From the NCBI RefSeq assembly GCF_019168305.1, contig NZ_JAHTBI010000004.1, forward strand, positions 1 to 64,000: a stretch of 64,000 nt of DNA, in the 5' to 3' direction. The notes beneath the pieces were generated by a model. That model was given only the letters and a program-made list of their open reading frames with translations. It was not told where the DNA came from and made no database searches. The position numbers were made by a program, and so were the translations under genes. Position 1 is the stretch's first letter; each line of letters opens with the position of its first letter. This document shows positions 1 through 64,000 of this stretch, piece after piece. This DNA comes from Pseudomonas aegrilactucae (GTDB lineage: Bacteria > Pseudomonadota > Gammaproteobacteria > Pseudomonadales > Pseudomonadaceae).

Positions 1-46
1 TCAAACTTTCTCAAAACAACCTCTAAGCGCTCTTTTCCCTCTATAT

Positions 47-76
47 AGAAGAAGGCGGCTTGCGCCGCCTTCTTCT
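47..76. terminator. Hairpin at the end of tyrS
   Basis: A perfect 13-bp stem (47-59 pairing with 64-76) with a TTGC loop ends exactly at the tyrS stop codon. Neither strand has a long T-run after it, although the right arm is itself T-rich (TTCTTCT). It probably terminates tyrS or protects its 3' end. Positions 1-46 hold no gene I can call. Confidence 0.6.
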
Positions 77-1275
77 TATTCAGCCTTCAGACTGATGCGT
101 GCGAATGCCTTCTTGCCGGCCTGACACACATGAGTAGAACCCAGGGCAAATACAAAGCCGCGATCGACCACTTCACCATCGACCTTCACGCCACCCGCCG
201 CCAGCAGGTCACGGGCCGCCGCCGAGTTCTTCACCAGGCCTGCCTTGTTCAGTACAGCCGAGATCGGCATATCTTCCGCCGCCAGCACTTCTACCTCCGG
301 CAGATCTTCGGGAAGCTCGCCATCCTTCATGCGATTGCCCGCACCGCGGTGCGCATTGGCCGCGGCCTCTTCCCCATGGAAGCGCGCCACGATTTCCTCA
401 GCCAGCTTGATCTTGATATCACGCGGGTTCGCCCCGCCAGCCACATCGGCACGAAACCCTTCGATTTCCTCCATGGAGCGGAAGCTGAGCAGCTCGAAAT
501 AGCGCCACATCAGCGTATCCGGGATCGACACCAACTTGCTGTACATCACACCCGGCGCTTCCTGGATGCCGACATAGTTACCCAGCGACTTGGACATCTT
601 CTTCACGCCATCCAGCCCCTCGAGCAGCGGCATGGTGACGATGTTCTGGGCCTCCTGGCCGTAACCGCGCTGCAGCTCGCGCCCCATCAGCAGGTTGAAC
701 TTCTGATCGGTTCCCCCGAGCTCGACATCCGCCTTCAACGCCACCGAGTCGTAACCCTGAACCAGCGGGTACAGAAACTCGTGGATCGCGATCGGCTGAT
801 TGCTGGTGTAACGCTTGTCGAAATCGTCGCGCTCGAGCATGCGTGCCACCGTGTACTGCGACGCCAGCCGAATGAAATCGGCAGGCGTCATGGCGTCCAT
901 CCAGGTGGAGTTGAAGGCGACCTCGGTCCTGGCCGGGTCAAGAATCTTGAACACCTGCTGCTTATAGGTCTCGGCGTTATCCAGCACCTGCTCGCGGGTC
1001 AGCGGCGGACGCGTGACACTCTTGCCGCTTGGATCACCGATCATGCCGGTGAAGTCACCGATCAGAAAGATCACCTGATGCCCCAGCTCCTGGAACTGGC
1101 GCAGCTTGTTGATAAGGACGGTATGCCCCAGGTGCAGGTCCGGCGCAGTCGGGTCGAAACCCGCCTTGATACGCAGCGGCTGCCCACGCTTGAGCTTCTC
1201 GACCAGCTCGGCCTCGACCAGTACCTCTTCCGCTCCACGCTTGATCAGCGCTAGCTGCTCTTCAACCGACTTCAT
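76..1275 (-). CDS. tyrS: Tyrosyl-tRNA synthetase
   Basis: Cytoplasmic class I aminoacyl-tRNA synthetase that charges tRNA-Tyr. The 399-residue product has the class I signature HLGH at residues 48-51 and a KMSKS loop near residue 230. A small RNA-binding S4-like domain occupies the last 60 or so residues. The reading frame stays open for 30 more codons upstream, but the ATG at 1275 begins the conserved [10 protein letters not shown] sequence and gives the usual family length. The gene is divergent from the M23 peptidase gene, with 210 bp between them. The equivalent locus in P. aeruginosa is called tyrZ, so the symbol may vary. Confidence 0.97.
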
Positions 1276-1387
1276 AACAGACCCGCAAGGCTCAGATTCA
1301 AAGGGCCCCAACCATACAAGATCAGCCATCAAATACAAGTTTTTGCCCCGGATGTGACCACACACCCGGCTGATGACGTCTGCGCGC

Positions 1388-1416
1388 TTGCACTGAAGGG
1401 GATTTGGTTATATTTT
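1388..1416 (+). promoter_or_regulatory. Candidate sigma-70 promoter for the M23 peptidase-anmK pair
   Basis: TTGCAC (1388-1393) and TATTTT (1411-1416) are separated by 17 bp inside an unusually AT-rich stretch of the tyrS/peptidase divergent region. The spacing and the base-composition dip support a promoter. This is from inspection only. Confidence 0.4.
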
Positions 1417-1485
1417 ATACAGTTATTTCATCTTCATCATGTCATTCATCTTTTCCATTCCATCTTTTTCAAAGTCAATCTACCT

Positions 1486-2904
1486 ATGATCAACGAACCG
1501 CCTAAAGCGCCCCCGCTTTATCCGAAGAGCCACCTGCTGGCCGCCAGCGGCATCGCCGCCCTCCTCAGCCTGGCCTTGCTGGTATTCCCTTCAAGCGAAG
1601 TCGAAGCCAAGAAAACCACCCTCAATCTAGAGCTGGAAACCCCGGCAGAGCAGCTCAAGCAACAGGAAAACGCCTCGGCCGACGCCAACCAGCAAACGGC
1701 TGCGTCACCATTCGCCCAGATCGACAACCCGGCCGCCTCTGCCGAAGCAACCGCCAAGACCGAACAGGCACCAGCTGCCACTGCCGAAGCCGCCAAGGCC
1801 CCCAGCCACCGCGAAGTCACCGTGGCACGGGGCGACACGCTGTCGACCCTGTTCGCCAAGGTTGGCCTGCCCTCCAACGTGGTGCACGACGTGCTGGCCA
1901 GCAACAAGCAGGCCAAACAGTTCAGCCAGCTCAAGCACGGCCAGGTACTGCAGATCGAATTGGACAAGGACGGCCAACTGGCCAGCCTGCACAGCAAGGT
2001 CAGCGACCTGGAGACCATCCGCCTGACCAAAAGCGACAAAGGCTATGCATTCAATCGCGAAGTCACCAAACCGGTGGTGCGCTCGGCCTACGTGCACGGC
2101 GTGATCAAAAGCTCCCTGTCGGCCTCTGGCCAGCGCGCCGGCATGAGCCACGCGCTGACCATGGACATGGCACGCATCTTTGGCTACGACATCGACTTCG
2201 CCCAGGACATCCGCCAGGGCGACGAATTCGACGTGATCTACGAGCAGAAGGTGGTCAACGGCAAGGTCGTCGGCAACGGCAACATCCTGTCCGCGCGCTT
2301 CACCAACCGCGGCAAGAGCTTCAGCGCGGTGCGGTACACCAACAAGCAGGGCAACACCAGCTACTACACCGCCGATGGCAACAGCATGCGCAAGGCATTC
2401 ATCCGCACGCCGGTGGACTTCGCACGCATCAGCTCGCGCTTCTCGGCAGGCCGCAAGCACCCGATCCTCAACAAGATCCGCGCGCACAAAGGCGTCGACT
2501 ACGCGGCGCCACGCGGTACGCCAATCAAGGCGGCGGGTGATGGCAAGGTACTGTTGGCCGGTCGCCGTGGCGGTTACGGCAATACCGTTATCATCAAGCA
2601 CGGCAACAGCTACCAGACCCTCTACGGGCACATGCAGGGCTTCGCCAAGGGCGTGAAAACCGGTGGCACAGTCAAGCAGGGCCAGGTCATCGGCTACATC
2701 GGCACCACCGGCCTGTCCACCGGGCCGCACCTGCACTACGAGTTCCAGGTCAATGGTGTGCACGTCGACCCGCTGGGTCAGAAGCTGCCGATGGCCGACC
2801 CGATCGCCAAGACAGAACGTCAGCGCTTCCTCCAGCAAAGCCAGCCGCTGATCGCCCGCATGGACCAAGAGAAGGCCACCATGCTGGCCTCGGCCAAGCG
2901 CTAA
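1486..2904 (+). CDS. M23 family murein endopeptidase (OapA/LysM-type N-terminal domain)
   Basis: Periplasmic, membrane-anchored peptidoglycan hydrolase of 472 residues, probably a DD-endopeptidase like MepM. An N-terminal hydrophobic segment (about residues 20-38) is followed by an A/E/Q-rich linker, an OapA/LysM-like domain (REVTVARGDTLSTLF onward) and a C-terminal LytM/M23 domain. The zinc-site pattern is intact: HKGVD in the first motif and HLHYEF in the second. The ATG at 1486 is chosen because upstream codons encode non-conserved sequence and the signal anchor begins just after it. It lies 3 bp before anmK, so cell-wall cleavage and anhydroMurNAc recycling appear co-transcribed. Confidence 0.92.
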   Translation: MINEPPKAPPLYPKSHLLAASGIAALLSLALLVFPSSEVEAKKTTLNLELETPAEQLKQQENASADANQQTAASPFAQIDNPAASAEATAKTEQAPAATAEAAKAPSHREVTVARGDTLSTLFAKVGLPSNVVHDVLASNKQAKQFSQLKHGQVLQIELDKDGQLASLHSKVSDLETIRLTKSDKGYAFNREVTKPVVRSAYVHGVIKSSLSASGQRAGMSHALTMDMARIFGYDIDFAQDIRQGDEFDVIYEQKVVNGKVVGNGNILSARFTNRGKSFSAVRYTNKQGNTSYYTADGNSMRKAFIRTPVDFARISSRFSAGRKHPILNKIRAHKGVDYAAPRGTPIKAAGDGKVLLAGRRGGYGNTVIIKHGNSYQTLYGHMQGFAKGVKTGGTVKQGQVIGYIGTTGLSTGPHLHYEFQVNGVHVDPLGQKLPMADPIAKTERQRFLQQSQPLIARMDQEKATMLASAKR

Positions 2905-3999
<1,095 letters not shown>

Positions 4000-4002
4000 A
4001 CC

Positions 4003-4048
4003 CCACACAGCAAAACGCCGCGCAACTGCGCGGCGTTTTGCTGTGTGG
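4003..4048. terminator. Bidirectional terminator between anmK and erpA
   Basis: A near-perfect 22-bp inverted repeat (4003-4024 with 4027-4048) sits between convergent genes. Its GC-rich centre (GCCGCGC) is flanked by AAAA on one side and TTTT on the other, so it reads as a stem plus U-tract on both strands. Confidence 0.9.
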
Positions 4049-4056
4049 CCTGAAAC

Positions 4057-4407
4057 TCAGATCGAAAACGAAGAGCCGCAACCACAGGTGGTGGTGGCGT
4101 TAGGGTTCTTGATGACAAAGCGCGAACCCTCCAGACCTTCCTGGTAGTCCACTTCAGCACCGGCAAGGTACTGGAAGCTCATCGGGTCGACCACCAGCGC
4201 AACCCCTTCGCGCTCGACGATGGTGTCATCTTCGGCCACATCTTCATCGAAGGTGAAACCGTACTGGAAACCCGAGCAACCGCCACCGGTCACGAACACG
4301 CGCAACTTGAGGCGATCATTGCCCTCTTCATCGACCAGGGTCTTCACCTTGTGCGCGGCACCCTGCGTGAATTGCAAAATCGTAGGGGTGAAGGATTCGA
4401 CGCTCAT
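4057..4407 (-). CDS. erpA: Iron-sulfur cluster insertion protein ErpA
   Basis: A-type Fe-S carrier that delivers clusters to apoproteins, including isoprenoid-synthesis enzymes in E. coli. The 116-residue protein has the three invariant cysteines: C44 in GGGCSGF and C108/C110 in the C-terminal CGCGSS. The ATG at 4407 has GGGAG 9-10 bases upstream. An open frame extends further but is not conserved. It faces anmK across the shared terminator, and argC lies about 160 bp upstream on the same strand. Confidence 0.95.
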
Positions 4408-4566
4408 GCTGACTTTCTCCCGGCGCTGTTGCCGCCTTAATGCGTGATGACGCGCATTATCCGCTTCTCCGAGAAAATCGGTCAACAATAGAAGCAGCGG
4501 CACGCTGCAAGCGACAAGCGGCAAGAAGCGCAGCGCCCCTCTTGCCGCCAGCCGCTCAACGCCCGG

Positions 4567-5601
4567 TCAAGGCAACAGCCCTGCATGGGACAGGCCCAGG
4601 CGCTCATCCAGGCCGAAGAGGATATTCAGGTTCTGCACCGCCTGGCCCGACGCGCCCTTGACCAGATTGTCGATGACCGACAGCACCACCACCAGGTCAC
4701 CGCCCTGCGGACGGTGCACTGCGATCCGGCACACGTTGGCGCCGCGCACGCTACGGGTTTCAGGGTGGCTGCCGGCAGGCATCACGTCGACGAACGGCTC
4801 ATCGGCGTAGCGTTTCTCGAACAGCGCCTGCAGGTCGACCGACGTATCGGCCACCGTGGCATACAGTGTGGAGTGAATACCGCGGATCATCGGCGTGAGG
4901 TGCGGCACGAACGTCAGGCCCACCTCCCCACCGGCAGCACGGCGCAGCCCTTGGCGGATCTCCGGCAGGTGACGATGGCCCTTGACCGCGTAGGCTTTCA
5001 TGCTTTCGCCCGCCTCGCAGAACAACGACCCCACGGCAGCGCCGCGACCAGCGCCACTGACACCCGACTTGCAGTCGGCGATCAGGCGCGACGCATCAGC
5101 GATGCCTGCTTCCAGCAACGGCAGGAACCCCAGCTGGGTTGCAGTCGGGTAGCAACCCGGGACCGCGATCAGGCGGGCGCTGCGAATCTGCTCGCGATTG
5201 ACCTCAGGCAGGCCGTATACCGCGTCCTTGAGCAGCTCTGGCGCGCCGTGCGGCTGGCCGTACCACTGTGCCCACTCATCGGCGTCCTGGAGGCGGAAGT
5301 CGGCCGACAGGTCGATGACCTTGGTGCCGGCCGCCAGCAGCTCACCGGCCAGCGCATGCGCAACCCCGTGTGGCGTGGCGAAGAACACCACGTCGCAGGC
5401 TGCCAGGGTCTTGGTATCCGGTACGCTGAACGCCAGGTTGTCATAGTGGCCGCGCAGGTTCGGGTACATTTCGGCGACCGGCAGGCCTGCCTCGGAACGC
5501 GAGGTGATGACTGCCACTTCAGCCTGTGGATGCTGTGCCAACAGACGCAGCAGCTCGACACCGGTGTAACCCGTGCCGCCGACGATACCGACCTTGACCA
5601 T
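4567..5601 (-). CDS. argC: N-acetyl-gamma-glutamyl-phosphate reductase
   Basis: Third step of arginine biosynthesis: NADPH-dependent reduction of N-acetylglutamyl-phosphate to the semialdehyde. The 344-residue protein has the Rossmann [10 protein letters not shown] motif at residues 5-14 and the catalytic cysteine C150 within VPGCYPT. Length and start agree with type-I ArgC. It is divergent from hemJ. The 159 bp between argC and erpA contain degenerate GCAAGC-type repeats but no gene. Confidence 0.97.
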
Positions 5602-5740
5602 AAACCTGCCCCTTTCAACGAACCGACTGGAAAACCACGGATAATATGGGCCTACAGCCTTGGTAACAACCGTTCAGATGACGCCCGACCGCCCGAGCCA
5701 CTACTATCTGACGACCGTGAACCTGAAGGATTACCCAAAA

Positions 5741-6166
5741 ATGCTTTTTCTATGGATCAAAGCCCTGCACATCATCAGCATGGTCTGCTGGTTTGCCGGG
5801 CTGTTCTACCTCCCCCGCCTGTTCGTCTACCACGCTCAGAGCCAGGACAGCATCAGCCAGGAACGCTTCGTGACCATGGAGCGCAAGCTGTATCGCGGCA
5901 TCATGGGCCCTGCGATGATCGCCACATTCGTCTTCGGCATCTGGCTGCTCAGCCTCGCCCCGGACTTTCTCAAGCAAGGCTGGATGCACGCCAAGCTGAC
6001 CCTGATCATCCTGCTGACCGGCTACCATCATGTGTGCGGCGCCAACCTCAAGCGCTTCGCGCGCGGCGAGAACACCCGCAGTCATGTGTACTTTCGCTGG
6101 TTCAATGAAGTGCCCGTAGTCATCCTGCTGCTCATTGTCATCCTGGTCGTGGTCAAACCGTTCTGA
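5741..6166 (+). CDS. hemJ: Protoporphyrinogen oxidase HemJ
   Basis: Small inner-membrane protein of 141 residues with four predicted transmembrane segments. It belongs to the family that replaces HemG/HemY in the penultimate step of heme synthesis. The conserved membrane histidine near the N-terminus (ALHI, H10) and the HAKLTLI segment in the third helix match the family. The ATG at 5741 is preceded by GAAGGA about 10 bases upstream. The longer open frame from 5660 adds a non-membrane leader unlike the family. Confidence 0.88.
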   Translation: MLFLWIKALHIISMVCWFAGLFYLPRLFVYHAQSQDSISQERFVTMERKLYRGIMGPAMIATFVFGIWLLSLAPDFLKQGWMHAKLTLIILLTGYHHVCGANLKRFARGENTRSHVYFRWFNEVPVVILLLIVILVVVKPF

Positions 6167-6189
6167 TCGTTCCACTACGAGAGCCCGCC

Positions 6190-7146
6190 ATGTCACTGCC
6201 CGCCTTGCTTGAACAACGTCTGCGCCTGCCCGTGGTGGCAGCCCCCATGTTCCTGATCTCCAACCCGCAGCTGGTACTGGCCTGCTGTCGCAATGGCGTG
6301 GTGGGCAGCTTCCCGGCGCTCAACCAGCGTGACAGTGCCGGCTTCAAGGCCTGGCTGGAGGAGATCGAGGCGGGCCTGGCCGGGTTCGACAAGCCGGCGC
6401 CCTATGCGGTGAACCTCATCGTTCACGCCAGCAACCCGCGCCTGCAGGCGGACCTTGCGATCTGCATCGAACACCGCGTGCCCATCGTCATCACCAGCCT
6501 GGGTGCGGCGAAAGAGGTGGTCGATGCCGTGCACGCCTATGGTGGGCTGGTGTTCCACGATGTCACTACCCGACGCCATGCAGAGAAAGCCGCGCAAGCC
6601 GGCGTGGACGGCTTGATCGCCGTCGCGGCAGGCGCTGGCGGGCACGCTGGCACCTGGAGCCCGTTCGCGCTGATCGCCGAAATACGCCAGTTCTTCGACA
6701 AGACCCTGTTACTGGCAGGCTGCCTCAATCGCGGCCACGAGGTACTTGCAGCCCAACTGCTGGGCGCAGATCTGGCGTACATGGGCACCCACTTCATCGC
6801 CAGTGACGAAAGTCAGGCCCCTGACGCCTACAAACAAATGCTGCTGGATGCCAAGGCAGCCGATATCATCCACACCGCCGCAGTGTCCGGGGTACCGGCC
6901 AGCTTCATGCGCCAGAGCCTGGAGAATGCAGGCTTGGGCCCGAAGGCACTGGGCCAGGCAGGCGACGGCCGGCTCAAACCTCTGGACGACGAAGCCAAGG
7001 CCTGGAAGACCGTGTGGTCCGCGGGCCAGGGCGTCGGCGCCATCGATCGTGTAACCACGGTCGATCAACTGATCACCCGGCTCGACCATGAATACCGCCA
7101 GGCCCAGGCCTCGGCGACCCGCCTGGGCCAACACTGGCCCGGCTGA
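6190..7146 (+). CDS. Nitronate monooxygenase (2-nitropropane dioxygenase family)
   Basis: FMN-dependent TIM-barrel enzyme that oxidises alkyl nitronates such as propionate-3-nitronate. The 318-residue protein has the N-terminal LPVVAAPMF signature and the phosphate-binding glycine-rich segment AAGAGGHAGTWSPF about residues 150-163. The substrate class is from family knowledge; the natural substrate is not shown by sequence. It sits 23 bp after hemJ and 26 bp before a DUF805 gene, so these may be one transcript. Confidence 0.9.
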   Translation: MSLPALLEQRLRLPVVAAPMFLISNPQLVLACCRNGVVGSFPALNQRDSAGFKAWLEEIEAGLAGFDKPAPYAVNLIVHASNPRLQADLAICIEHRVPIVITSLGAAKEVVDAVHAYGGLVFHDVTTRRHAEKAAQAGVDGLIAVAAGAGGHAGTWSPFALIAEIRQFFDKTLLLAGCLNRGHEVLAAQLLGADLAYMGTHFIASDESQAPDAYKQMLLDAKAADIIHTAAVSGVPASFMRQSLENAGLGPKALGQAGDGRLKPLDDEAKAWKTVWSAGQGVGAIDRVTTVDQLITRLDHEYRQAQASATRLGQHWPG

Positions 7147-7172
7147 AACCTCTCTACGGCAAAGGAAGCCCG

Positions 7173-7634
7173 ATGCGCGATTCTTATATCAACTCCCTTC
7201 AACTGAGCTCCGAAAAACTCAGGATCATCAGCGTGCGCGGACGCATCGGCCGCGTGCGCCTGCTGGCCTGGAGCCTGCTGCTGGTGGCCGCAGGCCTGGG
7301 GTCGATCCTCCTGTTTGCGCTCATGTCATCGATGGTCAAGGACCTTGCCGGTGCGATCATCCCCATCTTGCTGGCGGCCAAGATTCTCAGCCTGGTGTTT
7401 GTCGCCCGCCGGATGAACGACCTGGGCTTTAATGGCTGGTACAGCCTGCTGACCCTGATCCCCTACTACATCGGCAACCTGATTTTCCTGGCGTTGCTGT
7501 TGCTGCCCGGCAACCGTGCCAGCAACCGGTACGGCCCACCGCCACCGCCCAACAGCAAGGCGGTGATCGTGCTGGCATGGCTGTGGGTGCCGTTGCTGGT
7601 AGGCGCCATGTTCCTGGCCAGTCAGAACGGCTGA
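7173..7634 (+). CDS. DUF805 family membrane protein
   Basis: A 153-residue protein with three to four hydrophobic segments. It has the DUF805 hallmarks RRMNDLGFNGWY in the middle and LPGNRASNRYGPPP before the last helix. No biochemical function is established for the family. It is probably co-transcribed with the nitronate monooxygenase 26 bp upstream. Confidence 0.85.
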   Translation: MRDSYINSLQLSSEKLRIISVRGRIGRVRLLAWSLLLVAAGLGSILLFALMSSMVKDLAGAIIPILLAAKILSLVFVARRMNDLGFNGWYSLLTLIPYYIGNLIFLALLLLPGNRASNRYGPPPPPNSKAVIVLAWLWVPLLVGAMFLASQNG

Positions 7635-7706
7635 GGTCGGCAGCCTTTACCCGCTCCAGTCTGTAAACTGGGCAATCAGCTGCATAGCCCCCGATTGGAG
7701 AACTGC

Positions 7707-8480
7707 ATGACCCGTTACGCCATGATCACCGGTGCCTCCAGCGGCCTGGGCCTGGCATTGGCCGAGGCTCTGGCGCGCCGGGGACGCAACCTGATCCTGG
7801 TCGCCCGCCAGCGCGACCCGCTGGAGGGCATCGCCATCGAGCTCACCCAGCGCTTCGGCGTCGAGGTGCTGTTCCGGGCCTGCGACCTGGGGGAGCCACT
7901 GCGTCTGTCGGGTTTTCTGCTCGAACTCGAGGAAGGCGAGCGTCAGATCGACCTGCTGGTCAACTGCGCCGGCATTCGCTCCTATGGGCATTTTCTGGCC
8001 CAGGAATGGGGCGACGAGCAGGACGTCATCGAGGTCAATATCCTCGCCCTAACCCGCCTGTGCCATGCACTGGGCAACGCCATGGCGGTACAGGGCGGCG
8101 GACAGATTCTCAACGTCGCCTCGCTGGCAGGCTTTGCACCGGGCCCATGGATGACGACCTATGCGGCGAGCAAGGCCTATGTGCTGCATTTTTCCGAGGC
8201 CTTGCGTGAAGAGCTCAAGCAGACCGGGATCAAGGTCTCGGTACTCTGCCCCGGCCCGGTGCGCTCGCCGCTGCGGCGCATTCCCCGGCTGGACACCGGC
8301 AAGCGCTGCCTGAGCCCGGAGGAAGTCGCGCTGTATACCGTTCGCGCCCTGGCCAAGAACCGCGCATTGATCATCCCCGGGCGACGCAACCGCTGGCTGG
8401 CCGCCAGCCCGCGCCTGCTGTCGCGCTGGCTCACGCGCAAGCTGGCCGGTGCGATCAACCGGGCCTACTGCCCGCGCTGA
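7707..8480 (+). CDS. Short-chain dehydrogenase/reductase
   Basis: Classical SDR of 257 residues: cofactor-binding TGASSGLG near the N-terminus, NCAG core motif, catalytic Ser in NVASLAG and the YAASK catalytic Tyr/Lys pair. The C-terminus is basic and carries an arginine-rich tail, so it may be peripheral to the membrane. The ATG at 7707 follows TTGGAG; an in-frame TTG at 7695 is rejected because it would lie across that ribosome site. The substrate cannot be inferred. Confidence 0.9.
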   Translation: MTRYAMITGASSGLGLALAEALARRGRNLILVARQRDPLEGIAIELTQRFGVEVLFRACDLGEPLRLSGFLLELEEGERQIDLLVNCAGIRSYGHFLAQEWGDEQDVIEVNILALTRLCHALGNAMAVQGGGQILNVASLAGFAPGPWMTTYAASKAYVLHFSEALREELKQTGIKVSVLCPGPVRSPLRRIPRLDTGKRCLSPEEVALYTVRALAKNRALIIPGRRNRWLAASPRLLSRWLTRKLAGAINRAYCPR

Positions 8481-8553
8481 CGTCAATCGGCACTGGGCGA
8501 GCAGCCGGCGCCTGAGTACACTCAAGCCCGACCCCCACCATGGAGCAAGCGTT

Positions 8554-8892
8554 GTGGAAACTTTGTTCACCAAGATCATCAACCGGGAGATCCCGGCCAA
8601 GATCATCTATGAGGATGACCAGGTTCTGGCCTTCCACGATATCGCCCCACAGGCGCCGGTGCACTTTCTGGTCATCCCGAAAAAGCCGATCCGCACCCTC
8701 AACGACCTCACCGAAGAAGACAAGGGCCTGGCCGGACACATTCTGTTCACCGCGCAGCGCCTGGCCAAGGAACTGGGCTGCGAGGACGGCTTCCGTGTCG
8801 TGATGAACTGCAATGAGCAGGGTGGGCAGACCGTCTACCACATTCATATGCACGTGCTTGGCCAGCGCCAGATGACCTGGCCGCCGGGCTGA
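8554..8892 (+). CDS. HIT family nucleotide-binding hydrolase (HinT-like)
   Basis: Purine nucleoside phosphoramidase-type protein of 112 residues with the histidine triad H96-x-H98-x-H100 (HIHMHVL) at the C-terminus and the usual [14 protein letters not shown] beginning. The start is the GTG at 8554, with GGAG 8 bases upstream. The in-frame open stretch before it has no family similarity. It is a stand-alone gene between the SDR and coq7. Confidence 0.93.
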
Positions 8893-8957
8893 TCCAACGC
8901 AAGCCCTGTCATCTGGATTGGGTTAAACTGTCGGGCACATTCTTGCGGAGGTGCCCG

Positions 8958-9605
8958 ATGGCTACCGAACGTCACTATTCGCCGCTCGACCGCTTGTTGC
9001 TGCAGGCCGACACCGCCATGCGCACCTTGCTCCCCTTCAGCGGCCAACCGTCCCGCCCGTCCCCTGCGATCATCCGGCCCGATGCCGATCTGAGCGAAGA
9101 CCAGACCCGCCATGTAGCCGGCCTGATGCGCATCAATCACACCGGTGAAGTCTGCGCCCAGGCGCTGTACCAGGGCCAGGCGCTGACGGCCAAGCTGCCG
9201 CAGGTACGCAAGGCGATGGAACACGCTGCCGAAGAAGAAATCGACCACCTGGCCTGGTGTGAACAACGCATTCGTCAGCTGGGCAGCCACCCAAGCGTGC
9301 TCAACCCGCTGTTCTATGGCATGTCGTTCGGCATCGGCGCCGTCGCCGGCCTGATCAGCGACAAGGTCAGCCTCGGTTTCGTCGCCGCCACCGAGCACCA
9401 GGTGTGCAAGCACCTGGATGAGCACCTGGAGCAGATACCCGCCGAGGATGAAAAGTCCCGGGCAATCCTCGAACAGATGCGTGTCGATGAAGAGCAGCAT
9501 GCCGACTCGGCGCTGGATGCCGGCGGTTTGCGCTTCCCTGCCCCCATCAAGTTCGGCATGAGCCTGATGGCCAAAGTGATGACCAAGAGCACCTACCGAA
9601 TCTGA
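8958..9605 (+). CDS. coq7: 2-polyprenyl-3-methyl-6-methoxy-1,4-benzoquinone monooxygenase (demethoxyubiquinone hydroxylase)
   Basis: Di-iron hydroxylase of the penultimate hydroxylation in ubiquinone biosynthesis, peripheral to the inner membrane. The 215-residue protein has the ferritin-like ligand set: E64 (HTGE), E94 and H97 (EEIDH), E146, E178 and H181 (DEEQH). The ATG at 8958 follows GGAGG with good spacing. Its stop overlaps the next start (TGATG), indicating translational coupling to an uncharacterised membrane gene. Confidence 0.96.
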
Positions 9606-10642
9606 TGGACCGTCTTGATGCCAGGGACCTGGCCCGCGCCGTTGATGCCGGCGTACTGAACCCCGGCCAGGATCAGGCCCTGCTGGCGTTTCTGCAGCGC
9701 CAGCCGGCGCAGCAGGCCAGCTTCCAGTTGGCCCATGTCGCCTTCTATTTCGGTGCCCTGCTGATCATGGGCGCCATGGGCTGGCTGCTCAGCGAGGCGT
9801 GGATGCGTATCGGCGACAGTGCATTGCTGTCGATCGCGCTGGCTTACATTGCGCTACTCACGGTCGGCGGCCTGGTATTGCAACGTCGCGGCCAGACCAT
9901 CCCGGGCGGTGTGCTCGCGGCAGTGGCGGTGAGCATCGTGCCGCTGGCGGTGTTCGCCCTGGAGCGCATCACCGGCCTGTGGCCGCTGGACGATGCCCAG
10001 ACCAACTATCACAACTACTACACCTACGTGCAGGGCGGCTGGCTGCTGATGGAAGCGGCCACCGTGCTTGCCGGGCTGCTGATGCTGCGTCTGATCCCCT
10101 TCCCGTTCATCGTGATGCCGATTGCCCTGGCGCTGTGGTTCATGTCCATGGACCTGACTGAATGGGTATACGGCGATCAGTTCAACTGGGAACAGCGCCA
10201 GCAGGTATCGATGTGGTTCGGCCTGGGATTGCTGCTGGTATTTCTCGGCATCGACGGGCGCACCCGCCAGGACTTTGCCTTCTGGGGCTACCTGGCCGGG
10301 TTGCTGGCGTTCTGGGGTGGCTTGAGCTCGATGGAAAGCGCCAGCGAATTGGGCAAGGCGCTGTATTGCCTCATCAACCTGGGCCTGATCGCCACTGCAA
10401 TGCTGCTGCGCCGGCCGGTGTTCATGGTGTTCGGTGCACTGGGCGTTGCCGCCTACCTGGGCTACCTGGCGTATGAGGTGTTCGCCGACTCTTTACTGTT
10501 TCCCGTGGTGCTGACGCTGATCGGGCTGGGGGTGATCGGCCTCGGGTTGCTCTACCAGAAACACCGAGATCGCTTGAGCACCCGCTTGCGCGCCGCGCTG
10601 CCGCAGGGCCTGCTCATGCTGTTACCGGGGCTGCGTCGATGA
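9605..10642 (+). CDS. Uncharacterised multi-pass membrane protein
   Basis: I do not recognise a named family with confidence. The 345-residue protein has a soluble N-terminal segment of about 40 residues ([16 protein letters not shown]) followed by roughly nine or ten hydrophobic segments. The head-plus-multispan layout resembles DUF2157-type proteins, but this is not proven. It overlaps the coq7 stop by 1 bp and the next membrane gene by 4 bp, so the three are almost certainly translated from one message. Confidence 0.75.
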   Translation: MDRLDARDLARAVDAGVLNPGQDQALLAFLQRQPAQQASFQLAHVAFYFGALLIMGAMGWLLSEAWMRIGDSALLSIALAYIALLTVGGLVLQRRGQTIPGGVLAAVAVSIVPLAVFALERITGLWPLDDAQTNYHNYYTYVQGGWLLMEAATVLAGLLMLRLIPFPFIVMPIALALWFMSMDLTEWVYGDQFNWEQRQQVSMWFGLGLLLVFLGIDGRTRQDFAFWGYLAGLLAFWGGLSSMESASELGKALYCLINLGLIATAMLLRRPVFMVFGALGVAAYLGYLAYEVFADSLLFPVVLTLIGLGVIGLGLLYQKHRDRLSTRLRAALPQGLLMLLPGLRR

Positions 10643-11094
10643 TCTTGCGCCGGGTATTGATTCGCACACTGCAAAGCCTGCTGCTTGCCCTGATCGGTTA
10701 TGCGTTCGTCTGGCTGATGACCGCCGATGTACGCGAACAGACGTTCACCACCCAACTGCCGGACATGGGCGAGTCAGGCAGCCGGACCGTCGATCTGGTG
10801 CTGTTTTGTGTACCGGGCATGTTGCTGTTCGTGCTGCTGGGCAGCTTCTTACGCAAGCCTCGCAGGCTCGGGGCGCTATTCGTGACAGTCGCGACGCTCA
10901 GTGCATGGCTGCTGTGCAACCTGTTCTCGCGAGCATTCGGCAACACCTGGAGCCCGGCCGAGATCGTCGGGTTGCTGCTGGTGAACTTGCACTGGTGGTT
11001 GCTGGCGCTGGTGCCGGGGCTGGTACTGCTGTTTGCCCTGGACCGCTTCGCCAGCAAGGCTGGCTCCTACGAAGAGAGTGACACACGCTTGTAG
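10639..11094 (+). CDS. Uncharacterised small membrane protein
   Basis: A 151-residue protein with four predicted helices and no recognised domain. Its ATG overlaps the stop of the preceding membrane gene (ATGA), which suggests the two proteins work together. The last 15 or so codons (SKAGSYEES region) lie inside the left arm of a REP-type inverted repeat, so the C-terminus is partly encoded by a repeat element. Confidence 0.75.
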   Translation: MILRRVLIRTLQSLLLALIGYAFVWLMTADVREQTFTTQLPDMGESGSRTVDLVLFCVPGMLLFVLLGSFLRKPRRLGALFVTVATLSAWLLCNLFSRAFGNTWSPAEIVGLLLVNLHWWLLALVPGLVLLFALDRFASKAGSYEESDTRL

Positions 11095-11115
11095 GAGCCG
11101 CTCTTGCCGGCGAGG
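11046..11115. repeat. REP-type inverted pair spanning a gene end
   Basis: The left arm (11046-11070, CTTCGCCAGCAAGG...) and the right arm (11091-11115, GTAGGAGCCGCTC...) are diverged inverted copies of the Pseudomonas REP unit seen twice more in this window. The left arm lies in coding sequence of the upstream membrane gene. The right arm ends 12 bp before the osmC-like gene's stop. It probably folds as a hairpin between convergent transcripts. Confidence 0.65.
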
Positions 11116-11126
11116 GGCGGGGCAGG

Positions 11127-11549
11127 TCAACCCAGCTCGACGATCTCGTAGGCGTGAGTAATCTCGACGCCAGCGCGCCCGAGCATGATCGACGCCGAGC
11201 AATACTTCTCTGCCGACAGTTCCACCGCGCGCTTGACCTGCGCTTCCTTCAAGCCACGCCCCTTGACCACGAAGCGCAGATGGATCTTGGTGAAGACCTT
11301 CGGGTCTTCCTCGGCACGCTCTGCCTCAAGAAACGCCTCGCAGCTTTCCACCGCCTGACGCGACTTCTTGAGGATGCTCACCACATCGAAATTGCTGCAG
11401 CCGCCCAGGCCCAACAACAGCATTTCCATCGGCCGTACACCCAGGTTGCGCCCACCGCTTTCGGGTGGACCATCCATGACCACGACATGGCCGCTGCCCG
11501 ATTCGCCAAGAAACATGGCTTCGCCTGCCCACTGGATACGCGCCTTCAT
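11127..11549 (-). CDS. OsmC family protein
   Basis: A 140-residue OsmC/Ohr superfamily protein, a class that includes thiol-dependent organic hydroperoxide reductases. The family pattern GGRNLGVRPMEMLLLGLGGC supplies one redox cysteine, and KYCSAS supplies the second. An in-frame GTG precedes the chosen ATG at 11549; AAGGGA 9 bases upstream favours the ATG. It is divergent from crp (189 bp). The exact substrate is unknown, and the sequence is of the YhfA type rather than Ohr. Confidence 0.88.
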   Translation of the reverse strand: MKARIQWAGEAMFLGESGSGHVVVMDGPPESGGRNLGVRPMEMLLLGLGGCSNFDVVSILKKSRQAVESCEAFLEAERAEEDPKVFTKIHLRFVVKGRGLKEAQVKRAVELSAEKYCSASIMLGRAGVEITHAYEIVELG

Positions 11550-11738
11550 CACCCGGATTCCCTTGCTTGAAAAAAGGCTGTCAGCTTAGACCCTGCGCGC
11601 ACGTGCGAAAAGGCTAAGCGTTCCAGTAAATATGCCGATACACAATCAGGCGTCTGCTAAGCTGGCGCCAAATCGCTGGCACTTGCGGCCAAGCGGTCTA
11701 AAAAATGCTCACGCGTCGCGTCACTCCGGGATTCAGCC

Positions 11739-12383
11739 ATGGTTGCAACAAGCCTTCCAGCCAAGATCAAGAACATCGACAAGTTGCTTGCCCACTGCCA
11801 ACGCCGGCGCTTCGCCGCCAAGAGCAACATCATCTGCGCCGGTGACCGGGCCGATACCCTGTCGTTCATCATCAAGGGCTCGGTAACCATTCTGATCGAG
11901 GACGAAGAGGGGCGCGAGATGATCATCGCCTACCTCAACAGCGGCGATTTCTTCGGCGAGCTGGGCTTGTTCGAGCCCTCGGGCAACGAGCAGCAACGCA
12001 GTGCCTGGGTGCGCGCCAAGACCGAGTGTGAGGTGGCGGAGATCAGCTACGAAAAATTCCGCGAACTGGCCCGCCAGGACCCGGACATTCTGTATGCCCT
12101 GGGCAGCCAGATGGCCCAGCGCCTGCGCAACACCACACAGAAGGTCGGTGACCTGGCCTTCTTCGACGTGACCGGTCGCGTGGCCCGTTGCCTGCTGGAG
12201 CTGTGCAAGCAACCCGACGCCATGACCCATCCCGACGGCATGCAGATCAAGATCACCCGCCAGGAAATCGGCCGTATCGTCGGCTGCTCGCGGGAGATGG
12301 TCGGCCGCGTCCTCAAAGACCTTGAAGAGCGCAGCCTGGTACACGTCAAAGGCAAGACCATGGTGGTCTTCGGCACCCGCTAG
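11739..12383 (+). CDS. crp: cAMP receptor protein (Crp/Vfr)
   Basis: Global cAMP-responsive regulator of 214 residues. An N-terminal cyclic-nucleotide-binding beta-roll ([10 protein letters not shown], then [16 protein letters not shown]) is followed by a dimer helix and a C-terminal helix-turn-helix ([20 protein letters not shown]). It is the P. putida Crp/P. aeruginosa Vfr orthologue by sequence. Its stop codon overlaps the stop of the convergent lipoate ligase-like gene. Confidence 0.96.
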
Positions 12384-13085
12384 TCGCGGGCAATGCCCTC
12401 GATCACCTTGGCATACGCCTGACCCAGACGCTCCATCACGGGCGCCTGGGGGCACCACTTCGTGCAACGCGATATGGCTGTCGGCCAGGCAACGCTGCTC
12501 CAGCGCACAGCATTCGTTGAACCGATTGACCGCAGCCACCATCGACTCACGCTCGTTGTGCAGCAACAGCGCACCATGCACCAGCACCACCGGGCGCTTG
12601 CCACCCAGGCCCTGGCGCCAGCGCTGGGCCGTGCCCACCAGCTTGCGACCATTGAGGTTGACGTTGTAGCGCCCATCACAGAACGCCCCTTCGATCTCCC
12701 CCACCGACGCCAGCCCGCCCCACTCGCGCAGCACCTGGCACAGCGGCAGGCAAAGGCGCTCGTACGCGGCCTCGATACGCCCATGGTCGCCTTCGCTGCG
12801 CGGTGCCACATACACCAGTGCAATATTGATCGTCGCACTCGACTGCGGCACCGGTTCACCGCCGGTCTCGCGCAACAGCACCGGCCAGCCGGTAGCAGCC
12901 AGTTCATCACAGGCCGCGGCAAAACCTTCGAGCCGGCTCATGCGCCGAGGCATCACCAGCGCCCGATCGGTGGGGCGCCAGAACAACAGGCCGTGGTCTT
13001 GCTCACCCTTGCATACCGCCGCCAACAAGTCCTGCTCGGCCTGCAACCCCGCCTCTACCGTTACCGCCACCGCTTGCTCAGTCAT
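12380..13085 (-). pseudogene. Lipoate-protein ligase A-like protein, frameshifted near its C-terminus
   Basis: BPL/LplA/LipB superfamily protein. RETGGEPVPQSSATINIAL and the later NVNLNGRKLVGTAQRW correspond to the lipoyl-AMP binding and catalytic-lysine motifs. As written, a G5 run on the + strand (12448-12452; CCCCC in the gene) shifts the frame after HEVV-P. The frame then stays open to 11733, antisense through crp. Removing one base gives a natural end ([18 protein letters not shown]) at 12380, overlapping the crp stop, for about 234 residues. The start ATG at 13085 fits the family. The shift removes only about the last 22 residues and is most likely a sequence error. Confidence 0.8.
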
Positions 13086-13105
13086 CGCACCCACCTTGTC
13101 GATAC

Positions 13106-13128
13106 AAAAAAGCCGGCAACGCCGGCTT
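13106..13128 (-). terminator. Terminator of the trpGDC genes
   Basis: Downstream of trpC on the minus strand: an 8-bp stem AAGCCGGC/GCCGGCTT (13110-13117 with 13121-13128) followed by a run of six T (complement of A-run 13106-13111). It has the classic Rho-independent form. Confidence 0.9.
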
Positions 13129-13137
13129 CAGTGTGGA

Positions 13138-13974
13138 TCAGTCCAGGCCTTGCGCCGGGTTGTGCACCACACGCTCCGGGAAGAACAGGCGCTGCAGTTC
13201 CAGCCCCGGATGCTCGGCACGCATGAACGCCTCGCCTACCAGGAACGAGTACACCTCGTTGATTTCCATCAACTCGACATCCGCGCGATTGAGGATGCCG
13301 CTCTCGGTAATTGCCAGGCGCTCACGGGGAATGCGCGGCAACAGGTCGAGCGTAGTCTCCAGGCTCACCTCGAAGGTGTGCAGGTTGCGGTTGTTGACGC
13401 CCACCAGCGGTGTATCGAGGGTTTTCAGCGCGCGCTCCAGCTCGTCGCCATCGTGCACTTCAACCAGCACATCCAGGCCGACGCTCTTCGCGGTGGCCGC
13501 CAACTCCGCCATCTTCACATCGTCGAGTGCCGAAACGATCAACAACACACAGTCGGCACCCAGCGCGCGGGCTTCGACGATCTGGTACGGGTCGATCATG
13601 AAGTCCTTGCGGATCACCGGCAGCTTGCACGCGGCGCGTGCCTGCTGCAGATAGGCGTCGGCGCCCTGGAAGTAATCGACATCGGTGAGCACCGACAGGC
13701 ACGTCGCCCCGCCCTTCTCGTAGCTGACGGCGATATCGGCCGGGACGAAGTCTTCGCGAATCACGCCCTTGCTCGGCGACGCCTTCTTGATCTCGGCAAT
13801 CACTGCCGGCTGCTTGCGCCTGGCCTGCTCGATCAACGCATTGGCGAACCCGCGTGGAGCATCCGCCGCTGCCGCCAGACGCTCAAGCTCGGCCAGGCTG
13901 ACCCGTGCACTACGCTCGGCAACTTCCTGAACCTTGCGTGCCAGAATGTTCTCAAGAACCGTCGGTACACTCAT
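13138..13974 (-). CDS. trpC: Indole-3-glycerol phosphate synthase
   Basis: Fourth step of tryptophan synthesis: ring closure of CdRP to indole-3-glycerol phosphate. The 278-residue TIM barrel has [12 protein letters not shown] with the catalytic lysine, IRKDFMID and VGVNNRNL. It is monofunctional, without a fused TrpF. Its ATG overlaps the trpD stop by 4 bp, indicating coupled translation. It ends before a clear terminator. Confidence 0.98.
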
Positions 13975-15020
13975 CCTTCATTCTCCTGCTTGAAGACCGC
14001 GGTGAACGCACCCAGCTCTTCGAGTTTTTCACGGGCAAGGCCGGTGTGCAGCGCATCGTGGGCCAGCTCCACACCTTGCTTGAGGGTCATGGCGTGGTCG
14101 GCGGCATAGAGTGCGGCGCCGGCGTTGAGCACGATCATTTCCGCCGCTTTCTGGCCATTCTCGGTCTTGCGCCGGCCCAGTGCATCACGAATCAGTTCCA
14201 GCGAAGCGGCCGGGCTGTCCACCGCCAGGCCGTGCAGGCTCTGGCTCTTCATGCCCAGGTCTTCGGGCTCGACCCAATACTCGGTGATCTCGCCCTTTTT
14301 CAGCTCGGCAACGAAGGTCGGCGCAGCCAGGCTGAACTCGTCCAGGCCGTCCTTGGAGTGCACCACCAGTACATGCTTGCTGCCCAGGCGCTGCAGCACT
14401 TCAGCCAGTGGCCGGCACAGCGCCTTGTTGAACACACCCACCACCTGGTGCTTGACCCCGGCCGGATTCGTAAGCGGGCCGAGCATGTTGAACAGCGTGC
14501 GCAGGCCCAGGTCGCGACGCGGGCCGGCGGCATGCTTCATGGCGCTGTGGTGGGTCTGGGCGAACATGAAGCCGATGCCCACCGAATCGATGCAACGCCC
14601 CACCTGCACCGGCGTCAGGTTCAGGTAGATACCGGCCGCCTCGAGCAGGTCGGCACTACCGCTCTTGCCCGACACCGCACGGTTGCCGTGCTTGGCCACG
14701 GTGCAGCCTGCGGCCGCGACCACGAACGACGACGCCGTGGACACGTTGAAGATATTGGCACCATCACCGCCGGTACCGACCACATCGACCACACCGTCGA
14801 GGGTGTTGAGCTCGACCTTGTCGGCCAGCTCGCGCATCACCGATACCGCGCCGACGATCTCGTCGATGCTCTCGCTCTTCATGCGCATGCCCATCATGAA
14901 GGCACCGATCTGGGCCTCGGTGCATTGACCGGTCATGATCTGGCGCATCACATCGCGCATTTCCTCGGTGCTCAGGTCCAGGTGGTCAACGACCCGGCTC
15001 AGCGCGCTCTTGATATCCAT
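13971..15020 (-). CDS. trpD: Anthranilate phosphoribosyltransferase
   Basis: Transfers phosphoribose from PRPP to anthranilate. The 349-residue protein has the [20 protein letters not shown]-binding loop and [18 protein letters not shown]. It lies 9 bp after trpG and overlaps trpC by 4 bp. It is not fused to TrpG, as is usual for pseudomonads. Confidence 0.98.
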
Positions 15021-15029
15021 ATTCGATCC

Positions 15030-15623
15030 TTAGCGGCGGCCGCCGGTCTGTCTGAGGAAGTTGGCGAACAGCTCGTGGCCCTGCTCGGTCAGAATCGATT
15101 CGGGGTGGAACTGCACCCCCTCGATGTTCAGCGTGGTGTGGCGCAGGCCCATGATCTCGTCGATCGAGCCATCTTCCAGGGCAGTCCAGGCAGTCAGTTC
15201 CAGGCACTCGGGCAGGGTTTCGCGCTTGACCACCAGCGAATGGTAGCGGGTCACGGTCAGCGGATTGTTCAAGCCTTCGAACACGCCCTGGTTTTTATGC
15301 AGCACCGGGCTGGTCTTGCCGTGCATCACCTGGCGCGCGCGCACCACGTCACCGCCAAAGGCCTGGCCGATGGACTGGTGGCCCAGGCATACGCCCAGGA
15401 TCGGCAGCTTGCCGGCAAAATGGCGGATGGCCTCCAGCGACACGCCGGCTTCGGTCGGGGTGCAAGGGCCAGGCGACACGACAATGCGCTCGGGCTGCAG
15501 GGCTTCGATCTGGGCGATGGTCAATTCGTCATTGCGAATGACCTTGACCTCTGCACCCAGCTCGCCGAAGTACTGCACGACGTTGTAGGTGAAGGAGTCA
15601 TAGTTGTCGATCATCAGTAACAT
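15030..15623 (-). CDS. trpG: Anthranilate synthase glutamine amidotransferase subunit
   Basis: Supplies ammonia from glutamine to TrpE. The class I amidotransferase triad is intact: C79 in GVCLGHQ and H173/E175 in QFHPES. The protein has 197 residues. The ATG at 15623 is preceded by AGAGG at about 9 bases; an in-frame TTG 9 bp earlier is not needed. A 62-bp gap to trpE holds two small stem-loops (15666-15680 and GAGTC/GACTC just before the ribosome site) but no T-run. Confidence 0.97.
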
Positions 15624-15685
15624 CTGGGTCAACCTCTTGAGTCTGCCGACTCTGAATTCTGTGTTGCGCCGCAGCGGCGCCCTTC

Positions 15686-17167
15686 TCAGCTGAGCGACGT
15701 CTGTTCAGCCAAAGCTACCGCGCGGAACATCGCCCGACGCTTGTTGATGGTCTCTTCCCACTCCAGCGCCGGCACCGAGTCGGCGACGATGCCGCCACCG
15801 GCCTGCACATGCAGTTCGCCGTCCTTGATCACTGCGGTGCGTATCGCGATGGCGGTGTCCATGTTGCCATTCCAGGCCAGGTAGCCCACCGCGCCGCCGT
15901 ACACACCACGCTTGACCGGCTCCAGCTCGTCGATGATTTCCATCGCGCGGATCTTCGGTGCGCCCGACAGCGTGCCGGCCGGCAGGATGGCGCGCAGCGC
16001 GTCCATGGCACTCAGGCCACTCTTGAGCTGGCCGGTGACGTTGGACACGATGTGCATCACGTTGGAGTAACGCTCGATGACCATCTTCTCGGTGACCTTC
16101 ACCGAGCCGGTCTCGGACACCCGGCCGGTGTCGTTGCGCCCCAGGTCGATGAGCATCAGGTGCTCGGCGATTTCCTTGTCATCCGACAGCAGGTCCTCTT
16201 CCAGGGCGCGATCGGCCTCTTCGGTGGCACCGCGAGGACGGGTACCGGCGATGGGGCGTACCGTCACCAGGTTGTCCTCGACCCGCACCAGTACTTCCGG
16301 CGAGCTGCCCACCACGTGAAAGTCGCCAAAGTTGAAGAAGTACATGTACGGCGTCGGGTTGAAGCAACGCAGGGCGCGGTACAGATCGATGGGCGCCGCC
16401 TTGAAGTCGATCGACATGCGCTGCGACGGCACGACCTGCATGCAGTCGCCAGCCAGGATATATTCCTTGACCGTGTCGACGGCACGCTCGTAGTCGGCCT
16501 GGGTGAAGCTGGAGCGAAATTCCGGCTCGGCGGCCTGCGGGCCACCCAGGGCCAGGCCGCGACGCGGGGCGATCGGCTGGCGCAATTGTTCGAGCAGCGC
16601 TTCAAGACGCGCCAGGCCGTTCTCGTAGGCGTTGTCCTGCGCAGGGTCGGCGAGCACGATGGCGTGCATCTTGCCCGCCAGGTTGTCGAACACCACGACC
16701 GCATCGGAGACCATCAGCAGGATATCCGGCACACCCAGCGGGTCCGGGTTCGGGCACTTGCCCAGGCGCTTCTCGACATAGCGCACGCAGTCATAGCCGA
16801 AGTACCCCACCAGGCCGCCATTGAAACGCGGCAGGCCAGTGATGGTCGGTACGTTGTAGCGCTCCTTGAAGGCCTCGACAAAGGCCAGCGGATCGTCCAC
16901 CTCGTGCTGTTCGATCAGGTCACCGTCGTGGGTGATGCGCACCTGATGGTCATGCACACGCAGCACGGTGCGGCACGGCAGGCCGATGATCGAGTAACGG
17001 CCCCATTTTTCGCCGCCCTGCACCGATTCGAGCAGGTAGGAATTGGGCTGGTCAGCCAGTTTCAGGTAGATCGACAGCGGCGTGTCGAAATCGGCCAGGG
17101 TTTCGCAGGCCAGGGGAATGCGGTTGTAGCCGGCAGCAGCCAGGCGCAGGAATTCTTCGCGGGTCAT
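15686..17167 (-). CDS. trpE: Anthranilate synthase component I
   Basis: Converts chorismate to anthranilate with TrpG. The 493-residue protein has the chorismate-binding region with [26 protein letters not shown] and [16 protein letters not shown]. The N-terminal LLES ([13 protein letters not shown]) matches the tryptophan feedback site. The ATG at 17167 begins conserved sequence. The gene lies 70 bp downstream of gph, whose Trp-rich tail may act as a leader (see 17231-17282). Confidence 0.98.
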
Positions 17168-17230
17168 GATAGCCTCGTGGCAATGGGGCAACAGGTCGTA
17201 CGGGCAAACGTGCCGGATCAGGCCGGCCAG

Positions 17231-17282
17231 AAAAAAGTCAGGCGCGCCAACGCCAACGGGCCAGGGCCTTGATGACTTTCAT
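17231..17282 (-). promoter_or_regulatory. Candidate trpE leader/attenuator overlapping the gph 3' end
   Basis: The last 14 codons of gph, starting at an internal ATG (17280-17282), read [14 protein letters not shown] and include two Trp codons two codons apart, with a third Trp just before the ATG. They overlap a stem-loop (GTTGGCG at 17251-17257 pairing with CGCC-TGAC at 17237-17244, one bulge) followed directly by six T (17231-17236). This is 64 bp before the trpE start. Attenuation of the trp genes has been reported for P. putida; that this element is the attenuator is my inference. Confidence 0.45.
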
Positions 17283-18053
17283 CCAGAGTTTGCCGGGTGC
17301 CACCACGATGGAATCTCTATCAGGGGGGGATTGATCGTCCGACATTAGCTCAGTGGCCGAATCTAAGCAACCAGGCAGCAGTGCGCGCAGGTCATCGATC
17401 ACCAGCGCAGGCGACTCTTCGCTGATCGGGCGACCATGGTTGTAGCCGTAACTGAGCGCCACGCACTGCACGCCGGCGGCCTTGGCAGCGAGCACATCAC
17501 TGCGCGAATCGCCCACGAACAGTGCCTGCTGCGCCGGCACGTTGGCCATTTGCATGACAAACAGCAGCGCGGCAGGGTCGGGCTTTTTCTGCGGCAGGGT
17601 ATCGCCGCCGATGATCCAGCGGAAATACCGGCCGATTTTCATCTGGTCCAGCAGCGGCGCGACAAAACGCTCCGGCTTGTTGGTGATCAGGGCCATTTCC
17701 ACGCCCTGCTTGTGCAGCCATTTGAGCGTGTCGCGCACGCCCGGGTACACCACCGTCAGCTCATGACCGTCGGCGTAGGCCTGCATGAACAGTTCGAGGC
17801 CGCGCGCGGCCTCGTCGTCGTCCACCTCGGCATGCTCGATGCTGCCGGCCAGGGCGCGGCGCACCAGCACCGGCGCACCGTTGCCGACCCACTCGCGCAC
17901 AGCGGCAAGGCCGGCCGGCGGGCGGCCCATTTCGAGCAGCATGTGGTCCACGGCAGCCGCAAGGTCCGGCACCGAGTCGATCAGGGTGCCATCCAGATCG
18001 AACATCACCAGCTTGGGCAGGCTCCCGGGGAACAGCTGCTCGAAGCCGCTCAT
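17238..18053 (-). CDS. gph: Phosphoglycolate phosphatase
   Basis: HAD hydrolase that removes 2-phosphoglycolate. The 271-residue protein has D19-x-D21-GT ([10 protein letters not shown]), TNKPERF and [14 protein letters not shown]. It carries about 45 extra C-terminal residues beyond the catalytic core, ending in a basic, Trp-rich tail ([17 protein letters not shown]). A seven-C run in this tail (G7 on the + strand near 17323-17330) does not break the frame. It overlaps rpe by 4 bp upstream and leads into trpE. Confidence 0.95.
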
Positions 18054-18724
18054 GGGCGGGCCAGAGCCAATTCGGCGTGCATCCTGGCAATCACTTCTTT
18101 GTAATCCGGGGCATTGAAGATCGCCGAGCCGGCCACGAAGGTATCGGCACCGGCCGCCGCAATCTCGCGGATGTTGTTGACGTTGACGCCGCCGTCGATT
18201 TCCAGGCGGATATCACGCCCGCTGGCATCGATCAGCGCGCGTGCTTCGCGCAGCTTGTCGAGGGTGGCGGGGATGAACTTCTGGCCACCAAAGCCCGGGT
18301 TGACGCTCATGAGCAGGATCATGTCGACCTTGTCCATCACGTACTTGAGCGCGTCCAGCGAGGCGGCCGGGTTGAACACCAGCCCGGCCTTGCAGCCGCC
18401 GTCACGGATCAGTTGCAGCGAGCGGTCGACGTGCAGGGTGGCATCGGGGTGGAAGGTGATGTAGGTGGCGCCGGCCTCGATGAAGTCGCCAATGATGCGG
18501 TCAACCGGGGTCACCATCAGGTGGGCGTCGATCGGCGCGGTCACGCCGTACTTGCGCAAGGCGCTGCAGACCATCGGGCCGATGGTCAGGTTGGGTACGT
18601 AGTGGTTGTCCATCACGTCGAAGTGGACGATATCGGCGCCGGCTTCGAGCACCTTGTCGACTTCCTCGCCCAGGCGGGCGAAGTCGGCAGAAAGAATGGA
18701 GGGAGCAATAGCGTAGGGCTGCAT
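18050..18724 (-). CDS. rpe: Ribulose-phosphate 3-epimerase
   Basis: Interconverts ribulose-5-P and xylulose-5-P in the pentose phosphate pathway. The 224-residue TIM barrel has [30 protein letters not shown] and [13 protein letters not shown] with the metal and catalytic Asp/His residues. The ATG at 18724 starts the conserved sequence; the in-frame extension upstream is not conserved. The ATGA overlap with gph indicates an rpe-gph-trpE transcription unit. Confidence 0.97.
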
Positions 18725-18824
18725 GGCGCACCTGTTGGGCAGAATCACGGTGGCGCGCATTGTACCTCAGGCAACCCCTCAGGGGCTGACTGGCATCAAG
18801 CCGACGGTGAGTCGGCAGTGTGGC

Positions 18825-18898
18825 CTTCGCTGGCAAGCCAGCTCCCACAGGTTTTGCGAACGCCGCAGAACCGTGTGGGAGCTGGCTTGCCAGCGAAG
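18825..18898. repeat. REP-type inverted pair (downstream of the ABC operon)
   Basis: Two inverted arms (18825-18850 and 18874-18898) share 25 bases of near-perfect complementarity; the right arm begins TGTGGGAGCTGGCTTGCC. The loop is about 23 bases. The pair lies between rpe and the end of the transporter operon. Its right arm is identical to one at 23483-23507. Confidence 0.85.
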
Positions 18899-18910
18899 AG
18901 GTCGTCAGCC

Positions 18911-19738
18911 TCAACCCGGCTGCTGGGTACGCATCTTCTCGCTGCGCCCACGCAGCCATTCCAGCGTCAACAGCAGCACCACCGAGAACGCGATCAGCAA
19001 GGTCGCCGCCGCCGCGATGGTCGGGCTCAGGTTCTCGCGAATCCCGCTGAACATCTGGCGTGGCAGCGTGGCCTGCTCAGGCCCGGCCAGGAACAGCGTC
19101 ACCACCACCTCATCGAACGAGGTCGCGAACGCGAACAGCGCCCCCGAGATCACCCCCGGCGCGATCAACGGCAGGGTCACCCGGCGGAACGCCGTCACCG
19201 GCGAAGCGCCAAGGCTTGCCGCCGCGCGCACCAGATTGTGGTTGAAGCCCTGCAAGGTCGCCGACACCGTGATGATCACGAACGGCACACCCAGCACCGC
19301 ATGCACCAGGATCAACGAGGTAAAGCTGTTGCCCAGGCCCAGCGGAGCAAAGAACAGGTAGCTGGCCACACCGATGATCACCACCGGCACCACCATGGGC
19401 GAAATCACCAGCGCCATCACCAGTGACTTGCCGGGGAAGTCGCCACGGGTCAGGCCGATCGAGGCCAGGGTGCCGAACACCATCGCCAGCAGGGTCGCCG
19501 CCGGCGCCACGATGATGCTGTTCTTCAACGCACGCATCCACTCGGCCGAGCCGAAGAAGTCCTGGTACCACTGCAGCGAGAAGCCCTGCAACGGGTACAC
19601 CAGGAAGCTGCCCGAGTTGAACGACAGCGGGATGATCACCAGCACCGGCAACACCAGGAACAACAGCACCAGCCCGCAAAGGATGCGCAAGCTGTAGTAC
19701 CAGACCCGCTCGACGGGCGACATGTAAGGGCTCAGCAT
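18911..19738 (-). CDS. ABC transporter permease, spermidine/putrescine type (PotC/PotI-like)
   Basis: Inner-membrane permease of 275 residues with six predicted helices. Its EAA-type loop, RAAASLGASPVTAFRRVTLPLIAPG, contacts the ATPase. Sequence class and operon order put it in the polyamine-type (family 1 binding protein) transporters, although the true substrate is not shown. It is the last gene of the four-gene operon, 11 bp after the other permease. Confidence 0.92.
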   Translation of the reverse strand: MLSPYMSPVERVWYYSLRILCGLVLLFLVLPVLVIIPLSFNSGSFLVYPLQGFSLQWYQDFFGSAEWMRALKNSIIVAPAATLLAMVFGTLASIGLTRGDFPGKSLVMALVISPMVVPVVIIGVASYLFFAPLGLGNSFTSLILVHAVLGVPFVIITVSATLQGFNHNLVRAAASLGASPVTAFRRVTLPLIAPGVISGALFAFATSFDEVVVTLFLAGPEQATLPRQMFSGIRENLSPTIAAAATLLIAFSVVLLLTLEWLRGRSEKMRTQQPG

Positions 19739-19749
19739 GACAACGCTCC

Positions 19750-20997
19750 TCAGCTCAGACGCAGGCGGCTTGCGCCCACCAGCCAGCTATAGATCAGGTA
19801 CAGCAGCACGGTGGCCAGCAACAGCAACCCGCCCAACGCGGTGGCCATGCCCCAGTTGATGCTGGTGTTGGTGTAGAAGGCGACAAAGTAGCTGACCATC
19901 TGGTCGTTCGGGCTGCCCAGCAGCGCCGGGGTGATGTAGTAGCCGATCGCCAGGATGAACACCAGCAGGCAACCCGCGCCCACACCGGCATAGGTCTGCG
20001 GCAGGTACACACGCCAGAAGCTGGCGAACGGGTGGCAACCCAGGGAAATCGCTGCACGCATGTAGGTCGGGGAAATCCCTTTCATCACGCTGTAGATCGG
20101 CAGGATCATGAACGGCAGCAGGATGTGCACCATCGAGATGTACACGCCGGTACGGTTGAATACCAGCTCCAGCGGCTTGTCGATCAGCCCCACGGCCATC
20201 AGCGCACTGTTGATCAGCCCGCCTGACTGCAGCAGCACGATCCACGCCGCCACCCGCACCAGGATCGACGTCCAGAACGGCAGCAGTACCAGGATCATCA
20301 GCAGGTTGCTCTGCCGGGTCGGCAGGTTGGCCAGCAGGTAGGCCAGCGGATACGCCAGGGCCAGGCAGATCACGGTGATCACCAGCCCCATCCACAGGGT
20401 GCGGGCGAAGATATCGAGGTAGATCGCCTGGTCCGGGGTGGTGGGCGCCAGTTCGCCCAGGTCATCGATGCGGTGGTCCACCGAAGCCAGCAGGTAGAAC
20501 GGGGTCACGCTGCTGGTGTTGCGGCGGATCGCCTGCCAGTACGCAGGGTCGCCCCAGCGCTCATCGAGTTCCTGCAGTGCTTCTTTATAGGAGGCCGGCT
20601 CGGTCTTGAACGGCAAGGCCCGGGCCGTCTTGGCGATCAGGCTGCGGTAGCCGGCCAGCTCCATGTTCAGGCGCTTGGACAGGTCGCCCAGGGTCTGGTT
20701 CTTGCGCGATTCGGCAAGGTCCTCGCTGAGCGCCTTGTACACCGGCTCGCCCGGGAGGCTCTTGCCATCCCACTCAGCCACGGCCACCACGGTGCGCGGC
20801 AAGCCGCCGACCACCTCGGGGTTACCCACGCTCTTGTACAGCAGCGCAGCAATCGGCACGAGGAAAACCAGCAACAGAAACAGCGCCAGTGGCGCGATCA
20901 GCGCCTTCGCCTTCCAGCGGTTTACCCGCTCGGCGCGCGCCAGACGCTTCTTGAGGTTGGAACCTGCGCCTTCGTTCAGGGGCACTGCGATGGCCAT
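19750..20997 (-). CDS. ABC transporter permease, spermidine/putrescine type (PotB/PotH-like), with long periplasmic insertion
   Basis: The 415-residue permease is about 100 residues longer than a typical PotB. Helix 1 (about residues 33-55) is followed by roughly 135 soluble residues rich in charged helices (EWDGKSLPGEPVYKALSED and on) before helix 2 near residue 197. The remaining helices and the EAA loop (RAAISLGCHPFASFWRVYLP) are standard. The insertion faces the periplasm by the usual topology and may contact the binding protein. It lies 65 bp after the binding-protein gene. Confidence 0.92.
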   Translation of the reverse strand: MAIAVPLNEGAGSNLKKRLARAERVNRWKAKALIAPLALFLLLVFLVPIAALLYKSVGNPEVVGGLPRTVVAVAEWDGKSLPGEPVYKALSEDLAESRKNQTLGDLSKRLNMELAGYRSLIAKTARALPFKTEPASYKEALQELDERWGDPAYWQAIRRNTSSVTPFYLLASVDHRIDDLGELAPTTPDQAIYLDIFARTLWMGLVITVICLALAYPLAYLLANLPTRQSNLLMILVLLPFWTSILVRVAAWIVLLQSGGLINSALMAVGLIDKPLELVFNRTGVYISMVHILLPFMILPIYSVMKGISPTYMRAAISLGCHPFASFWRVYLPQTYAGVGAGCLLVFILAIGYYITPALLGSPNDQMVSYFVAFYTNTSINWGMATALGGLLLLATVLLYLIYSWLVGASRLRLS

Positions 20998-21062
20998 AAC
21001 GAACTCCGAAAATCTTGGGAACAGGAGGCGTCAGCACAATGCTGACGCCCCGTCGGCACGGC

Positions 21063-22100
21063 TTACTTGGCCGCCGCCCAGGCGTTGAAGCGTTGTTCCA
21101 GCTGCTCGCTGTTGTCCGCCCAGAACGCCACGTCGATCTGCACCTGGTTGGCGATGTTTTCCGGGGTGGTCGGCATGTCCTTCTTGATCTCGTCGGACAG
21201 CAGCGCGACCGCCTTGGAATTGGCCGGACCGTAGGCGATGTTCTGCGAATAGACCTTCTGCTGCTCGGGCTGGACCGAGTAGGCGATGAATTTCTTCGCG
21301 TCTTCGACGTTCTTCGCGCCTTTTGGAATGGCCCAGGCATCGAAGTCGTAGATGCCGCCGTTCCACACCACCTTCAGGTTGCTTTCCTTCTGCACGGCGG
21401 CGATGCGCCCGTTGTAGGCCGAGCTCATCACCACGTCCCCCGAAGCCAGGTACTGCGGCGGCTGTGCACCGGCTTCCCACCACTGAATGCTTGGCTTGAG
21501 CTGATCGAGCTTCTTGAAGGCGCGGTCCTGGCCTTCCTTGTCACCCAGCACCTTGTACACATCCTTGGGCGCGACACCGTCGGCCATCAGGGCGAACTCG
21601 AGGGTGTACTTGGCGCCCTTGCGCAGGCCGCGCTTGCCCGGGAAGGTCTTGGTATCCCAGAAGTCTGCCCAACTGGTCGGCGCGGTCTTGAGCTTGTCGG
21701 CGTTGTAGGCCATTACCGTCGACCACACGAAGAAGCCCACACCACACGGCTGGATCGCACCGGGCACGTAGTCGGCTTCGTCACCGAACAGCGCCGGATC
21801 GATCTGTTCGAACATGCCTTCGTCACAGCCTCGGGCCAGTTCCGGCGACTCCACTTCCACCAGGTTCCAGCTCACGCTCTTGGTGTCGACCATGGCTTTG
21901 ACCTTGGCCATCTCGCCGTTGTACTCGCCTGCCACGATCTTGCCGTTACCCGCCTTTTCCCACGGCTCGTAGAACGCCTTGACCTGGGCTGCCTTGTTCG
22001 CGCCACCAAAAGAGATCACGGTAAGATCGGCCGCCGCCATCGTCTGGGTTGCAGCGAACAGGCCCAGGGCCAGGGCGGTCAGCTTCAAGTGTCTGTGCAT
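21063..22100 (-). CDS. Extracellular solute-binding protein, polyamine-type ABC transporter
   Basis: Periplasmic binding protein of 345 residues. A signal peptide (MHRHLKLTALALGLFAATQTMAA, cleavage after AMAA-like site near 23) is followed by a family-1 (PotD-like) fold: DLTVISFGGANKAAQ, WSTVMAYNADKL, FPGKRGLR. The ATG at 22100 follows GGAGAG. The ligand could be a polyamine or another small cation; the binding pocket cannot be assigned by eye. It sits between the ATPase and the permeases. Confidence 0.92.
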   Translation of the reverse strand: MHRHLKLTALALGLFAATQTMAAADLTVISFGGANKAAQVKAFYEPWEKAGNGKIVAGEYNGEMAKVKAMVDTKSVSWNLVEVESPELARGCDEGMFEQIDPALFGDEADYVPGAIQPCGVGFFVWSTVMAYNADKLKTAPTSWADFWDTKTFPGKRGLRKGAKYTLEFALMADGVAPKDVYKVLGDKEGQDRAFKKLDQLKPSIQWWEAGAQPPQYLASGDVVMSSAYNGRIAAVQKESNLKVVWNGGIYDFDAWAIPKGAKNVEDAKKFIAYSVQPEQQKVYSQNIAYGPANSKAVALLSDEIKKDMPTTPENIANQVQIDVAFWADNSEQLEQRFNAWAAAK

Positions 22101-22141
22101 TATTATTCTCTCCACGTTGCAGGGGGTTGGTGAAGCAAACC

Positions 22142-23266
22142 TCAGTGGGCTTCCAGAATAGGATCGAGCGCACGACCGTGCTCGACCTCCCAGCCCAGCG
22201 GTACCACGTCGCCCACGGCCAGCGCCGGGTCGAGTTCGGCGATCGGCTGCTTCACGAAGAAATCGGCCTTGCCGCACACTTCCAGACGCACCCGCACGTG
22301 GTCGCCCAGATAGATGAATTCAGCCACACGCCCGGAGAAACGGTTGACGCAGCTTTCGCTGTGGCCATTCAGGCGTACACGCTCCGGGCGGATCGACAGG
22401 GTCACCGGCTCGCCGGGCTGGCCGACGTTTACTGCAAGCGCCTCGACCTGCTCGCCACGGGCCAGGGCCACCAGGCAGCGGTCGCCGGTCTGGCTGAGCA
22501 GGCGGCCATTGATGCGGTTGTTCTCGCCGATGAAGTTGGCGACGAAGGTGTTCTTCGGCTCTTCGTAGAGGGTACGCGGGTCGGCGATCTGCTGGATCTC
22601 GCCCTGGTGGAACACCGCGACGCGGTCGGACATGGTCAGCGCCTCGCCCTGGTCGTGGGTCACGTACACCACGGTCACGCCCAGACGCTGGTGCAGGTGC
22701 TTGATCTCCATCTGCATGTGCTCACGCAGTTGCTTGTCGAGTGCGCCCAGCGGTTCGTCCATCAGTACCAGTTGCGGCTCGAACACCAGCGCGCGGGCCA
22801 GTGCCACACGCTGCTGCTGGCCGCCGGAAAGCTGGCCGGGGTAACGCTGGGCGAAGGCATCGAGCTGGACCATGCTGAGCACACGCTTGACCCGCTCGCT
22901 GATGTCGGTCTTGCTCAGGTTGCGCACGCTCAGGGGGAAGGCCAGGTTCTCGGCGACGGTCATGTGCGGGAACAGTGCGTAGTTCTGGAACACCATGCCG
23001 ATGTCGCGCTTGTGCGGTGGTACGTTGTTGATCGAACGACCGTCCAGCAGGATCTCTCCGGCAGTGGGGGTTTCGAAACCGGCCAGCATCATCAGGCTGG
23101 TGGTCTTGCCCGAGCCCGAGGGGCCGAGCAGGGTCAGGAATTCGCCTTTGCGAATATCCAGGTTCAGGTCTTTGACGATCAGCGACTCGCCGTCGTAGCT
23201 CTTCTGCACACCACGGAAGCTGACCAGCACTTCGCCGGTTGCAGCGCTCGAATTCACCTCACTCAT
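22142..23266 (-). CDS. ABC transporter ATP-binding protein, polyamine type (PotA-like)
   Basis: The 374-residue ATPase has Walker [10 protein letters not shown] (residues 48-56), the Q-loop [12 protein letters not shown], signature LSGGQQQR, Walker B LVLMDEP and the H-switch YVTHD. A C-terminal TOBE domain (SIRPERVRL and after) is characteristic of PotA/MalK-like importers. It is the first gene of the operon and is followed after 41 bp by the binding protein. Confidence 0.95.
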
Positions 23267-23434
23267 ACCCGCACCTTTTTGTTGGATGACTGCTGTGACC
23301 CAAGACTAGAGAAGGTGCACGGTGGCGCAAATCGGGGGTGCTGAGAGAATCGCATCAGCCGGGTGGAACGTTGAGGGTAGGGATTGCCCTACAAGGATGG
23401 CGTTTTCAGACAAGGTGATGACTGTGCTGACGCC

Positions 23435-23507
23435 GTCGCCGGCAAGCCAGCGCCCACAGATCTGGCGTACACCGGCGATCCCTGTGGGAGCTGGCTTGCC
23501 AGCGAAG
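23435..23507. repeat. REP-type inverted pair (upstream of the ABC operon)
   Basis: The left arm (23435-23459, GTCGCCGGCAAGCCAGC...) and right arm (23483-23507) are inverted REP units. The right arm is base-for-base the same 25-mer as 18874-18898. It lies between the transporter ATPase gene start and the response regulator gene end. The remaining part of 23267-23536 has no gene and no convincing promoter. Confidence 0.85.
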
Positions 23508-23536
23508 GCATCAACACGGTGTCGCTTCTGGAACAC

Positions 23537-24166
23537 TCACACCAGCTTGTGCTCCATCGCATACTTCACCAGCTCCGCCAGCGAATTCACGTTGAGCTTC
23601 TGCATCAGGCGCGCCTTGTGCGTACTGATGGTCTTGTTGCTCAGCGCCAGCTGCTGGGCGATGTCGTTGACGTTGGCGCCCTGGGCCAGGCGCTCGAACA
23701 CCGAGAACTCGCGTTCCGACAACAGCGAATGCAGCGGCCGAGAATCAGTCAGCCCCACCTCGAACACCATGCGGTCCGCCAGGTCCGGGTCGATATAGCG
23801 CCCACCACCGGCCACCCGTCGAATCGCGGTCAGCAGCAGCGCCGGGTCGCTGTCCTTGGTGGCATACCCCGCCGCGCCGATCTTCAACGCCCGCGCCGCC
23901 ATCTGCGCCTCGTCATGCATGGACAGCACCAGGATCGCCGGCGGCGCGCTCAAGGCACGAATCCGTGGGATGGCCTCCAGCCCGTTCACCCCCGGCATCG
24001 AGATATCCAGCAGCACCACCTCGCACTCGGTATGGCGCAAGGCCTCGAGCAACTGCTCACCATTACCGGCCTCGCCCACTACCTGCATGTCCTTGGCCAG
24101 GCCGATCAACTGCTTGATGCCTTCACGCACGATGGTGTGGTCTTCGGCAACCAATACTCGAATCAC
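23537..24166 (-). CDS. Two-component response regulator, NarL/FixJ (LuxR) family
   Basis: The 209-residue regulator has a receiver domain with acidic pocket E8/D9, phospho-acceptor D54 (VLLDISMPG) and KDS. A C-terminal LuxR-type HTH follows (LSEREFSVFERLAQGANVNDIAQQLALSNKTISTHKARLMQKL). The start is a GTG with AGGAG 7 bases upstream. That ribosome site lies within the kinase gene's end, 2 bp before, so the pair is translationally coupled. Its targets are unknown; the adjacent ABC operon is a reasonable guess. Confidence 0.93.
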   Translation of the reverse strand: MIRVLVAEDHTIVREGIKQLIGLAKDMQVVGEAGNGEQLLEALRHTECEVVLLDISMPGVNGLEAIPRIRALSAPPAILVLSMHDEAQMAARALKIGAAGYATKDSDPALLLTAIRRVAGGGRYIDPDLADRMVFEVGLTDSRPLHSLLSEREFSVFERLAQGANVNDIAQQLALSNKTISTHKARLMQKLNVNSLAELVKYAMEHKLV

Positions 24167-24168
24167 TG

Positions 24169-26571
24169 TCAGCTCCTGTCGTTGTTCAGAGGGACGCGTA
24201 CGCTCAACGTGGTGCCCTCGCCCGGCTCGCTCTCAAGGTGCATGGTGCCCCCCAGCATCAGCACCCGCTCGCGCATGCCCACCAGGCCGAACGAGGTGGG
24301 GCGCTGGTCACTGTGCACGAAACCCACGCCATCGTCGCTGATGATCAGGCACAGCATCGCGTCGTCCAGGCTCAGGCTGATCTCCACCGTATGTGCCTGA
24401 GCGTGGCGCATGACGTTGGTCAGCGCCTCCTGCAGGATGCGGAACAGGCTGGTGGCCTTGGCGTCGCTCAAGGGCGGCAGGTTGTCCGGCACCTGCACCA
24501 GGCACGGGATCTGCGTGCGCGCCTCGAAGCGCCGTGCCTGCCACTCGATGGCCGAGGCAATGCCGGCATCCAGGATGGGCGGGCGCAGCGCAGTGGCCAC
24601 ATCGCGCACCAGCTGGAACAGCTGCGCGATCAGGCGCTTCATGCTGCCCAGGCGCTCGTTCAGGCCCGGGTCCAGGCTGGCATAGGCCAGTTCGCACATC
24701 GAGGTTTCCAGCTTGAGCACGGTGAGCATCTGCCCCAGCTCGTCATGCACCTCGCGGGCGATGCGCGCCTTCTCCTCCTCACGCACGCTTTCCAGGTGCG
24801 CCGACAGCTCGCGCAACTGCTCCTGGGAGCGCGCCAGTTCGAGTTCGGCACGCTTGCTCTGGCTGATGTCCCACACCACGCCATCCCACACCACCCGGCC
24901 GTCCCCCAGGCTGCGGGTACTGGCCTTGATGTCGGCCCAGCGCTGTTCGCCCTGGCGGGTGAGCATGCGGCCCTGCCACGACCAGTCCTGATCGGTGGCC
25001 AGCGCCTGATCCTGCACGCGGTGGTAATCGGCGCGGTCCTCGCCATGCACCAGGCTGCGCAAGCCCATCTGCGGGTTCTGCAGCTCGGCCGGCGAGTAGC
25101 CCACCAGCGCCTCGCTGCCTTCACTGATATAGGGGAACTCGAGCTCGCCCTCCGCCGGGTTGCGCTCCAGGCGAAACACCAGCCCCGGCACGTTGCCGGC
25201 AATACCCTTCAGGCGCGCCTCGCTCTCGCGCAGCGCTGCCAGCGCGCGGCGCCGCTCGGTCACATCGTTGAGGAACACCACCAGGTACTCGGCATCGCGA
25301 AAACGCAGGAAGCTCAGTGACACATCCACCGGCAAGAAGGTGCCATCGGCGCGCAGGCACTGTGTCTCGAACCGCTGTGCGGCTTCATCGCTGGCCCGCG
25401 CACGTTTCCACAGGTCCAGCCAGCGGTCCATGTGCAGGTTGGGCTCGATGGTAATCAGCGGCCGGTCGATCAACGCGCCGGCGGTGTAGCCGAGCATGCT
25501 TTCGGCGGCGCGGTTGGCGTAGCGCACGTGGCTGTCCCAATGCACCCAGAGGATGCCCACGGTGCTCTGGTCAAGGGAGAACTGGCTCAGGCGCAGGGCC
25601 TCTTCGCGCGCCAGGCGCTTGGCGATGTTCTCCCGCGCGGCCAGCAGGTTCAGTTCCAGCTGCTGTTGCTGGCGACGCTGCCAGATCACAATGGCGATAC
25701 AGCTCAACAGCAGGGCTGCAAACAACAGCGCCAGGTTCTGCCAGAAGCCTGGCGACTCGCTCAGGCGCGGGTACTTGGGTTGCAGCCAGCGGTTGTGCAG
25801 TTGTTCAAGGTCCTTGGCCGGGATCGCCTGCAGGCCGTGCTCGATGATCTCGGCCAACTGTGGCCAGTCGCGCCGCGAACCCACCCGCAACAGTTGCGGC
25901 AGGCCGATGTCACCGACCACCACCAGGTCGCTGAATTCGTTCTCGCGCGACAGCCGGCTCAGTTGCGCCTCGTCCACCACCGCATAGCGCACCTGTTCGC
26001 TGAGCAGCAGTTGCAGGGCCTGGCGCTCCATGGGCACGCCCTGCAGATTCAGGTTGGAGTAGGTCGCACGCAGGTAGTCAGCCACTGCGCTGGGCATGCG
26101 TACGGCCACCCGCTCGTTGCTGGCGAGCTTTTCCAGGTCGACCGCCATCGCCCCATTGCGCGGCCCGACCACCAACTGCGGCACACGCATGTAGGGGTCG
26201 CTGAACAGCCAGCGGCGCAGCCCGGCCGGGGTCTGGGTGAGCCCCGGTGCCAGGTCGATCTCGCCCCCGGCCAGCGCATGTTCCAGCGCCGCCTGGTCGG
26301 TGAAATTGCGCCAGGTCAGGTCCAACCCCAGTGCCCTGCCCAACCAGTTCATCAATTCGACGTTGACCCCGGACAACTGCTGCAGGCGTCGGTCGAATTG
26401 CGCAAAAGGCGCCTGCAGTACCAGCCCCACACGCAGGCTGCGGTGTTGATCCAGCCATTGCTGCTGGGCAGGGTCCAGCGGCACCGCGACGGGCGCTGGC
26501 AGCGTGGTGGCAGCCACCATCAAGGGCCAGCCGAAACAGCCGATAAGCAACAGGCAGCGCAAACGCATCAT
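24169..26571 (-). CDS. Sensor histidine kinase with periplasmic solute-binding domain and two PAS domains
   Basis: About 800 residues. A signal sequence is followed by an SBP_bac_3-type domain (about 47-263), one transmembrane helix (about 278-298) and two PAS domains (about 325-440 and 445-570). A HisKA_3 dimerisation domain has its phospho-histidine at about 609 (AREVHDELGQ), and a HATPase follows (DDGVGF, FGLVGMRERV). The layout resembles BvgS/EvgS-type ligand sensing, but the kinase end is NarX/UhpB-like, matching the LuxR-family partner. Two adjacent ATG codons (26571, 26568) are possible starts. The periplasmic domain suggests amino acid or related ligands; none is shown. Confidence 0.92.
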   Translation of the reverse strand: MMRLRCLLLIGCFGWPLMVAATTLPAPVAVPLDPAQQQWLDQHRSLRVGLVLQAPFAQFDRRLQQLSGVNVELMNWLGRALGLDLTWRNFTDQAALEHALAGGEIDLAPGLTQTPAGLRRWLFSDPYMRVPQLVVGPRNGAMAVDLEKLASNERVAVRMPSAVADYLRATYSNLNLQGVPMERQALQLLLSEQVRYAVVDEAQLSRLSRENEFSDLVVVGDIGLPQLLRVGSRRDWPQLAEIIEHGLQAIPAKDLEQLHNRWLQPKYPRLSESPGFWQNLALLFAALLLSCIAIVIWQRRQQQQLELNLLAARENIAKRLAREEALRLSQFSLDQSTVGILWVHWDSHVRYANRAAESMLGYTAGALIDRPLITIEPNLHMDRWLDLWKRARASDEAAQRFETQCLRADGTFLPVDVSLSFLRFRDAEYLVVFLNDVTERRRALAALRESEARLKGIAGNVPGLVFRLERNPAEGELEFPYISEGSEALVGYSPAELQNPQMGLRSLVHGEDRADYHRVQDQALATDQDWSWQGRMLTRQGEQRWADIKASTRSLGDGRVVWDGVVWDISQSKRAELELARSQEQLRELSAHLESVREEEKARIAREVHDELGQMLTVLKLETSMCELAYASLDPGLNERLGSMKRLIAQLFQLVRDVATALRPPILDAGIASAIEWQARRFEARTQIPCLVQVPDNLPPLSDAKATSLFRILQEALTNVMRHAQAHTVEISLSLDDAMLCLIISDDGVGFVHSDQRPTSFGLVGMRERVLMLGGTMHLESEPGEGTTLSVRVPLNNDRS

Positions 26572-26665
26572 CTTCACTCTCGTCACTGCAGGGACCGCCA
26601 TCGAGCATGGCCGTCGCGCACAAATACCATTAGGCTGCCGGTATCACTCTGGCCTGGATCGATCA

Positions 26666-27667
26666 ATGTTCGTACTCAACCGCACGGCGCTTTCAGCGCT
26701 ATGCCTGTCCTTGATACTACCTTGTACCGCACAAGCACTGGCTGAAGAAACGCCCGCCGAAGCGGGCACGCCGCCCGTGCAGCGTCAGGCGCTGGCCGAA
26801 CGCAGCCAGGAAGATGCCCAGGCGCTGGAGCGGCAAATCCCCAAGGACGAGCAGCAAACCCTGCAGGCCGGCAGCGACAGCTTCCTGGCCTTGTGGAAAC
26901 CCGCCAACAGCCCCACACCCGAAGGTGTGCTGGTGATCGTGCCTGGGGCCGGAGAAACCGCCGACTGGCCCAGGACCGTCGGCCCGTTGCGGCGCAAATT
27001 CCCCGACGCACAATGGGCCAGCCTGAGCGTGAGCCTGCCCGACCTGCTGGCCGACAGCCCGGTAGCGCGCAGCGAAACCCCGGCGCCTGCCCCGCAACCG
27101 GAAAAGGACGTCAAGGGCGCACCGGCCAAGGACACCCCGGCCGATGCCAACGCCAACATCGCCCAGGCCACCGCGGCAGAAACCGAAAACGCCGACAGTG
27201 CGCAGCCGCCAGCCCACACCGACCCGGCAGCCGCCGACAAGGCCGACGCCGAGCGCATTTTCGCCCGGCTGGATGCCGCCGTCGCCTATGCCCAGCAGCA
27301 GAACGCACGCAGCATCGTATTGCTCGGCAACGGCAGCGGCGCGTATTGGGCCGCCCGCTACATCAGCGAGCGCCAGCCGCCGCAGGTGCAGAAGCTGGTA
27401 ATGGTCGCGGCACAAACCCCGGCACGTGTAGAACACAGCCTCGACAGCCTGACCCCGACCCTCAAGCTGCCCACTGCCGACTTCTACTACGCCAGCCAGG
27501 CCTCGGCCAGACAGGCCGCGGTGGCCCGCCTGCAAGCCAGCAAGCGGCTCAAGGACAGCCAATACCGCCAGGTCGCCCTGACCGCCGTGCCCGGCAACCA
27601 GGCCGCCGAGCAAGAACAGCTGTTTCGGCGTATCCGCGGCTGGCTGAGCCCGCAACAGGCCAACTAG
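26666..27667 (+). CDS. DUF3530 family protein (alpha/beta-hydrolase-like, secreted)
   Basis: The 333-residue protein has a signal peptide (LSALCLSLILPCTAQALA) and two recognisable halves: an N-terminal part with GVLVIVPGAGETADWP and a C-terminal part with SIVLLGNGSGAYWAARY, which resembles a nucleophile elbow with GNGSG. Between them is an A/P/D/K-rich low-complexity linker of about 60 residues. The function is unknown for the family. The ATG at 26666 begins the signal peptide. Its TAG stop overlaps the TAG of the convergent djlA. Confidence 0.82.
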   Translation: MFVLNRTALSALCLSLILPCTAQALAEETPAEAGTPPVQRQALAERSQEDAQALERQIPKDEQQTLQAGSDSFLALWKPANSPTPEGVLVIVPGAGETADWPRTVGPLRRKFPDAQWASLSVSLPDLLADSPVARSETPAPAPQPEKDVKGAPAKDTPADANANIAQATAAETENADSAQPPAHTDPAAADKADAERIFARLDAAVAYAQQQNARSIVLLGNGSGAYWAARYISERQPPQVQKLVMVAAQTPARVEHSLDSLTPTLKLPTADFYYASQASARQAAVARLQASKRLKDSQYRQVALTAVPGNQAAEQEQLFRRIRGWLSPQQAN

Positions 27668-28428
27668 AAGCCGCGACGCTTGCGGATCACCGCATAGGCC
27701 TGGTGCAGTTCACGGGTGCGCTCGGTAGCCTCGCGCACCTGCGCCGGGCTGGCGCCGTTGCCCACCAGCTTGTCCGGGTGGTGCCGGCTGAGCAGTCGGC
27801 GGTAAGCCTGCTTGATCTGCGCAGGCTCGGCCTCCACCAGCACACCCAGCAGGCGCAGGGCATCGGGATAACTGATGCCCTGCCCGTCCAGGGCGGCCTT
27901 GTGGGGTTCATAATCGATGGCCAGCGCCTGAACCTTGGCCTGTGACCAGCCCAACTGTTGCCCCCACTTTAGAATCAGCTCACGCTCGTGCCGACCGACC
28001 CGGCCATCGGCCCAGACCATTCGCCAGCAGGCACGCAACACGCCTTCCGCGGCATGCGGTTGCTGCTTGAGACGACGAAAATGCCCCTTGAGCCGTTCAC
28101 CGCCGTTCTTGCCACGGTTGAACGCAGCAATCGCGCGCAGGCGGGCCGGCTCGCTCATTTCCAGGCGCAGCATCTCCTGACGCGCCTGCTGGATGTGCCC
28201 ATCCACAACCCGGCCCTCGCTCTTGGCCAGGCGCCCCAGCAACACGAACAGCACCTCGTCATCGCGCAACACCGCCTGCCCGCCCAGACGCTCACGCAGG
28301 TGCGCCCAGCTGTGCAACTGCAAACGGCGATCCATCGCCTGACCGAGCAATGCCCCCAGTAACGCCCCTGGAATACTGGCAACGACAAAGCCCGCCCCCG
28401 CACCGATCACTGTGCTTGGCCACAACAT
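27664..28428 (-). CDS. djlA: Co-chaperone DjlA-like protein (TerB and J domains)
   Basis: Membrane-anchored DnaK co-chaperone of 254 residues. A glycine-rich N-terminal helix (VIGAGAGFVVASIPGALLGAL) is followed by a central TerB-like helical domain and a C-terminal J domain with the HPD tripeptide at residues 217-219 (SRHHPDK). Helix layout and size match DjlA. The ATG at 28428 is one base after the murU stop; the open frame upstream of it lies in murU and is not used. Confidence 0.92.
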   Translation of the reverse strand: MLWPSTVIGAGAGFVVASIPGALLGALLGQAMDRRLQLHSWAHLRERLGGQAVLRDDEVLFVLLGRLAKSEGRVVDGHIQQARQEMLRLEMSEPARLRAIAAFNRGKNGGERLKGHFRRLKQQPHAAEGVLRACWRMVWADGRVGRHERELILKWGQQLGWSQAKVQALAIDYEPHKAALDGQGISYPDALRLLGVLVEAEPAQIKQAYRRLLSRHHPDKLVGNGASPAQVREATERTRELHQAYAVIRKRRGF

Positions 28429-28429
28429 G

Positions 28430-30123
<1,694 letters not shown>

Positions 30124-30253
30124 TACAAGGGTCTCCGACGGCGCTAGCCGTCAAGCGGGTCATGCTTTATTATCCAGCATCTTTTTCAGACCATCGAGAG
30201 GCGTGCGGCCCCACACGCGGGCAGATGGCACGCAGGAAGCCCGGACTAATAAG

Positions 30254-33034
30254 ATGGCATTGAAATCCCCCGCGTTTCGTAAAAAATTCCCGTTGCTCGT
30301 CACCGGCGGTCTGCTGGCGATGCAACCCCTGGCCACGTCGTACGTGGTGGCTGCCGAGCAGTTCGACTGCCAAGTTTCCGCTGCCGGAGGTTGGGACTGC
30401 AAGCCCAAAACCAGTACAGCTGAACTGCCGCCGCGCCCTGTGCACGACGGTGCAGCTGTCAGCTCGTCCTCCGAAACGCCAGCCCAGAACGCCGACGGCA
30501 GTGCCGCAGCGCCTGGTCAGGGGACAGCGCTGGTCACCGAAGCCAAAGGCCGCGGACTGAAGGCACGCAGCGCCGACTACAGCCACCTGGACTGGGTGCC
30601 GCGCGAGCAACTGACCCCGGCCCAGCTCGCCGAGGCCGGCCCGTACTGTGCCGGTGCCTATATCGAGCCGACCCGTCCGGGCATGGATGACACCACGCCC
30701 AAGGACGAAGCACCGACCTTCATCGGCGCCAAGGTCTCGCGCTACCAGCAGGAGCAGCAGATCGCCACCCTCGCCGGTGACGTCGTGATGCGCCAGGGCA
30801 GCATGCAGGTGGAAGCCGACGAGGCCAACCTGTACCAGGCCGAGAACCGTGGCGAGCTGAGCGGCAACGTGAAGATCCGCGACAACGGTTCGCTGGTGGT
30901 CGGCGATCACGCCGATATCCAGCTCGACACCGGTGAAGCCAAGGTCGACAACGCCGAATACGTGATGCACAAATCGCGCATCCGCGGTAACGCGCTGTAC
31001 GCCAAGCGTGCCGAGAACGCGATCATTCGCCTCAAGGACGGTACCTACACCACCTGTGAGCCGAACAGCAACGCCTGGCAGCTCAAAGGCAACAACATCA
31101 CCCTGAACCCGGCCACCGGCTTTGGCACCGCGACCAACGTCACGCTGCGGGTCAAGGATATTCCGGTGTTCTACACCCCGTATATCTACTTCCCGATCGA
31201 CGACCGTCGCCAGTCCGGCTTCCTGCCGCCGTCGTTCAGCACCAGCACCGACACCGGCTTCATGCTGGTCACCCCGTACTACTTCAACCTGGCGCCGAAC
31301 TACGACGCCACGTTGTATCCACGCTACATGGCCAAGCGCGGCCTGTTGATGGAAGGCGAGTTCCGCTACCTGACCAAGTCCAGCGAAGGACAGTTCGGTG
31401 GTGCCTGGCTGAACGACAAGGAAGACGAGCGCAAGCTGCAGTCCGACTACCGGGACCAGCGCTACATGGTCAACTGGCAGCACAAGGGCGGGCTGGACGA
31501 GCGCCTGATGAGCGAGGTCGACTATACCAAGATCAGTGACCCGTATTACTTCCAGGACCTGGAATCGGATCAGATCGGTGTCCAGAGCAGCGACTATGTG
31601 AACCAGCAAGGTGCACTGACCTATCGTGCTGATGACTACACTGCCCGGTTGAACCTGCAGGCTTATCAGCTGGCGACCATCAGCAAGATCACGCCCTATG
31701 ATCGTCTGCCGCAGGTGACGTTCAATGGCAAACTGCCTTACGAGCCTGGTGGACTGAACTTCACGTACAACACTGAGTTCGTGCGGTTTGATCGTGACCT
31801 GCGCAAAGGCAGCTTCGTGGACAAGGACGGCTCGTCGGAGCCCCGGTATGACACACGCGTGCGTGGCCTGGCCCGCGCCAACGGTGACCGTATCAACCTC
31901 GCGCCGGCCATCAGTCTTCCGCTGGAAGCTTCGTATGGTTTCGTCAAACCCTCGCTGAAATACGTTTATACCAATTACCAGCTCGACCTGGACCAGCGTG
32001 GCAAGAACACCCTACGCGCCAACGAGGATTTCAGCAGTTCTCAAGACCGCAGCGTGCCGATCTTCAGTGTCGACAGCGGCCTGTATTTCGACCGCGACAC
32101 CCAGTGGTTCGGCAAGGATTACCGCCAGACCCTCGAACCACGCCTTTTCTACCTGAACGTTCCCTACAAGGACCAGACCGACATCCCGGTGTTCGACACC
32201 AGCGAATCGGTGTTCAGCTACTCCTCGCTGTTCCGTGAAAACCGCTTCAGCGGCTCGGACCGTATCGGTGACGAGAACAAGCTGTCGCTGGGCATCACCA
32301 ACCGCTGGATCGAAGAGAACGGTTTCGAGCGTCAGCGTGTCAGCGTCGGTCAGGCCTACTACTTCAAGGACCGCAAGGTCCAGCTGCCGCGCATCGATTA
32401 CCGCACGCGCACCGACTCGCAGTCGGACGTGTCGCCGTACGCGCTCGAATACCAGTTCCGCTTCAACCGCGACTGGCGCCTGAACGCCGACTTCAACTGG
32501 GACCCGGACACCCACCGCACCCGCTCCGGCAGCACCATGTTCCACTACCAGCCGGAAGACAACGTCAACAAGATCGTCAACCTGGGCTACCGCTATCGCA
32601 ACGACGCGGTGCGCTACAACCAGAGCACCGGTCTGTGGCAAGTGGGCCAAAGCGACTACGGCACACCGGGCAGCGCCAACTACGTCAAGGACTACTACAA
32701 GATCCAGCAGCATGACTTCTCGGTCATGTGGCCGATCGTCCCGCAGTGGACCGCGATCGCACGCTGGCAGCATGACTACAACCGCAACCGCACCCTGGAA
32801 GCCATGGGCGGTTTCGAATACGACAACTGCTGCTGGAAACTGCGTGTGATCAACCGCTACTGGATCGATTACGACGAGTTCAGCCAGAACGCTCCATCCA
32901 ACGAAAAAGGCGACCATGGGATCTTCCTGCAGATCGTGCTGAAAGGCCTCGGTGGTGTAGTGGGCAACAAGGTTGAAAGTTTCCTCGACGAAGGCATTCA
33001 AGGTTACCGTGCACGTGAAGACCAAGCTTATTGA
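30254..33034 (+). CDS. lptD: LPS-assembly protein LptD
   Basis: Outer-membrane beta-barrel that inserts lipopolysaccharide with LptE. The 926-residue precursor has a signal region, an LptA-like jelly-roll (about 155-300) and a C-terminal barrel. The C-terminal cysteine pair of the disulfide network is present at 859/860 (DNCCWK), with N-terminal cysteines at 39, 49, 132 and 268. The ATG at 30254 is the likely start, with AAG just before. It begins the lptD-surA-pdxA-rsmA-apaG-apaH series, and surA starts inside its last 20 bases. Confidence 0.97.
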
Positions 33035-34331
33035 TTGTCTGCGCCCGCTGATGCTGGGCGCGGTATTGCTGAGCAGCGCGGTGCATGCCGCGGTGCAACC
33101 CCTGGACAGCGTCGTGGCCATCGTCGATAACGACGTGGTGATGAAAAGCCAACTCGACCAGCGTGTACGCGAGGTCGAGCAGACCATCGCCAAGCGCGGT
33201 GGCGCCACGCCACCGCCGGGCGTGCTCGACCAGCAGGTGCTAGAGCGTCTGATCGTCGAAAACCTGCAATTGCAGATCGGCGATCGCTCCGGCATCCGCA
33301 TCACCGACGAAGAGCTCAACCAGGCCATCGGTACCATTGCCCAGCGCAACAGCATGAGCATCGAACAGTTCCGTGCGGCCCTGGCCCGCGACGGCCTGTC
33401 CTACGATGATGCTCGCGAGCAGGTTCGTCGCGAGATGATCATCAGCCGGGTGCGTCAGCGCCGGGTGGCCGAACGCATCCAGGTGTCCGAGCAGGAAGTG
33501 AAGAATTTCCTCGCCTCGGACCTGGGCAAGATGCAGTTGTCCGAAGAGTTCCGCCTGGCCAACATCCTGATCCCGACCCCGGAAAGTGCCAACTCGGCCA
33601 CCATCCAGGCAGCGGCCCAGCAGGCCGGCGCGATCTACCAGCAGCTCAAGCAAGGCGCCGACTTCGCCCAACTGGCCATCGCCCGTTCGGCCAGCGAAAC
33701 CGCGCTGGAAGGCGGCGAGATGGGCTGGCGCAAGGCGGCGCAACTGCCGCCACCGTTCGATCGCCTGCTCAGTTCCATGGCCGTTGGCGAGGTGACCGAA
33801 CCCATCCGTACCCCGGGCGGCTTCATCATCCTCAAGCTGCAGGAGAAGCGTGGCGGCCAGGCCATGGTGCGTGACGAAGTGCACGTGCGCCACATCCTGA
33901 TCAAGCCAAGCGAGATCCGCAGCGAAGCGGCCACCAAGCAACTGGCCGAGAAACTCTACGAGCGCATCAGCGCAGGCGAAGACTTCGCCGAACTGGCGAA
34001 GAGCTTCTCCGAAGACCCGGGTTCGGCACTCAATGGTGGCGACCTCAACTGGGTCGACCCGAACGCCCTGGTACCCGAGTTCCGCGAAGTCATGACCAGC
34101 ATCCCGCAAGGGCAGCTGTCCAGGCCGTTCCAGACTCAATACGGCTGGCACGTGCTGGAAGTACTCGGCCGTCGCGCCACCGACAGCACCGAACAGGCCC
34201 GCGAACAGCAAGCCATGACCGTGCTGCGCAACCGCAAGTACGACGAAGAGCTGCAAACCTGGCTGCGTCAGATCCGCGACGAAGCCTACGTTGAAATCAA
34301 GCTTCCTGGCGCCGACCAGGCAGCCCAGTGA
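33015..34331 (+). CDS. surA: Periplasmic chaperone and peptidyl-prolyl isomerase SurA
   Basis: Helps outer-membrane proteins, LptD included, to fold. The 438-residue precursor has a signal peptide ([14 protein letters not shown]), an N-terminal chaperone domain and two parvulin domains (about 175-275 and 285-385; the second begins [13 protein letters not shown]). I chose the GTG at 33015, which gives the family's KTKL beginning. A GTG two codons earlier is possible. It overlaps lptD by 20 bp and pdxA by 4 bp. Confidence 0.95.
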
Positions 34332-35317
34332 AACACCAGCGCTTCGCCCTGACACCCGGCGAGCCGGCCGGCATAGGTCCTGACCTGTGCCTGCTGCTCG
34401 CCGAGCACGCCCAGCCCCACCCCCTGATCGCCATTACCAGCCGCGACCTGCTCCTCGAGCGGGCCGCGCAACTGGGCGTGGCCGTCACGTTGCTGCCGGT
34501 GAGCAGCGATGCGTTTCCGAACGCACCGGCGCCCGCTGGCAGCCTGTACGTATGGGATACGCCGCTGGCCAGCCCCGTAGTGGCCGGGCAACTGGACAAG
34601 GCCAATGCGGCGTTCGTGCTGCAGACCCTGACACGAGCCGGCCAAGGCTGCCTAGACGGTGATTTTGCGGGGATGATCACCGCCCCGGTGCACAAGGGCG
34701 TGATCAACGAGAGCGGCATCGCCTTCTCCGGGCACACCGAATTTCTTGCCGAGCTGACCGGCACCGCGCAGGTGGTGATGATGCTCGCCACCCGCGGCCT
34801 GCGCGTGGCACTGGTGACCACTCACCTGCCCCTGCGCGAGGTGGCCGACGCCATCACCGTCGAGCGCCTGGAGCGCGTCACGCGGATCCTCTACGCCGAC
34901 CTGCAAAGCAAGTTCGGCATCGCCAGCCCGCGCATCCTGGTGTGCGGGCTGAACCCGCATGCCGGCGAAGGTGGCCACCTGGGCAGCGAAGAAATCGACA
35001 TCATCGAACCTACATTGGCGCGCCTGCGCAGCGAAGGCATGGACCTGCGCGGCCCGTTGCCCGCCGACACCCTGTTTACCCCCAAATATCTGGAGCACTG
35101 CGATGCAGTGCTGGCGATGTACCACGACCAGGGCCTGCCCGTGCTCAAGTACAAGGGCTTCGGCGCCGCCTTGAACGTCACCCTGGGCCTGCCGATCATC
35201 CGCACATCGGTCGATCACGGCACCGCCCTGGACCTTGCCGGCACCGGCAAGATCGACACCGGCAGCCTGCAAGTCGCGCTGGAAACCGCCTACCAGATGG
35301 CCGAGACCCATTTATGA
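34328..35317 (+). CDS. pdxA: 4-hydroxythreonine-4-phosphate dehydrogenase
   Basis: NAD-dependent step of pyridoxal-5-phosphate synthesis. The 329-residue protein has [12 protein letters not shown] at the start, the metal-site histidine in [20 protein letters not shown], and [15 protein letters not shown]. The start is a GTG overlapping the surA stop (GTGA). The next gene, rsmA, overlaps its stop by 4 bp. Confidence 0.97.
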
Positions 35318-36120
35318 CCGAGCACTACCAACACAAGGCGCGCAAGCGCTTTGGCCAGAACTTCCTGCACGACGCCGGCGTGATCGACCGCATCCTGCGT
35401 TCGATCAGTGCCAAGCCTGGCGATCGCCTGCTGGAAATCGGCCCGGGCCAGGGCGCCCTGACCAAAGGCCTGCTCAACAGCGGCGGCCAACTGGACGTGG
35501 TCGAGCTGGACAAGGATCTGGTGCCGATCCTCAACCAGCAGTTCGCTGACCGCGACAACTTCCGCCTGCACCAGGGCGATGCGCTGAAATTCGACTTCAC
35601 CAGCCTGGACGCCGCGCCGAACAGCCTGCGCGTGGTCGGCAACCTGCCGTACAACATCTCCACCCCGCTGATCTTCCACCTGCTGGCCAATGCCGGGCTG
35701 ATCCGCGACATGCACTTCATGCTGCAGAAGGAAGTGGTCGAGCGCCTGGCCGCTGGCCCTGGCGGTGGTGACTGGGGCCGCCTGTCGATCATGGTGCAGT
35801 ACCACTGCCGGGTGGAACACCTGTTCAATGTGGGCCCGGGCGCGTTCAATCCGCCGCCCAAGGTCGACTCGGCCATTGTGCGCCTGGTCCCGCATGCAAC
35901 CCTGCCGCACCCGGCCAAGGACCACCGCCTGCTCGAGCGCATCGTGCGCGAAGCCTTCAACCAGCGCCGCAAGACCCTGCGCAATACCTTGAAGGCACTG
36001 CTCAGCAGCGACGAGATCGCCGCTGCCGGTGTCGATGGCAGCCTGCGTCCCGAGCAACTGGACCTGGCCGCCTTCGTGCGCCTGGCCGACAAGCTCGCCG
36101 AGCAACCGCCGGCCGCGTGA
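35314..36120 (+). CDS. rsmA: 16S rRNA (adenine1518-N6/adenine1519-N6)-dimethyltransferase
   Basis: RsmA/KsgA dimethylates two adenines in helix 45 of 16S rRNA during small-subunit maturation. The 268-residue protein has the SAM-binding [10 protein letters not shown] (41-50) and the catalytic NLPY motif at 110-113. The start overlaps the pdxA stop (ATGA). An open frame reaching back to 34942 is a shadow within pdxA. Confidence 0.97.
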
Positions 36121-36224
36121 GCCTTGCCAGTGCCAGTCATGCCCGCATGACTGGCCGACCACCCTGCAGATGGCCTAGACTGAGGCAATCGCCGTATTCC
36201 GCGTCTGTTGCCAAGGCCCCTTGC

Positions 36225-36605
36225 ATGTCTGATCCCCGCTACCAGATCGACGTCAGCGTCGTGACCCGCTTTCTCAAAGAACAATCCGATCCTGAAAACG
36301 ACCGCTTTGCCTTTGCCTACACCATTACCGTGCAGAACAACGGCTCGGTGCCCGCCAAGCTCATGTCACGGCATTGGAAAATCACCAATGGCAACGGCCA
36401 GGTCGAGGAAGTCAGCGGCCCCGGCGTGATCGGCCAGCAGCCCTTGATCGAACCGGGCCAGAGCCACACCTACAGCAGTGGCGCCGTACTGAGCACCAAG
36501 GTCGGTACCATGCAGGGCAGTTACCAGATGTTTGCCGATGACGGCATTCGTTTCGACGCCACCATCAAGCCGTTCCGCCTGGCTGTGCCCGGGTCGCTGC
36601 ACTGA
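36225..36605 (+). CDS. apaG: ApaG protein (Co2+/Mg2+ efflux-associated, fibronectin-III-like fold)
   Basis: Small cytoplasmic protein of 126 residues with the family's [20 protein letters not shown] and [11 protein letters not shown]. The biochemical role is uncertain; mutants elsewhere show cobalt-resistance and magnesium phenotypes. It lies 104 bp after rsmA. Its stop overlaps the apaH start (TGATG). Confidence 0.95.
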
Positions 36606-37480
36606 TGGCGGTGTATGCCGTCGGCGACCTGCAAGGCTGCCTGCAACCGCTCAGATGCCTGCTCGAACGGGTCAGCTTCAACCCCTCGGTCGACCGCCTG
36701 TGGCTGGTCGGCGACCTGGTCAACCGTGGCCCACAATCGCTGGAGACCTTGCGCTTTCTGTACGGGATGCGCGATTCGCTGGTGTGTGTGCTCGGCAACC
36801 ACGACCTGCACCTGCTGGCCGCCTGGCACAACATCGAGCGCCTGAAGAAGAGCGATACGCTGCGCGAGATTCTCGACGCCCCGGATGCCGATGTGCTGCT
36901 CGACTGGCTACGCCGGCAAAAGCTGCTGCACTACGACGAGCAGCGCGATGTCGCCCTGGTGCACGCCGGCATCCCGCCGCAATGGACCCTGGGCAAGGCC
37001 CTGGAGCTGGCCGGCGAAGTGGAGCAGGTGTTGCGTGACGACAACCGCCTCAAACCCTACCTGGACGGCATGTACGGCAACGAGCCGAACAAGTGGAGCA
37101 AGAACCTGGGCGGCGTAGAACGCTTGCGGGTCATCACCAATTACTTCACACGCATGCGCTTCTGCACCGCCGAAGGCAAGCTCGACCTCAAGGGCAAGGA
37201 AGGCGCCGATACCGCGCCCCCTGGCTACAAGCCATGGTTCGCCCACAAGGGCCGCCGCTCGCGCCATGTGAAGATCATCTTCGGCCACTGGGCAGCCCTC
37301 GAGGGGCGCTGCACCGAGCCCGGAGTGTATGCCCTGGACACCGGCTGCGTGTGGGGCGGGGCGATGACCCTGCTCAATGTCGACAGCGGCCAGTACCATC
37401 GCTGCGAGTGCACCGAGCAGGGCAGTCCTCGCCCGCTGCCTGCGCCCGTACAACCGGCTAGAATGGCCGATCAATCCTGA
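36605..37480 (+). CDS. apaH: Bis(5'-nucleosyl)-tetraphosphatase, symmetrical
   Basis: Hydrolyses Ap4A to two ADP; it also removes Np4 caps from RNA in E. coli. The 291-residue metallophosphoesterase has GDLQG (7-11), GDLVNRG (36-42), GNHDLH (64-69) and FGHW (in [10 protein letters not shown]), giving the full di-metal motif set. It is translationally coupled to apaG. Confidence 0.97.
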
Positions 37481-37493
37481 AGGAAGCGCCCCC

Positions 37494-37823
37494 ATGAGCG
37501 AATTCAAACGTATCCCTCCCGAACAGGCCCAGGCACTGCGCGAGCACGGCGCGGTCGTGGTCGACATTCGCGACCAGCCCACCTTTGCCGCGGGCCATAT
37601 CACCGGCGCCCGGCACCTGGACAACCAGTCGGTACCTGACTTCATCCGCGGCGCCGACCTCGATGCGCCCACCGTGGTCGTCTGCTACCACGGCAATTCC
37701 AGCCAGAGTGCAGCGGCCTACCTGATCAGCCAGGGCTTTTCGGATGTCTACAGCCTCGACGGTGGCTTCGAGCTGTGGCGCGCCACCTACCCGGCAGAAA
37801 TCGCCCAGGGCGCTGCCGAATAA
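37494..37823 (+). CDS. glpE: Thiosulfate sulfurtransferase GlpE
   Basis: Single-domain rhodanese of 109 residues. The catalytic cysteine C64 sits in the loop CYHGNSS. The ATG at 37494 follows GAAGGA at about 9 bases. It is 13 bp downstream of apaH and probably the last gene of that transcript. The following 282 bp hold a GC-rich hairpin (37841-37861) with no T-tail and the candidate prkA promoter. Confidence 0.95.
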
Positions 37824-37910
37824 TTTTTTTCAGTGCCTGCAGCCCGCGTCCCGTGCGGGCTCGCGCCTGAGCAGACGAACGGTCGTGGCGAACTAATCGC
37901 CCAACCGCCC

Positions 37911-37940
37911 TTGACCTCGCCGATTACCAACTATCCTTAA
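37911..37940 (+). promoter_or_regulatory. Candidate RpoS-type promoter for prkA-yeaH-spoVR
   Basis: An extended -10 ACTATCCTTAA (37930-37940) differs at few positions from the RpoS consensus KCTAYACTTAA, and TTGACC (37911-37916) lies upstream. The homologous E. coli yeaGH operon is RpoS-dependent. The 165-bp leader to the prkA ATG would be long. Confidence 0.4.
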
Positions 37941-38105
37941 GCCCAGGCCATCCAAAAAGGGGAGAGCCGGTACACCGGCGTGCGGGTCATCGGTAGCGCT
38001 TCAAGGGTGTTCTGGGGGGTATACAGCAATCGGCAATTGCCGCTTGCATGCCAGCATCAACTGATTGATCCGGCGTCGGCTCCACGTATCGAGCGAGGTG
38101 ACGTC

Positions 38106-40029
38106 ATGAGTATTTTTAGCCACTTCCAACAACGTTTCGAGTCCACCCGCCAGGAAGAGCTCTCGCTGCAGGAGTACCTTGAGCTCTGCAAGCAGGACCG
38201 CAGTGCCTACGCTTCGGCGGCCGAACGCCTGTTGATGGCTATCGGCGAGCCGGAGCTGGTCGACACGTCGAACAATTCGCGGCTGTCGCGGATCTTCTCC
38301 AACAAGGTGATCCGGCGCTATCCGGCCTTTGAAGACTTCCATGGCATGGAAGAATGCATCGACCAGATCGTCTCCTACTTCCGCCATGCCGCGCAGGGCC
38401 TGGAAGAGAAGAAACAGATCCTCTACCTGCTCGGCCCCGTGGGTGGCGGCAAGTCGTCCCTGGCCGAAAAACTCAAGCAACTGATGGAAAAGGTGCCCTT
38501 CTACGCCATCAAGGGTTCGCCGGTGTTCGAGTCCCCGCTGGGGCTGTTCAACGCCACCGAAGATGGCGCCATCCTCGAAGAGGACTTCGGCATCCCGCGG
38601 CGCTACCTGAGCACCATCATGTCGCCCTGGGCCACCAAGCGCCTGGCCGAGTTCGGCGGCGATATCAGCCAGTTCAAGGTGGTCAAGCTGTACCCCTCGA
38701 TCCTCAATCAGATCGCCGTGGCCAAGACCGAACCGGGTGACGAGAACAACCAGGACATCTCGGCACTGGTGGGCAAGGTCGACATTCGCAAGCTCGAGGA
38801 GTACCCGCAGAACGACGCCGACGCCTATAGCTACTCGGGCGCGCTGTGCCGGGCCAACCAGGGCCTGATGGAATTCGTCGAGATGTTCAAGGCGCCGATC
38901 AAGGTACTGCACCCCCCTGCTCACCGCAACCCAGGAAGGCAACTACAACAGTACCGAAGGCCTGGGTGCGATCCCCTACTCCGGGATCCTGCTGGCCCAC
39001 TCCAACGAATCGGAATGGCACAGCTTCCGCAACAACAAGAACAACGAGGCGTTCATCGACCGGATCTACATCGTCAAGGTGCCGTACTGCCTGCGTGTCA
39101 GCGACGAGATCAAGATCTACGACAAGCTGCTGTTCAACAGCTCGCTGGCCAAGGCCCATTGCGCCCCCGACACCCTCAAGATGCTGGCCCAGTTCACCGT
39201 GCTGTCGCGCCTGAAAGAGCCGGAAAACTCGAACATCTACTCCAAGATGCGGGTGTACGACGGCGAAAACCTCAAGGACACCGACCCGAAGGCCAAGTCG
39301 ATCCAGGAGTACCGCGACTCGGCCGGCGTCGATGAAGGCATGAACGGCCTGTCGACCCGCTTCGCCTTCAAGATCCTGTCCAAGGTGTTCAACTTCGACC
39401 CGCACGAGATCGCCGCCAACCCGGTACACCTGCTGTATGTGCTGGAACAGCAGATCGAACAGGAGCAGTTCCCGGCCGAGGTGCGCGAGCGCTACCTGCG
39501 CTACCTCAAGGAGTACCTGGCACCGCGCTACATCGAGTTCATCGGCAAGGAAATCCAGACCGCGTACCTGGAGTCCTACAGCGAGTACGGGCAGAACATC
39601 TTCGACCGCTACGTGCTGTACGCCGACTTCTGGATTCAGGACCAGGAATACCGCGACCCCGAAACCGGCGAGATCCTCAACCGCATCGCCCTCAACGAGG
39701 AACTGGAGAAGATCGAAAAACCGGCCGGCATCAGCAATCCGAAGGATTTCCGCAACGAGATCGTCAACTTCGTGCTGCGCGCCCGGGCCAACAACAATGG
39801 CAAGAACCCGACCTGGCTGAGCTACGAAAAACTGCGGGTGGTGATCGAGAAGAAGATGTTCTCCAACACCGAAGACCTGCTGCCGGTCATCAGCTTCAAC
39901 GCCAAGGCCAGCAAGGAGGACCAGCAGAAACACAACGACTTCGTCACACGGATGGTCGAACGTGGCTACACCGACAAACAGGTTCGGCTGCTCTCTGAAT
40001 GGTACCTGCGGGTCAGGAAATCGCAGTGA
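38106..40029 (+). pseudogene. prkA: Serine protein kinase PrkA (YeaG), frameshifted by one extra C
   Basis: AAA+-like kinase of about 640 residues when repaired. It has Walker A GPVGGGKSS at 110-118 in the PrkA AAA domain and a C-terminal PrkA kinase-like domain. As written, the frame breaks after LHP (residue 270) at a run of six C (38912-38917): frame 0 ends at 39335 (409 residues), while the conserved sequence LLTATQEGNYNSTEGLG resumes at once in the +1 frame and ends at 40029. Deleting one C restores everything. The gene heads a conserved stress/starvation operon with yeaH and spoVR, so I regard the shift as a probable sequence error. Confidence 0.88.
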
Positions 40030-40045
40030 TCGAGCTGTAAGTGGC

Positions 40046-40076
40046 AAGCCGCAACCCTGCGCCAGGGCTGCGGCTT
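40046..40076. other. Intercistronic hairpin between prkA and yeaH
   Basis: A 14-bp stem with one mismatch (40046-40059 with 40063-40076, AAGCCGCAACCCTG) and a 3-base loop. There is no U-tract. It ends 23 bases before the Shine-Dalgarno of yeaH. It may protect mRNA ends or tune relative expression. Confidence 0.55.
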
Positions 40077-40109
40077 GAAGCTTGAGTATTCAGCTCCCCG
40101 GAGGGGCCT

Positions 40110-41381
40110 ATGAGCTATGTGATCGACCGACGCCTGAACGGCAAGAACAAGAGCACGGTCAACCGCCAGCGCTTTTTGCGGCGTTACCGTGACCACATCA
40201 AGAAGGCCGTCGAAGAGGCCGTGAGCCGTCGCTCCATCACCGACATGGAGCATGGCGAGCAGATCAGCATTCCCGGTCGCGACATCGACGAGCCGGTACT
40301 GCACCACGGGCGCGGCGGCAAGCAGACCGTCGTGCACCCGGGCAACAAGGAATTCACTGCCGGCGAACACATCGCACGCCCACAGGGCGGCGGTGGCGGT
40401 GGCGGCAAGGGCAAGGCCGGCAACTCCGGCGAAGGCATGGACGAATTCGTCTTCCAGATCACCCAGGAAGAGTTCCTCGAGTTCATGTTCGAAGACCTGG
40501 AACTGCCCAACCTGGTCAAGCGTCACCTGACCGGTACCGACACCTTCAAGACCGTACGGGCGGGCATCAGCAACGAAGGCAACCCGTCGCGCATCAATAT
40601 CATCCGCACCCTGCGCTCGGCCCATGCACGGCGCATCGCGCTGTCGGGCAGCAGCCGCGCAAAACTGCGTCAGGCACAGGAGGAACTGGCCCGACTCAAG
40701 CGCGAAGAGCCGGACAACTTCGGTGATATTCAGGAAATAGAGCTAGAAATCGAGCGATTGAGTGCCCGCATCCATCGCGTGCCGTTCCTCGACACCTTCG
40801 ACCTCAAGTACAACCTGCTGGTCAAGCAGCCCAACCCCAGTTCCAAGGCGGTGATGTTCTGCCTGATGGACGTTTCAGGCTCCATGACCCAGGCCACCAA
40901 GGACATTGCCAAGCGCTTTTTCATCCTGTTGTACCTGTTCCTCAAGCGCAACTACGACAAGATCGAAGTGGTGTTCATCCGCCACCACACCAGCGCCCGC
41001 GAAGTGGATGAAGAAGAGTTCTTCTACTCGCGCGAGACCGGCGGCACCATCGTCTCCAGCGCGCTGAAACTGATGCAGGAAATCATGGCCGAGCGCTACC
41101 AGGCCAGCGAATGGAACATCTATGCCGCCCAGGCTTCTGACGGCGACAACTGGAACGACGACTCGCCGATCTGCCGCGAGATTCTCACCAAGCAGATCAT
41201 GCCGTTCGTGCAGTACTACACTTACGTGGAAATCACCCCCCGCGAGCACCAGGCCTTGTGGTTCGAATACGAGCGCATCGGCGAAGCCTTTGCCGATACG
41301 TTCGCCCAGCAGCAGCTGGTGTCGGCCGGCGATATCTATCCGGTCTTCCGTGAACTCTTCCAGCGCAGGTTAGCCACATGA
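40110..41381 (+). CDS. YeaH/YhbH family protein (DUF444, von Willebrand A-like)
   Basis: The 423-residue protein has a basic N-terminus, a glycine-rich linker ([10 protein letters not shown], about 93-102), a coiled-coil around 182-222 and a C-terminal VWA-like fold with MIDAS motif DVSGS at 254-258. Partner of PrkA in the conserved YeaG-YeaH pair; the molecular role is unclear. A strong ribosome site (CCGGAGGGG) precedes the ATG. The last bases overlap spoVR (ATGA). Confidence 0.93.
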
Positions 41382-42940
41382 CCGCCAGAGAGCAGAAGCG
41401 CCAACCCCTTTCCACCGGGTCCGAATGGACGTTCGAGCTGATCCAGGCGTATGACCGTGAAATCAGCCGCCTGGCCGAGCGCTACGCCCTGGACACCTAC
41501 CCCAACCAGATCGAGGTGATCACCGCCGAGCAGATGATGGACGCCTATGCGTCGGTCGGCATGCCGCTGGGTTATCACCATTGGTCCTACGGCAAGCATT
41601 TCCTGAGTACCGAGAAATCCTACAGCCGCGGCCAGATGGGCCTGGCGTACGAGATCGTGATCAACTCCGACCCCTGCATCGCCTACCTGATGGAGGAGAA
41701 CACCATCTGCATGCAGGCGCTGGTGGTGGCGCATGCCTGCTACGGGCACAACAGCTTCTTCAAGGGCAACTACCTGTTTCGCACCTGGACCGACGCCAGC
41801 TCGATCATCGACTACCTGGTGTTCGCCAAGCAGTACATCACCCAGTGCGAGGAGCGCCACGGCATCGATGCGGTGGAAGACCTGCTGGACTCCTGCCATG
41901 CACTGATGAACTACGGTGTCGACCGCTACAAGCGGCCCTACCCGATTTCCGCCGAAGAAGAGCGGCGGCGCCAGAAGGACCGTGAAGAACACCTGCAGAA
42001 ACAGATCAACGACCTGTGGCGCACCATCCCCAAGGGCGCCGACAAATACAGCGACAAGGACAACGCCCGCTTCCCCGCCGAGCCCCAGGAAAACATCCTG
42101 TACTTCATCGAGAAGCACGCGCCCCTGCTCGAACCCTGGCAGCGCGAGATCGTGCGTATCGTGCGCAAGATCGCGCAGTACTTCTATCCGCAGCGCCAGA
42201 CCCAGGTGATGAACGAAGGCTGGGCGACCTTCTGGCACTACACCCTGATGAACGACCTGTACGACGAAGGGCTGGTGACCGAAGGCTTCATGATGGAGTT
42301 CCTGCAGTCGCACACCAGCGTGGTGTTTCAGCCCGGCTTCGACAGCCCCTATTACAGCGGTATCAACCCCTATGCACTGGGCTTTGCCATGTACCGCGAC
42401 ATCCGGCGCATGTGCGAGCACCCTACCGACGAAGATCGCCACTGGTTTCCCGACATTGCCGGCAGCGACTGGCTGTCGACCCTCAAGTTCGCCATGAGCA
42501 GCTTCAAGGACGAGAGCTTCATCCTGCAGTACCTGTCGCCCACGGTGATCCGCGACCTCAAGCTGTTCAGCATCCTGGACGACGACCAGAAGGACGACCT
42601 GCTGGTGCCCGCCATCCATGACGAAGCGGGCTATCGCACCATCCGCGAGATCCTGGCCGCGCAATACAACCTGGGCAATCGTGAACCCAACGTGCAGATC
42701 TGGAGCATCGACCGGCGCGGCGATCGTTCGCTGACCCTGCGCCACCAGCAACATGACCGCAAACCGTTGGGCGACTCCACCGACGAGGTGCTCAAGCACC
42801 TGCATCGCCTGTGGGGTTTCGACATCCACCTGGAGACCCTGCAGGGTGACCAGCTCATGAAAACCCACCACGTCCCCCCAAAGGGCGAACACGGCGAAGG
42901 TGACTACGGGCGCCTGGACCTGGCCGTCGTACACCTGTAA
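41378..42940 (+). CDS. SpoVR family protein
   Basis: The 520-residue homologue of Bacillus SpoVR and E. coli YcgB. It has conserved blocks [23 protein letters not shown] and [17 protein letters not shown]. The HxxxxH/ExxxH-like arrangement in [10 protein letters not shown] could bind metal, but no activity is established. It is coupled to yeaH. The three-gene prkA-yeaH-spoVR set is conserved across proteobacteria and associated with stationary-phase stress. Confidence 0.94.
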
Positions 42941-42948
42941 GCCCGCAG

Positions 42949-43000
42949 ACCTCCGCGGTGGCCAGACAGGTTATCCTGTTGGCCTGAACGGAGGTTTTTT
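42949..43000 (+). terminator. Terminator-like hairpin whose 3' arm contains the cca Shine-Dalgarno
   Basis: An outer stem ACCTCCG (42949-42955) pairs with CGGAGGT (42989-42995), enclosing an inner hairpin GGCCAgACAGG/CCTGTTGGCC (42960-42984). It is followed by six T (42995-43000) that end two bases before the cca ATG. It therefore has the shape of a Rho-independent terminator for the spoVR transcript, and its 3' arm is the ribosome-binding site of cca. Either termination or SD masking would lower cca expression from upstream transcripts. Confidence 0.6.
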
Positions 43001-43001
43001 C

Positions 43002-44231
43002 ATGCAGATCTATAAAGTCGGCGGCGCCGTACGCGACCGCCTGCTCGGCAGGCCGGTCACCGATATCGACTGGGTGGTGGTGGGCGCGAGCGTCGAGCAG
43101 ATGCAGGCTCAGGGCTTTCGCCCGGTAGGCGCCGACTTCCCGGTGTTCCTGCACCCCAGCAGCGGCGAGGAATACGCACTGGCGCGCACGGAGCGCAAAA
43201 GTGGGCGTGGCTACGGCGGGTTCACCTTCCATGCCAGCCCCGAGGTCACCCTGCAGGAAGACCTGGTGCGACGCGACCTCACGATCAATGCCATGGCTGA
43301 AGACGAGAACGGTTGCATCACCGATCCGTACAACGGCCAGAAGGATCTTGAAGATCGGATATTACGTCACGTTTCCCCCGCGTTTGCCGAAGATCCCCTG
43401 CGTGTTCTGCGCGTTGCGCGCTTTGCCGCGCGGTACGCAGAACTGGGCTTTCGGGTGGCACCGGAAACACTCCAGCTGATGCGTGAGCTGAGCGAATCAG
43501 ACGAGTTGCAGGCCCTGACCGCCGAGCGCAGCTGGAAGGAAATCGCCCGTGCGCTGATGGAGGCGCAGCCCCAGGTGTTTATCCAGGTGCTGCGCGATTG
43601 CGGCGCGCTCAAGCAGTTGATGCCCGAGCTGGACGCCCTGTTCGGCGTACCGCAGCCACCGGCCCACCACCCGGAAATCGACAGCGGCGTGCATACGCTG
43701 TCGGTGCTGGAACAGGCGGCGATTCATCAGCAGCCGCTGACCGTGCGCTGGGCGTGCCTGCTGCATGATCTGGGCAAGGGCCTGACCCCCGAAGAGGAAT
43801 GGCCACGGCATATTGCCCATGAAAAACGTGGGCTGAAACTGATCAAGGCGGTCAACCAGCGCTTCAAGGTACCGCGTGACTGCCAGGAGCTGGCCTTGCT
43901 GGTGGGCGAGTACCACACCCATGGCCATCGCGCCCTGGAGCTGAAGGCCTCGACCTTGCTGGAGTTGCTGCAGCATTTCGATGTGTACCGCCGTCCGCAG
44001 CGCTTCGAGGCGTTCATTGCGGCCTGCGAGATGGACGCGCGCGGGCGCCTGGGGCTGGAGCAGCGCGACTACCCGCAGGCCGATTACCTGCGTGGCGCCG
44101 CAGCCGCGGCACGCGCGGTGGCAGTGCAGCCGCTGGTGGAAAGGGGCTTTACCGGGCAAGGCCTGGGCGAGGCGATCAAGCGTGAGCGCCTGAGAGCACT
44201 GAAAGCCTACAAGGACAGTGCCAAGACCTGA
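43002..44231 (+). CDS. cca: Multifunctional CCA-adding tRNA nucleotidyltransferase
   Basis: Adds or repairs the 3' CCA of tRNAs. The 409-residue protein has the class II nucleotidyltransferase head ([12 protein letters not shown] with catalytic D21/D23 in DIDW), [10 protein letters not shown], and [13 protein letters not shown]-terminal HD phosphohydrolase domain follows (LLHDLGKG), as in E. coli-type enzymes. GGAGG 8 bases upstream fixes the ATG at 43002. Confidence 0.97.
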
Positions 44232-44252
44232 CACCGCGCCAGCAAGAGGCCC

Positions 44253-44762
44253 TCAGCCCAACGGCAACTGCCGGCCATGCCAGGCGAAGGCCACCGGTGC
44301 CAGCACCTGATCGATCTGCGCCTCGTCCCACAGCTGCGCCATGGGTTTGCCGACACCCGGGTGCACCAGGTTCGGCGCAATCAGCGACAGCGGCCACAGC
44401 ACGAAGGCATTCTTGAGGATTTCGGCGCGCGGCAGCACCAGCCCGTCGAAACTGCCGTGCAGATCGCCGTACATCAACACGTCGATGTCCAGCGGCAGGC
44501 CCTTGCGTTCAGGTGCATAGCGGCCGTTGTCGGCCTCGATGAACTTCAGGCGCCGGTCCAGCTCCAGCAGCGGCAGCGCAGTCAGACCGGTGACTACCAG
44601 ATTGAAGAATGGCCCGCTCTTGATGCCCACCGGCTCGCTCTCGAACACCGTCGAACAGCGCATGTCCTGCAGCAACACCGCCAGCGCATCCAAGCCCGCA
44701 CTCAGGCGCAGCTCGCGCTCGCTGTTGCTGCCCAGGCCTAGGTATACCGGGGTCAGAGACAT
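44253..44762 (-). CDS. folK: 2-amino-4-hydroxy-6-hydroxymethyldihydropteridine diphosphokinase
   Basis: HPPK transfers pyrophosphate to 6-hydroxymethyl-dihydropterin in folate synthesis. The 169-residue protein has LGLGSNSERE near the start and the metal-binding LDIDVLMYGD (RKGLPLDIDVLMYG). Its start lies inside the last 10 bases of folB. Pseudomonads often carry a second folK near panBC, so this may not be the only copy. Confidence 0.94.
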   Translation of the reverse strand: MSLTPVYLGLGSNSERELRLSAGLDALAVLLQDMRCSTVFESEPVGIKSGPFFNLVVTGLTALPLLELDRRLKFIEADNGRYAPERKGLPLDIDVLMYGDLHGSFDGLVLPRAEILKNAFVLWPLSLIAPNLVHPGVGKPMAQLWDEAQIDQVLAPVAFAWHGRQLPLG

Positions 44763-45106
44763 CCGCGCTCGATCTCCACGCCCACCCCGCTGGCGGCCGC
44801 GACGGCGCCAGGCTTGGTCAGCTTCAACTGCAGCCAGGGAATCTGGAATTCGTCCATCAGCACCTTGGCCAGGCGCTCGGCGAAGGTTTCGACCAGCTCG
44901 AACTGGGCCTGCTCGGCAAATGCCTGGATACGCGCGGACACGCTGGCGTAGTCCAGGGCCAGGCTCAGGTCGTCACCGGCCGCTGCCGGGCGGTTGTCCC
45001 AGGCGAACCGCAGGTCCAGGCGCAGGCACTGACGAATGCCGCGCTCCCAGTCATAGGCGCCGATCACGGTGTCGACTTCCAGCCCTTCGATGAACACTCT
45101 GTCCAA
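44753..45106 (-). CDS. folB: Dihydroneopterin aldolase
   Basis: Cleaves dihydroneopterin to 6-hydroxymethyl-dihydropterin, the step before FolK. The 117-residue protein has [20 protein letters not shown] and the conserved catalytic E/K pattern ([23 protein letters not shown]). No ATG fits: the start is probably the TTG at 45106, with GGAGAG 6 bases upstream and the conserved DRVFIEG right after it. An in-frame ATG-less extension to 45130 is less likely. Confidence 0.92.
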
Positions 45107-45180
45107 GCACTTCTCTCCACAGCACGACAAGGGCGCCTTGCGCCGCTAGAATCAGGGCGTCCTCGCCCGGAATAGTTAGC

Positions 45181-45750
45181 ATGTTTTGGTTACTGGCGCT
45201 GCTCGCCTACCTGCTCGGCTCGCTGTCCTTCGCCATTGTTCTCAGTCGCCTGAGCGGCAGCCCCGACCCGCGCGCCTGCGGCTCCGGCAATGCCGGCGCC
45301 ACCAACATGCTGCGCCTGGCCGGTCGCAAGCTGGCGATCCTGACCCTGCTGGGCGACCTGTGCAAGGGCTTGTTGCCCGTGCTGATCGCCAGCCTGATCG
45401 GCCTGAGCCTGCAACAGCAAGCCTGGATCGGCCTGTGCGCGGTGATCGGCCACCTGCTCCCGCTGTACTTTCGCTTTCGCGGCGGCAAGGGCGTGGCCAC
45501 TGCCGCCGGCATGCTGCTGGGCCTGTATCCGCCGGCCGCGCTGCTGGCCATCTGCGCCTGGCTGCTGACCTTCTACCTCACCCGCACCAGTTCGCTGGCG
45601 GCGCTGATCGCCACGCCCCTGACCCTGCCATTGCTGGCCTGGCGCGAACCTGAGGCGCTGCTGCCGATCAGCGTACTGACCGCGCTCATCGTGTGGCGCC
45701 ATCGCGGCAATCTACGCGACCTGTTTGCCGGGCGCGAACGGCATTTCTGA
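45181..45750 (+). CDS. plsY: Glycerol-3-phosphate acyltransferase PlsY
   Basis: Inner-membrane enzyme that acylates glycerol-3-P from acyl-phosphate. The 189-residue protein has five predicted helices and the three family motifs: [27 protein letters not shown] and the C-terminal [13 protein letters not shown]. It is divergent from folB and convergent with tsaD. Confidence 0.96.
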
Positions 45751-45776
45751 ACCTCGCGCATGAACCCTGTTCAGGT

Positions 45777-46802
45777 CTACAGCGGCTGCAACTGCTCCAT
45801 CGGCCAGCGTGCCTGCACGCTGATCGCCAGGGTTTCCTGCTGCCCGGCCACCAGGCGCTGGCAGCCGGCGTAGGCGATCATCGCGCCATTGTCGGTGCAG
45901 AACTCGGGGCGAGCGTAGAACACATTGCCCTTGAGCCCGGCCAGCATGTCCTCGAGCGAGGCGCGCAACGCCTTGTTGGCACTCACGCCCCCCGCGATCA
46001 CCAGGCGCTTGAGCCCGGCCTGCTTGAGCGCACGCTTGCACTTGATGGTCAAAGTCTCCACCACTGCCTGCTGGAAGGCCAGAGCGATGTCGCTGCGGGT
46101 TTGCTCGCCGTCGTCCCCGGCACGCTGGCACTGCTGCCAGGTGTTGAGGGCCGAGGTCTTGAGGCCGCTGAAACTGAATTCGAGCCCTGGACGGTCGGTC
46201 ATCGGCCGCGGGAAGCTGAAGCGCCCCGCCACGCCCTGCTGCGCCAGGCGCGCGATCTCCGGGCCACCTGGATAATTGAGCCCCATCATCTTGGCAGTCT
46301 TGTCAAATGCCTCGCCTGCCGCATCGTCCAGGGTCTCGCCCAGCAGCGCGTAGCGGCCGATGCCATCCACGCGCACCAGCTGGGTGTGCCCCCCCGACAC
46401 CAACAAGGCGACGAACGGGAATTCCGGTGGCTGCGCCTCCAGCATCGGGGCCAGCAGGTGGCCCTCCATGTGGTGCACGCCCAGGGCCGGAATGCCCCAG
46501 GCGAAGGCCAGTGCCTGGGCGCAGGACGCCCCCACCAGCAACGCGCCGACAAGCCCGGGGCCCGCGGTGTAGGCGATGGCATCGATCTCGGTGGCCACGC
46601 AGTCGGCCTCGGCCAGCACCTGGCGGATCAACGGCAGCATGCGCTTGACGTGATCTCGCGAGGCCAGCTCCGGCACCACGCCGCCATAGGCACGGTGCAG
46701 GTCGATCTGACTGAACAATGCATCGGCCAGCAGGCCGCGTTCACTGTCGTATAATGCGACGCCGGTCTCGTCGCAGGATGTTTCCAATCCCAGTACTAGC
46801 AT
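45777..46802 (-). CDS. tsaD: tRNA N6-threonylcarbamoyladenosine transferase TsaD
   Basis: Catalytic subunit that makes t6A37 in ANN-decoding tRNAs with TsaB/TsaE. The 341-residue ASKHA-fold protein has the Fe-binding HHMEGH motif (H111 and H115), [11 protein letters not shown] at the start and SGGHTQLV. It is divergent from rpsU (202 bp), the usual arrangement in gammaproteobacteria. Confidence 0.97.
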
Positions 46803-47004
46803 GGGTTTGCGCCTTGTTGGGGCTGAATTCGAAGGCGCGCATGATAGTCCTCGCTCCCGGTGCCGACCAGCGGTTTTCGATCAGAGGCTTTGCATTCGGG
46901 CCAGCTAAGGGTTAACATCCGCAACCCTTAAAAACCGACGTTCTCCAGTGCACATATTTGCCACGAGTTCGTTGACCCCCGGTAATGAATGAAGGTAGCT
47001 CTGG

Positions 47005-47220
47005 ATGCCAGCCGTCAAAGTTAAAGAGAACGAACCCTTCGACGTAGCTCTGCGTCGTTTCAAGCGCTCCTGCGAAAAAGCCGGTGTACTGGCTGAAGTT
47101 CGTAGCCGCGAATTTTACGAGAAGCCAACTTCTGAGCGTAAGCGCAAAGCAGCAGCCGCTGTCAAACGCCACGCCAAGAAAGTTCAGCGCGAACAGCGCC
47201 GCGCCGTTCGTCTGTACTAA
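47005..47220 (+). CDS. rpsU: 30S ribosomal protein S21
   Basis: The 71-residue basic ribosomal protein begins [20 protein letters not shown] and ends in an Arg/Lys-rich helix. It is the first gene of the rpsU-dnaG-rpoD macromolecular synthesis operon. AAGGT lies about 9 bases upstream of the ATG. An inverted repeat AAGGGTT/AACCCTT (46907-46929) lies in the upstream region. Confidence 0.98.
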
Positions 47221-47544
47221 TACAGACGTTCGTCGCCAACTTCTGTCATGCCCGGTGCAAGCCGGGCTGTCGGCGGTTGATGCTGCTTCCTCTGGCCTGG
47301 ACCTTCGGGTCAAGATGCCTGAGATGCCCAAACTGCTCTGCAGCAAGGGCAAGCCTGCCTTAAACGTCAGACCTGGCCTTACCGCCAGCAGTGCACGTCA
47401 CCCCTGACGAGCCTTTACCGGCTGCAGACGAGCACACCCCTTCCCTACTACGTTGTGTTACGTCATTCGAGCTTGCATCGGATGCGTCGCTGTTCCCGCA
47501 GCATTAGCGATTACACTTGATTGTCGCCTGATGACGAGAGTGCC
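47221..47544 (+). other. rpsU-dnaG intergenic region
   Basis: 324 bp without an open frame of merit. The clearest structure is the hairpin GCCCGG-N6-CCGGGC at 47250-47267, 30 bases after the rpsU stop. It lacks a T-run and fits a partial terminator or processing site, as known between rpsU and dnaG in E. coli. No convincing promoter or small ORF is seen in the rest. Confidence 0.5.
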
Positions 47545-49525
47545 ATGGCCGGGCTGATTCCCCAGAGTTTTATCGACGACCTTCTCAACCGCACCGACAT
47601 CGTCGACGTGGTGAGTTCGCGCGTAAACCTGAAAAAGGCTGGCAAGAACCACACCGCCTGCTGCCCGTTCCACAAGGAGAAAACCCCCTCCTTCAGCGTC
47701 AGCCCCGACAAGCAGTTCTACTACTGCTTCGGTTGCGGCGCAGGTGGCAACGCCCTCGGCTTCATCATGGACCACGACAACCTGGACTTCCCCCAGGCCG
47801 TCGAAGAGCTGGCCAAGGCGGCCGGCATGGAAGTGCCGCGCGAAGAAAGCAGCCGCGGGCAGCACAAACCCCGCCAGCCTACCGATTCGCCACTGTACCC
47901 GCTGCTCGAAGCGGCCGCCGAGTTCTATCGCCAGGCCCTCAAGAGCCACCCGACGCGCCGCTCGGCCGTGGAGTACCTCAAGGGCCGCGGCCTGTCCGGC
48001 GAGATCGCCCGCGACTTCGGCCTGGGCTTCGCGCCACCGGGCTGGGACAACCTGTTCAAGCACCTGAGCAGCGATACCCTGCAGCAGAAGGCCATGATCG
48101 ATGCCGGCCTGCTGATCGAGAACGCCGAAAGCGGCAAGCGCTACGACCGCTTCCGCGACCGCGTGATGTTCCCTATCCGCGACAGCCGCGGCCGGGTGAT
48201 CGCCTTTGGCGGCCGGGTACTGGGCGACGACAAGCCCAAGTACCTGAACTCTCCGGAAACCCCGGTGTTCCACAAGGGCCAGGAGCTGTACGGCCTCTAT
48301 GAGGCGCGCAAGTTCAACCGCAACCTCGACGAAATCATCGTGGTCGAAGGCTACATGGACGTCATCGCGCTGGCCCAGCAAGGCCTGCGCAATGCCGTCG
48401 CCACCCTGGGCACCGCCACCAGCGAAGAGCACCTCAAGCGCCTGTTCAGGGTCGTACCGAGCGTACTGTTCTGCTTCGACGGTGACCAGGCCGGCCGCAA
48501 CGCCGCCTGGCGCGCCCTCGAAGCCACGCTGTCGAGCCTGCAGGACGGACGCAAGGCGCGCTTCCTGTTCCTGCCCGAAGGCGAAGACCCCGACACCCTG
48601 GTACGCGCCGAAGGCACCGACGCCTTCCGCGCCCGCATCAACCAGCATGCCCAGCCGCTGGCCGACTACTTCTTCCAGCAACTGACCGAAGAAGCCGACC
48701 CGCGTTCACTCGAAGGCAAGGCGCACATGGTCACCCTGGCCGCGCCGCTGATCGACAAAGTACCCGGTGCCAACCTCAAGGCGCTGATGCGCAATCGCCT
48801 CAAGGAAATCACCGGGCTGGACCTGCAGCAGGCCGAGCAGGTCGCCCACAGCGCCCCCGGCGATGCGCCGCCCGCGTACGACCCGGGCATCGACTACGAT
48901 GCGATGCCCGAGTACAGCCCCGACTACGGCGACTTCCACCAGGCCGAGCATTTCCAGCCGCAACAGCAGCAATGGGCGCCGAACGCCGGCGGGCAGAAAA
49001 AAAAAGTGGGAAGGCAAACCCTGGGACAGGAAGGGCAAGCCGTGGGACAAGAACGGCAAGCGCGACTTCCAGCCGCCGCGGGTGCCGACCTCGGTCGAGC
49101 CGCCAACCTTGAGCGCCCTGCGCACCTTGATGCACCACCCGCAGCTGGCCAAGAAAGTCGAGGACGCCAGCCACTTCGCAGCCGAAGAGCATGTGTATGC
49201 CCAGTTGCTGGTGGCCCTGCTCGAAGCCTTGCAAAAGAATCCTGAGCTACGCTCACTACAGCTGATCGCGCGCTGGCACGGCACCGAACAGGGCCGATTA
49301 CTGCGTGCATTGGCGGAAAAGGAATGGCTGATCGATGCCGACAACCTTGAACAACAGTTTTTCGACACCATAACTAGGCTGTCGACGCGCCAGCGTGAAC
49401 AAAAGCTGGATAAATTGCTCAAAAAAGCGAGAGCAAGCGGATTGGACGCCGACGAGCAAAAACAGCTCGTCGAGCTGCTACAGCGGAATGTTCCCGCACA
49501 AACCCCGACCTCAACTGGCGCGTGA
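47545..49525 (+). pseudogene. dnaG: DNA primase DnaG, frameshifted by one extra A
   Basis: Synthesises RNA primers for replication; essential. The repaired protein is about 659 residues: CHC2 zinc finger (C40, H43, C61, C64), TOPRIM core (IIVVEGYMDVIAL, FDGDQAGR) and a C-terminal DnaB-binding domain. A run of nine A (48997-49005) after residue Q484 sends frame 0 to a stop at 49245 (566 residues). The conserved tail (WEGKPWDRKGKPWD... ALLEALQKNPELR) continues in the +1 frame to 49525. One base less restores it. A sequencing error is likely, but A9 is also a known substrate for transcriptional slippage. Confidence 0.92.
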
Positions 49526-49539
49526 GGTCCTAGCTCGGG

Positions 49540-49545
49540 TATAAT
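49540..49545 (+). promoter_or_regulatory. Candidate -10 element upstream of rpoD
   Basis: A perfect TATAAT in the dnaG-rpoD gap, 48 bp before the rpoD ATG. No good -35 lies 16-18 bp upstream, so this is a weak prediction of an internal promoter for rpoD. Confidence 0.3.
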
Positions 49546-49592
49546 CCTCGGCTTGTTTTTTGCCCGCCAAGACCTTCAGTGGATAGGGTGTT

Positions 49593-51446
<1,854 letters not shown>

Positions 51447-51451
51447 TGACG

Positions 51452-51479
51452 AACCCCGGCCCAGGCCGGGGTTTTTCTT
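51452..51479 (+). terminator. Terminator of rpsU-dnaG-rpoD
   Basis: GC-rich stem AACCCCGGCC/GGCCGGGGTT (51452-51473) with a short loop, followed by TTTTTCTTT, 6 bp after the rpoD stop. Typical Rho-independent terminator. Confidence 0.93.
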
Positions 51480-51572
51480 TTCTGCACCCGCATCTTTAAG
51501 CCTTTGGCGACTGGCCCTTGGGCGAAAGGCACGTCTACACTCGAACCAACCCACTTGTGTGACGAGGCCGCT

Positions 51573-54500
51573 ATGCCCAGACTGCCGGCCCTTATGCTGC
51601 ACCTCCTGCTGGTCTGGAGTGCAACGGCCGGCGCCTTGACCCTGACCGACGAAGAGCAGGCCTGGCTCAGCGCACACCCGCAGCTGCGCCTGGGCGTCGA
51701 CGCCTCATGGCCACCGTTCGAATACCGGGACCAGGAGGGCCGCTACCAGGGATTGGCCGCCGACTACATTGCCGTGATCCAGAAGCGTCTGGGCACAACC
51801 TTCACGCCGATCGAACCGGTCAGTTGGTCGGCGGTGCTCGAACAGGCCCGGCACAACAAGCTGGACCTGCTGCCAGGCGTGATGTCCACTCCCGAGCGCC
51901 AGGGCTACCTTGCCTTCACCCGCCCCTACCTGGACTTCCCCATCGTGATCCTTGCCCATGAGGGCGGCCCAAAACCGCGCGACCTCAAAGGCCTGTACGG
52001 GCTGAAGGTGGCCGTGGTGGAGAACTACGCGCCCCACGAATTGCTGCGCACCCACCACCCCGACCTCAACCTGGTGGCCCTGCCCAATGTCAGCTCGGCC
52101 CTTCAGGCCCTGGCCACCGACGAAGTCGATGCGGTCGTCGGCGACCTCGCCTCGAGTGTCTGGAGCCTGCGCCAGCTAAGGCTCGAAGGGCTCTACGTCA
52201 GTGGAGAAACACCCTACCGCTATCAACTGGCGATGGCCGTGCCACGCGAGCAGAAGATGCTGGTCGGCATTCTCGACAAGGTGCTTTCCGACATGAGCCC
52301 GGCCGAGGTCAATGATATCCAGGAACGCTGGGTGGGCAAGGTCCTGGACAACCGCAACCTGTGGCACGACCTGCTGCTCTACGGCCTGCCCGGCGTTCTG
52401 GTGCTGGTGGCCATCCTCGCCGCCGTGATCCGCGTGAACCGTCGGCTCAGCTCCGAAATTTCTCGACGCATCGCCCTGGAACAGGAATTGCGCAGCAGCG
52501 AGTACCACTACCGCGGCCTGGTCGAAAGCCTCTCGGCGATTGCCTGGGAAGCCGACGCCAACAACTTCACCTACAGCTACGTATCGCCGCATGCCGAGCA
52601 ACTGCTCGGCTATCCGGTCAGCCAATGGCACAAGGCAGGCTTCTGGCGCGACATCCTGCACCCGGACGACGCCTTGTGGGCGCAGGCCTATTGCGACAGC
52701 GAAACCGCAGCAGGGCGCGACCACAGCCTCGACTACCGGGTGATTCGCGCCGACGGCAGCATCCTCTGGGTGCGCGACATCGTCAGCCTCATCGAGCACG
52801 GGCCCACCCCGGTGATGCGCGGGCTGATGATCGACATCAGTGAAACCAAGAACACCGAACAGGCCCTGCGCCTGTCCGAACAGAAGTTTGCCTCGGTGTT
52901 CCAGCAATGCCCGGACATCCTGCTCATCGCACGGGTCAGCGACGGCTGCCTGCTGGAGGTGAACGAGGCGTTCGAAGAGCAGATCGGCATGAGCCAGGAC
53001 CAGGTGATCGGCCGCACCGCCACCGAGCTCAACCTGTGGGGCATCGAGGGTGCAGGCCCTGGCGTGCTGCAGCGCTTGCAGGCAGGCAATATCCGCAACC
53101 TGGAAATGCCCTTCCGGCGCAGCAACGGCCAGGTGTTCACCGGCCTCACCTCGGCCGAGATCTTCGACCTGGACAACACGCCGGCGCTGGTGGTGGCGGT
53201 GCGCGACATCAGCCAGTTGAAACACACTCAGGAGCAGTTGCAAACCTCCGAGGAAAAATTCGCCAAGGCCTTCCATGCCTCGCCCGACGGCCTGCTGCTG
53301 TCACGTCAGAGCGACGGCCTGCTGCTCGAAGTGAACGACGGGTTCTGCCGCCTGACCGGCTTCGACAGCCACCTCTCGCTGGACCACACCTCCCTGGACC
53401 TGGGTATCTGGGTCGACCTGAACGAGCGCCGTACCCTGCTCGAACAGTTGAAAAAGAACGGCTTCGTGCGTGACTTCAGTTGCCACATACGCCGGGCAGA
53501 TGGGCAGATCCGCCTGTGCGAACTGTCGGCACGACCACTGCCGATTGCCGGTGTCGACTGCATGCTGACCATTGCCCGCGACATCACCGAACGGCACCTG
53601 ATGCAGGAAAAGCTGCAACTGGCAGCCACCGTCTTCGAAAATACCGCCGAAGGCGTACTGATCACCGACATCGACCAGCACATCAGCGCGGTCAACCGTG
53701 CCTTCAGCGAGATCACCGGCTACAGCGAGTTCGAAGCCCTCGGGCAGACCCCGCGCCTGCTCGCCTCTGGCCAGCACGACAGCGCGTTCTATGCCGCACT
53801 GTGGCACCAGTTGACCGCCGAAGGCCACTGGCAGGGCGAAATCCAGAACCGGCGCAAGAATGGCGAACTCTACCCGGCCTGGCTGACCATCAGCGCGGTA
53901 CGCAACCACGAACGCGCCATCACCCATTTCGTGGCGGTGTTCGCCGACATCTCCAGCCTCAAGCATGCCCAGGCCAAGCTTGATTACCAGGCGCACCACG
54001 ACCCGCTGACCGGCCTGCCCAACCGCACCCTGTTCGAGAGCCGGCTGCTGGCCGCGCTCAACTGCGCGCAGGCTTCCAGCCGCCAGGGCGCGGTATTGTT
54101 CCTGGACCTGGACCGTTTCAAGCACATCAACGACAGCCTGGGCCACCCGGTCGGCGACCTGCTGCTCAAGGCCATTGCCCAGCGCCTGAAGGAGCAGGTG
54201 CGCGATATCGATACCGTGGCGCGGCTAGGCGGTGACGAGTTCATCATCCTGCTGCCCGGCCTGCACCAGGCCAGTGATGCCGAACACATCGCCAACAAGC
54301 TGCTGGCGTGCTTCGGTGCGCCGTTCCAGGCCGGCGAGCACGAGTTCTTCACCAGTGCCAGCATCGGTACCAGCCTGTACCCGCAGGACGGCACCGACGT
54401 AGCCTCGCTGATCCGCAACGCGGATGCAGCGATGTACCGGTCCAAGGCCAAGGGGCGCAACCGCGTCGAGAGCTACACCCGCGACCTCACGGCCCAGGCG

Positions 54501-55316
54501 GCAGAGCGGATTGCCCTGGAGCATGAACTGCGCCGGGCCATCGAGCGCAACGAGCTGACCTTGAGCTACCAACCCAAGTTCAGCCTCAAGACCCAGAGCC
54601 TGGTGGGTGCCGAAGCGCTGATTCGCTGGCATCACCCGACCTTTGGCGACGTACCACCGGAGCACTTCATCCCGTTGGCCGAAGAGAACGGCATGATCCT
54701 GCAACTGGGTGACTGGGTACTGGAGCAAGCGTGTCGGCAGATGCAGGTGTGGAAACAGCACTACCGCACGTTCGGGCCGCTGTCGGTCAACCTGGCAGGC
54801 GCCCAGTTGCGTCAGCCGCTGCTGGTCAAACGCATCGAGCAACTGCTCAAGACCCACCAGCTCAAGGCCGGCGAGCTGCAACTGGAGATCACCGAGAACT
54901 TCATCATGAGCCAGGCCGAAGAGGCCCTGGCCATCCTGCATCAGCTCAAGCGCCTGGGCGTGCAGTTGGCGATCGACGACTTCGGCACCGGCTATTCCTC
55001 GCTCAGCTACCTCAAGCGCCTGCCGCTGGACATCCTCAAGATCGACCAGTCGTTCATCCGCGGCCTGCCGGATGACCCGCATGACGCGGCGATTGCGCGG
55101 GCGATCATTGCGCTGGGGCGCAGCATGCAATTGACCATCATTGCCGAGGGTGTGGAGACCCAGGCGCAGCAGCAGTTTCTGGCGGCCGAAGGGTGCGAAC
55201 AGATCCAGGGTTACATCGTCAGCCTGCCGTTGCCGGCGGCGGAATTTGCCGCGACCTTTCTGCGTCGGGCAGTTTCGGATCTTTCGGATAGCACAGCCTC
55301 GAAACCCTCGCTATAA
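51573..55316 (+). CDS. Periplasmic-binding-domain sensor with PAS, GGDEF and EAL domains (dual cyclic-di-GMP enzyme)
   Basis: 1247 residues. A signal peptide and an SBP_bac_3-type periplasmic domain (about 25-250, LRLGVDASWPPFEYRD) are followed by a transmembrane helix (about 268-288) and about four PAS modules (300-830). GGDEF is intact at 886-890 with RLGGDEF, and EAL is intact at 1014-1016, with LEITENF, DDFGTGYSS, KIDQSFI and AEGVET present. Both a cyclase and a phosphodiesterase are therefore predicted active. The periplasmic domain implies control by a small molecule. It stands alone after the rpoD terminator. The ATG at 51573 begins the signal peptide. Confidence 0.94.
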   Translation: MPRLPALMLHLLLVWSATAGALTLTDEEQAWLSAHPQLRLGVDASWPPFEYRDQEGRYQGLAADYIAVIQKRLGTTFTPIEPVSWSAVLEQARHNKLDLLPGVMSTPERQGYLAFTRPYLDFPIVILAHEGGPKPRDLKGLYGLKVAVVENYAPHELLRTHHPDLNLVALPNVSSALQALATDEVDAVVGDLASSVWSLRQLRLEGLYVSGETPYRYQLAMAVPREQKMLVGILDKVLSDMSPAEVNDIQERWVGKVLDNRNLWHDLLLYGLPGVLVLVAILAAVIRVNRRLSSEISRRIALEQELRSSEYHYRGLVESLSAIAWEADANNFTYSYVSPHAEQLLGYPVSQWHKAGFWRDILHPDDALWAQAYCDSETAAGRDHSLDYRVIRADGSILWVRDIVSLIEHGPTPVMRGLMIDISETKNTEQALRLSEQKFASVFQQCPDILLIARVSDGCLLEVNEAFEEQIGMSQDQVIGRTATELNLWGIEGAGPGVLQRLQAGNIRNLEMPFRRSNGQVFTGLTSAEIFDLDNTPALVVAVRDISQLKHTQEQLQTSEEKFAKAFHASPDGLLLSRQSDGLLLEVNDGFCRLTGFDSHLSLDHTSLDLGIWVDLNERRTLLEQLKKNGFVRDFSCHIRRADGQIRLCELSARPLPIAGVDCMLTIARDITERHLMQEKLQLAATVFENTAEGVLITDIDQHISAVNRAFSEITGYSEFEALGQTPRLLASGQHDSAFYAALWHQLTAEGHWQGEIQNRRKNGELYPAWLTISAVRNHERAITHFVAVFADISSLKHAQAKLDYQAHHDPLTGLPNRTLFESRLLAALNCAQASSRQGAVLFLDLDRFKHINDSLGHPVGDLLLKAIAQRLKEQVRDIDTVARLGGDEFIILLPGLHQASDAEHIANKLLACFGAPFQAGEHEFFTSASIGTSLYPQDGTDVASLIRNADAAMYRSKAKGRNRVESYTRDLTAQAAERIALEHELRRAIERNELTLSYQPKFSLKTQSLVGAEALIRWHHPTFGDVPPEHFIPLAEENGMILQLGDWVLEQACRQMQVWKQHYRTFGPLSVNLAGAQLRQPLLVKRIEQLLKTHQLKAGELQLEITENFIMSQAEEALAILHQLKRLGVQLAIDDFGTGYSSLSYLKRLPLDILKIDQSFIRGLPDDPHDAAIARAIIALGRSMQLTIIAEGVETQAQQQFLAAEGCEQIQGYIVSLPLPAAEFAATFLRRAVSDLSDSTASKPSL

Positions 55317-55329
55317 TCCGCGTCCACTG

Positions 55330-55406
55330 GGGCCTATAGCTCAGTTGGTTAGAGCAGAGGACTCATAATCCTTTGGTCCACGGTTCAAGTCCGTGTGGGC
55401 CCACCA
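55330..55406 (+). tRNA. tRNA with CAU anticodon, probably tRNA-Ile2 (lysidine)
   Basis: A 77-nt cloverleaf with encoded CCA. The acceptor stem GGGCCTA pairs with TGGGCCC, the D arm is TAGCTCAGTTGGTTAGAGC, the anticodon loop CTCATAA has anticodon CAT, and the T arm contains GGTTCAAGTCC. The acceptor pairs C4-G69 and C5-G68 are those TilS uses to tell tRNA-Ile2 from elongator tRNA-Met, so I call it Ile2 reading AUA. Automatic annotation may call it tRNA-Met. Confidence 0.9.
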
Positions 55407-55411
55407 TACTC

Positions 55412-55440
55412 AAAGCCGCGCATCGCGCGGCTTTTGCGTT
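55412..55440 (+). terminator. Terminator after tRNA-Ile2
   Basis: A 9-bp stem AAAGCCGCG/CGCGGCTTT (55412-55420 with 55426-55434) followed by TGCGTTT. Rho-independent form. Confidence 0.85.
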
Positions 55441-55485
55441 TCTAGCGTAGCGGCGTTGCTGCCTGTGCTACCCAATAAGCGACGG

Positions 55486-55548
55486 TGAGCCGAATAATCA
55501 TCGTAATCGGCTCATGTAATGAGCCGAATAGCCGCTCTGATCGGCTCA
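55486..55548. repeat. Tandem 8-bp inverted repeats TGAGCCGA/TCGGCTCA
   Basis: TGAGCCGA at 55486-55493 and 55520-55527, and its complement TCGGCTCA at 55507-55514 and 55541-55548. They can fold as two side-by-side hairpins, or as one hairpin from the middle two copies (loop TGTAA). Located between the tRNA terminator and the 3' end of the esterase gene. Confidence 0.75.
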
Positions 55549-55578
55549 CCAAGTGGGTCGGTCCCAACGTGCCGCCCC

Positions 55579-56418
55579 TCAAAACCGCCGCGTACTGATC
55601 AACTCATCCAGTACCCGCGTGGGAATGCGAAACGGCACCGACATGTGGTCCTCACCCGCCTCGATCTGGAAATCACTGCGCAGCCCATACTGCGAAAGGT
55701 CCTGCAGGCGCTGCTGCAGCGCCCGCGCATCCTGGATCTCCTGCACCATGTCGCGCTCGCCCATCAGCAACGTCAGGCTGCGATGGGTCAGGTCAACCTG
55801 CCCGGCATGCGCCTGCTTGGTGAACGCACGCTCAGGCGCCATCAGGTAGCGATCGCGCCACCACAGGCTCGGGCTCACCGCCACCACATGCTGGAACAAC
55901 GCCGGGCGGGTGAACAGTGCATACACCCCGAACATCCCGCCGAAAGAATGCCCCACCAGGCTGCGCTGGTCCTGGTCGACCTTGAAGCGCTCGGCCACCC
56001 TGGGCATCAGGCGCTTCTCGATGAAATCCAGAAACAGGTCCTGCCCGCCTTGTGGCGGTGTGTTGCGTTCGGCAGGCTGGGGCGGCGACAGGTCGAACGC
56101 ACGACGTTCGAAGTCCAGCGGCGTGTCGCTCGGGTAGCCGATCGCCACCAGAATCGAGCCGCGCAGCCGGTCCTGCGCCCGCTTGGCCGCATGAAAGGCC
56201 GGAAAGTAGGCGTTGCCATCCAGCAGATAGATCACCGGGTAACCGCCCGTCCATGGCACATCGCCCTCCGGCAGGCTGACCATGATGCGGTACTCGCGCC
56301 CTTCGGCACTTTTCATCATCCACTGCTCGGTACCCTCGAGCGTCACCGGCTGCGCCTGGGCCGCCGAAATGCCACTGAGCACAAGCGCACCCAACCAGAC
56401 CATAACCTTGCCAATCAT
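55579..56418 (-). CDS. Secreted alpha/beta hydrolase, putative siderophore trilactone esterase (Fes/IroE/PfeE-like)
   Basis: The 279-residue protein has a signal peptide (MVWLGALVLSGISAAQAQ) and an esterase D-type fold: YPVIYLLDGNAYFPAF, the nucleophile elbow GHSFGGMFG and a C-terminal DH (GEDHMSVPF). It is probably periplasmic. It ends a unit of sigma factor, anti-sigma and TonB receptor, so hydrolysis of a ferric triscatechol siderophore is the natural inference. AAGGAG precedes the ATG at 56418. Confidence 0.82.
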   Translation of the reverse strand: MIGKVMVWLGALVLSGISAAQAQPVTLEGTEQWMMKSAEGREYRIMVSLPEGDVPWTGGYPVIYLLDGNAYFPAFHAAKRAQDRLRGSILVAIGYPSDTPLDFERRAFDLSPPQPAERNTPPQGGQDLFLDFIEKRLMPRVAERFKVDQDQRSLVGHSFGGMFGVYALFTRPALFQHVVAVSPSLWWRDRYLMAPERAFTKQAHAGQVDLTHRSLTLLMGERDMVQEIQDARALQQRLQDLSQYGLRSDFQIEAGEDHMSVPFRIPTRVLDELISTRRF

Positions 56419-56429
56419 GCTCGCACTCC

Positions 56430-58814
56430 TTACCAGCGATAGCTGAGACTGGTGACCAGGCTGCGCGCCTCGCCCCGATAGCAGTAACCCTGCTGACAAT
56501 TGATGTAGCGCTTGTCGGTCAGGTTGCGGGCATTGAAGGCCAGGCGCACCCCATCCAGGCCACCGCCAAAGTCGTAATGCACGCCGGCATCGACCAGGGT
56601 GTAGCCCTCGTTCTTCACCCTGTTGTCATTGTCGCCATAGTTGCTGCCGGTATAGCGCGCCCCCGTCGACACGCCCAGGCCGAACGGCAGGCGGTAATCG
56701 AGCCACAGCGAAGCCAGGTGGCGCGGCACGTTGAGCGGTGCCTTGCCCTCGTTGCCGTCGTTGCTCCTGGTCACCTCGGCATCGTTGTAGCTGTAGCTGG
56801 CGGTCATTTTCAGACGATCGCTCAGGTCGGACACCGCTTCCAGCTCAAGGCCACGGGACACCTGCTCGCCGGTGGCGATGCTCTTGAGCGGGTCGGACAG
56901 GTCTCGGTTGAGCACGTTGCGCTGCGTCAGGTGATAGAGCGAAGCCGTCAGCATCGTCTCGGTGCCCGGCGGCTGGTACTTCAGGCCCACTTCGTACTGC
57001 TTGCCCTCGGTCGCCTTGTACGGCGAGCCGTCGGGCTGGCTGCTGGTTTGCGGCAGGAACGAGGTCGCATAGCTGGCGTAGGGGGCGATGCCGTTATCGA
57101 ACAGGTACAGCACGCCGAGCTGCCCGGTCGTGGCCGAGTCGGTGTCCTTGCGGTTGGTATCGGCCAGGTTGTTGGTACGGCGCACATGCACGAAGTCGCG
57201 GCGCAACCCGGCCGAAAGGCGCCAGCGATCGATCTCGATCTGGTCCTGCAGGTAGAGCCCGCTACGGTGCTCCAGCCCGTCCTCGTCGGCCAGCGGATCG
57301 GTGGGGCGCGCTACCGGCTGGTGGTAGTCCGGGGCATAACGGTCCAGCGACGGGCCAGGCCCGGTGGCGTACAACAGCGATGTCTCGACCCGTGCGTAGT
57401 CCCAGCCGGTGACCAGTGTGTGGCGCAGCTCACCGGTGTCGAAGCGGCTCACCAGGCGGGTATCGGTCGACAGCGAGGACATGTCTTCGTACACCCCGAC
57501 CGCGTCACGGTCGAGGGTATGACCATCGCCGGCCTCGGAAGGCTCAAGGTACTGGTTGGTGGTGTCCACCTGGCCGTAACGCAGGTTCTGCTGGAAGGTG
57601 AAGGTGTCGTTGAAGCGGTGCTCGAACTCGTAGCCGAGCGTCCACTGGCGCTGCTCAAGCTTGTCGAAGTACTCGTCGCCCTGCCAGAAGTTGGTCAGGT
57701 GATCACCTTGCTGGTAGAGCATGGGCGAGCCCGCGGTTTCACGCTCCTGGTACTGCGCCAGCACGGTCAGGCTGGTGTCGGGGTCGATCTGCCAGCTCAG
57801 CGACGGCGCGAGCATGCGCACATCGTTGTTCAGTTGTTCGATGTAGTTCTCGGCATCGCGGTACACGCCGACGGTTCGGAACAGCACATCGCCGTCCTCA
57901 TCCAGGCGACCACCGATATCGAACTGGCCCTGCTGATGGTTGTAATTGCCGGACTGCACCTGCACCTCGTTCCTGGCCAGCAGGCTTGGTCGCTTGCTCA
58001 CCCGGTTGACCATGCCGCCAGGGCTGATCTGCCCATAGAGCACCGAGGCCGGGCCCTTGAGCACTTCGATACGTTCGAGGTTGTAGGCCTCGGTGGAGTA
58101 CAGCGACAGCCAGCCGCTGCCGGGCTGACGCAGGCCGTCCAGGAAGTCGGCGGCCATGGTGGTCTCGAACCCGCGCACGCTGATCATGTCGAAGCGCGGA
58201 TCAAGCCCCGAACTGCCTACCCGCACGCCTGCGCTATAGGCCACCGCATCCTCCACGCGGTTGACCTTGCGGTCGGCGATCTGCTCGGCGGTGACCACAC
58301 TGATGCTCTGTGCGGTTTCCAGGATTGGCCGATCGGTCTTGGTGGCGCTGCTGGCTGTGCTGGCGAAATATCCCGGTACCGGTGCAAAGGCGCTCTGCAC
58401 GGCGCTTGCGTCGATGCTGGTAGCGTCGAGTTCAAGGCTCGACTCGGTCTGCGCGGGCACCACCACATACCCCGACGCGGTCTTGCGCGCGACCAGGCCA
58501 CTGCTGCCGAGCAGGGCCGCCAGCCCATCCTCCAGCGATCCGCCACCGACCAGGCCCGGGCTGTTCAGGCCACGCACCTGCTGCGGGGAATACGACAGCG
58601 TGATGCCCGCCCGCTCTGCGAATGTGCTCAGCGCCTGGCCAAGCGGGCCGGCCGCAATGCGCGGGGCAGCCACTGCGGACGCCGCTGCAGCGGCCTGCAC
58701 CGACAGGCTCGCAGTGCCGCCCATCAAGGCCAGCGCCAGGCAGATGGCCATGGGCAACGCACGAGGCGTGGGAGGGAGCGGCAGGGGTTTGGCACAACGC
58801 ATGACGGTATCCAT
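56430..58814 (-). CDS. TonB-dependent siderophore receptor with STN signalling domain
   Basis: The 794-residue outer-membrane transducer begins with a signal peptide, then an N-terminal secretin/TonB (STN) signalling domain (about 50-120, GPLGQALSTFAERAGITLSY). A TonB-box region, plug domain (RIEVLKGPASVLYGQISPGGMVNRV) and 22-strand barrel follow, ending in aromatic YRW. The STN domain and the neighbouring FecI/FecR pair mean it signals ferric-siderophore uptake to its own sigma factor. The alternative start is M5 (58802). The substrate is unknown; the esterase next to it suggests a catecholate trilactone. Confidence 0.93.
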   Translation of the reverse strand: MDTVMRCAKPLPLPPTPRALPMAICLALALMGGTASLSVQAAAAASAVAAPRIAAGPLGQALSTFAERAGITLSYSPQQVRGLNSPGLVGGGSLEDGLAALLGSSGLVARKTASGYVVVPAQTESSLELDATSIDASAVQSAFAPVPGYFASTASSATKTDRPILETAQSISVVTAEQIADRKVNRVEDAVAYSAGVRVGSSGLDPRFDMISVRGFETTMAADFLDGLRQPGSGWLSLYSTEAYNLERIEVLKGPASVLYGQISPGGMVNRVSKRPSLLARNEVQVQSGNYNHQQGQFDIGGRLDEDGDVLFRTVGVYRDAENYIEQLNNDVRMLAPSLSWQIDPDTSLTVLAQYQERETAGSPMLYQQGDHLTNFWQGDEYFDKLEQRQWTLGYEFEHRFNDTFTFQQNLRYGQVDTTNQYLEPSEAGDGHTLDRDAVGVYEDMSSLSTDTRLVSRFDTGELRHTLVTGWDYARVETSLLYATGPGPSLDRYAPDYHQPVARPTDPLADEDGLEHRSGLYLQDQIEIDRWRLSAGLRRDFVHVRRTNNLADTNRKDTDSATTGQLGVLYLFDNGIAPYASYATSFLPQTSSQPDGSPYKATEGKQYEVGLKYQPPGTETMLTASLYHLTQRNVLNRDLSDPLKSIATGEQVSRGLELEAVSDLSDRLKMTASYSYNDAEVTRSNDGNEGKAPLNVPRHLASLWLDYRLPFGLGVSTGARYTGSNYGDNDNRVKNEGYTLVDAGVHYDFGGGLDGVRLAFNARNLTDKRYINCQQGYCYRGEARSLVTSLSYRW

Positions 58815-58865
58815 TGAGGGAATGATCTTCCCTAACCGGACGAGTCGAAAAAATCCGACAGTTTT

Positions 58866-59789
58866 TTATGCCACCGCCACGATGCGTACCCACCAGCGGG
58901 TGCGCTCGACGATTTTCACCGGTAGCAGGTGGGTGAGGTTGCGCAGCATCTGCATCGGTTCATCCAGACGGAATACCCCGGAAAGACGCAGCTCGGCCAC
59001 TGCGCTGTCGCAGCCCAGCCAGCCCTGGCGGTAACGCCCGGCCTCGGCCAGGCACTCCGATAGCCGAATATCGTTGACCACCATCAGGCCACGCGCCCAG
59101 GCAAAGGGGTCCAGCGGCCCCAGGCCCAGCGCGCTCATGCCCAGCGCCGATACGCTCAGGCCCTCGCCGGCCTGCAGCGAGCGCTGCTCGGCGCCGGCCC
59201 GAACCTGCACCTGGCCACGCGCCACACGAATCTCGCTGTAGCCGTCATGCTCGCGCAACAGCACCCTGGCCTGCTGCCCTTCGCACGACGCAAAGCGGCA
59301 CCGCGCCTGCCAGCGGTCACCGTCCAGCAGCATTTCACCGGCCCGCAACAGCAACTCGCGCCCCCGTACATCCAGCGCACTGCCGGTGTTGAGCAGCACC
59401 TGGCCGCCGTCCGCCAGTGCCACCTGCCGACGTTCGCCAACGCCCGTGGAAAAGTCGGCATGCCAGGCAGGCGGTGCATTGACCGCCAGCAGCGTGACGC
59501 CTGCCGCCCCCAGACCCAGCACTTTCAGCGCGCGGCGTCGGCCCAGGTCGACCTCCGCCCGACGCAACAAGGGGATGGTCTGAGTAGCATCGGGCAGCGG
59601 GCTGGCCTGGAATATTCCCCCCATCTGCTGCAAGCGTTGCCAGGCCAGTTGATGGCGGGTATCGCGGCCCAGCCAGTCCTGGAACTGGCCATGCAGCTCG
59701 GCACTGCCGGCGTTGGTCCGCAAGCGCATCTGCCACGCGATGGCTGCGCGCACGATAGGTTCAGGCACGCGTTCTGCAGACACGCTCAT
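58866..59789 (-). CDS. FecR-type anti-sigma factor/sigma regulator
   Basis: The 307-residue inner-membrane regulator has an N-terminal cytoplasmic DUF4880-like domain (IAWQMRLRTNAGSAELHGQFQDWL), a weak membrane segment (ALKVLGLGAAGVTLLAV) and a periplasmic FecR domain ending in a C-terminal STN-like part. It relays the signal from the receptor to the sigma factor. Its ATG overlaps the sigma stop (ATGA). The receptor gene follows after 51 bp. Confidence 0.92.
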   Translation of the reverse strand: MSVSAERVPEPIVRAAIAWQMRLRTNAGSAELHGQFQDWLGRDTRHQLAWQRLQQMGGIFQASPLPDATQTIPLLRRAEVDLGRRRALKVLGLGAAGVTLLAVNAPPAWHADFSTGVGERRQVALADGGQVLLNTGSALDVRGRELLLRAGEMLLDGDRWQARCRFASCEGQQARVLLREHDGYSEIRVARGQVQVRAGAEQRSLQAGEGLSVSALGMSALGLGPLDPFAWARGLMVVNDIRLSECLAEAGRYRQGWLGCDSAVAELRLSGVFRLDEPMQMLRNLTHLLPVKIVERTRWWVRIVAVA

Positions 59790-60304
59790 GGCGGCCCCTC
59801 GAAACACACGCGATAGCAATGCAGCAGCGCACTGGCCACATGCCGCTCGACGGTGCGGCTGGACACCCCCAGCTCCTGCGCCACCTGCGCGTGGCTCAGG
59901 CCTCCCAGCTGATACAGCACAAAGGCTTCACGCACCGCAGGCTTGAGGCCATCGAGCAACTTCGCGATGCGCTCCAGGCACTGCAGGGCCTCGTGGCGGA
60001 CCTCCGGTGACGGGTGGCTGCTCAGCGGCAATTGCGCCAGGGTCTCCAGATAGGCGCGTTCCAGCGCATCCCGTCGCCAGTGATCGATCATCAGGCCGCG
60101 CGCAATCCGCGCGAGCAGTGCCCGCGGCGCCAGGTTGCTGATCGGCTGGCCGCGCACCAGCAAGCGCAGGAACGTGTCCTGGGCCAGATCCGCCGCCTGC
60201 TGCGAACACCCCACCGAACGCCGCAACCAGCCCTGCAGCCAGCCGTGGTGCGCGCCGTAGAGCACATCAAGGGAAATGATCGAGTCGGTTTCAGGTTGCG
60301 ACAT
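59786..60304 (-). CDS. ECF sigma factor, FecI family
   Basis: The 172-residue sigma factor has region 2 (AADLAQDTFLRLLVRG) and region 4 (LGGLSHAQVAQELGVSSRTVERHVASALLHCY). It should drive the receptor gene, and possibly the esterase, when iron-siderophore is bound. I chose the ATG at 60304 (MSQPETDSI). An upstream in-frame ATG at 60349 would add 15 residues with no better ribosome site. A candidate Fur box lies upstream. Confidence 0.92.
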   Translation of the reverse strand: MSQPETDSIISLDVLYGAHHGWLQGWLRRSVGCSQQAADLAQDTFLRLLVRGQPISNLAPRALLARIARGLMIDHWRRDALERAYLETLAQLPLSSHPSPEVRHEALQCLERIAKLLDGLKPAVREAFVLYQLGGLSHAQVAQELGVSSRTVERHVASALLHCYRVCFEGPP

Positions 60305-60365
60305 GGCACGCCCCAGCCCGGGAAGCCCAAAAAAGCCACGCATATGCATGGCGACCGCGCGCACC

Positions 60366-60384
60366 TTAATAGCGAATCATTCCC
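60366..60384. promoter_or_regulatory. Candidate Fur box upstream of the FecI-type sigma gene
   Basis: The 19-mer around AATCATT (60366-60384) matches the Fur consensus GATAATGATAATCATTATC at about 10 of 19 positions, with a run of seven matches (AATCATT). It sits 62 bp upstream of the sigma ATG. Iron-starvation control of this gene is expected from the family. Confidence 0.4.
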
Positions 60385-60440
60385 ATTACAAACATTCAGT
60401 GACGAATGCCACCTCACGCCGTGCTCCGTGCCAGGGATAT

Positions 60441-61241
60441 TCAGCCGGATGATCTGGCCAGGCTGGTCGCATACGCCCCTGGCGTCTTGCCGTAATGACG
60501 CTGGAACAAACCGATGAACGCCGACACCGAGTCGTACCCCAGCTCATTCGCCAGCCGGGTCACGCTCATGCCTTGCGCCAGCATCGGCAGCGCCGCCAGC
60601 AAGCGCAGGCGCTGACGCCACTCGCGAAACGACAGCTGCGTCTGCGCCTGGAACAGACGCACCAGCGTGCGCCGCGACGCACCCACCTGCTGCGCCCATT
60701 GCTCGATGGTGCGGTTGTCACCCGGTTCAGCCTGCAACGCATCCGTGATCCGGCGCAGCCGCGGGTCACTGGGCAACGGCAGGCTGAACGGCGCTTCGAC
60801 CAGCTCGCGCAGCTCATCCACCAACACCTGCAGCAGGCGCGCCTGCGGTCCTTGTGGTGGGTAGTGGTCGGGAAACTGACTGACACGCTCGATCAACTCG
60901 CGCACCAGCGGCGTTACCTGCAGCACTGCACAATCTCGTCGATAACCCTGCAGCACCGAGGCATCCAGGTACAACCCGCGAAAGGCCAGCGCCTGCTCGC
61001 TGAACGCGGTGTGGCGCACGCCGGCCGGTATCCACAGCGCGCATTGCGGCGGCAGCAGGTAGCTGTGGTGCTCGGTCAGCACCTGCATGATCCCGGCACT
61101 GGCATAGGTGAACTGCACCCAGTCGTGGCTGTGCATCTGCACCTCATAGCCCGCCGGGATCCCGAACATGCGCCGCTGTACCGGGTGCGTGAGCACCAGC
61201 GGCACCTGCGGCACCTCGCACGACTGTCCCGTTTGCGGCAT
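60441..61241 (-). CDS. AraC family transcriptional regulator
   Basis: The 266-residue regulator has an N-terminal cupin-like ligand domain (MHSHDWVQFTYASAGIMQV, LPPQCALWIPAGVRH) and a C-terminal double HTH (TIEQWAQQVGASRRTLVRLFQ and VTRLANELGYDSVSAFIGLFQRHYGKTP). The ATG at 61241 has AGGGGAC 6-7 bases upstream. The frame is open far beyond (to 62690) but only as an antisense shadow. It is divergent from the PanB-like gene (87 bp), a possible target. Confidence 0.9.
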   Translation of the reverse strand: MPQTGQSCEVPQVPLVLTHPVQRRMFGIPAGYEVQMHSHDWVQFTYASAGIMQVLTEHHSYLLPPQCALWIPAGVRHTAFSEQALAFRGLYLDASVLQGYRRDCAVLQVTPLVRELIERVSQFPDHYPPQGPQARLLQVLVDELRELVEAPFSLPLPSDPRLRRITDALQAEPGDNRTIEQWAQQVGASRRTLVRLFQAQTQLSFREWRQRLRLLAALPMLAQGMSVTRLANELGYDSVSAFIGLFQRHYGKTPGAYATSLARSSG

Positions 61242-61328
61242 CAGCTGTCCCCTGTGCTCAAGTGAGCCATGAATGCCGATGGTAGCCTGCGCCGCAACCC
61301 GCTGCACAACCCAATCGGAGCCTTGTCG

Positions 61329-62150
61329 ATGAGCACGCATGTACGCCTCAACCGCCTCACCATTCCCGCCCTGCAGCAGCGCAAAGGCGCCGGCAGCCTG
61401 GTAGTGCTGACCGCCTATAGCCTGCCGATGGCGCGCTGGGTGGATGCCCATGCCGACCTGATCATCGTCGGCGACTCGGTGGGCATGGTGCTGTATGGCA
61501 TGCCCAGCACCCTGGGCGTGACCCTGGACATGATGATCGCCCACGGCCAGGCAGTGATGCGCGGCAGCGAACGCGCCTGTGTCGTGGTCGACCTGCCCTT
61601 CGGCAGCTACCAGGCATCGAACGAACAGGCCTTTCACAGCGCCGCGCGCGTGCTGCGCGAAACCGGCGCCCAGGGCATCAAACTCGAAGGCGGCGCCGAG
61701 ATGGCCGAGACCGTCGAATTCCTGGTGCGCCGCGGCATTCCGGTCATGGCCCACGTCGGTCTGATGCCCCAGCAGGTCAACAGCATGGGCGGCTTCAAAG
61801 CCCAGGGACGCGACCCGCAAAGCGCGCAGAAAGTGCGTGACGATGCCTTGGCCATGCAAGCCGCCGGCGCATTCTCGGTCGTACTCGAAGGCATTGCAGA
61901 ACCGCTCGCACGCAGCGTGAGTGAAGAACTGCGCATCCCCACTATCGGCATCGGCGCTTCGCCTGCATGTGACGGACAGGTATTGGTGACCGAGGACCTG
62001 CTGGGCCTGTTCGGCGAGTATCAGCCACGCTTCGTCAAACGCTACGCCGACTTGCAAATGCAGATAGAGAAGGCGCTGGGAGACTATGCCGACGAAGTAC
62101 GCAGCGGCGCGTTCCCGGGGCTGGAACATTGCTTCAAGGCCGCCAGCTGA
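61329..62150 (+). CDS. 3-methyl-2-oxobutanoate hydroxymethyltransferase (PanB-like)
   Basis: The 273-residue PanB-family TIM barrel has [16 protein letters not shown], metal-site Asp in [14 protein letters not shown] lysine and [11 protein letters not shown] glutamate, all present. It is therefore probably catalytic: alpha-ketoisovalerate plus methylene-THF to ketopantoate. P. putida is expected to carry the panBC copy elsewhere, so this would be a second, divergent copy. GGAG lies 9 bases before the ATG. The location between AraC and Lrp regulators suggests regulated or specialised use. Confidence 0.88.
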
Positions 62151-62228
62151 CAGCGCTGGCGTGGACAGTGCGCCGATTAGCTGCGTTAATCGGCGCACCT
62201 TTCGAGCCGACTGAAACGAACCTTGTCC

Positions 62229-62687
62229 ATGCCCACCCGCCCTGCCGCCCTCGACGAAATCGACCGTCAACTGATCGCCGCCCTGCAGATCAACGCCCGC
62301 GAAAGCGTGGCCATGCTGGCCCGACAATTGGGGATTGCCCGCACCACCGTGACCGCGCGTCTGGCGCGTCTGGAGAAGACCAACGTCATCAGTGGTTACG
62401 GTGTACGCCTTGGCCAGCGCGTGATCGACGGCGGCTTGCAGGCGTATGTCGGCATTACCGTGCGCCCACGTGCAGGCAAGGAGGTGGTGCGCCGCCTGAG
62501 CGCCATGGGCCAGGTCCAGCAGCTGTGTGCGGTCAGTGGCGAATATGACTACGTGGCGTGGCTGCGCAGCGACTCGCCCGAGCAGCTCGACCAGTTGCTC
62601 GACCAGATCGGCAGCGTGGAAGGTGTGGAGAAGACCACCACTTCGATCATCCTCAGCAGCAAGGTGGACCGCGGCCAGCCGGTTTGA
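62229..62687 (+). CDS. Lrp/AsnC family transcriptional regulator
   Basis: The 152-residue regulator has an N-terminal HTH (ALQINARESVAMLARQLGIARTTVTARLARLEKTNVI) and a C-terminal RAM/AsnC effector domain (AYVGITVRPRAGKEVV, GEYDYVAWLRS). The ATG at 62229 is preferred to an in-frame TTG 6 bp earlier. It lies directly upstream of davB in the same direction (227 bp), so regulation of lysine degradation is plausible. Confidence 0.93.
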   Translation: MPTRPAALDEIDRQLIAALQINARESVAMLARQLGIARTTVTARLARLEKTNVISGYGVRLGQRVIDGGLQAYVGITVRPRAGKEVVRRLSAMGQVQQLCAVSGEYDYVAWLRSDSPEQLDQLLDQIGSVEGVEKTTTSIILSSKVDRGQPV

Positions 62688-62772
62688 CACCCCTGCAACA
62701 CCTGTCCTGCAGGGCTATGCAGCCATTCAGTTGGCCGGCGTCCTCCTGAGCAGACGCATCACTTTGCAGATT

Positions 62773-62786
62773 ATTATCGTCATAAT
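62773..62786. promoter_or_regulatory. Candidate Lrp-type operator upstream of davB
   Basis: The inverted repeat ATTAT-CGTC-ATAAT lies in the only AT-rich part of the Lrp-davB gap, about 130 bp upstream of the davB ATG. Lrp/AsnC proteins bind AT-rich imperfect palindromes. Identified by eye. Confidence 0.3.
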
Positions 62787-62914
62787 GACCAGAATCACCA
62801 CAAAACGACGACACTCTGCACCTTAATAACCAACACTCCCCCCCCGTAAAATGACCGCCAGGCATTTCCTATACTCAAGCTCCGCCTCCCGCGCAGCCCC
62901 TGGCAAGGTCACTC

Positions 62915-64000
62915 ATGAACAACAATCGCCACCCCGCCGACGGTAAAAAGCCAATCACCATCTTTGGCCCCGACTTCCCCTTTGCCTTCGACGACTGGAT
63001 CGAACACCCGGCTGGTCTGGGCAGCATCCCCGCCGAGCGCCACGGCGAAGAAGTCGCCATCGTCGGTGCCGGTATCGCCGGGCTCGTGGCGGCCTATGAG
63101 TTGATGAAGCTGGGCCTCAAGCCCGTGGTCTACGAGGCCTCGAAAATGGGCGGGCGCCTGCGCTCGCAGACCTTCGCCGGCACCGATGGCATCGTCGCGG
63201 AACTGGGCGGCATGCGTTTTCCGGTCTCCTCTACCGCCTTCTATCATTACGTCGACAAGCTCGGGCTTGAAACCCGCCCCTTTCCCAACCCACTGACCGC
63301 AGCCTCGGGCAGCACCGTGGTCGACCTTGAAGGCCAGACCCACTACGCCGAGAAGCTTGCCGACCTGCCCGCACTGTTCCAGGAAGTGGCCGACGCCTGG
63401 GCCGATGCGCTGGAAGACGGCGCCCGCTTCGGCGATATCCAGCAGGCCATCCGCGAGCGCGATGTGCCGCGCCTGAAGGCACTGTGGAACACCCTGGTAC
63501 CGCTGTGGGACGACCGCACCTTCTACGACTTTGTCGCCACCTCCAAGGCCTTTGCCAAGCTCAGCTTCCTGCACCGCGAAGTGTTCGGCCAGGTCGGTTT
63601 CGGCACCGGTGGCTGGGACTCGGATTTCCCCAACTCGATGCTCGAGATCTTCCGTGTGGTGATGACCAACTGCGACGATCACCAGCACCTTGTAGTGGGC
63701 GGCGTCGAGCAGGTGCCACAGGGTATCTGGCGCCATGTGCCTGAGCGCTGTGCTCATTGGCCGGCCGGCACCAGTCTCAGTACGCTGCACCGCGGCGCAC
63801 CGCGCTCGGGCGTCAAAAGCATCGCCCGTGCCGCCGATGGCCGCCTGGCCGTCACCGACACCTGGGGCGACACCCGCCACTACGCCGCCGTGCTCACCAC
63901 CTGCCAGAGCTGGCTGCTGACCACCCAGATCGAGTGCGAAGAGTCGCTGTTCTCGCAGAAGATGTGGATGGCCCTGGACCGCACCCGCTACATGCAGGCG
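62915..64000 (+). CDS. davB: L-lysine 2-monooxygenase (partial, runs off the window)
   Basis: FAD flavoprotein that oxidatively decarboxylates L-lysine to 5-aminovaleramide, the first step of the P. putida aminovalerate pathway. The first 362 codons are present of about 560 expected. Features are the FAD-binding VAIVGAGIAGLVAAYELM (about 47-64), YEASKMGGRLRSQ and the amine-oxidase GGMRFP motif. The N-terminal NRHPADGKKPITIFGPDFPF matches P. putida DavB as I know it. CAAGG precedes the ATG. The partner amidase davA would be expected beyond the edge. Confidence 0.92.
   Translation, partial: MNNNRHPADGKKPITIFGPDFPFAFDDWIEHPAGLGSIPAERHGEEVAIVGAGIAGLVAAYELMKLGLKPVVYEASKMGGRLRSQTFAGTDGIVAELGGMRFPVSSTAFYHYVDKLGLETRPFPNPLTAASGSTVVDLEGQTHYAEKLADLPALFQEVADAWADALEDGARFGDIQQAIRERDVPRLKALWNTLVPLWDDRTFYDFVATSKAFAKLSFLHREVFGQVGFGTGGWDSDFPNSMLEIFRVVMTNCDDHQHLVVGGVEQVPQGIWRHVPERCAHWPAGTSLSTLHRGAPRSGVKSIARAADGRLAVTDTWGDTRHYAAVLTTCQSWLLTTQIECEESLFSQKMWMALDRTRYMQA

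Follow-up and report, generated by a model that had tools for sequence, protein, structure and literature searches.

In the trp operon of enteric bacteria, the first trp gene is preceded by a leader, trpL, a short open reading frame (ORF) that carries Trp codons close to its end. Another type of control is exemplified by ermC, a translational attenuator in which ribosomes on a leader ORF free the downstream ribosome-binding site. In pseudomonads, trpE and trpGDC of Pseudomonas putida are regulated by attenuation, according to the title of a report by Olekhnovich and Gussin (2001), and a supplementary figure legend describes a potential GTG-initiated upstream ORF (uORF) and premature 3' ends in the trpGDC leader of Pseudomonas aeruginosa (PMC8297930). 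Among the titles and beginnings of abstracts listed from the open-licence literature, we found no description of a Pseudomonas trpE leader or of its overlap with gph, and a trpE leader is not mentioned in the passages found in papers on RNA motifs and premature terminators. The trpE leader itself may already have been published.

We analyzed a window of 64,000 nucleotides from Pseudomonas aegrilactucae in which gph and trpE are neighbors; these genes, and the promoter, leader and RNA features described below, are on the minus strand. The gph ORF (17238..18053, 271 amino acids in the ORF list) ends with a stop codon that is read directly at 17240-17238. It is followed after 70 nucleotides by trpE (15686..17167), for which the ATG at 17167-17165 was chosen as the start. 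The trpE Shine-Dalgarno sequence GAGG (17173..17176) is likewise read directly and is conserved in alignment A1, which is a thinned set of 102 loci with leader-trpE distances below 100 nucleotides, locus L310 being omitted. A preliminary description, made from the letters alone, had pointed to closely spaced Trp codons at the end of gph, 70 nucleotides before trpE, and to the lack of a separate leader ORF in this gap. Both observations hold, the former by direct reading and the latter by the window's ORF list, which has no leader-type ORF between the two genes. A third Trp codon lies 10 codons ahead of the first of the two near the gph end. The nearest named records to the window are Pseudomonas brassicae and P. 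palmensis.

The best explanation of this arrangement, which we regard as reasonably probable, is that the Trp codons belong to a leader peptide of trpE with its own promoter and GTG start codon; that gph, having no stop codon of its own at the junction, therefore continues through both of these as far as the leader stop codon; and, as a more tentative step, that ribosomes on the leader may free the trpE ribosome-binding site.

Related loci were collected at three taxonomic levels. The N-terminal 184 amino acids of the window's trpE product had a match in 148 of 149 genomes of the genus, and trpE loci were fetched from 122 of these, with named records added. The family search covered 59 genomes (58 matched and fetched), and the order search covered 115 (94 matched, 26 loci examined). 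A leader end was defined as an ORF finishing in [RH]WxW(x0-3)stop within 350 nucleotides of trpE. In the family sample of 259 fetched trpE loci, 252 have such an end, in or out of the gph frame. The leader is an in-frame tail of gph in 192 loci, is separate from gph in 53 and has no gph match in 7; the proposal that a Trp-codon leader doubles as the in-frame tail of Gph is thus borne out for the 192. Locus counts are not independent, as some genomes appear both as a named record and under a handle of our own, and there are 213 distinct post-leader sequences. At the order level, the strict leader end was found in 7 of 26 trpE loci, and inspection by eye revealed Trp-rich ORFs at further ones. 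As judged from these sequences, the occurrence of the leader end before trpE is far beyond chance.

The seven family trpE loci without an [RH]WxW leader end are L280, L289, L292, L294, L295, L300 and L301. In one genome (G051), flagged as 9% contaminated, two trpE matches lie 1.3 kb apart, both with a gph-type leader (L112 and L114), which may reflect a duplication or faulty assembly. When the pattern of the Trp-codon stretch was sought throughout the window's own genome, 6 matches were found, one of which is the trpE leader.

The leader ORF itself appears to be under coding constraint. In fused loci, whose leader also forms part of Gph, omega is 0.125 in the leader frame; the other two frames give 1.76 and 1.18. 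Counted from the GTG, leader-frame omega is 0.167 for codons 1-9 and 0.083 for codons 10-22, compared with 0.8-2.2 in the other frames. This analysis used the 159 distinct loci, out of the 192 fused, in which the length from the -10 element to the leader stop is 113; the window (length 110) is excluded. The sequences thus contain the short ORF with cognate codons, upstream of a biosynthetic gene, that is sought in a putative attenuator, and this ORF very probably functions as a leader.

In the window, the leader ORF (17238..17306) starts with GTG at 17306 and has 22 codons plus the stop, with Trp at codons 8, 18 and 20. A Shine-Dalgarno-like AGAGA (17314..17318) lies 7 nucleotides ahead of the GTG. 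This GTG is invariant in all 102 loci of A1, and its distance to the leader end is 69 nucleotides in most loci, with 72 or 84 also seen. The purine block about 7 nucleotides upstream is present in both fused and separate loci, and its sites (-12 to -8) have 1-7 changes each in fused loci. The ATG of the MKVIK segment was ruled out as the start for two reasons: 11 of 252 loci have no ATG 10-19 codons ahead of the leader end, and a 15-nucleotide insert that some clades carry between this ATG and the first Trp codon leaves the frame intact (by eye). The leader had originally been taken to be just the last 14 residues of Gph; its identity as the Gph tail stands, and its extent does not, given a predicted GTG start 69 nucleotides before the leader end.

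The region upstream of the leader resembles a sigma70-type promoter. The predicted -35 element TTGCTT (17365..17370) and -10 element TAATGT (17342..17347) are separated by a 17-nucleotide spacer and follow the pattern TTGN3-N17-TAN3T. This pattern, which was written after inspecting the sequences, is found at the promoter place in 244 of 252 leader loci (192 of 192 fused, 52 of 60 others), as compared with 7 of 2266 background windows in gph. In the -35 element, TTGC is unchanged throughout the 159 fused loci and the last two bases have 14 and 3 changes, while sites of the -10 element have had 0-4 inferred changes each; for comparison, linker sites have up to 26 changes and third positions of the gph core average 24.7. 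TTGA, whose TGA would be a stop, occurs in the -35 element of 0 of 192 fused loci. For the 52 non-fused loci that have this pattern, the gph stop lies within the -35 element in 9, within the -10 element in 14, upstream in 22 and behind the -10 element in 2, with 5 unknown. The leader thus most likely starts at the GTG at 17306, with its own Shine-Dalgarno sequence and promoter inside gph. From the predicted promoter, we place the inferred trpE transcription start near 17335; a start downstream of 17231, which would have spoken against a leader within gph, is not predicted. With its own predicted promoter, Shine-Dalgarno sequence and GTG, the leader need not be reached by ribosomes coming from gph, contrary to what had first been supposed.

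The C-terminal extension of Gph (residues 227-271, 17241..17375) would then consist of the trpE promoter, a linker and the leader, all read in frame. NCBIfam model NF009698 (phosphoglycolate phosphatase) matches Gph over residues 1-271 of 271 with 535 bits, above its curated cut-off of 466, which places the protein in this family. We observe that this model, with 272 positions, counts the promoter-and-leader tail (17241-17375) as enzyme. The remaining phosphoglycolate phosphatase models shown stop at or before residue 228, and all Pfam, NCBIfam and PDB matches other than NF009698 stop at or before residue 231. In the AlphaFold model, the confident fold ceases near residue 229, pLDDT is below 50 at residues 230-260 and 262-271, and a low-confidence helix is drawn at 255-270. 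By these models, Gph residues 227-271 are outside the enzyme fold and predicted to be disordered.

The fusion was placed on a tree of the Gph core built from 109 of 257 rows, thinned and with L310 omitted, by a quick method that left long outgroup branches and open forks and calls for caution in reading the result. On this tree, fused loci are in one clade (SH-aLRT 95) that is surrounded by separate loci, and the separate leader looks like the ancestral state. The clade contains 45 fused loci, 3 separate ones (L148 and L006/L010) and L295, which has no leader. The fusion label requires at least four changes, the simplest history being one gain and three losses, and the fusion is best read from the tree as having a single origin and few losses. 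At L310, a frameshift breaks the fusion; this single-contig genome (G034) also has a short trpE frame (379 amino acids), and the frameshift is probably a sequencing error.

What maintains the fusion can be read in several ways. One possibility, which we place slightly below an even chance, is a frozen accident, in which the gph stop was lost without benefit and the leader alone matters. Omega in the 159 fused loci is 0.132 in the gph core, 1.11 in the linker after the -10 element and 0.81 in the promoter segment, and therefore the amino acids of the tail look unconstrained; the predicted disorder of the tail and the presence of L148, L006/L010 and L295 without the fusion inside the fused clade also favor this reading. 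However, between the -35 element and the GTG, 2 nonsense changes are inferred where 12.2 are expected (Poisson 4e-4), although these counts rest on parsimony states, for which the gph core, with 8 compared with 161.9 expected, gives a measure of noise. The depletion is partly a matter of composition, since the two other frames summed have 29 nonsense changes compared with 43.3 expected. Length changes between the -10 element and the GTG also argue against an accident, as 7 of 10 events are in frame (p 0.02), or 7 of 9 when the suspect L310 is dropped (p 0.008). In non-fused loci, these spacings show no frame preference (15, 21 and 16), and 32 of the 52 non-fused loci with the promoter have a leader-frame stop between the -35 element and the leader end. 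Fused loci moreover span four genus codes, with few losses. Taken together, the data suggest, but do not prove, that the open gph-leader frame is kept by selection. A specific and rather speculative version, to which we give limited credence, is that a coding end was built from the neighbor's promoter and leader and that its frame is selected because ribosomes finishing gph drive the trpE switch; the same Trp codons would then act in both the short transcript and the gph read-through message, with synthesis of Gph becoming sensitive to Trp as well. That the Arg-Trp tail is instead a working part of Gph, for example in membrane or RNA contact, and is near trpE by chance, is very improbable. An alignment of 25 Gph proteins shows little or no variation at the tail end, and the helix modeled with low confidence at 255-270 would suit such a role, but the peptide is separate from gph in the 53 family loci noted above and precedes trpG in 15 of 30, and the confident part of the modeled fold stops short of it.

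Downstream of the leader, a conserved RNA structure is a hairpin, termed hairpin C (GCCGG/CCGGC, 17212..17227), which starts 10 nucleotides past the stop codon. A strong hairpin C is present in 92% of the 213 distinct sequences, as compared with 12.6% of shuffles, and is formed by 39 different arm pairs. In 194 of 213 sequences, it begins 9-10 nucleotides past the leader stop, a spacing approximately equal to the toeprint distance, so that a ribosome occupying the stop codon would reach about as far as the hairpin.

Two long-range helices also probably form, according to comparison of the sequences. In P1, GGCAAAC at leader codons 5-7 (17288..17294) would pair with GUUUGCC behind hairpin C (17203..17209). 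In P0, UCGUGGUGG at the leader start (17300..17308) would pair with UUGCCACGA (17175..17183), which overlaps the trpE ribosome-binding site. Compensatory versions of P1 are CACACAC:GUGUGUG in 4 sequences (for example, L199 and L203) and GCACAG:CUGUGC in another 4 (for example, L278, L279 and L283); P1 is missing in some loci, such as L120, L126, L165 and L193. Most pairs of P0 are fixed, and deep clades have the versions GATCAGCC:GGCTGATC (5 sequences, for example, L287, L297 and L299), GGATCAAAC:GTTTGATTC (2 sequences, for example, L290) and GATCAGAC:GTTTGATC (L296). Pairing of each P1 strand with its own partner scores 15.5, as compared with 14.7 for swapped partners, and a score of at least 14 is reached by 87% of own, 70% of swapped and 37% of shuffled pairs; for P0, the scores are 17.9 and 17.3, and the gain is modest for both helices.

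Covariation in the combined P1 and P0 structure was assessed on 102 loci, and the counts are favored by the fact that the structure was drawn from the very sequences (A1) on which it was then counted. In total, 72.5% of cells pair, although the helix parts 23-28/267-273 and 41-43/214-216 do so in just 49% and 59%. There are 88 cells with a change on each side versus 38.7 in shuffles (0 of 500 as high), and covariation is 0.150 versus 0.113 (0 of 500), with slid versions of the structure giving 0.020-0.081. The two measures least misled by relatedness do not rise above their shuffled values in the 102 loci: 12 pairs changed on both sides versus 10.7 (133 of 500 as high) and 42 pair types versus 39.4 (78 of 500 as high). 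Taken together, the covariation evidence for P1 and P0 is mixed. Within the leader, Trp codons 18 and 20 are conserved.

Folding predictions were also made. The RNA of the window folds like its shuffles (z -0.81). When the whole leader is covered in the model, openness of the trpE Shine-Dalgarno sequence rises from 0.03 to 0.29 in the window and falls in other loci, so that covering the leader brings no consistent change over the 25 loci modeled (26 were chosen, and one was set aside for its length). A search of positions 12000-26000 against Rfam gave no match at the gathering level, and 16950-17500 gave one match (E 9.5), far below the gathering score.

These structures bear on how the leader would control trpE. 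We tentatively propose, as a possibility that is still short of probable, that a queue of ribosomes on the leader controls trpE by freeing its ribosome-binding site. In cells short of charged tRNA-Trp, ribosomes would halt at Trp codons 18 and 20, and others would line up behind them; the 5' half of the leader would then be unable to form P1 with the segment past hairpin C, or P0 with the trpE ribosome-binding site, and trpE would be expressed. When Trp is plentiful, ribosomes would depart and the panhandle would close. In fused species, we hypothesize that ribosomes arriving from gph would cross the same Trp codons, which would put gph-to-trpE read-through messages under the same control. A queue must be assumed, because one modeled ribosome on the Trp codons leaves access to the trpE Shine-Dalgarno sequence unchanged in nearly all of the 25 loci. 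Classical transcription attenuation, with hairpin C as the terminator and leader RNA forming an antiterminator when a ribosome stalls at the Trp codons, is likewise conceivable, with a probability of perhaps a third. In its favor are the attenuation of P. putida trpE and trpGDC named in the title of Olekhnovich and Gussin (2001) and the premature 3' ends by the potential GTG uORF in P. aeruginosa (PMC8297930), which, as far as the figure legend goes, fit transcription termination better than the freeing of a ribosome-binding site. By eye, pairing is also possible between the Trp-codon stretch and the CCGGC arm that is common in hairpin C. However, the arm variants GCGGC and AAAGCC no longer match that stretch (by eye), and a stalled ribosome masking it would favor the hairpin, which is the wrong sign for a terminator. 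Moreover, the terminator with a U-tract that is sought in a transcriptional attenuator was not found: there is no conserved U-tract behind hairpin C, and the T run is at most 3 in the following 10 nucleotides in 210 of 213 sequences. Freeing of the ribosome-binding site is therefore favored over a terminator. A different terminator had been suggested at first, namely a stem-loop followed by six T (the T tract at 17231..17236). This suggestion was abandoned, and it is exceedingly unlikely that the stem-loop is simply a terminator that ends gph transcripts and overlaps the last gph codons. A stem-loop plus T6 does exist in the window, but this single site in the scan compares with an average of 0.9 in shuffles of the region, the predicted fold of the 50-nucleotide stretch is no stronger than that of shuffles (z 0.04), and the T tract is not conserved, as just 18 of 252 loci have at least six T in an 8-nucleotide window just past the leader stop.

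A stand-alone leader with the same end, such as VTSSSTLLMRVVKAHARWRWRA, is also found before trpG, in the 15 of 30 trpG loci mentioned above. The loci with an RWRWRA-type leader are L247, L252-L256, L259-L262, L264, L265, L271, L273 and L275. These leaders have GTG at the matching place, and several have a TACTGT-like -10 element (by eye). Among 29 tabulated genomes, the trpG leader is absent in all 13 in which trpG is directly behind trpE, the window included, and a trpG leader inside the window was accordingly rejected as a candidate. When trpG lies farther off on the same contig, the leader is present in 12 of 13 genomes, the exception being G172. When the two genes are on different contigs, it is present in 2 of 3, and in the third (G149) the sequence begins at the contig edge. 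From these sequences, trpG located away from trpE usually appears to have its own RWRWRA leader. A candidate helix with the trpG Shine-Dalgarno sequence is weak (own mean 13.95 versus 13.02 shuffled, 15 loci).

Elsewhere in the window, a GGCAAGCCAGCTCCCAC-type repeat forms inverted pairs at 18832-18891 and 23441-23500; 5 matches with at most 3 mismatches were found, as compared with 1.6 expected. We presume that these are similar to the REP elements of Pseudomonas.

The proposed arrangement would explain the 45-residue tail that NF009698 treats as Gph, and would illustrate the birth of a protein tail out of regulatory DNA once a stop codon is lost. A fusion that seems to have arisen once, with relatives whose separate leaders can serve as controls, also offers a means of asking whether ribosomes from an upstream gene can work a leader peptide. 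In addition, the arrangement raises the possibility of a trp leader that acts through a ribosome-binding site rather than a terminator.

Among known systems, the P. putida trpE and trpGDC genes named in the 2001 title are the same genes in a congener. The P. aeruginosa trpGDC leader (PMC8297930) resembles the trpG leaders described here in its matching GTG; it differs in that its gene is trpG, not trpE, and the figure legend mentions no gph fusion. Like trpL of enteric bacteria, the Pseudomonas leader is a short ORF that precedes the first trp gene and has Trp codons towards its end. Unlike trpL, it begins with GTG, alternates Trp with Arg (RWRW), has no conserved terminator U-tract among the sequences compared and sits, together with its promoter, inside the ORF of another gene. 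In the model that we favor, it would be similar to ermC, in that leader-bound ribosomes would free a downstream ribosome-binding site; unlike ermC, the signal would be Trp codons rather than an antibiotic, and the helices involved would be long-range.
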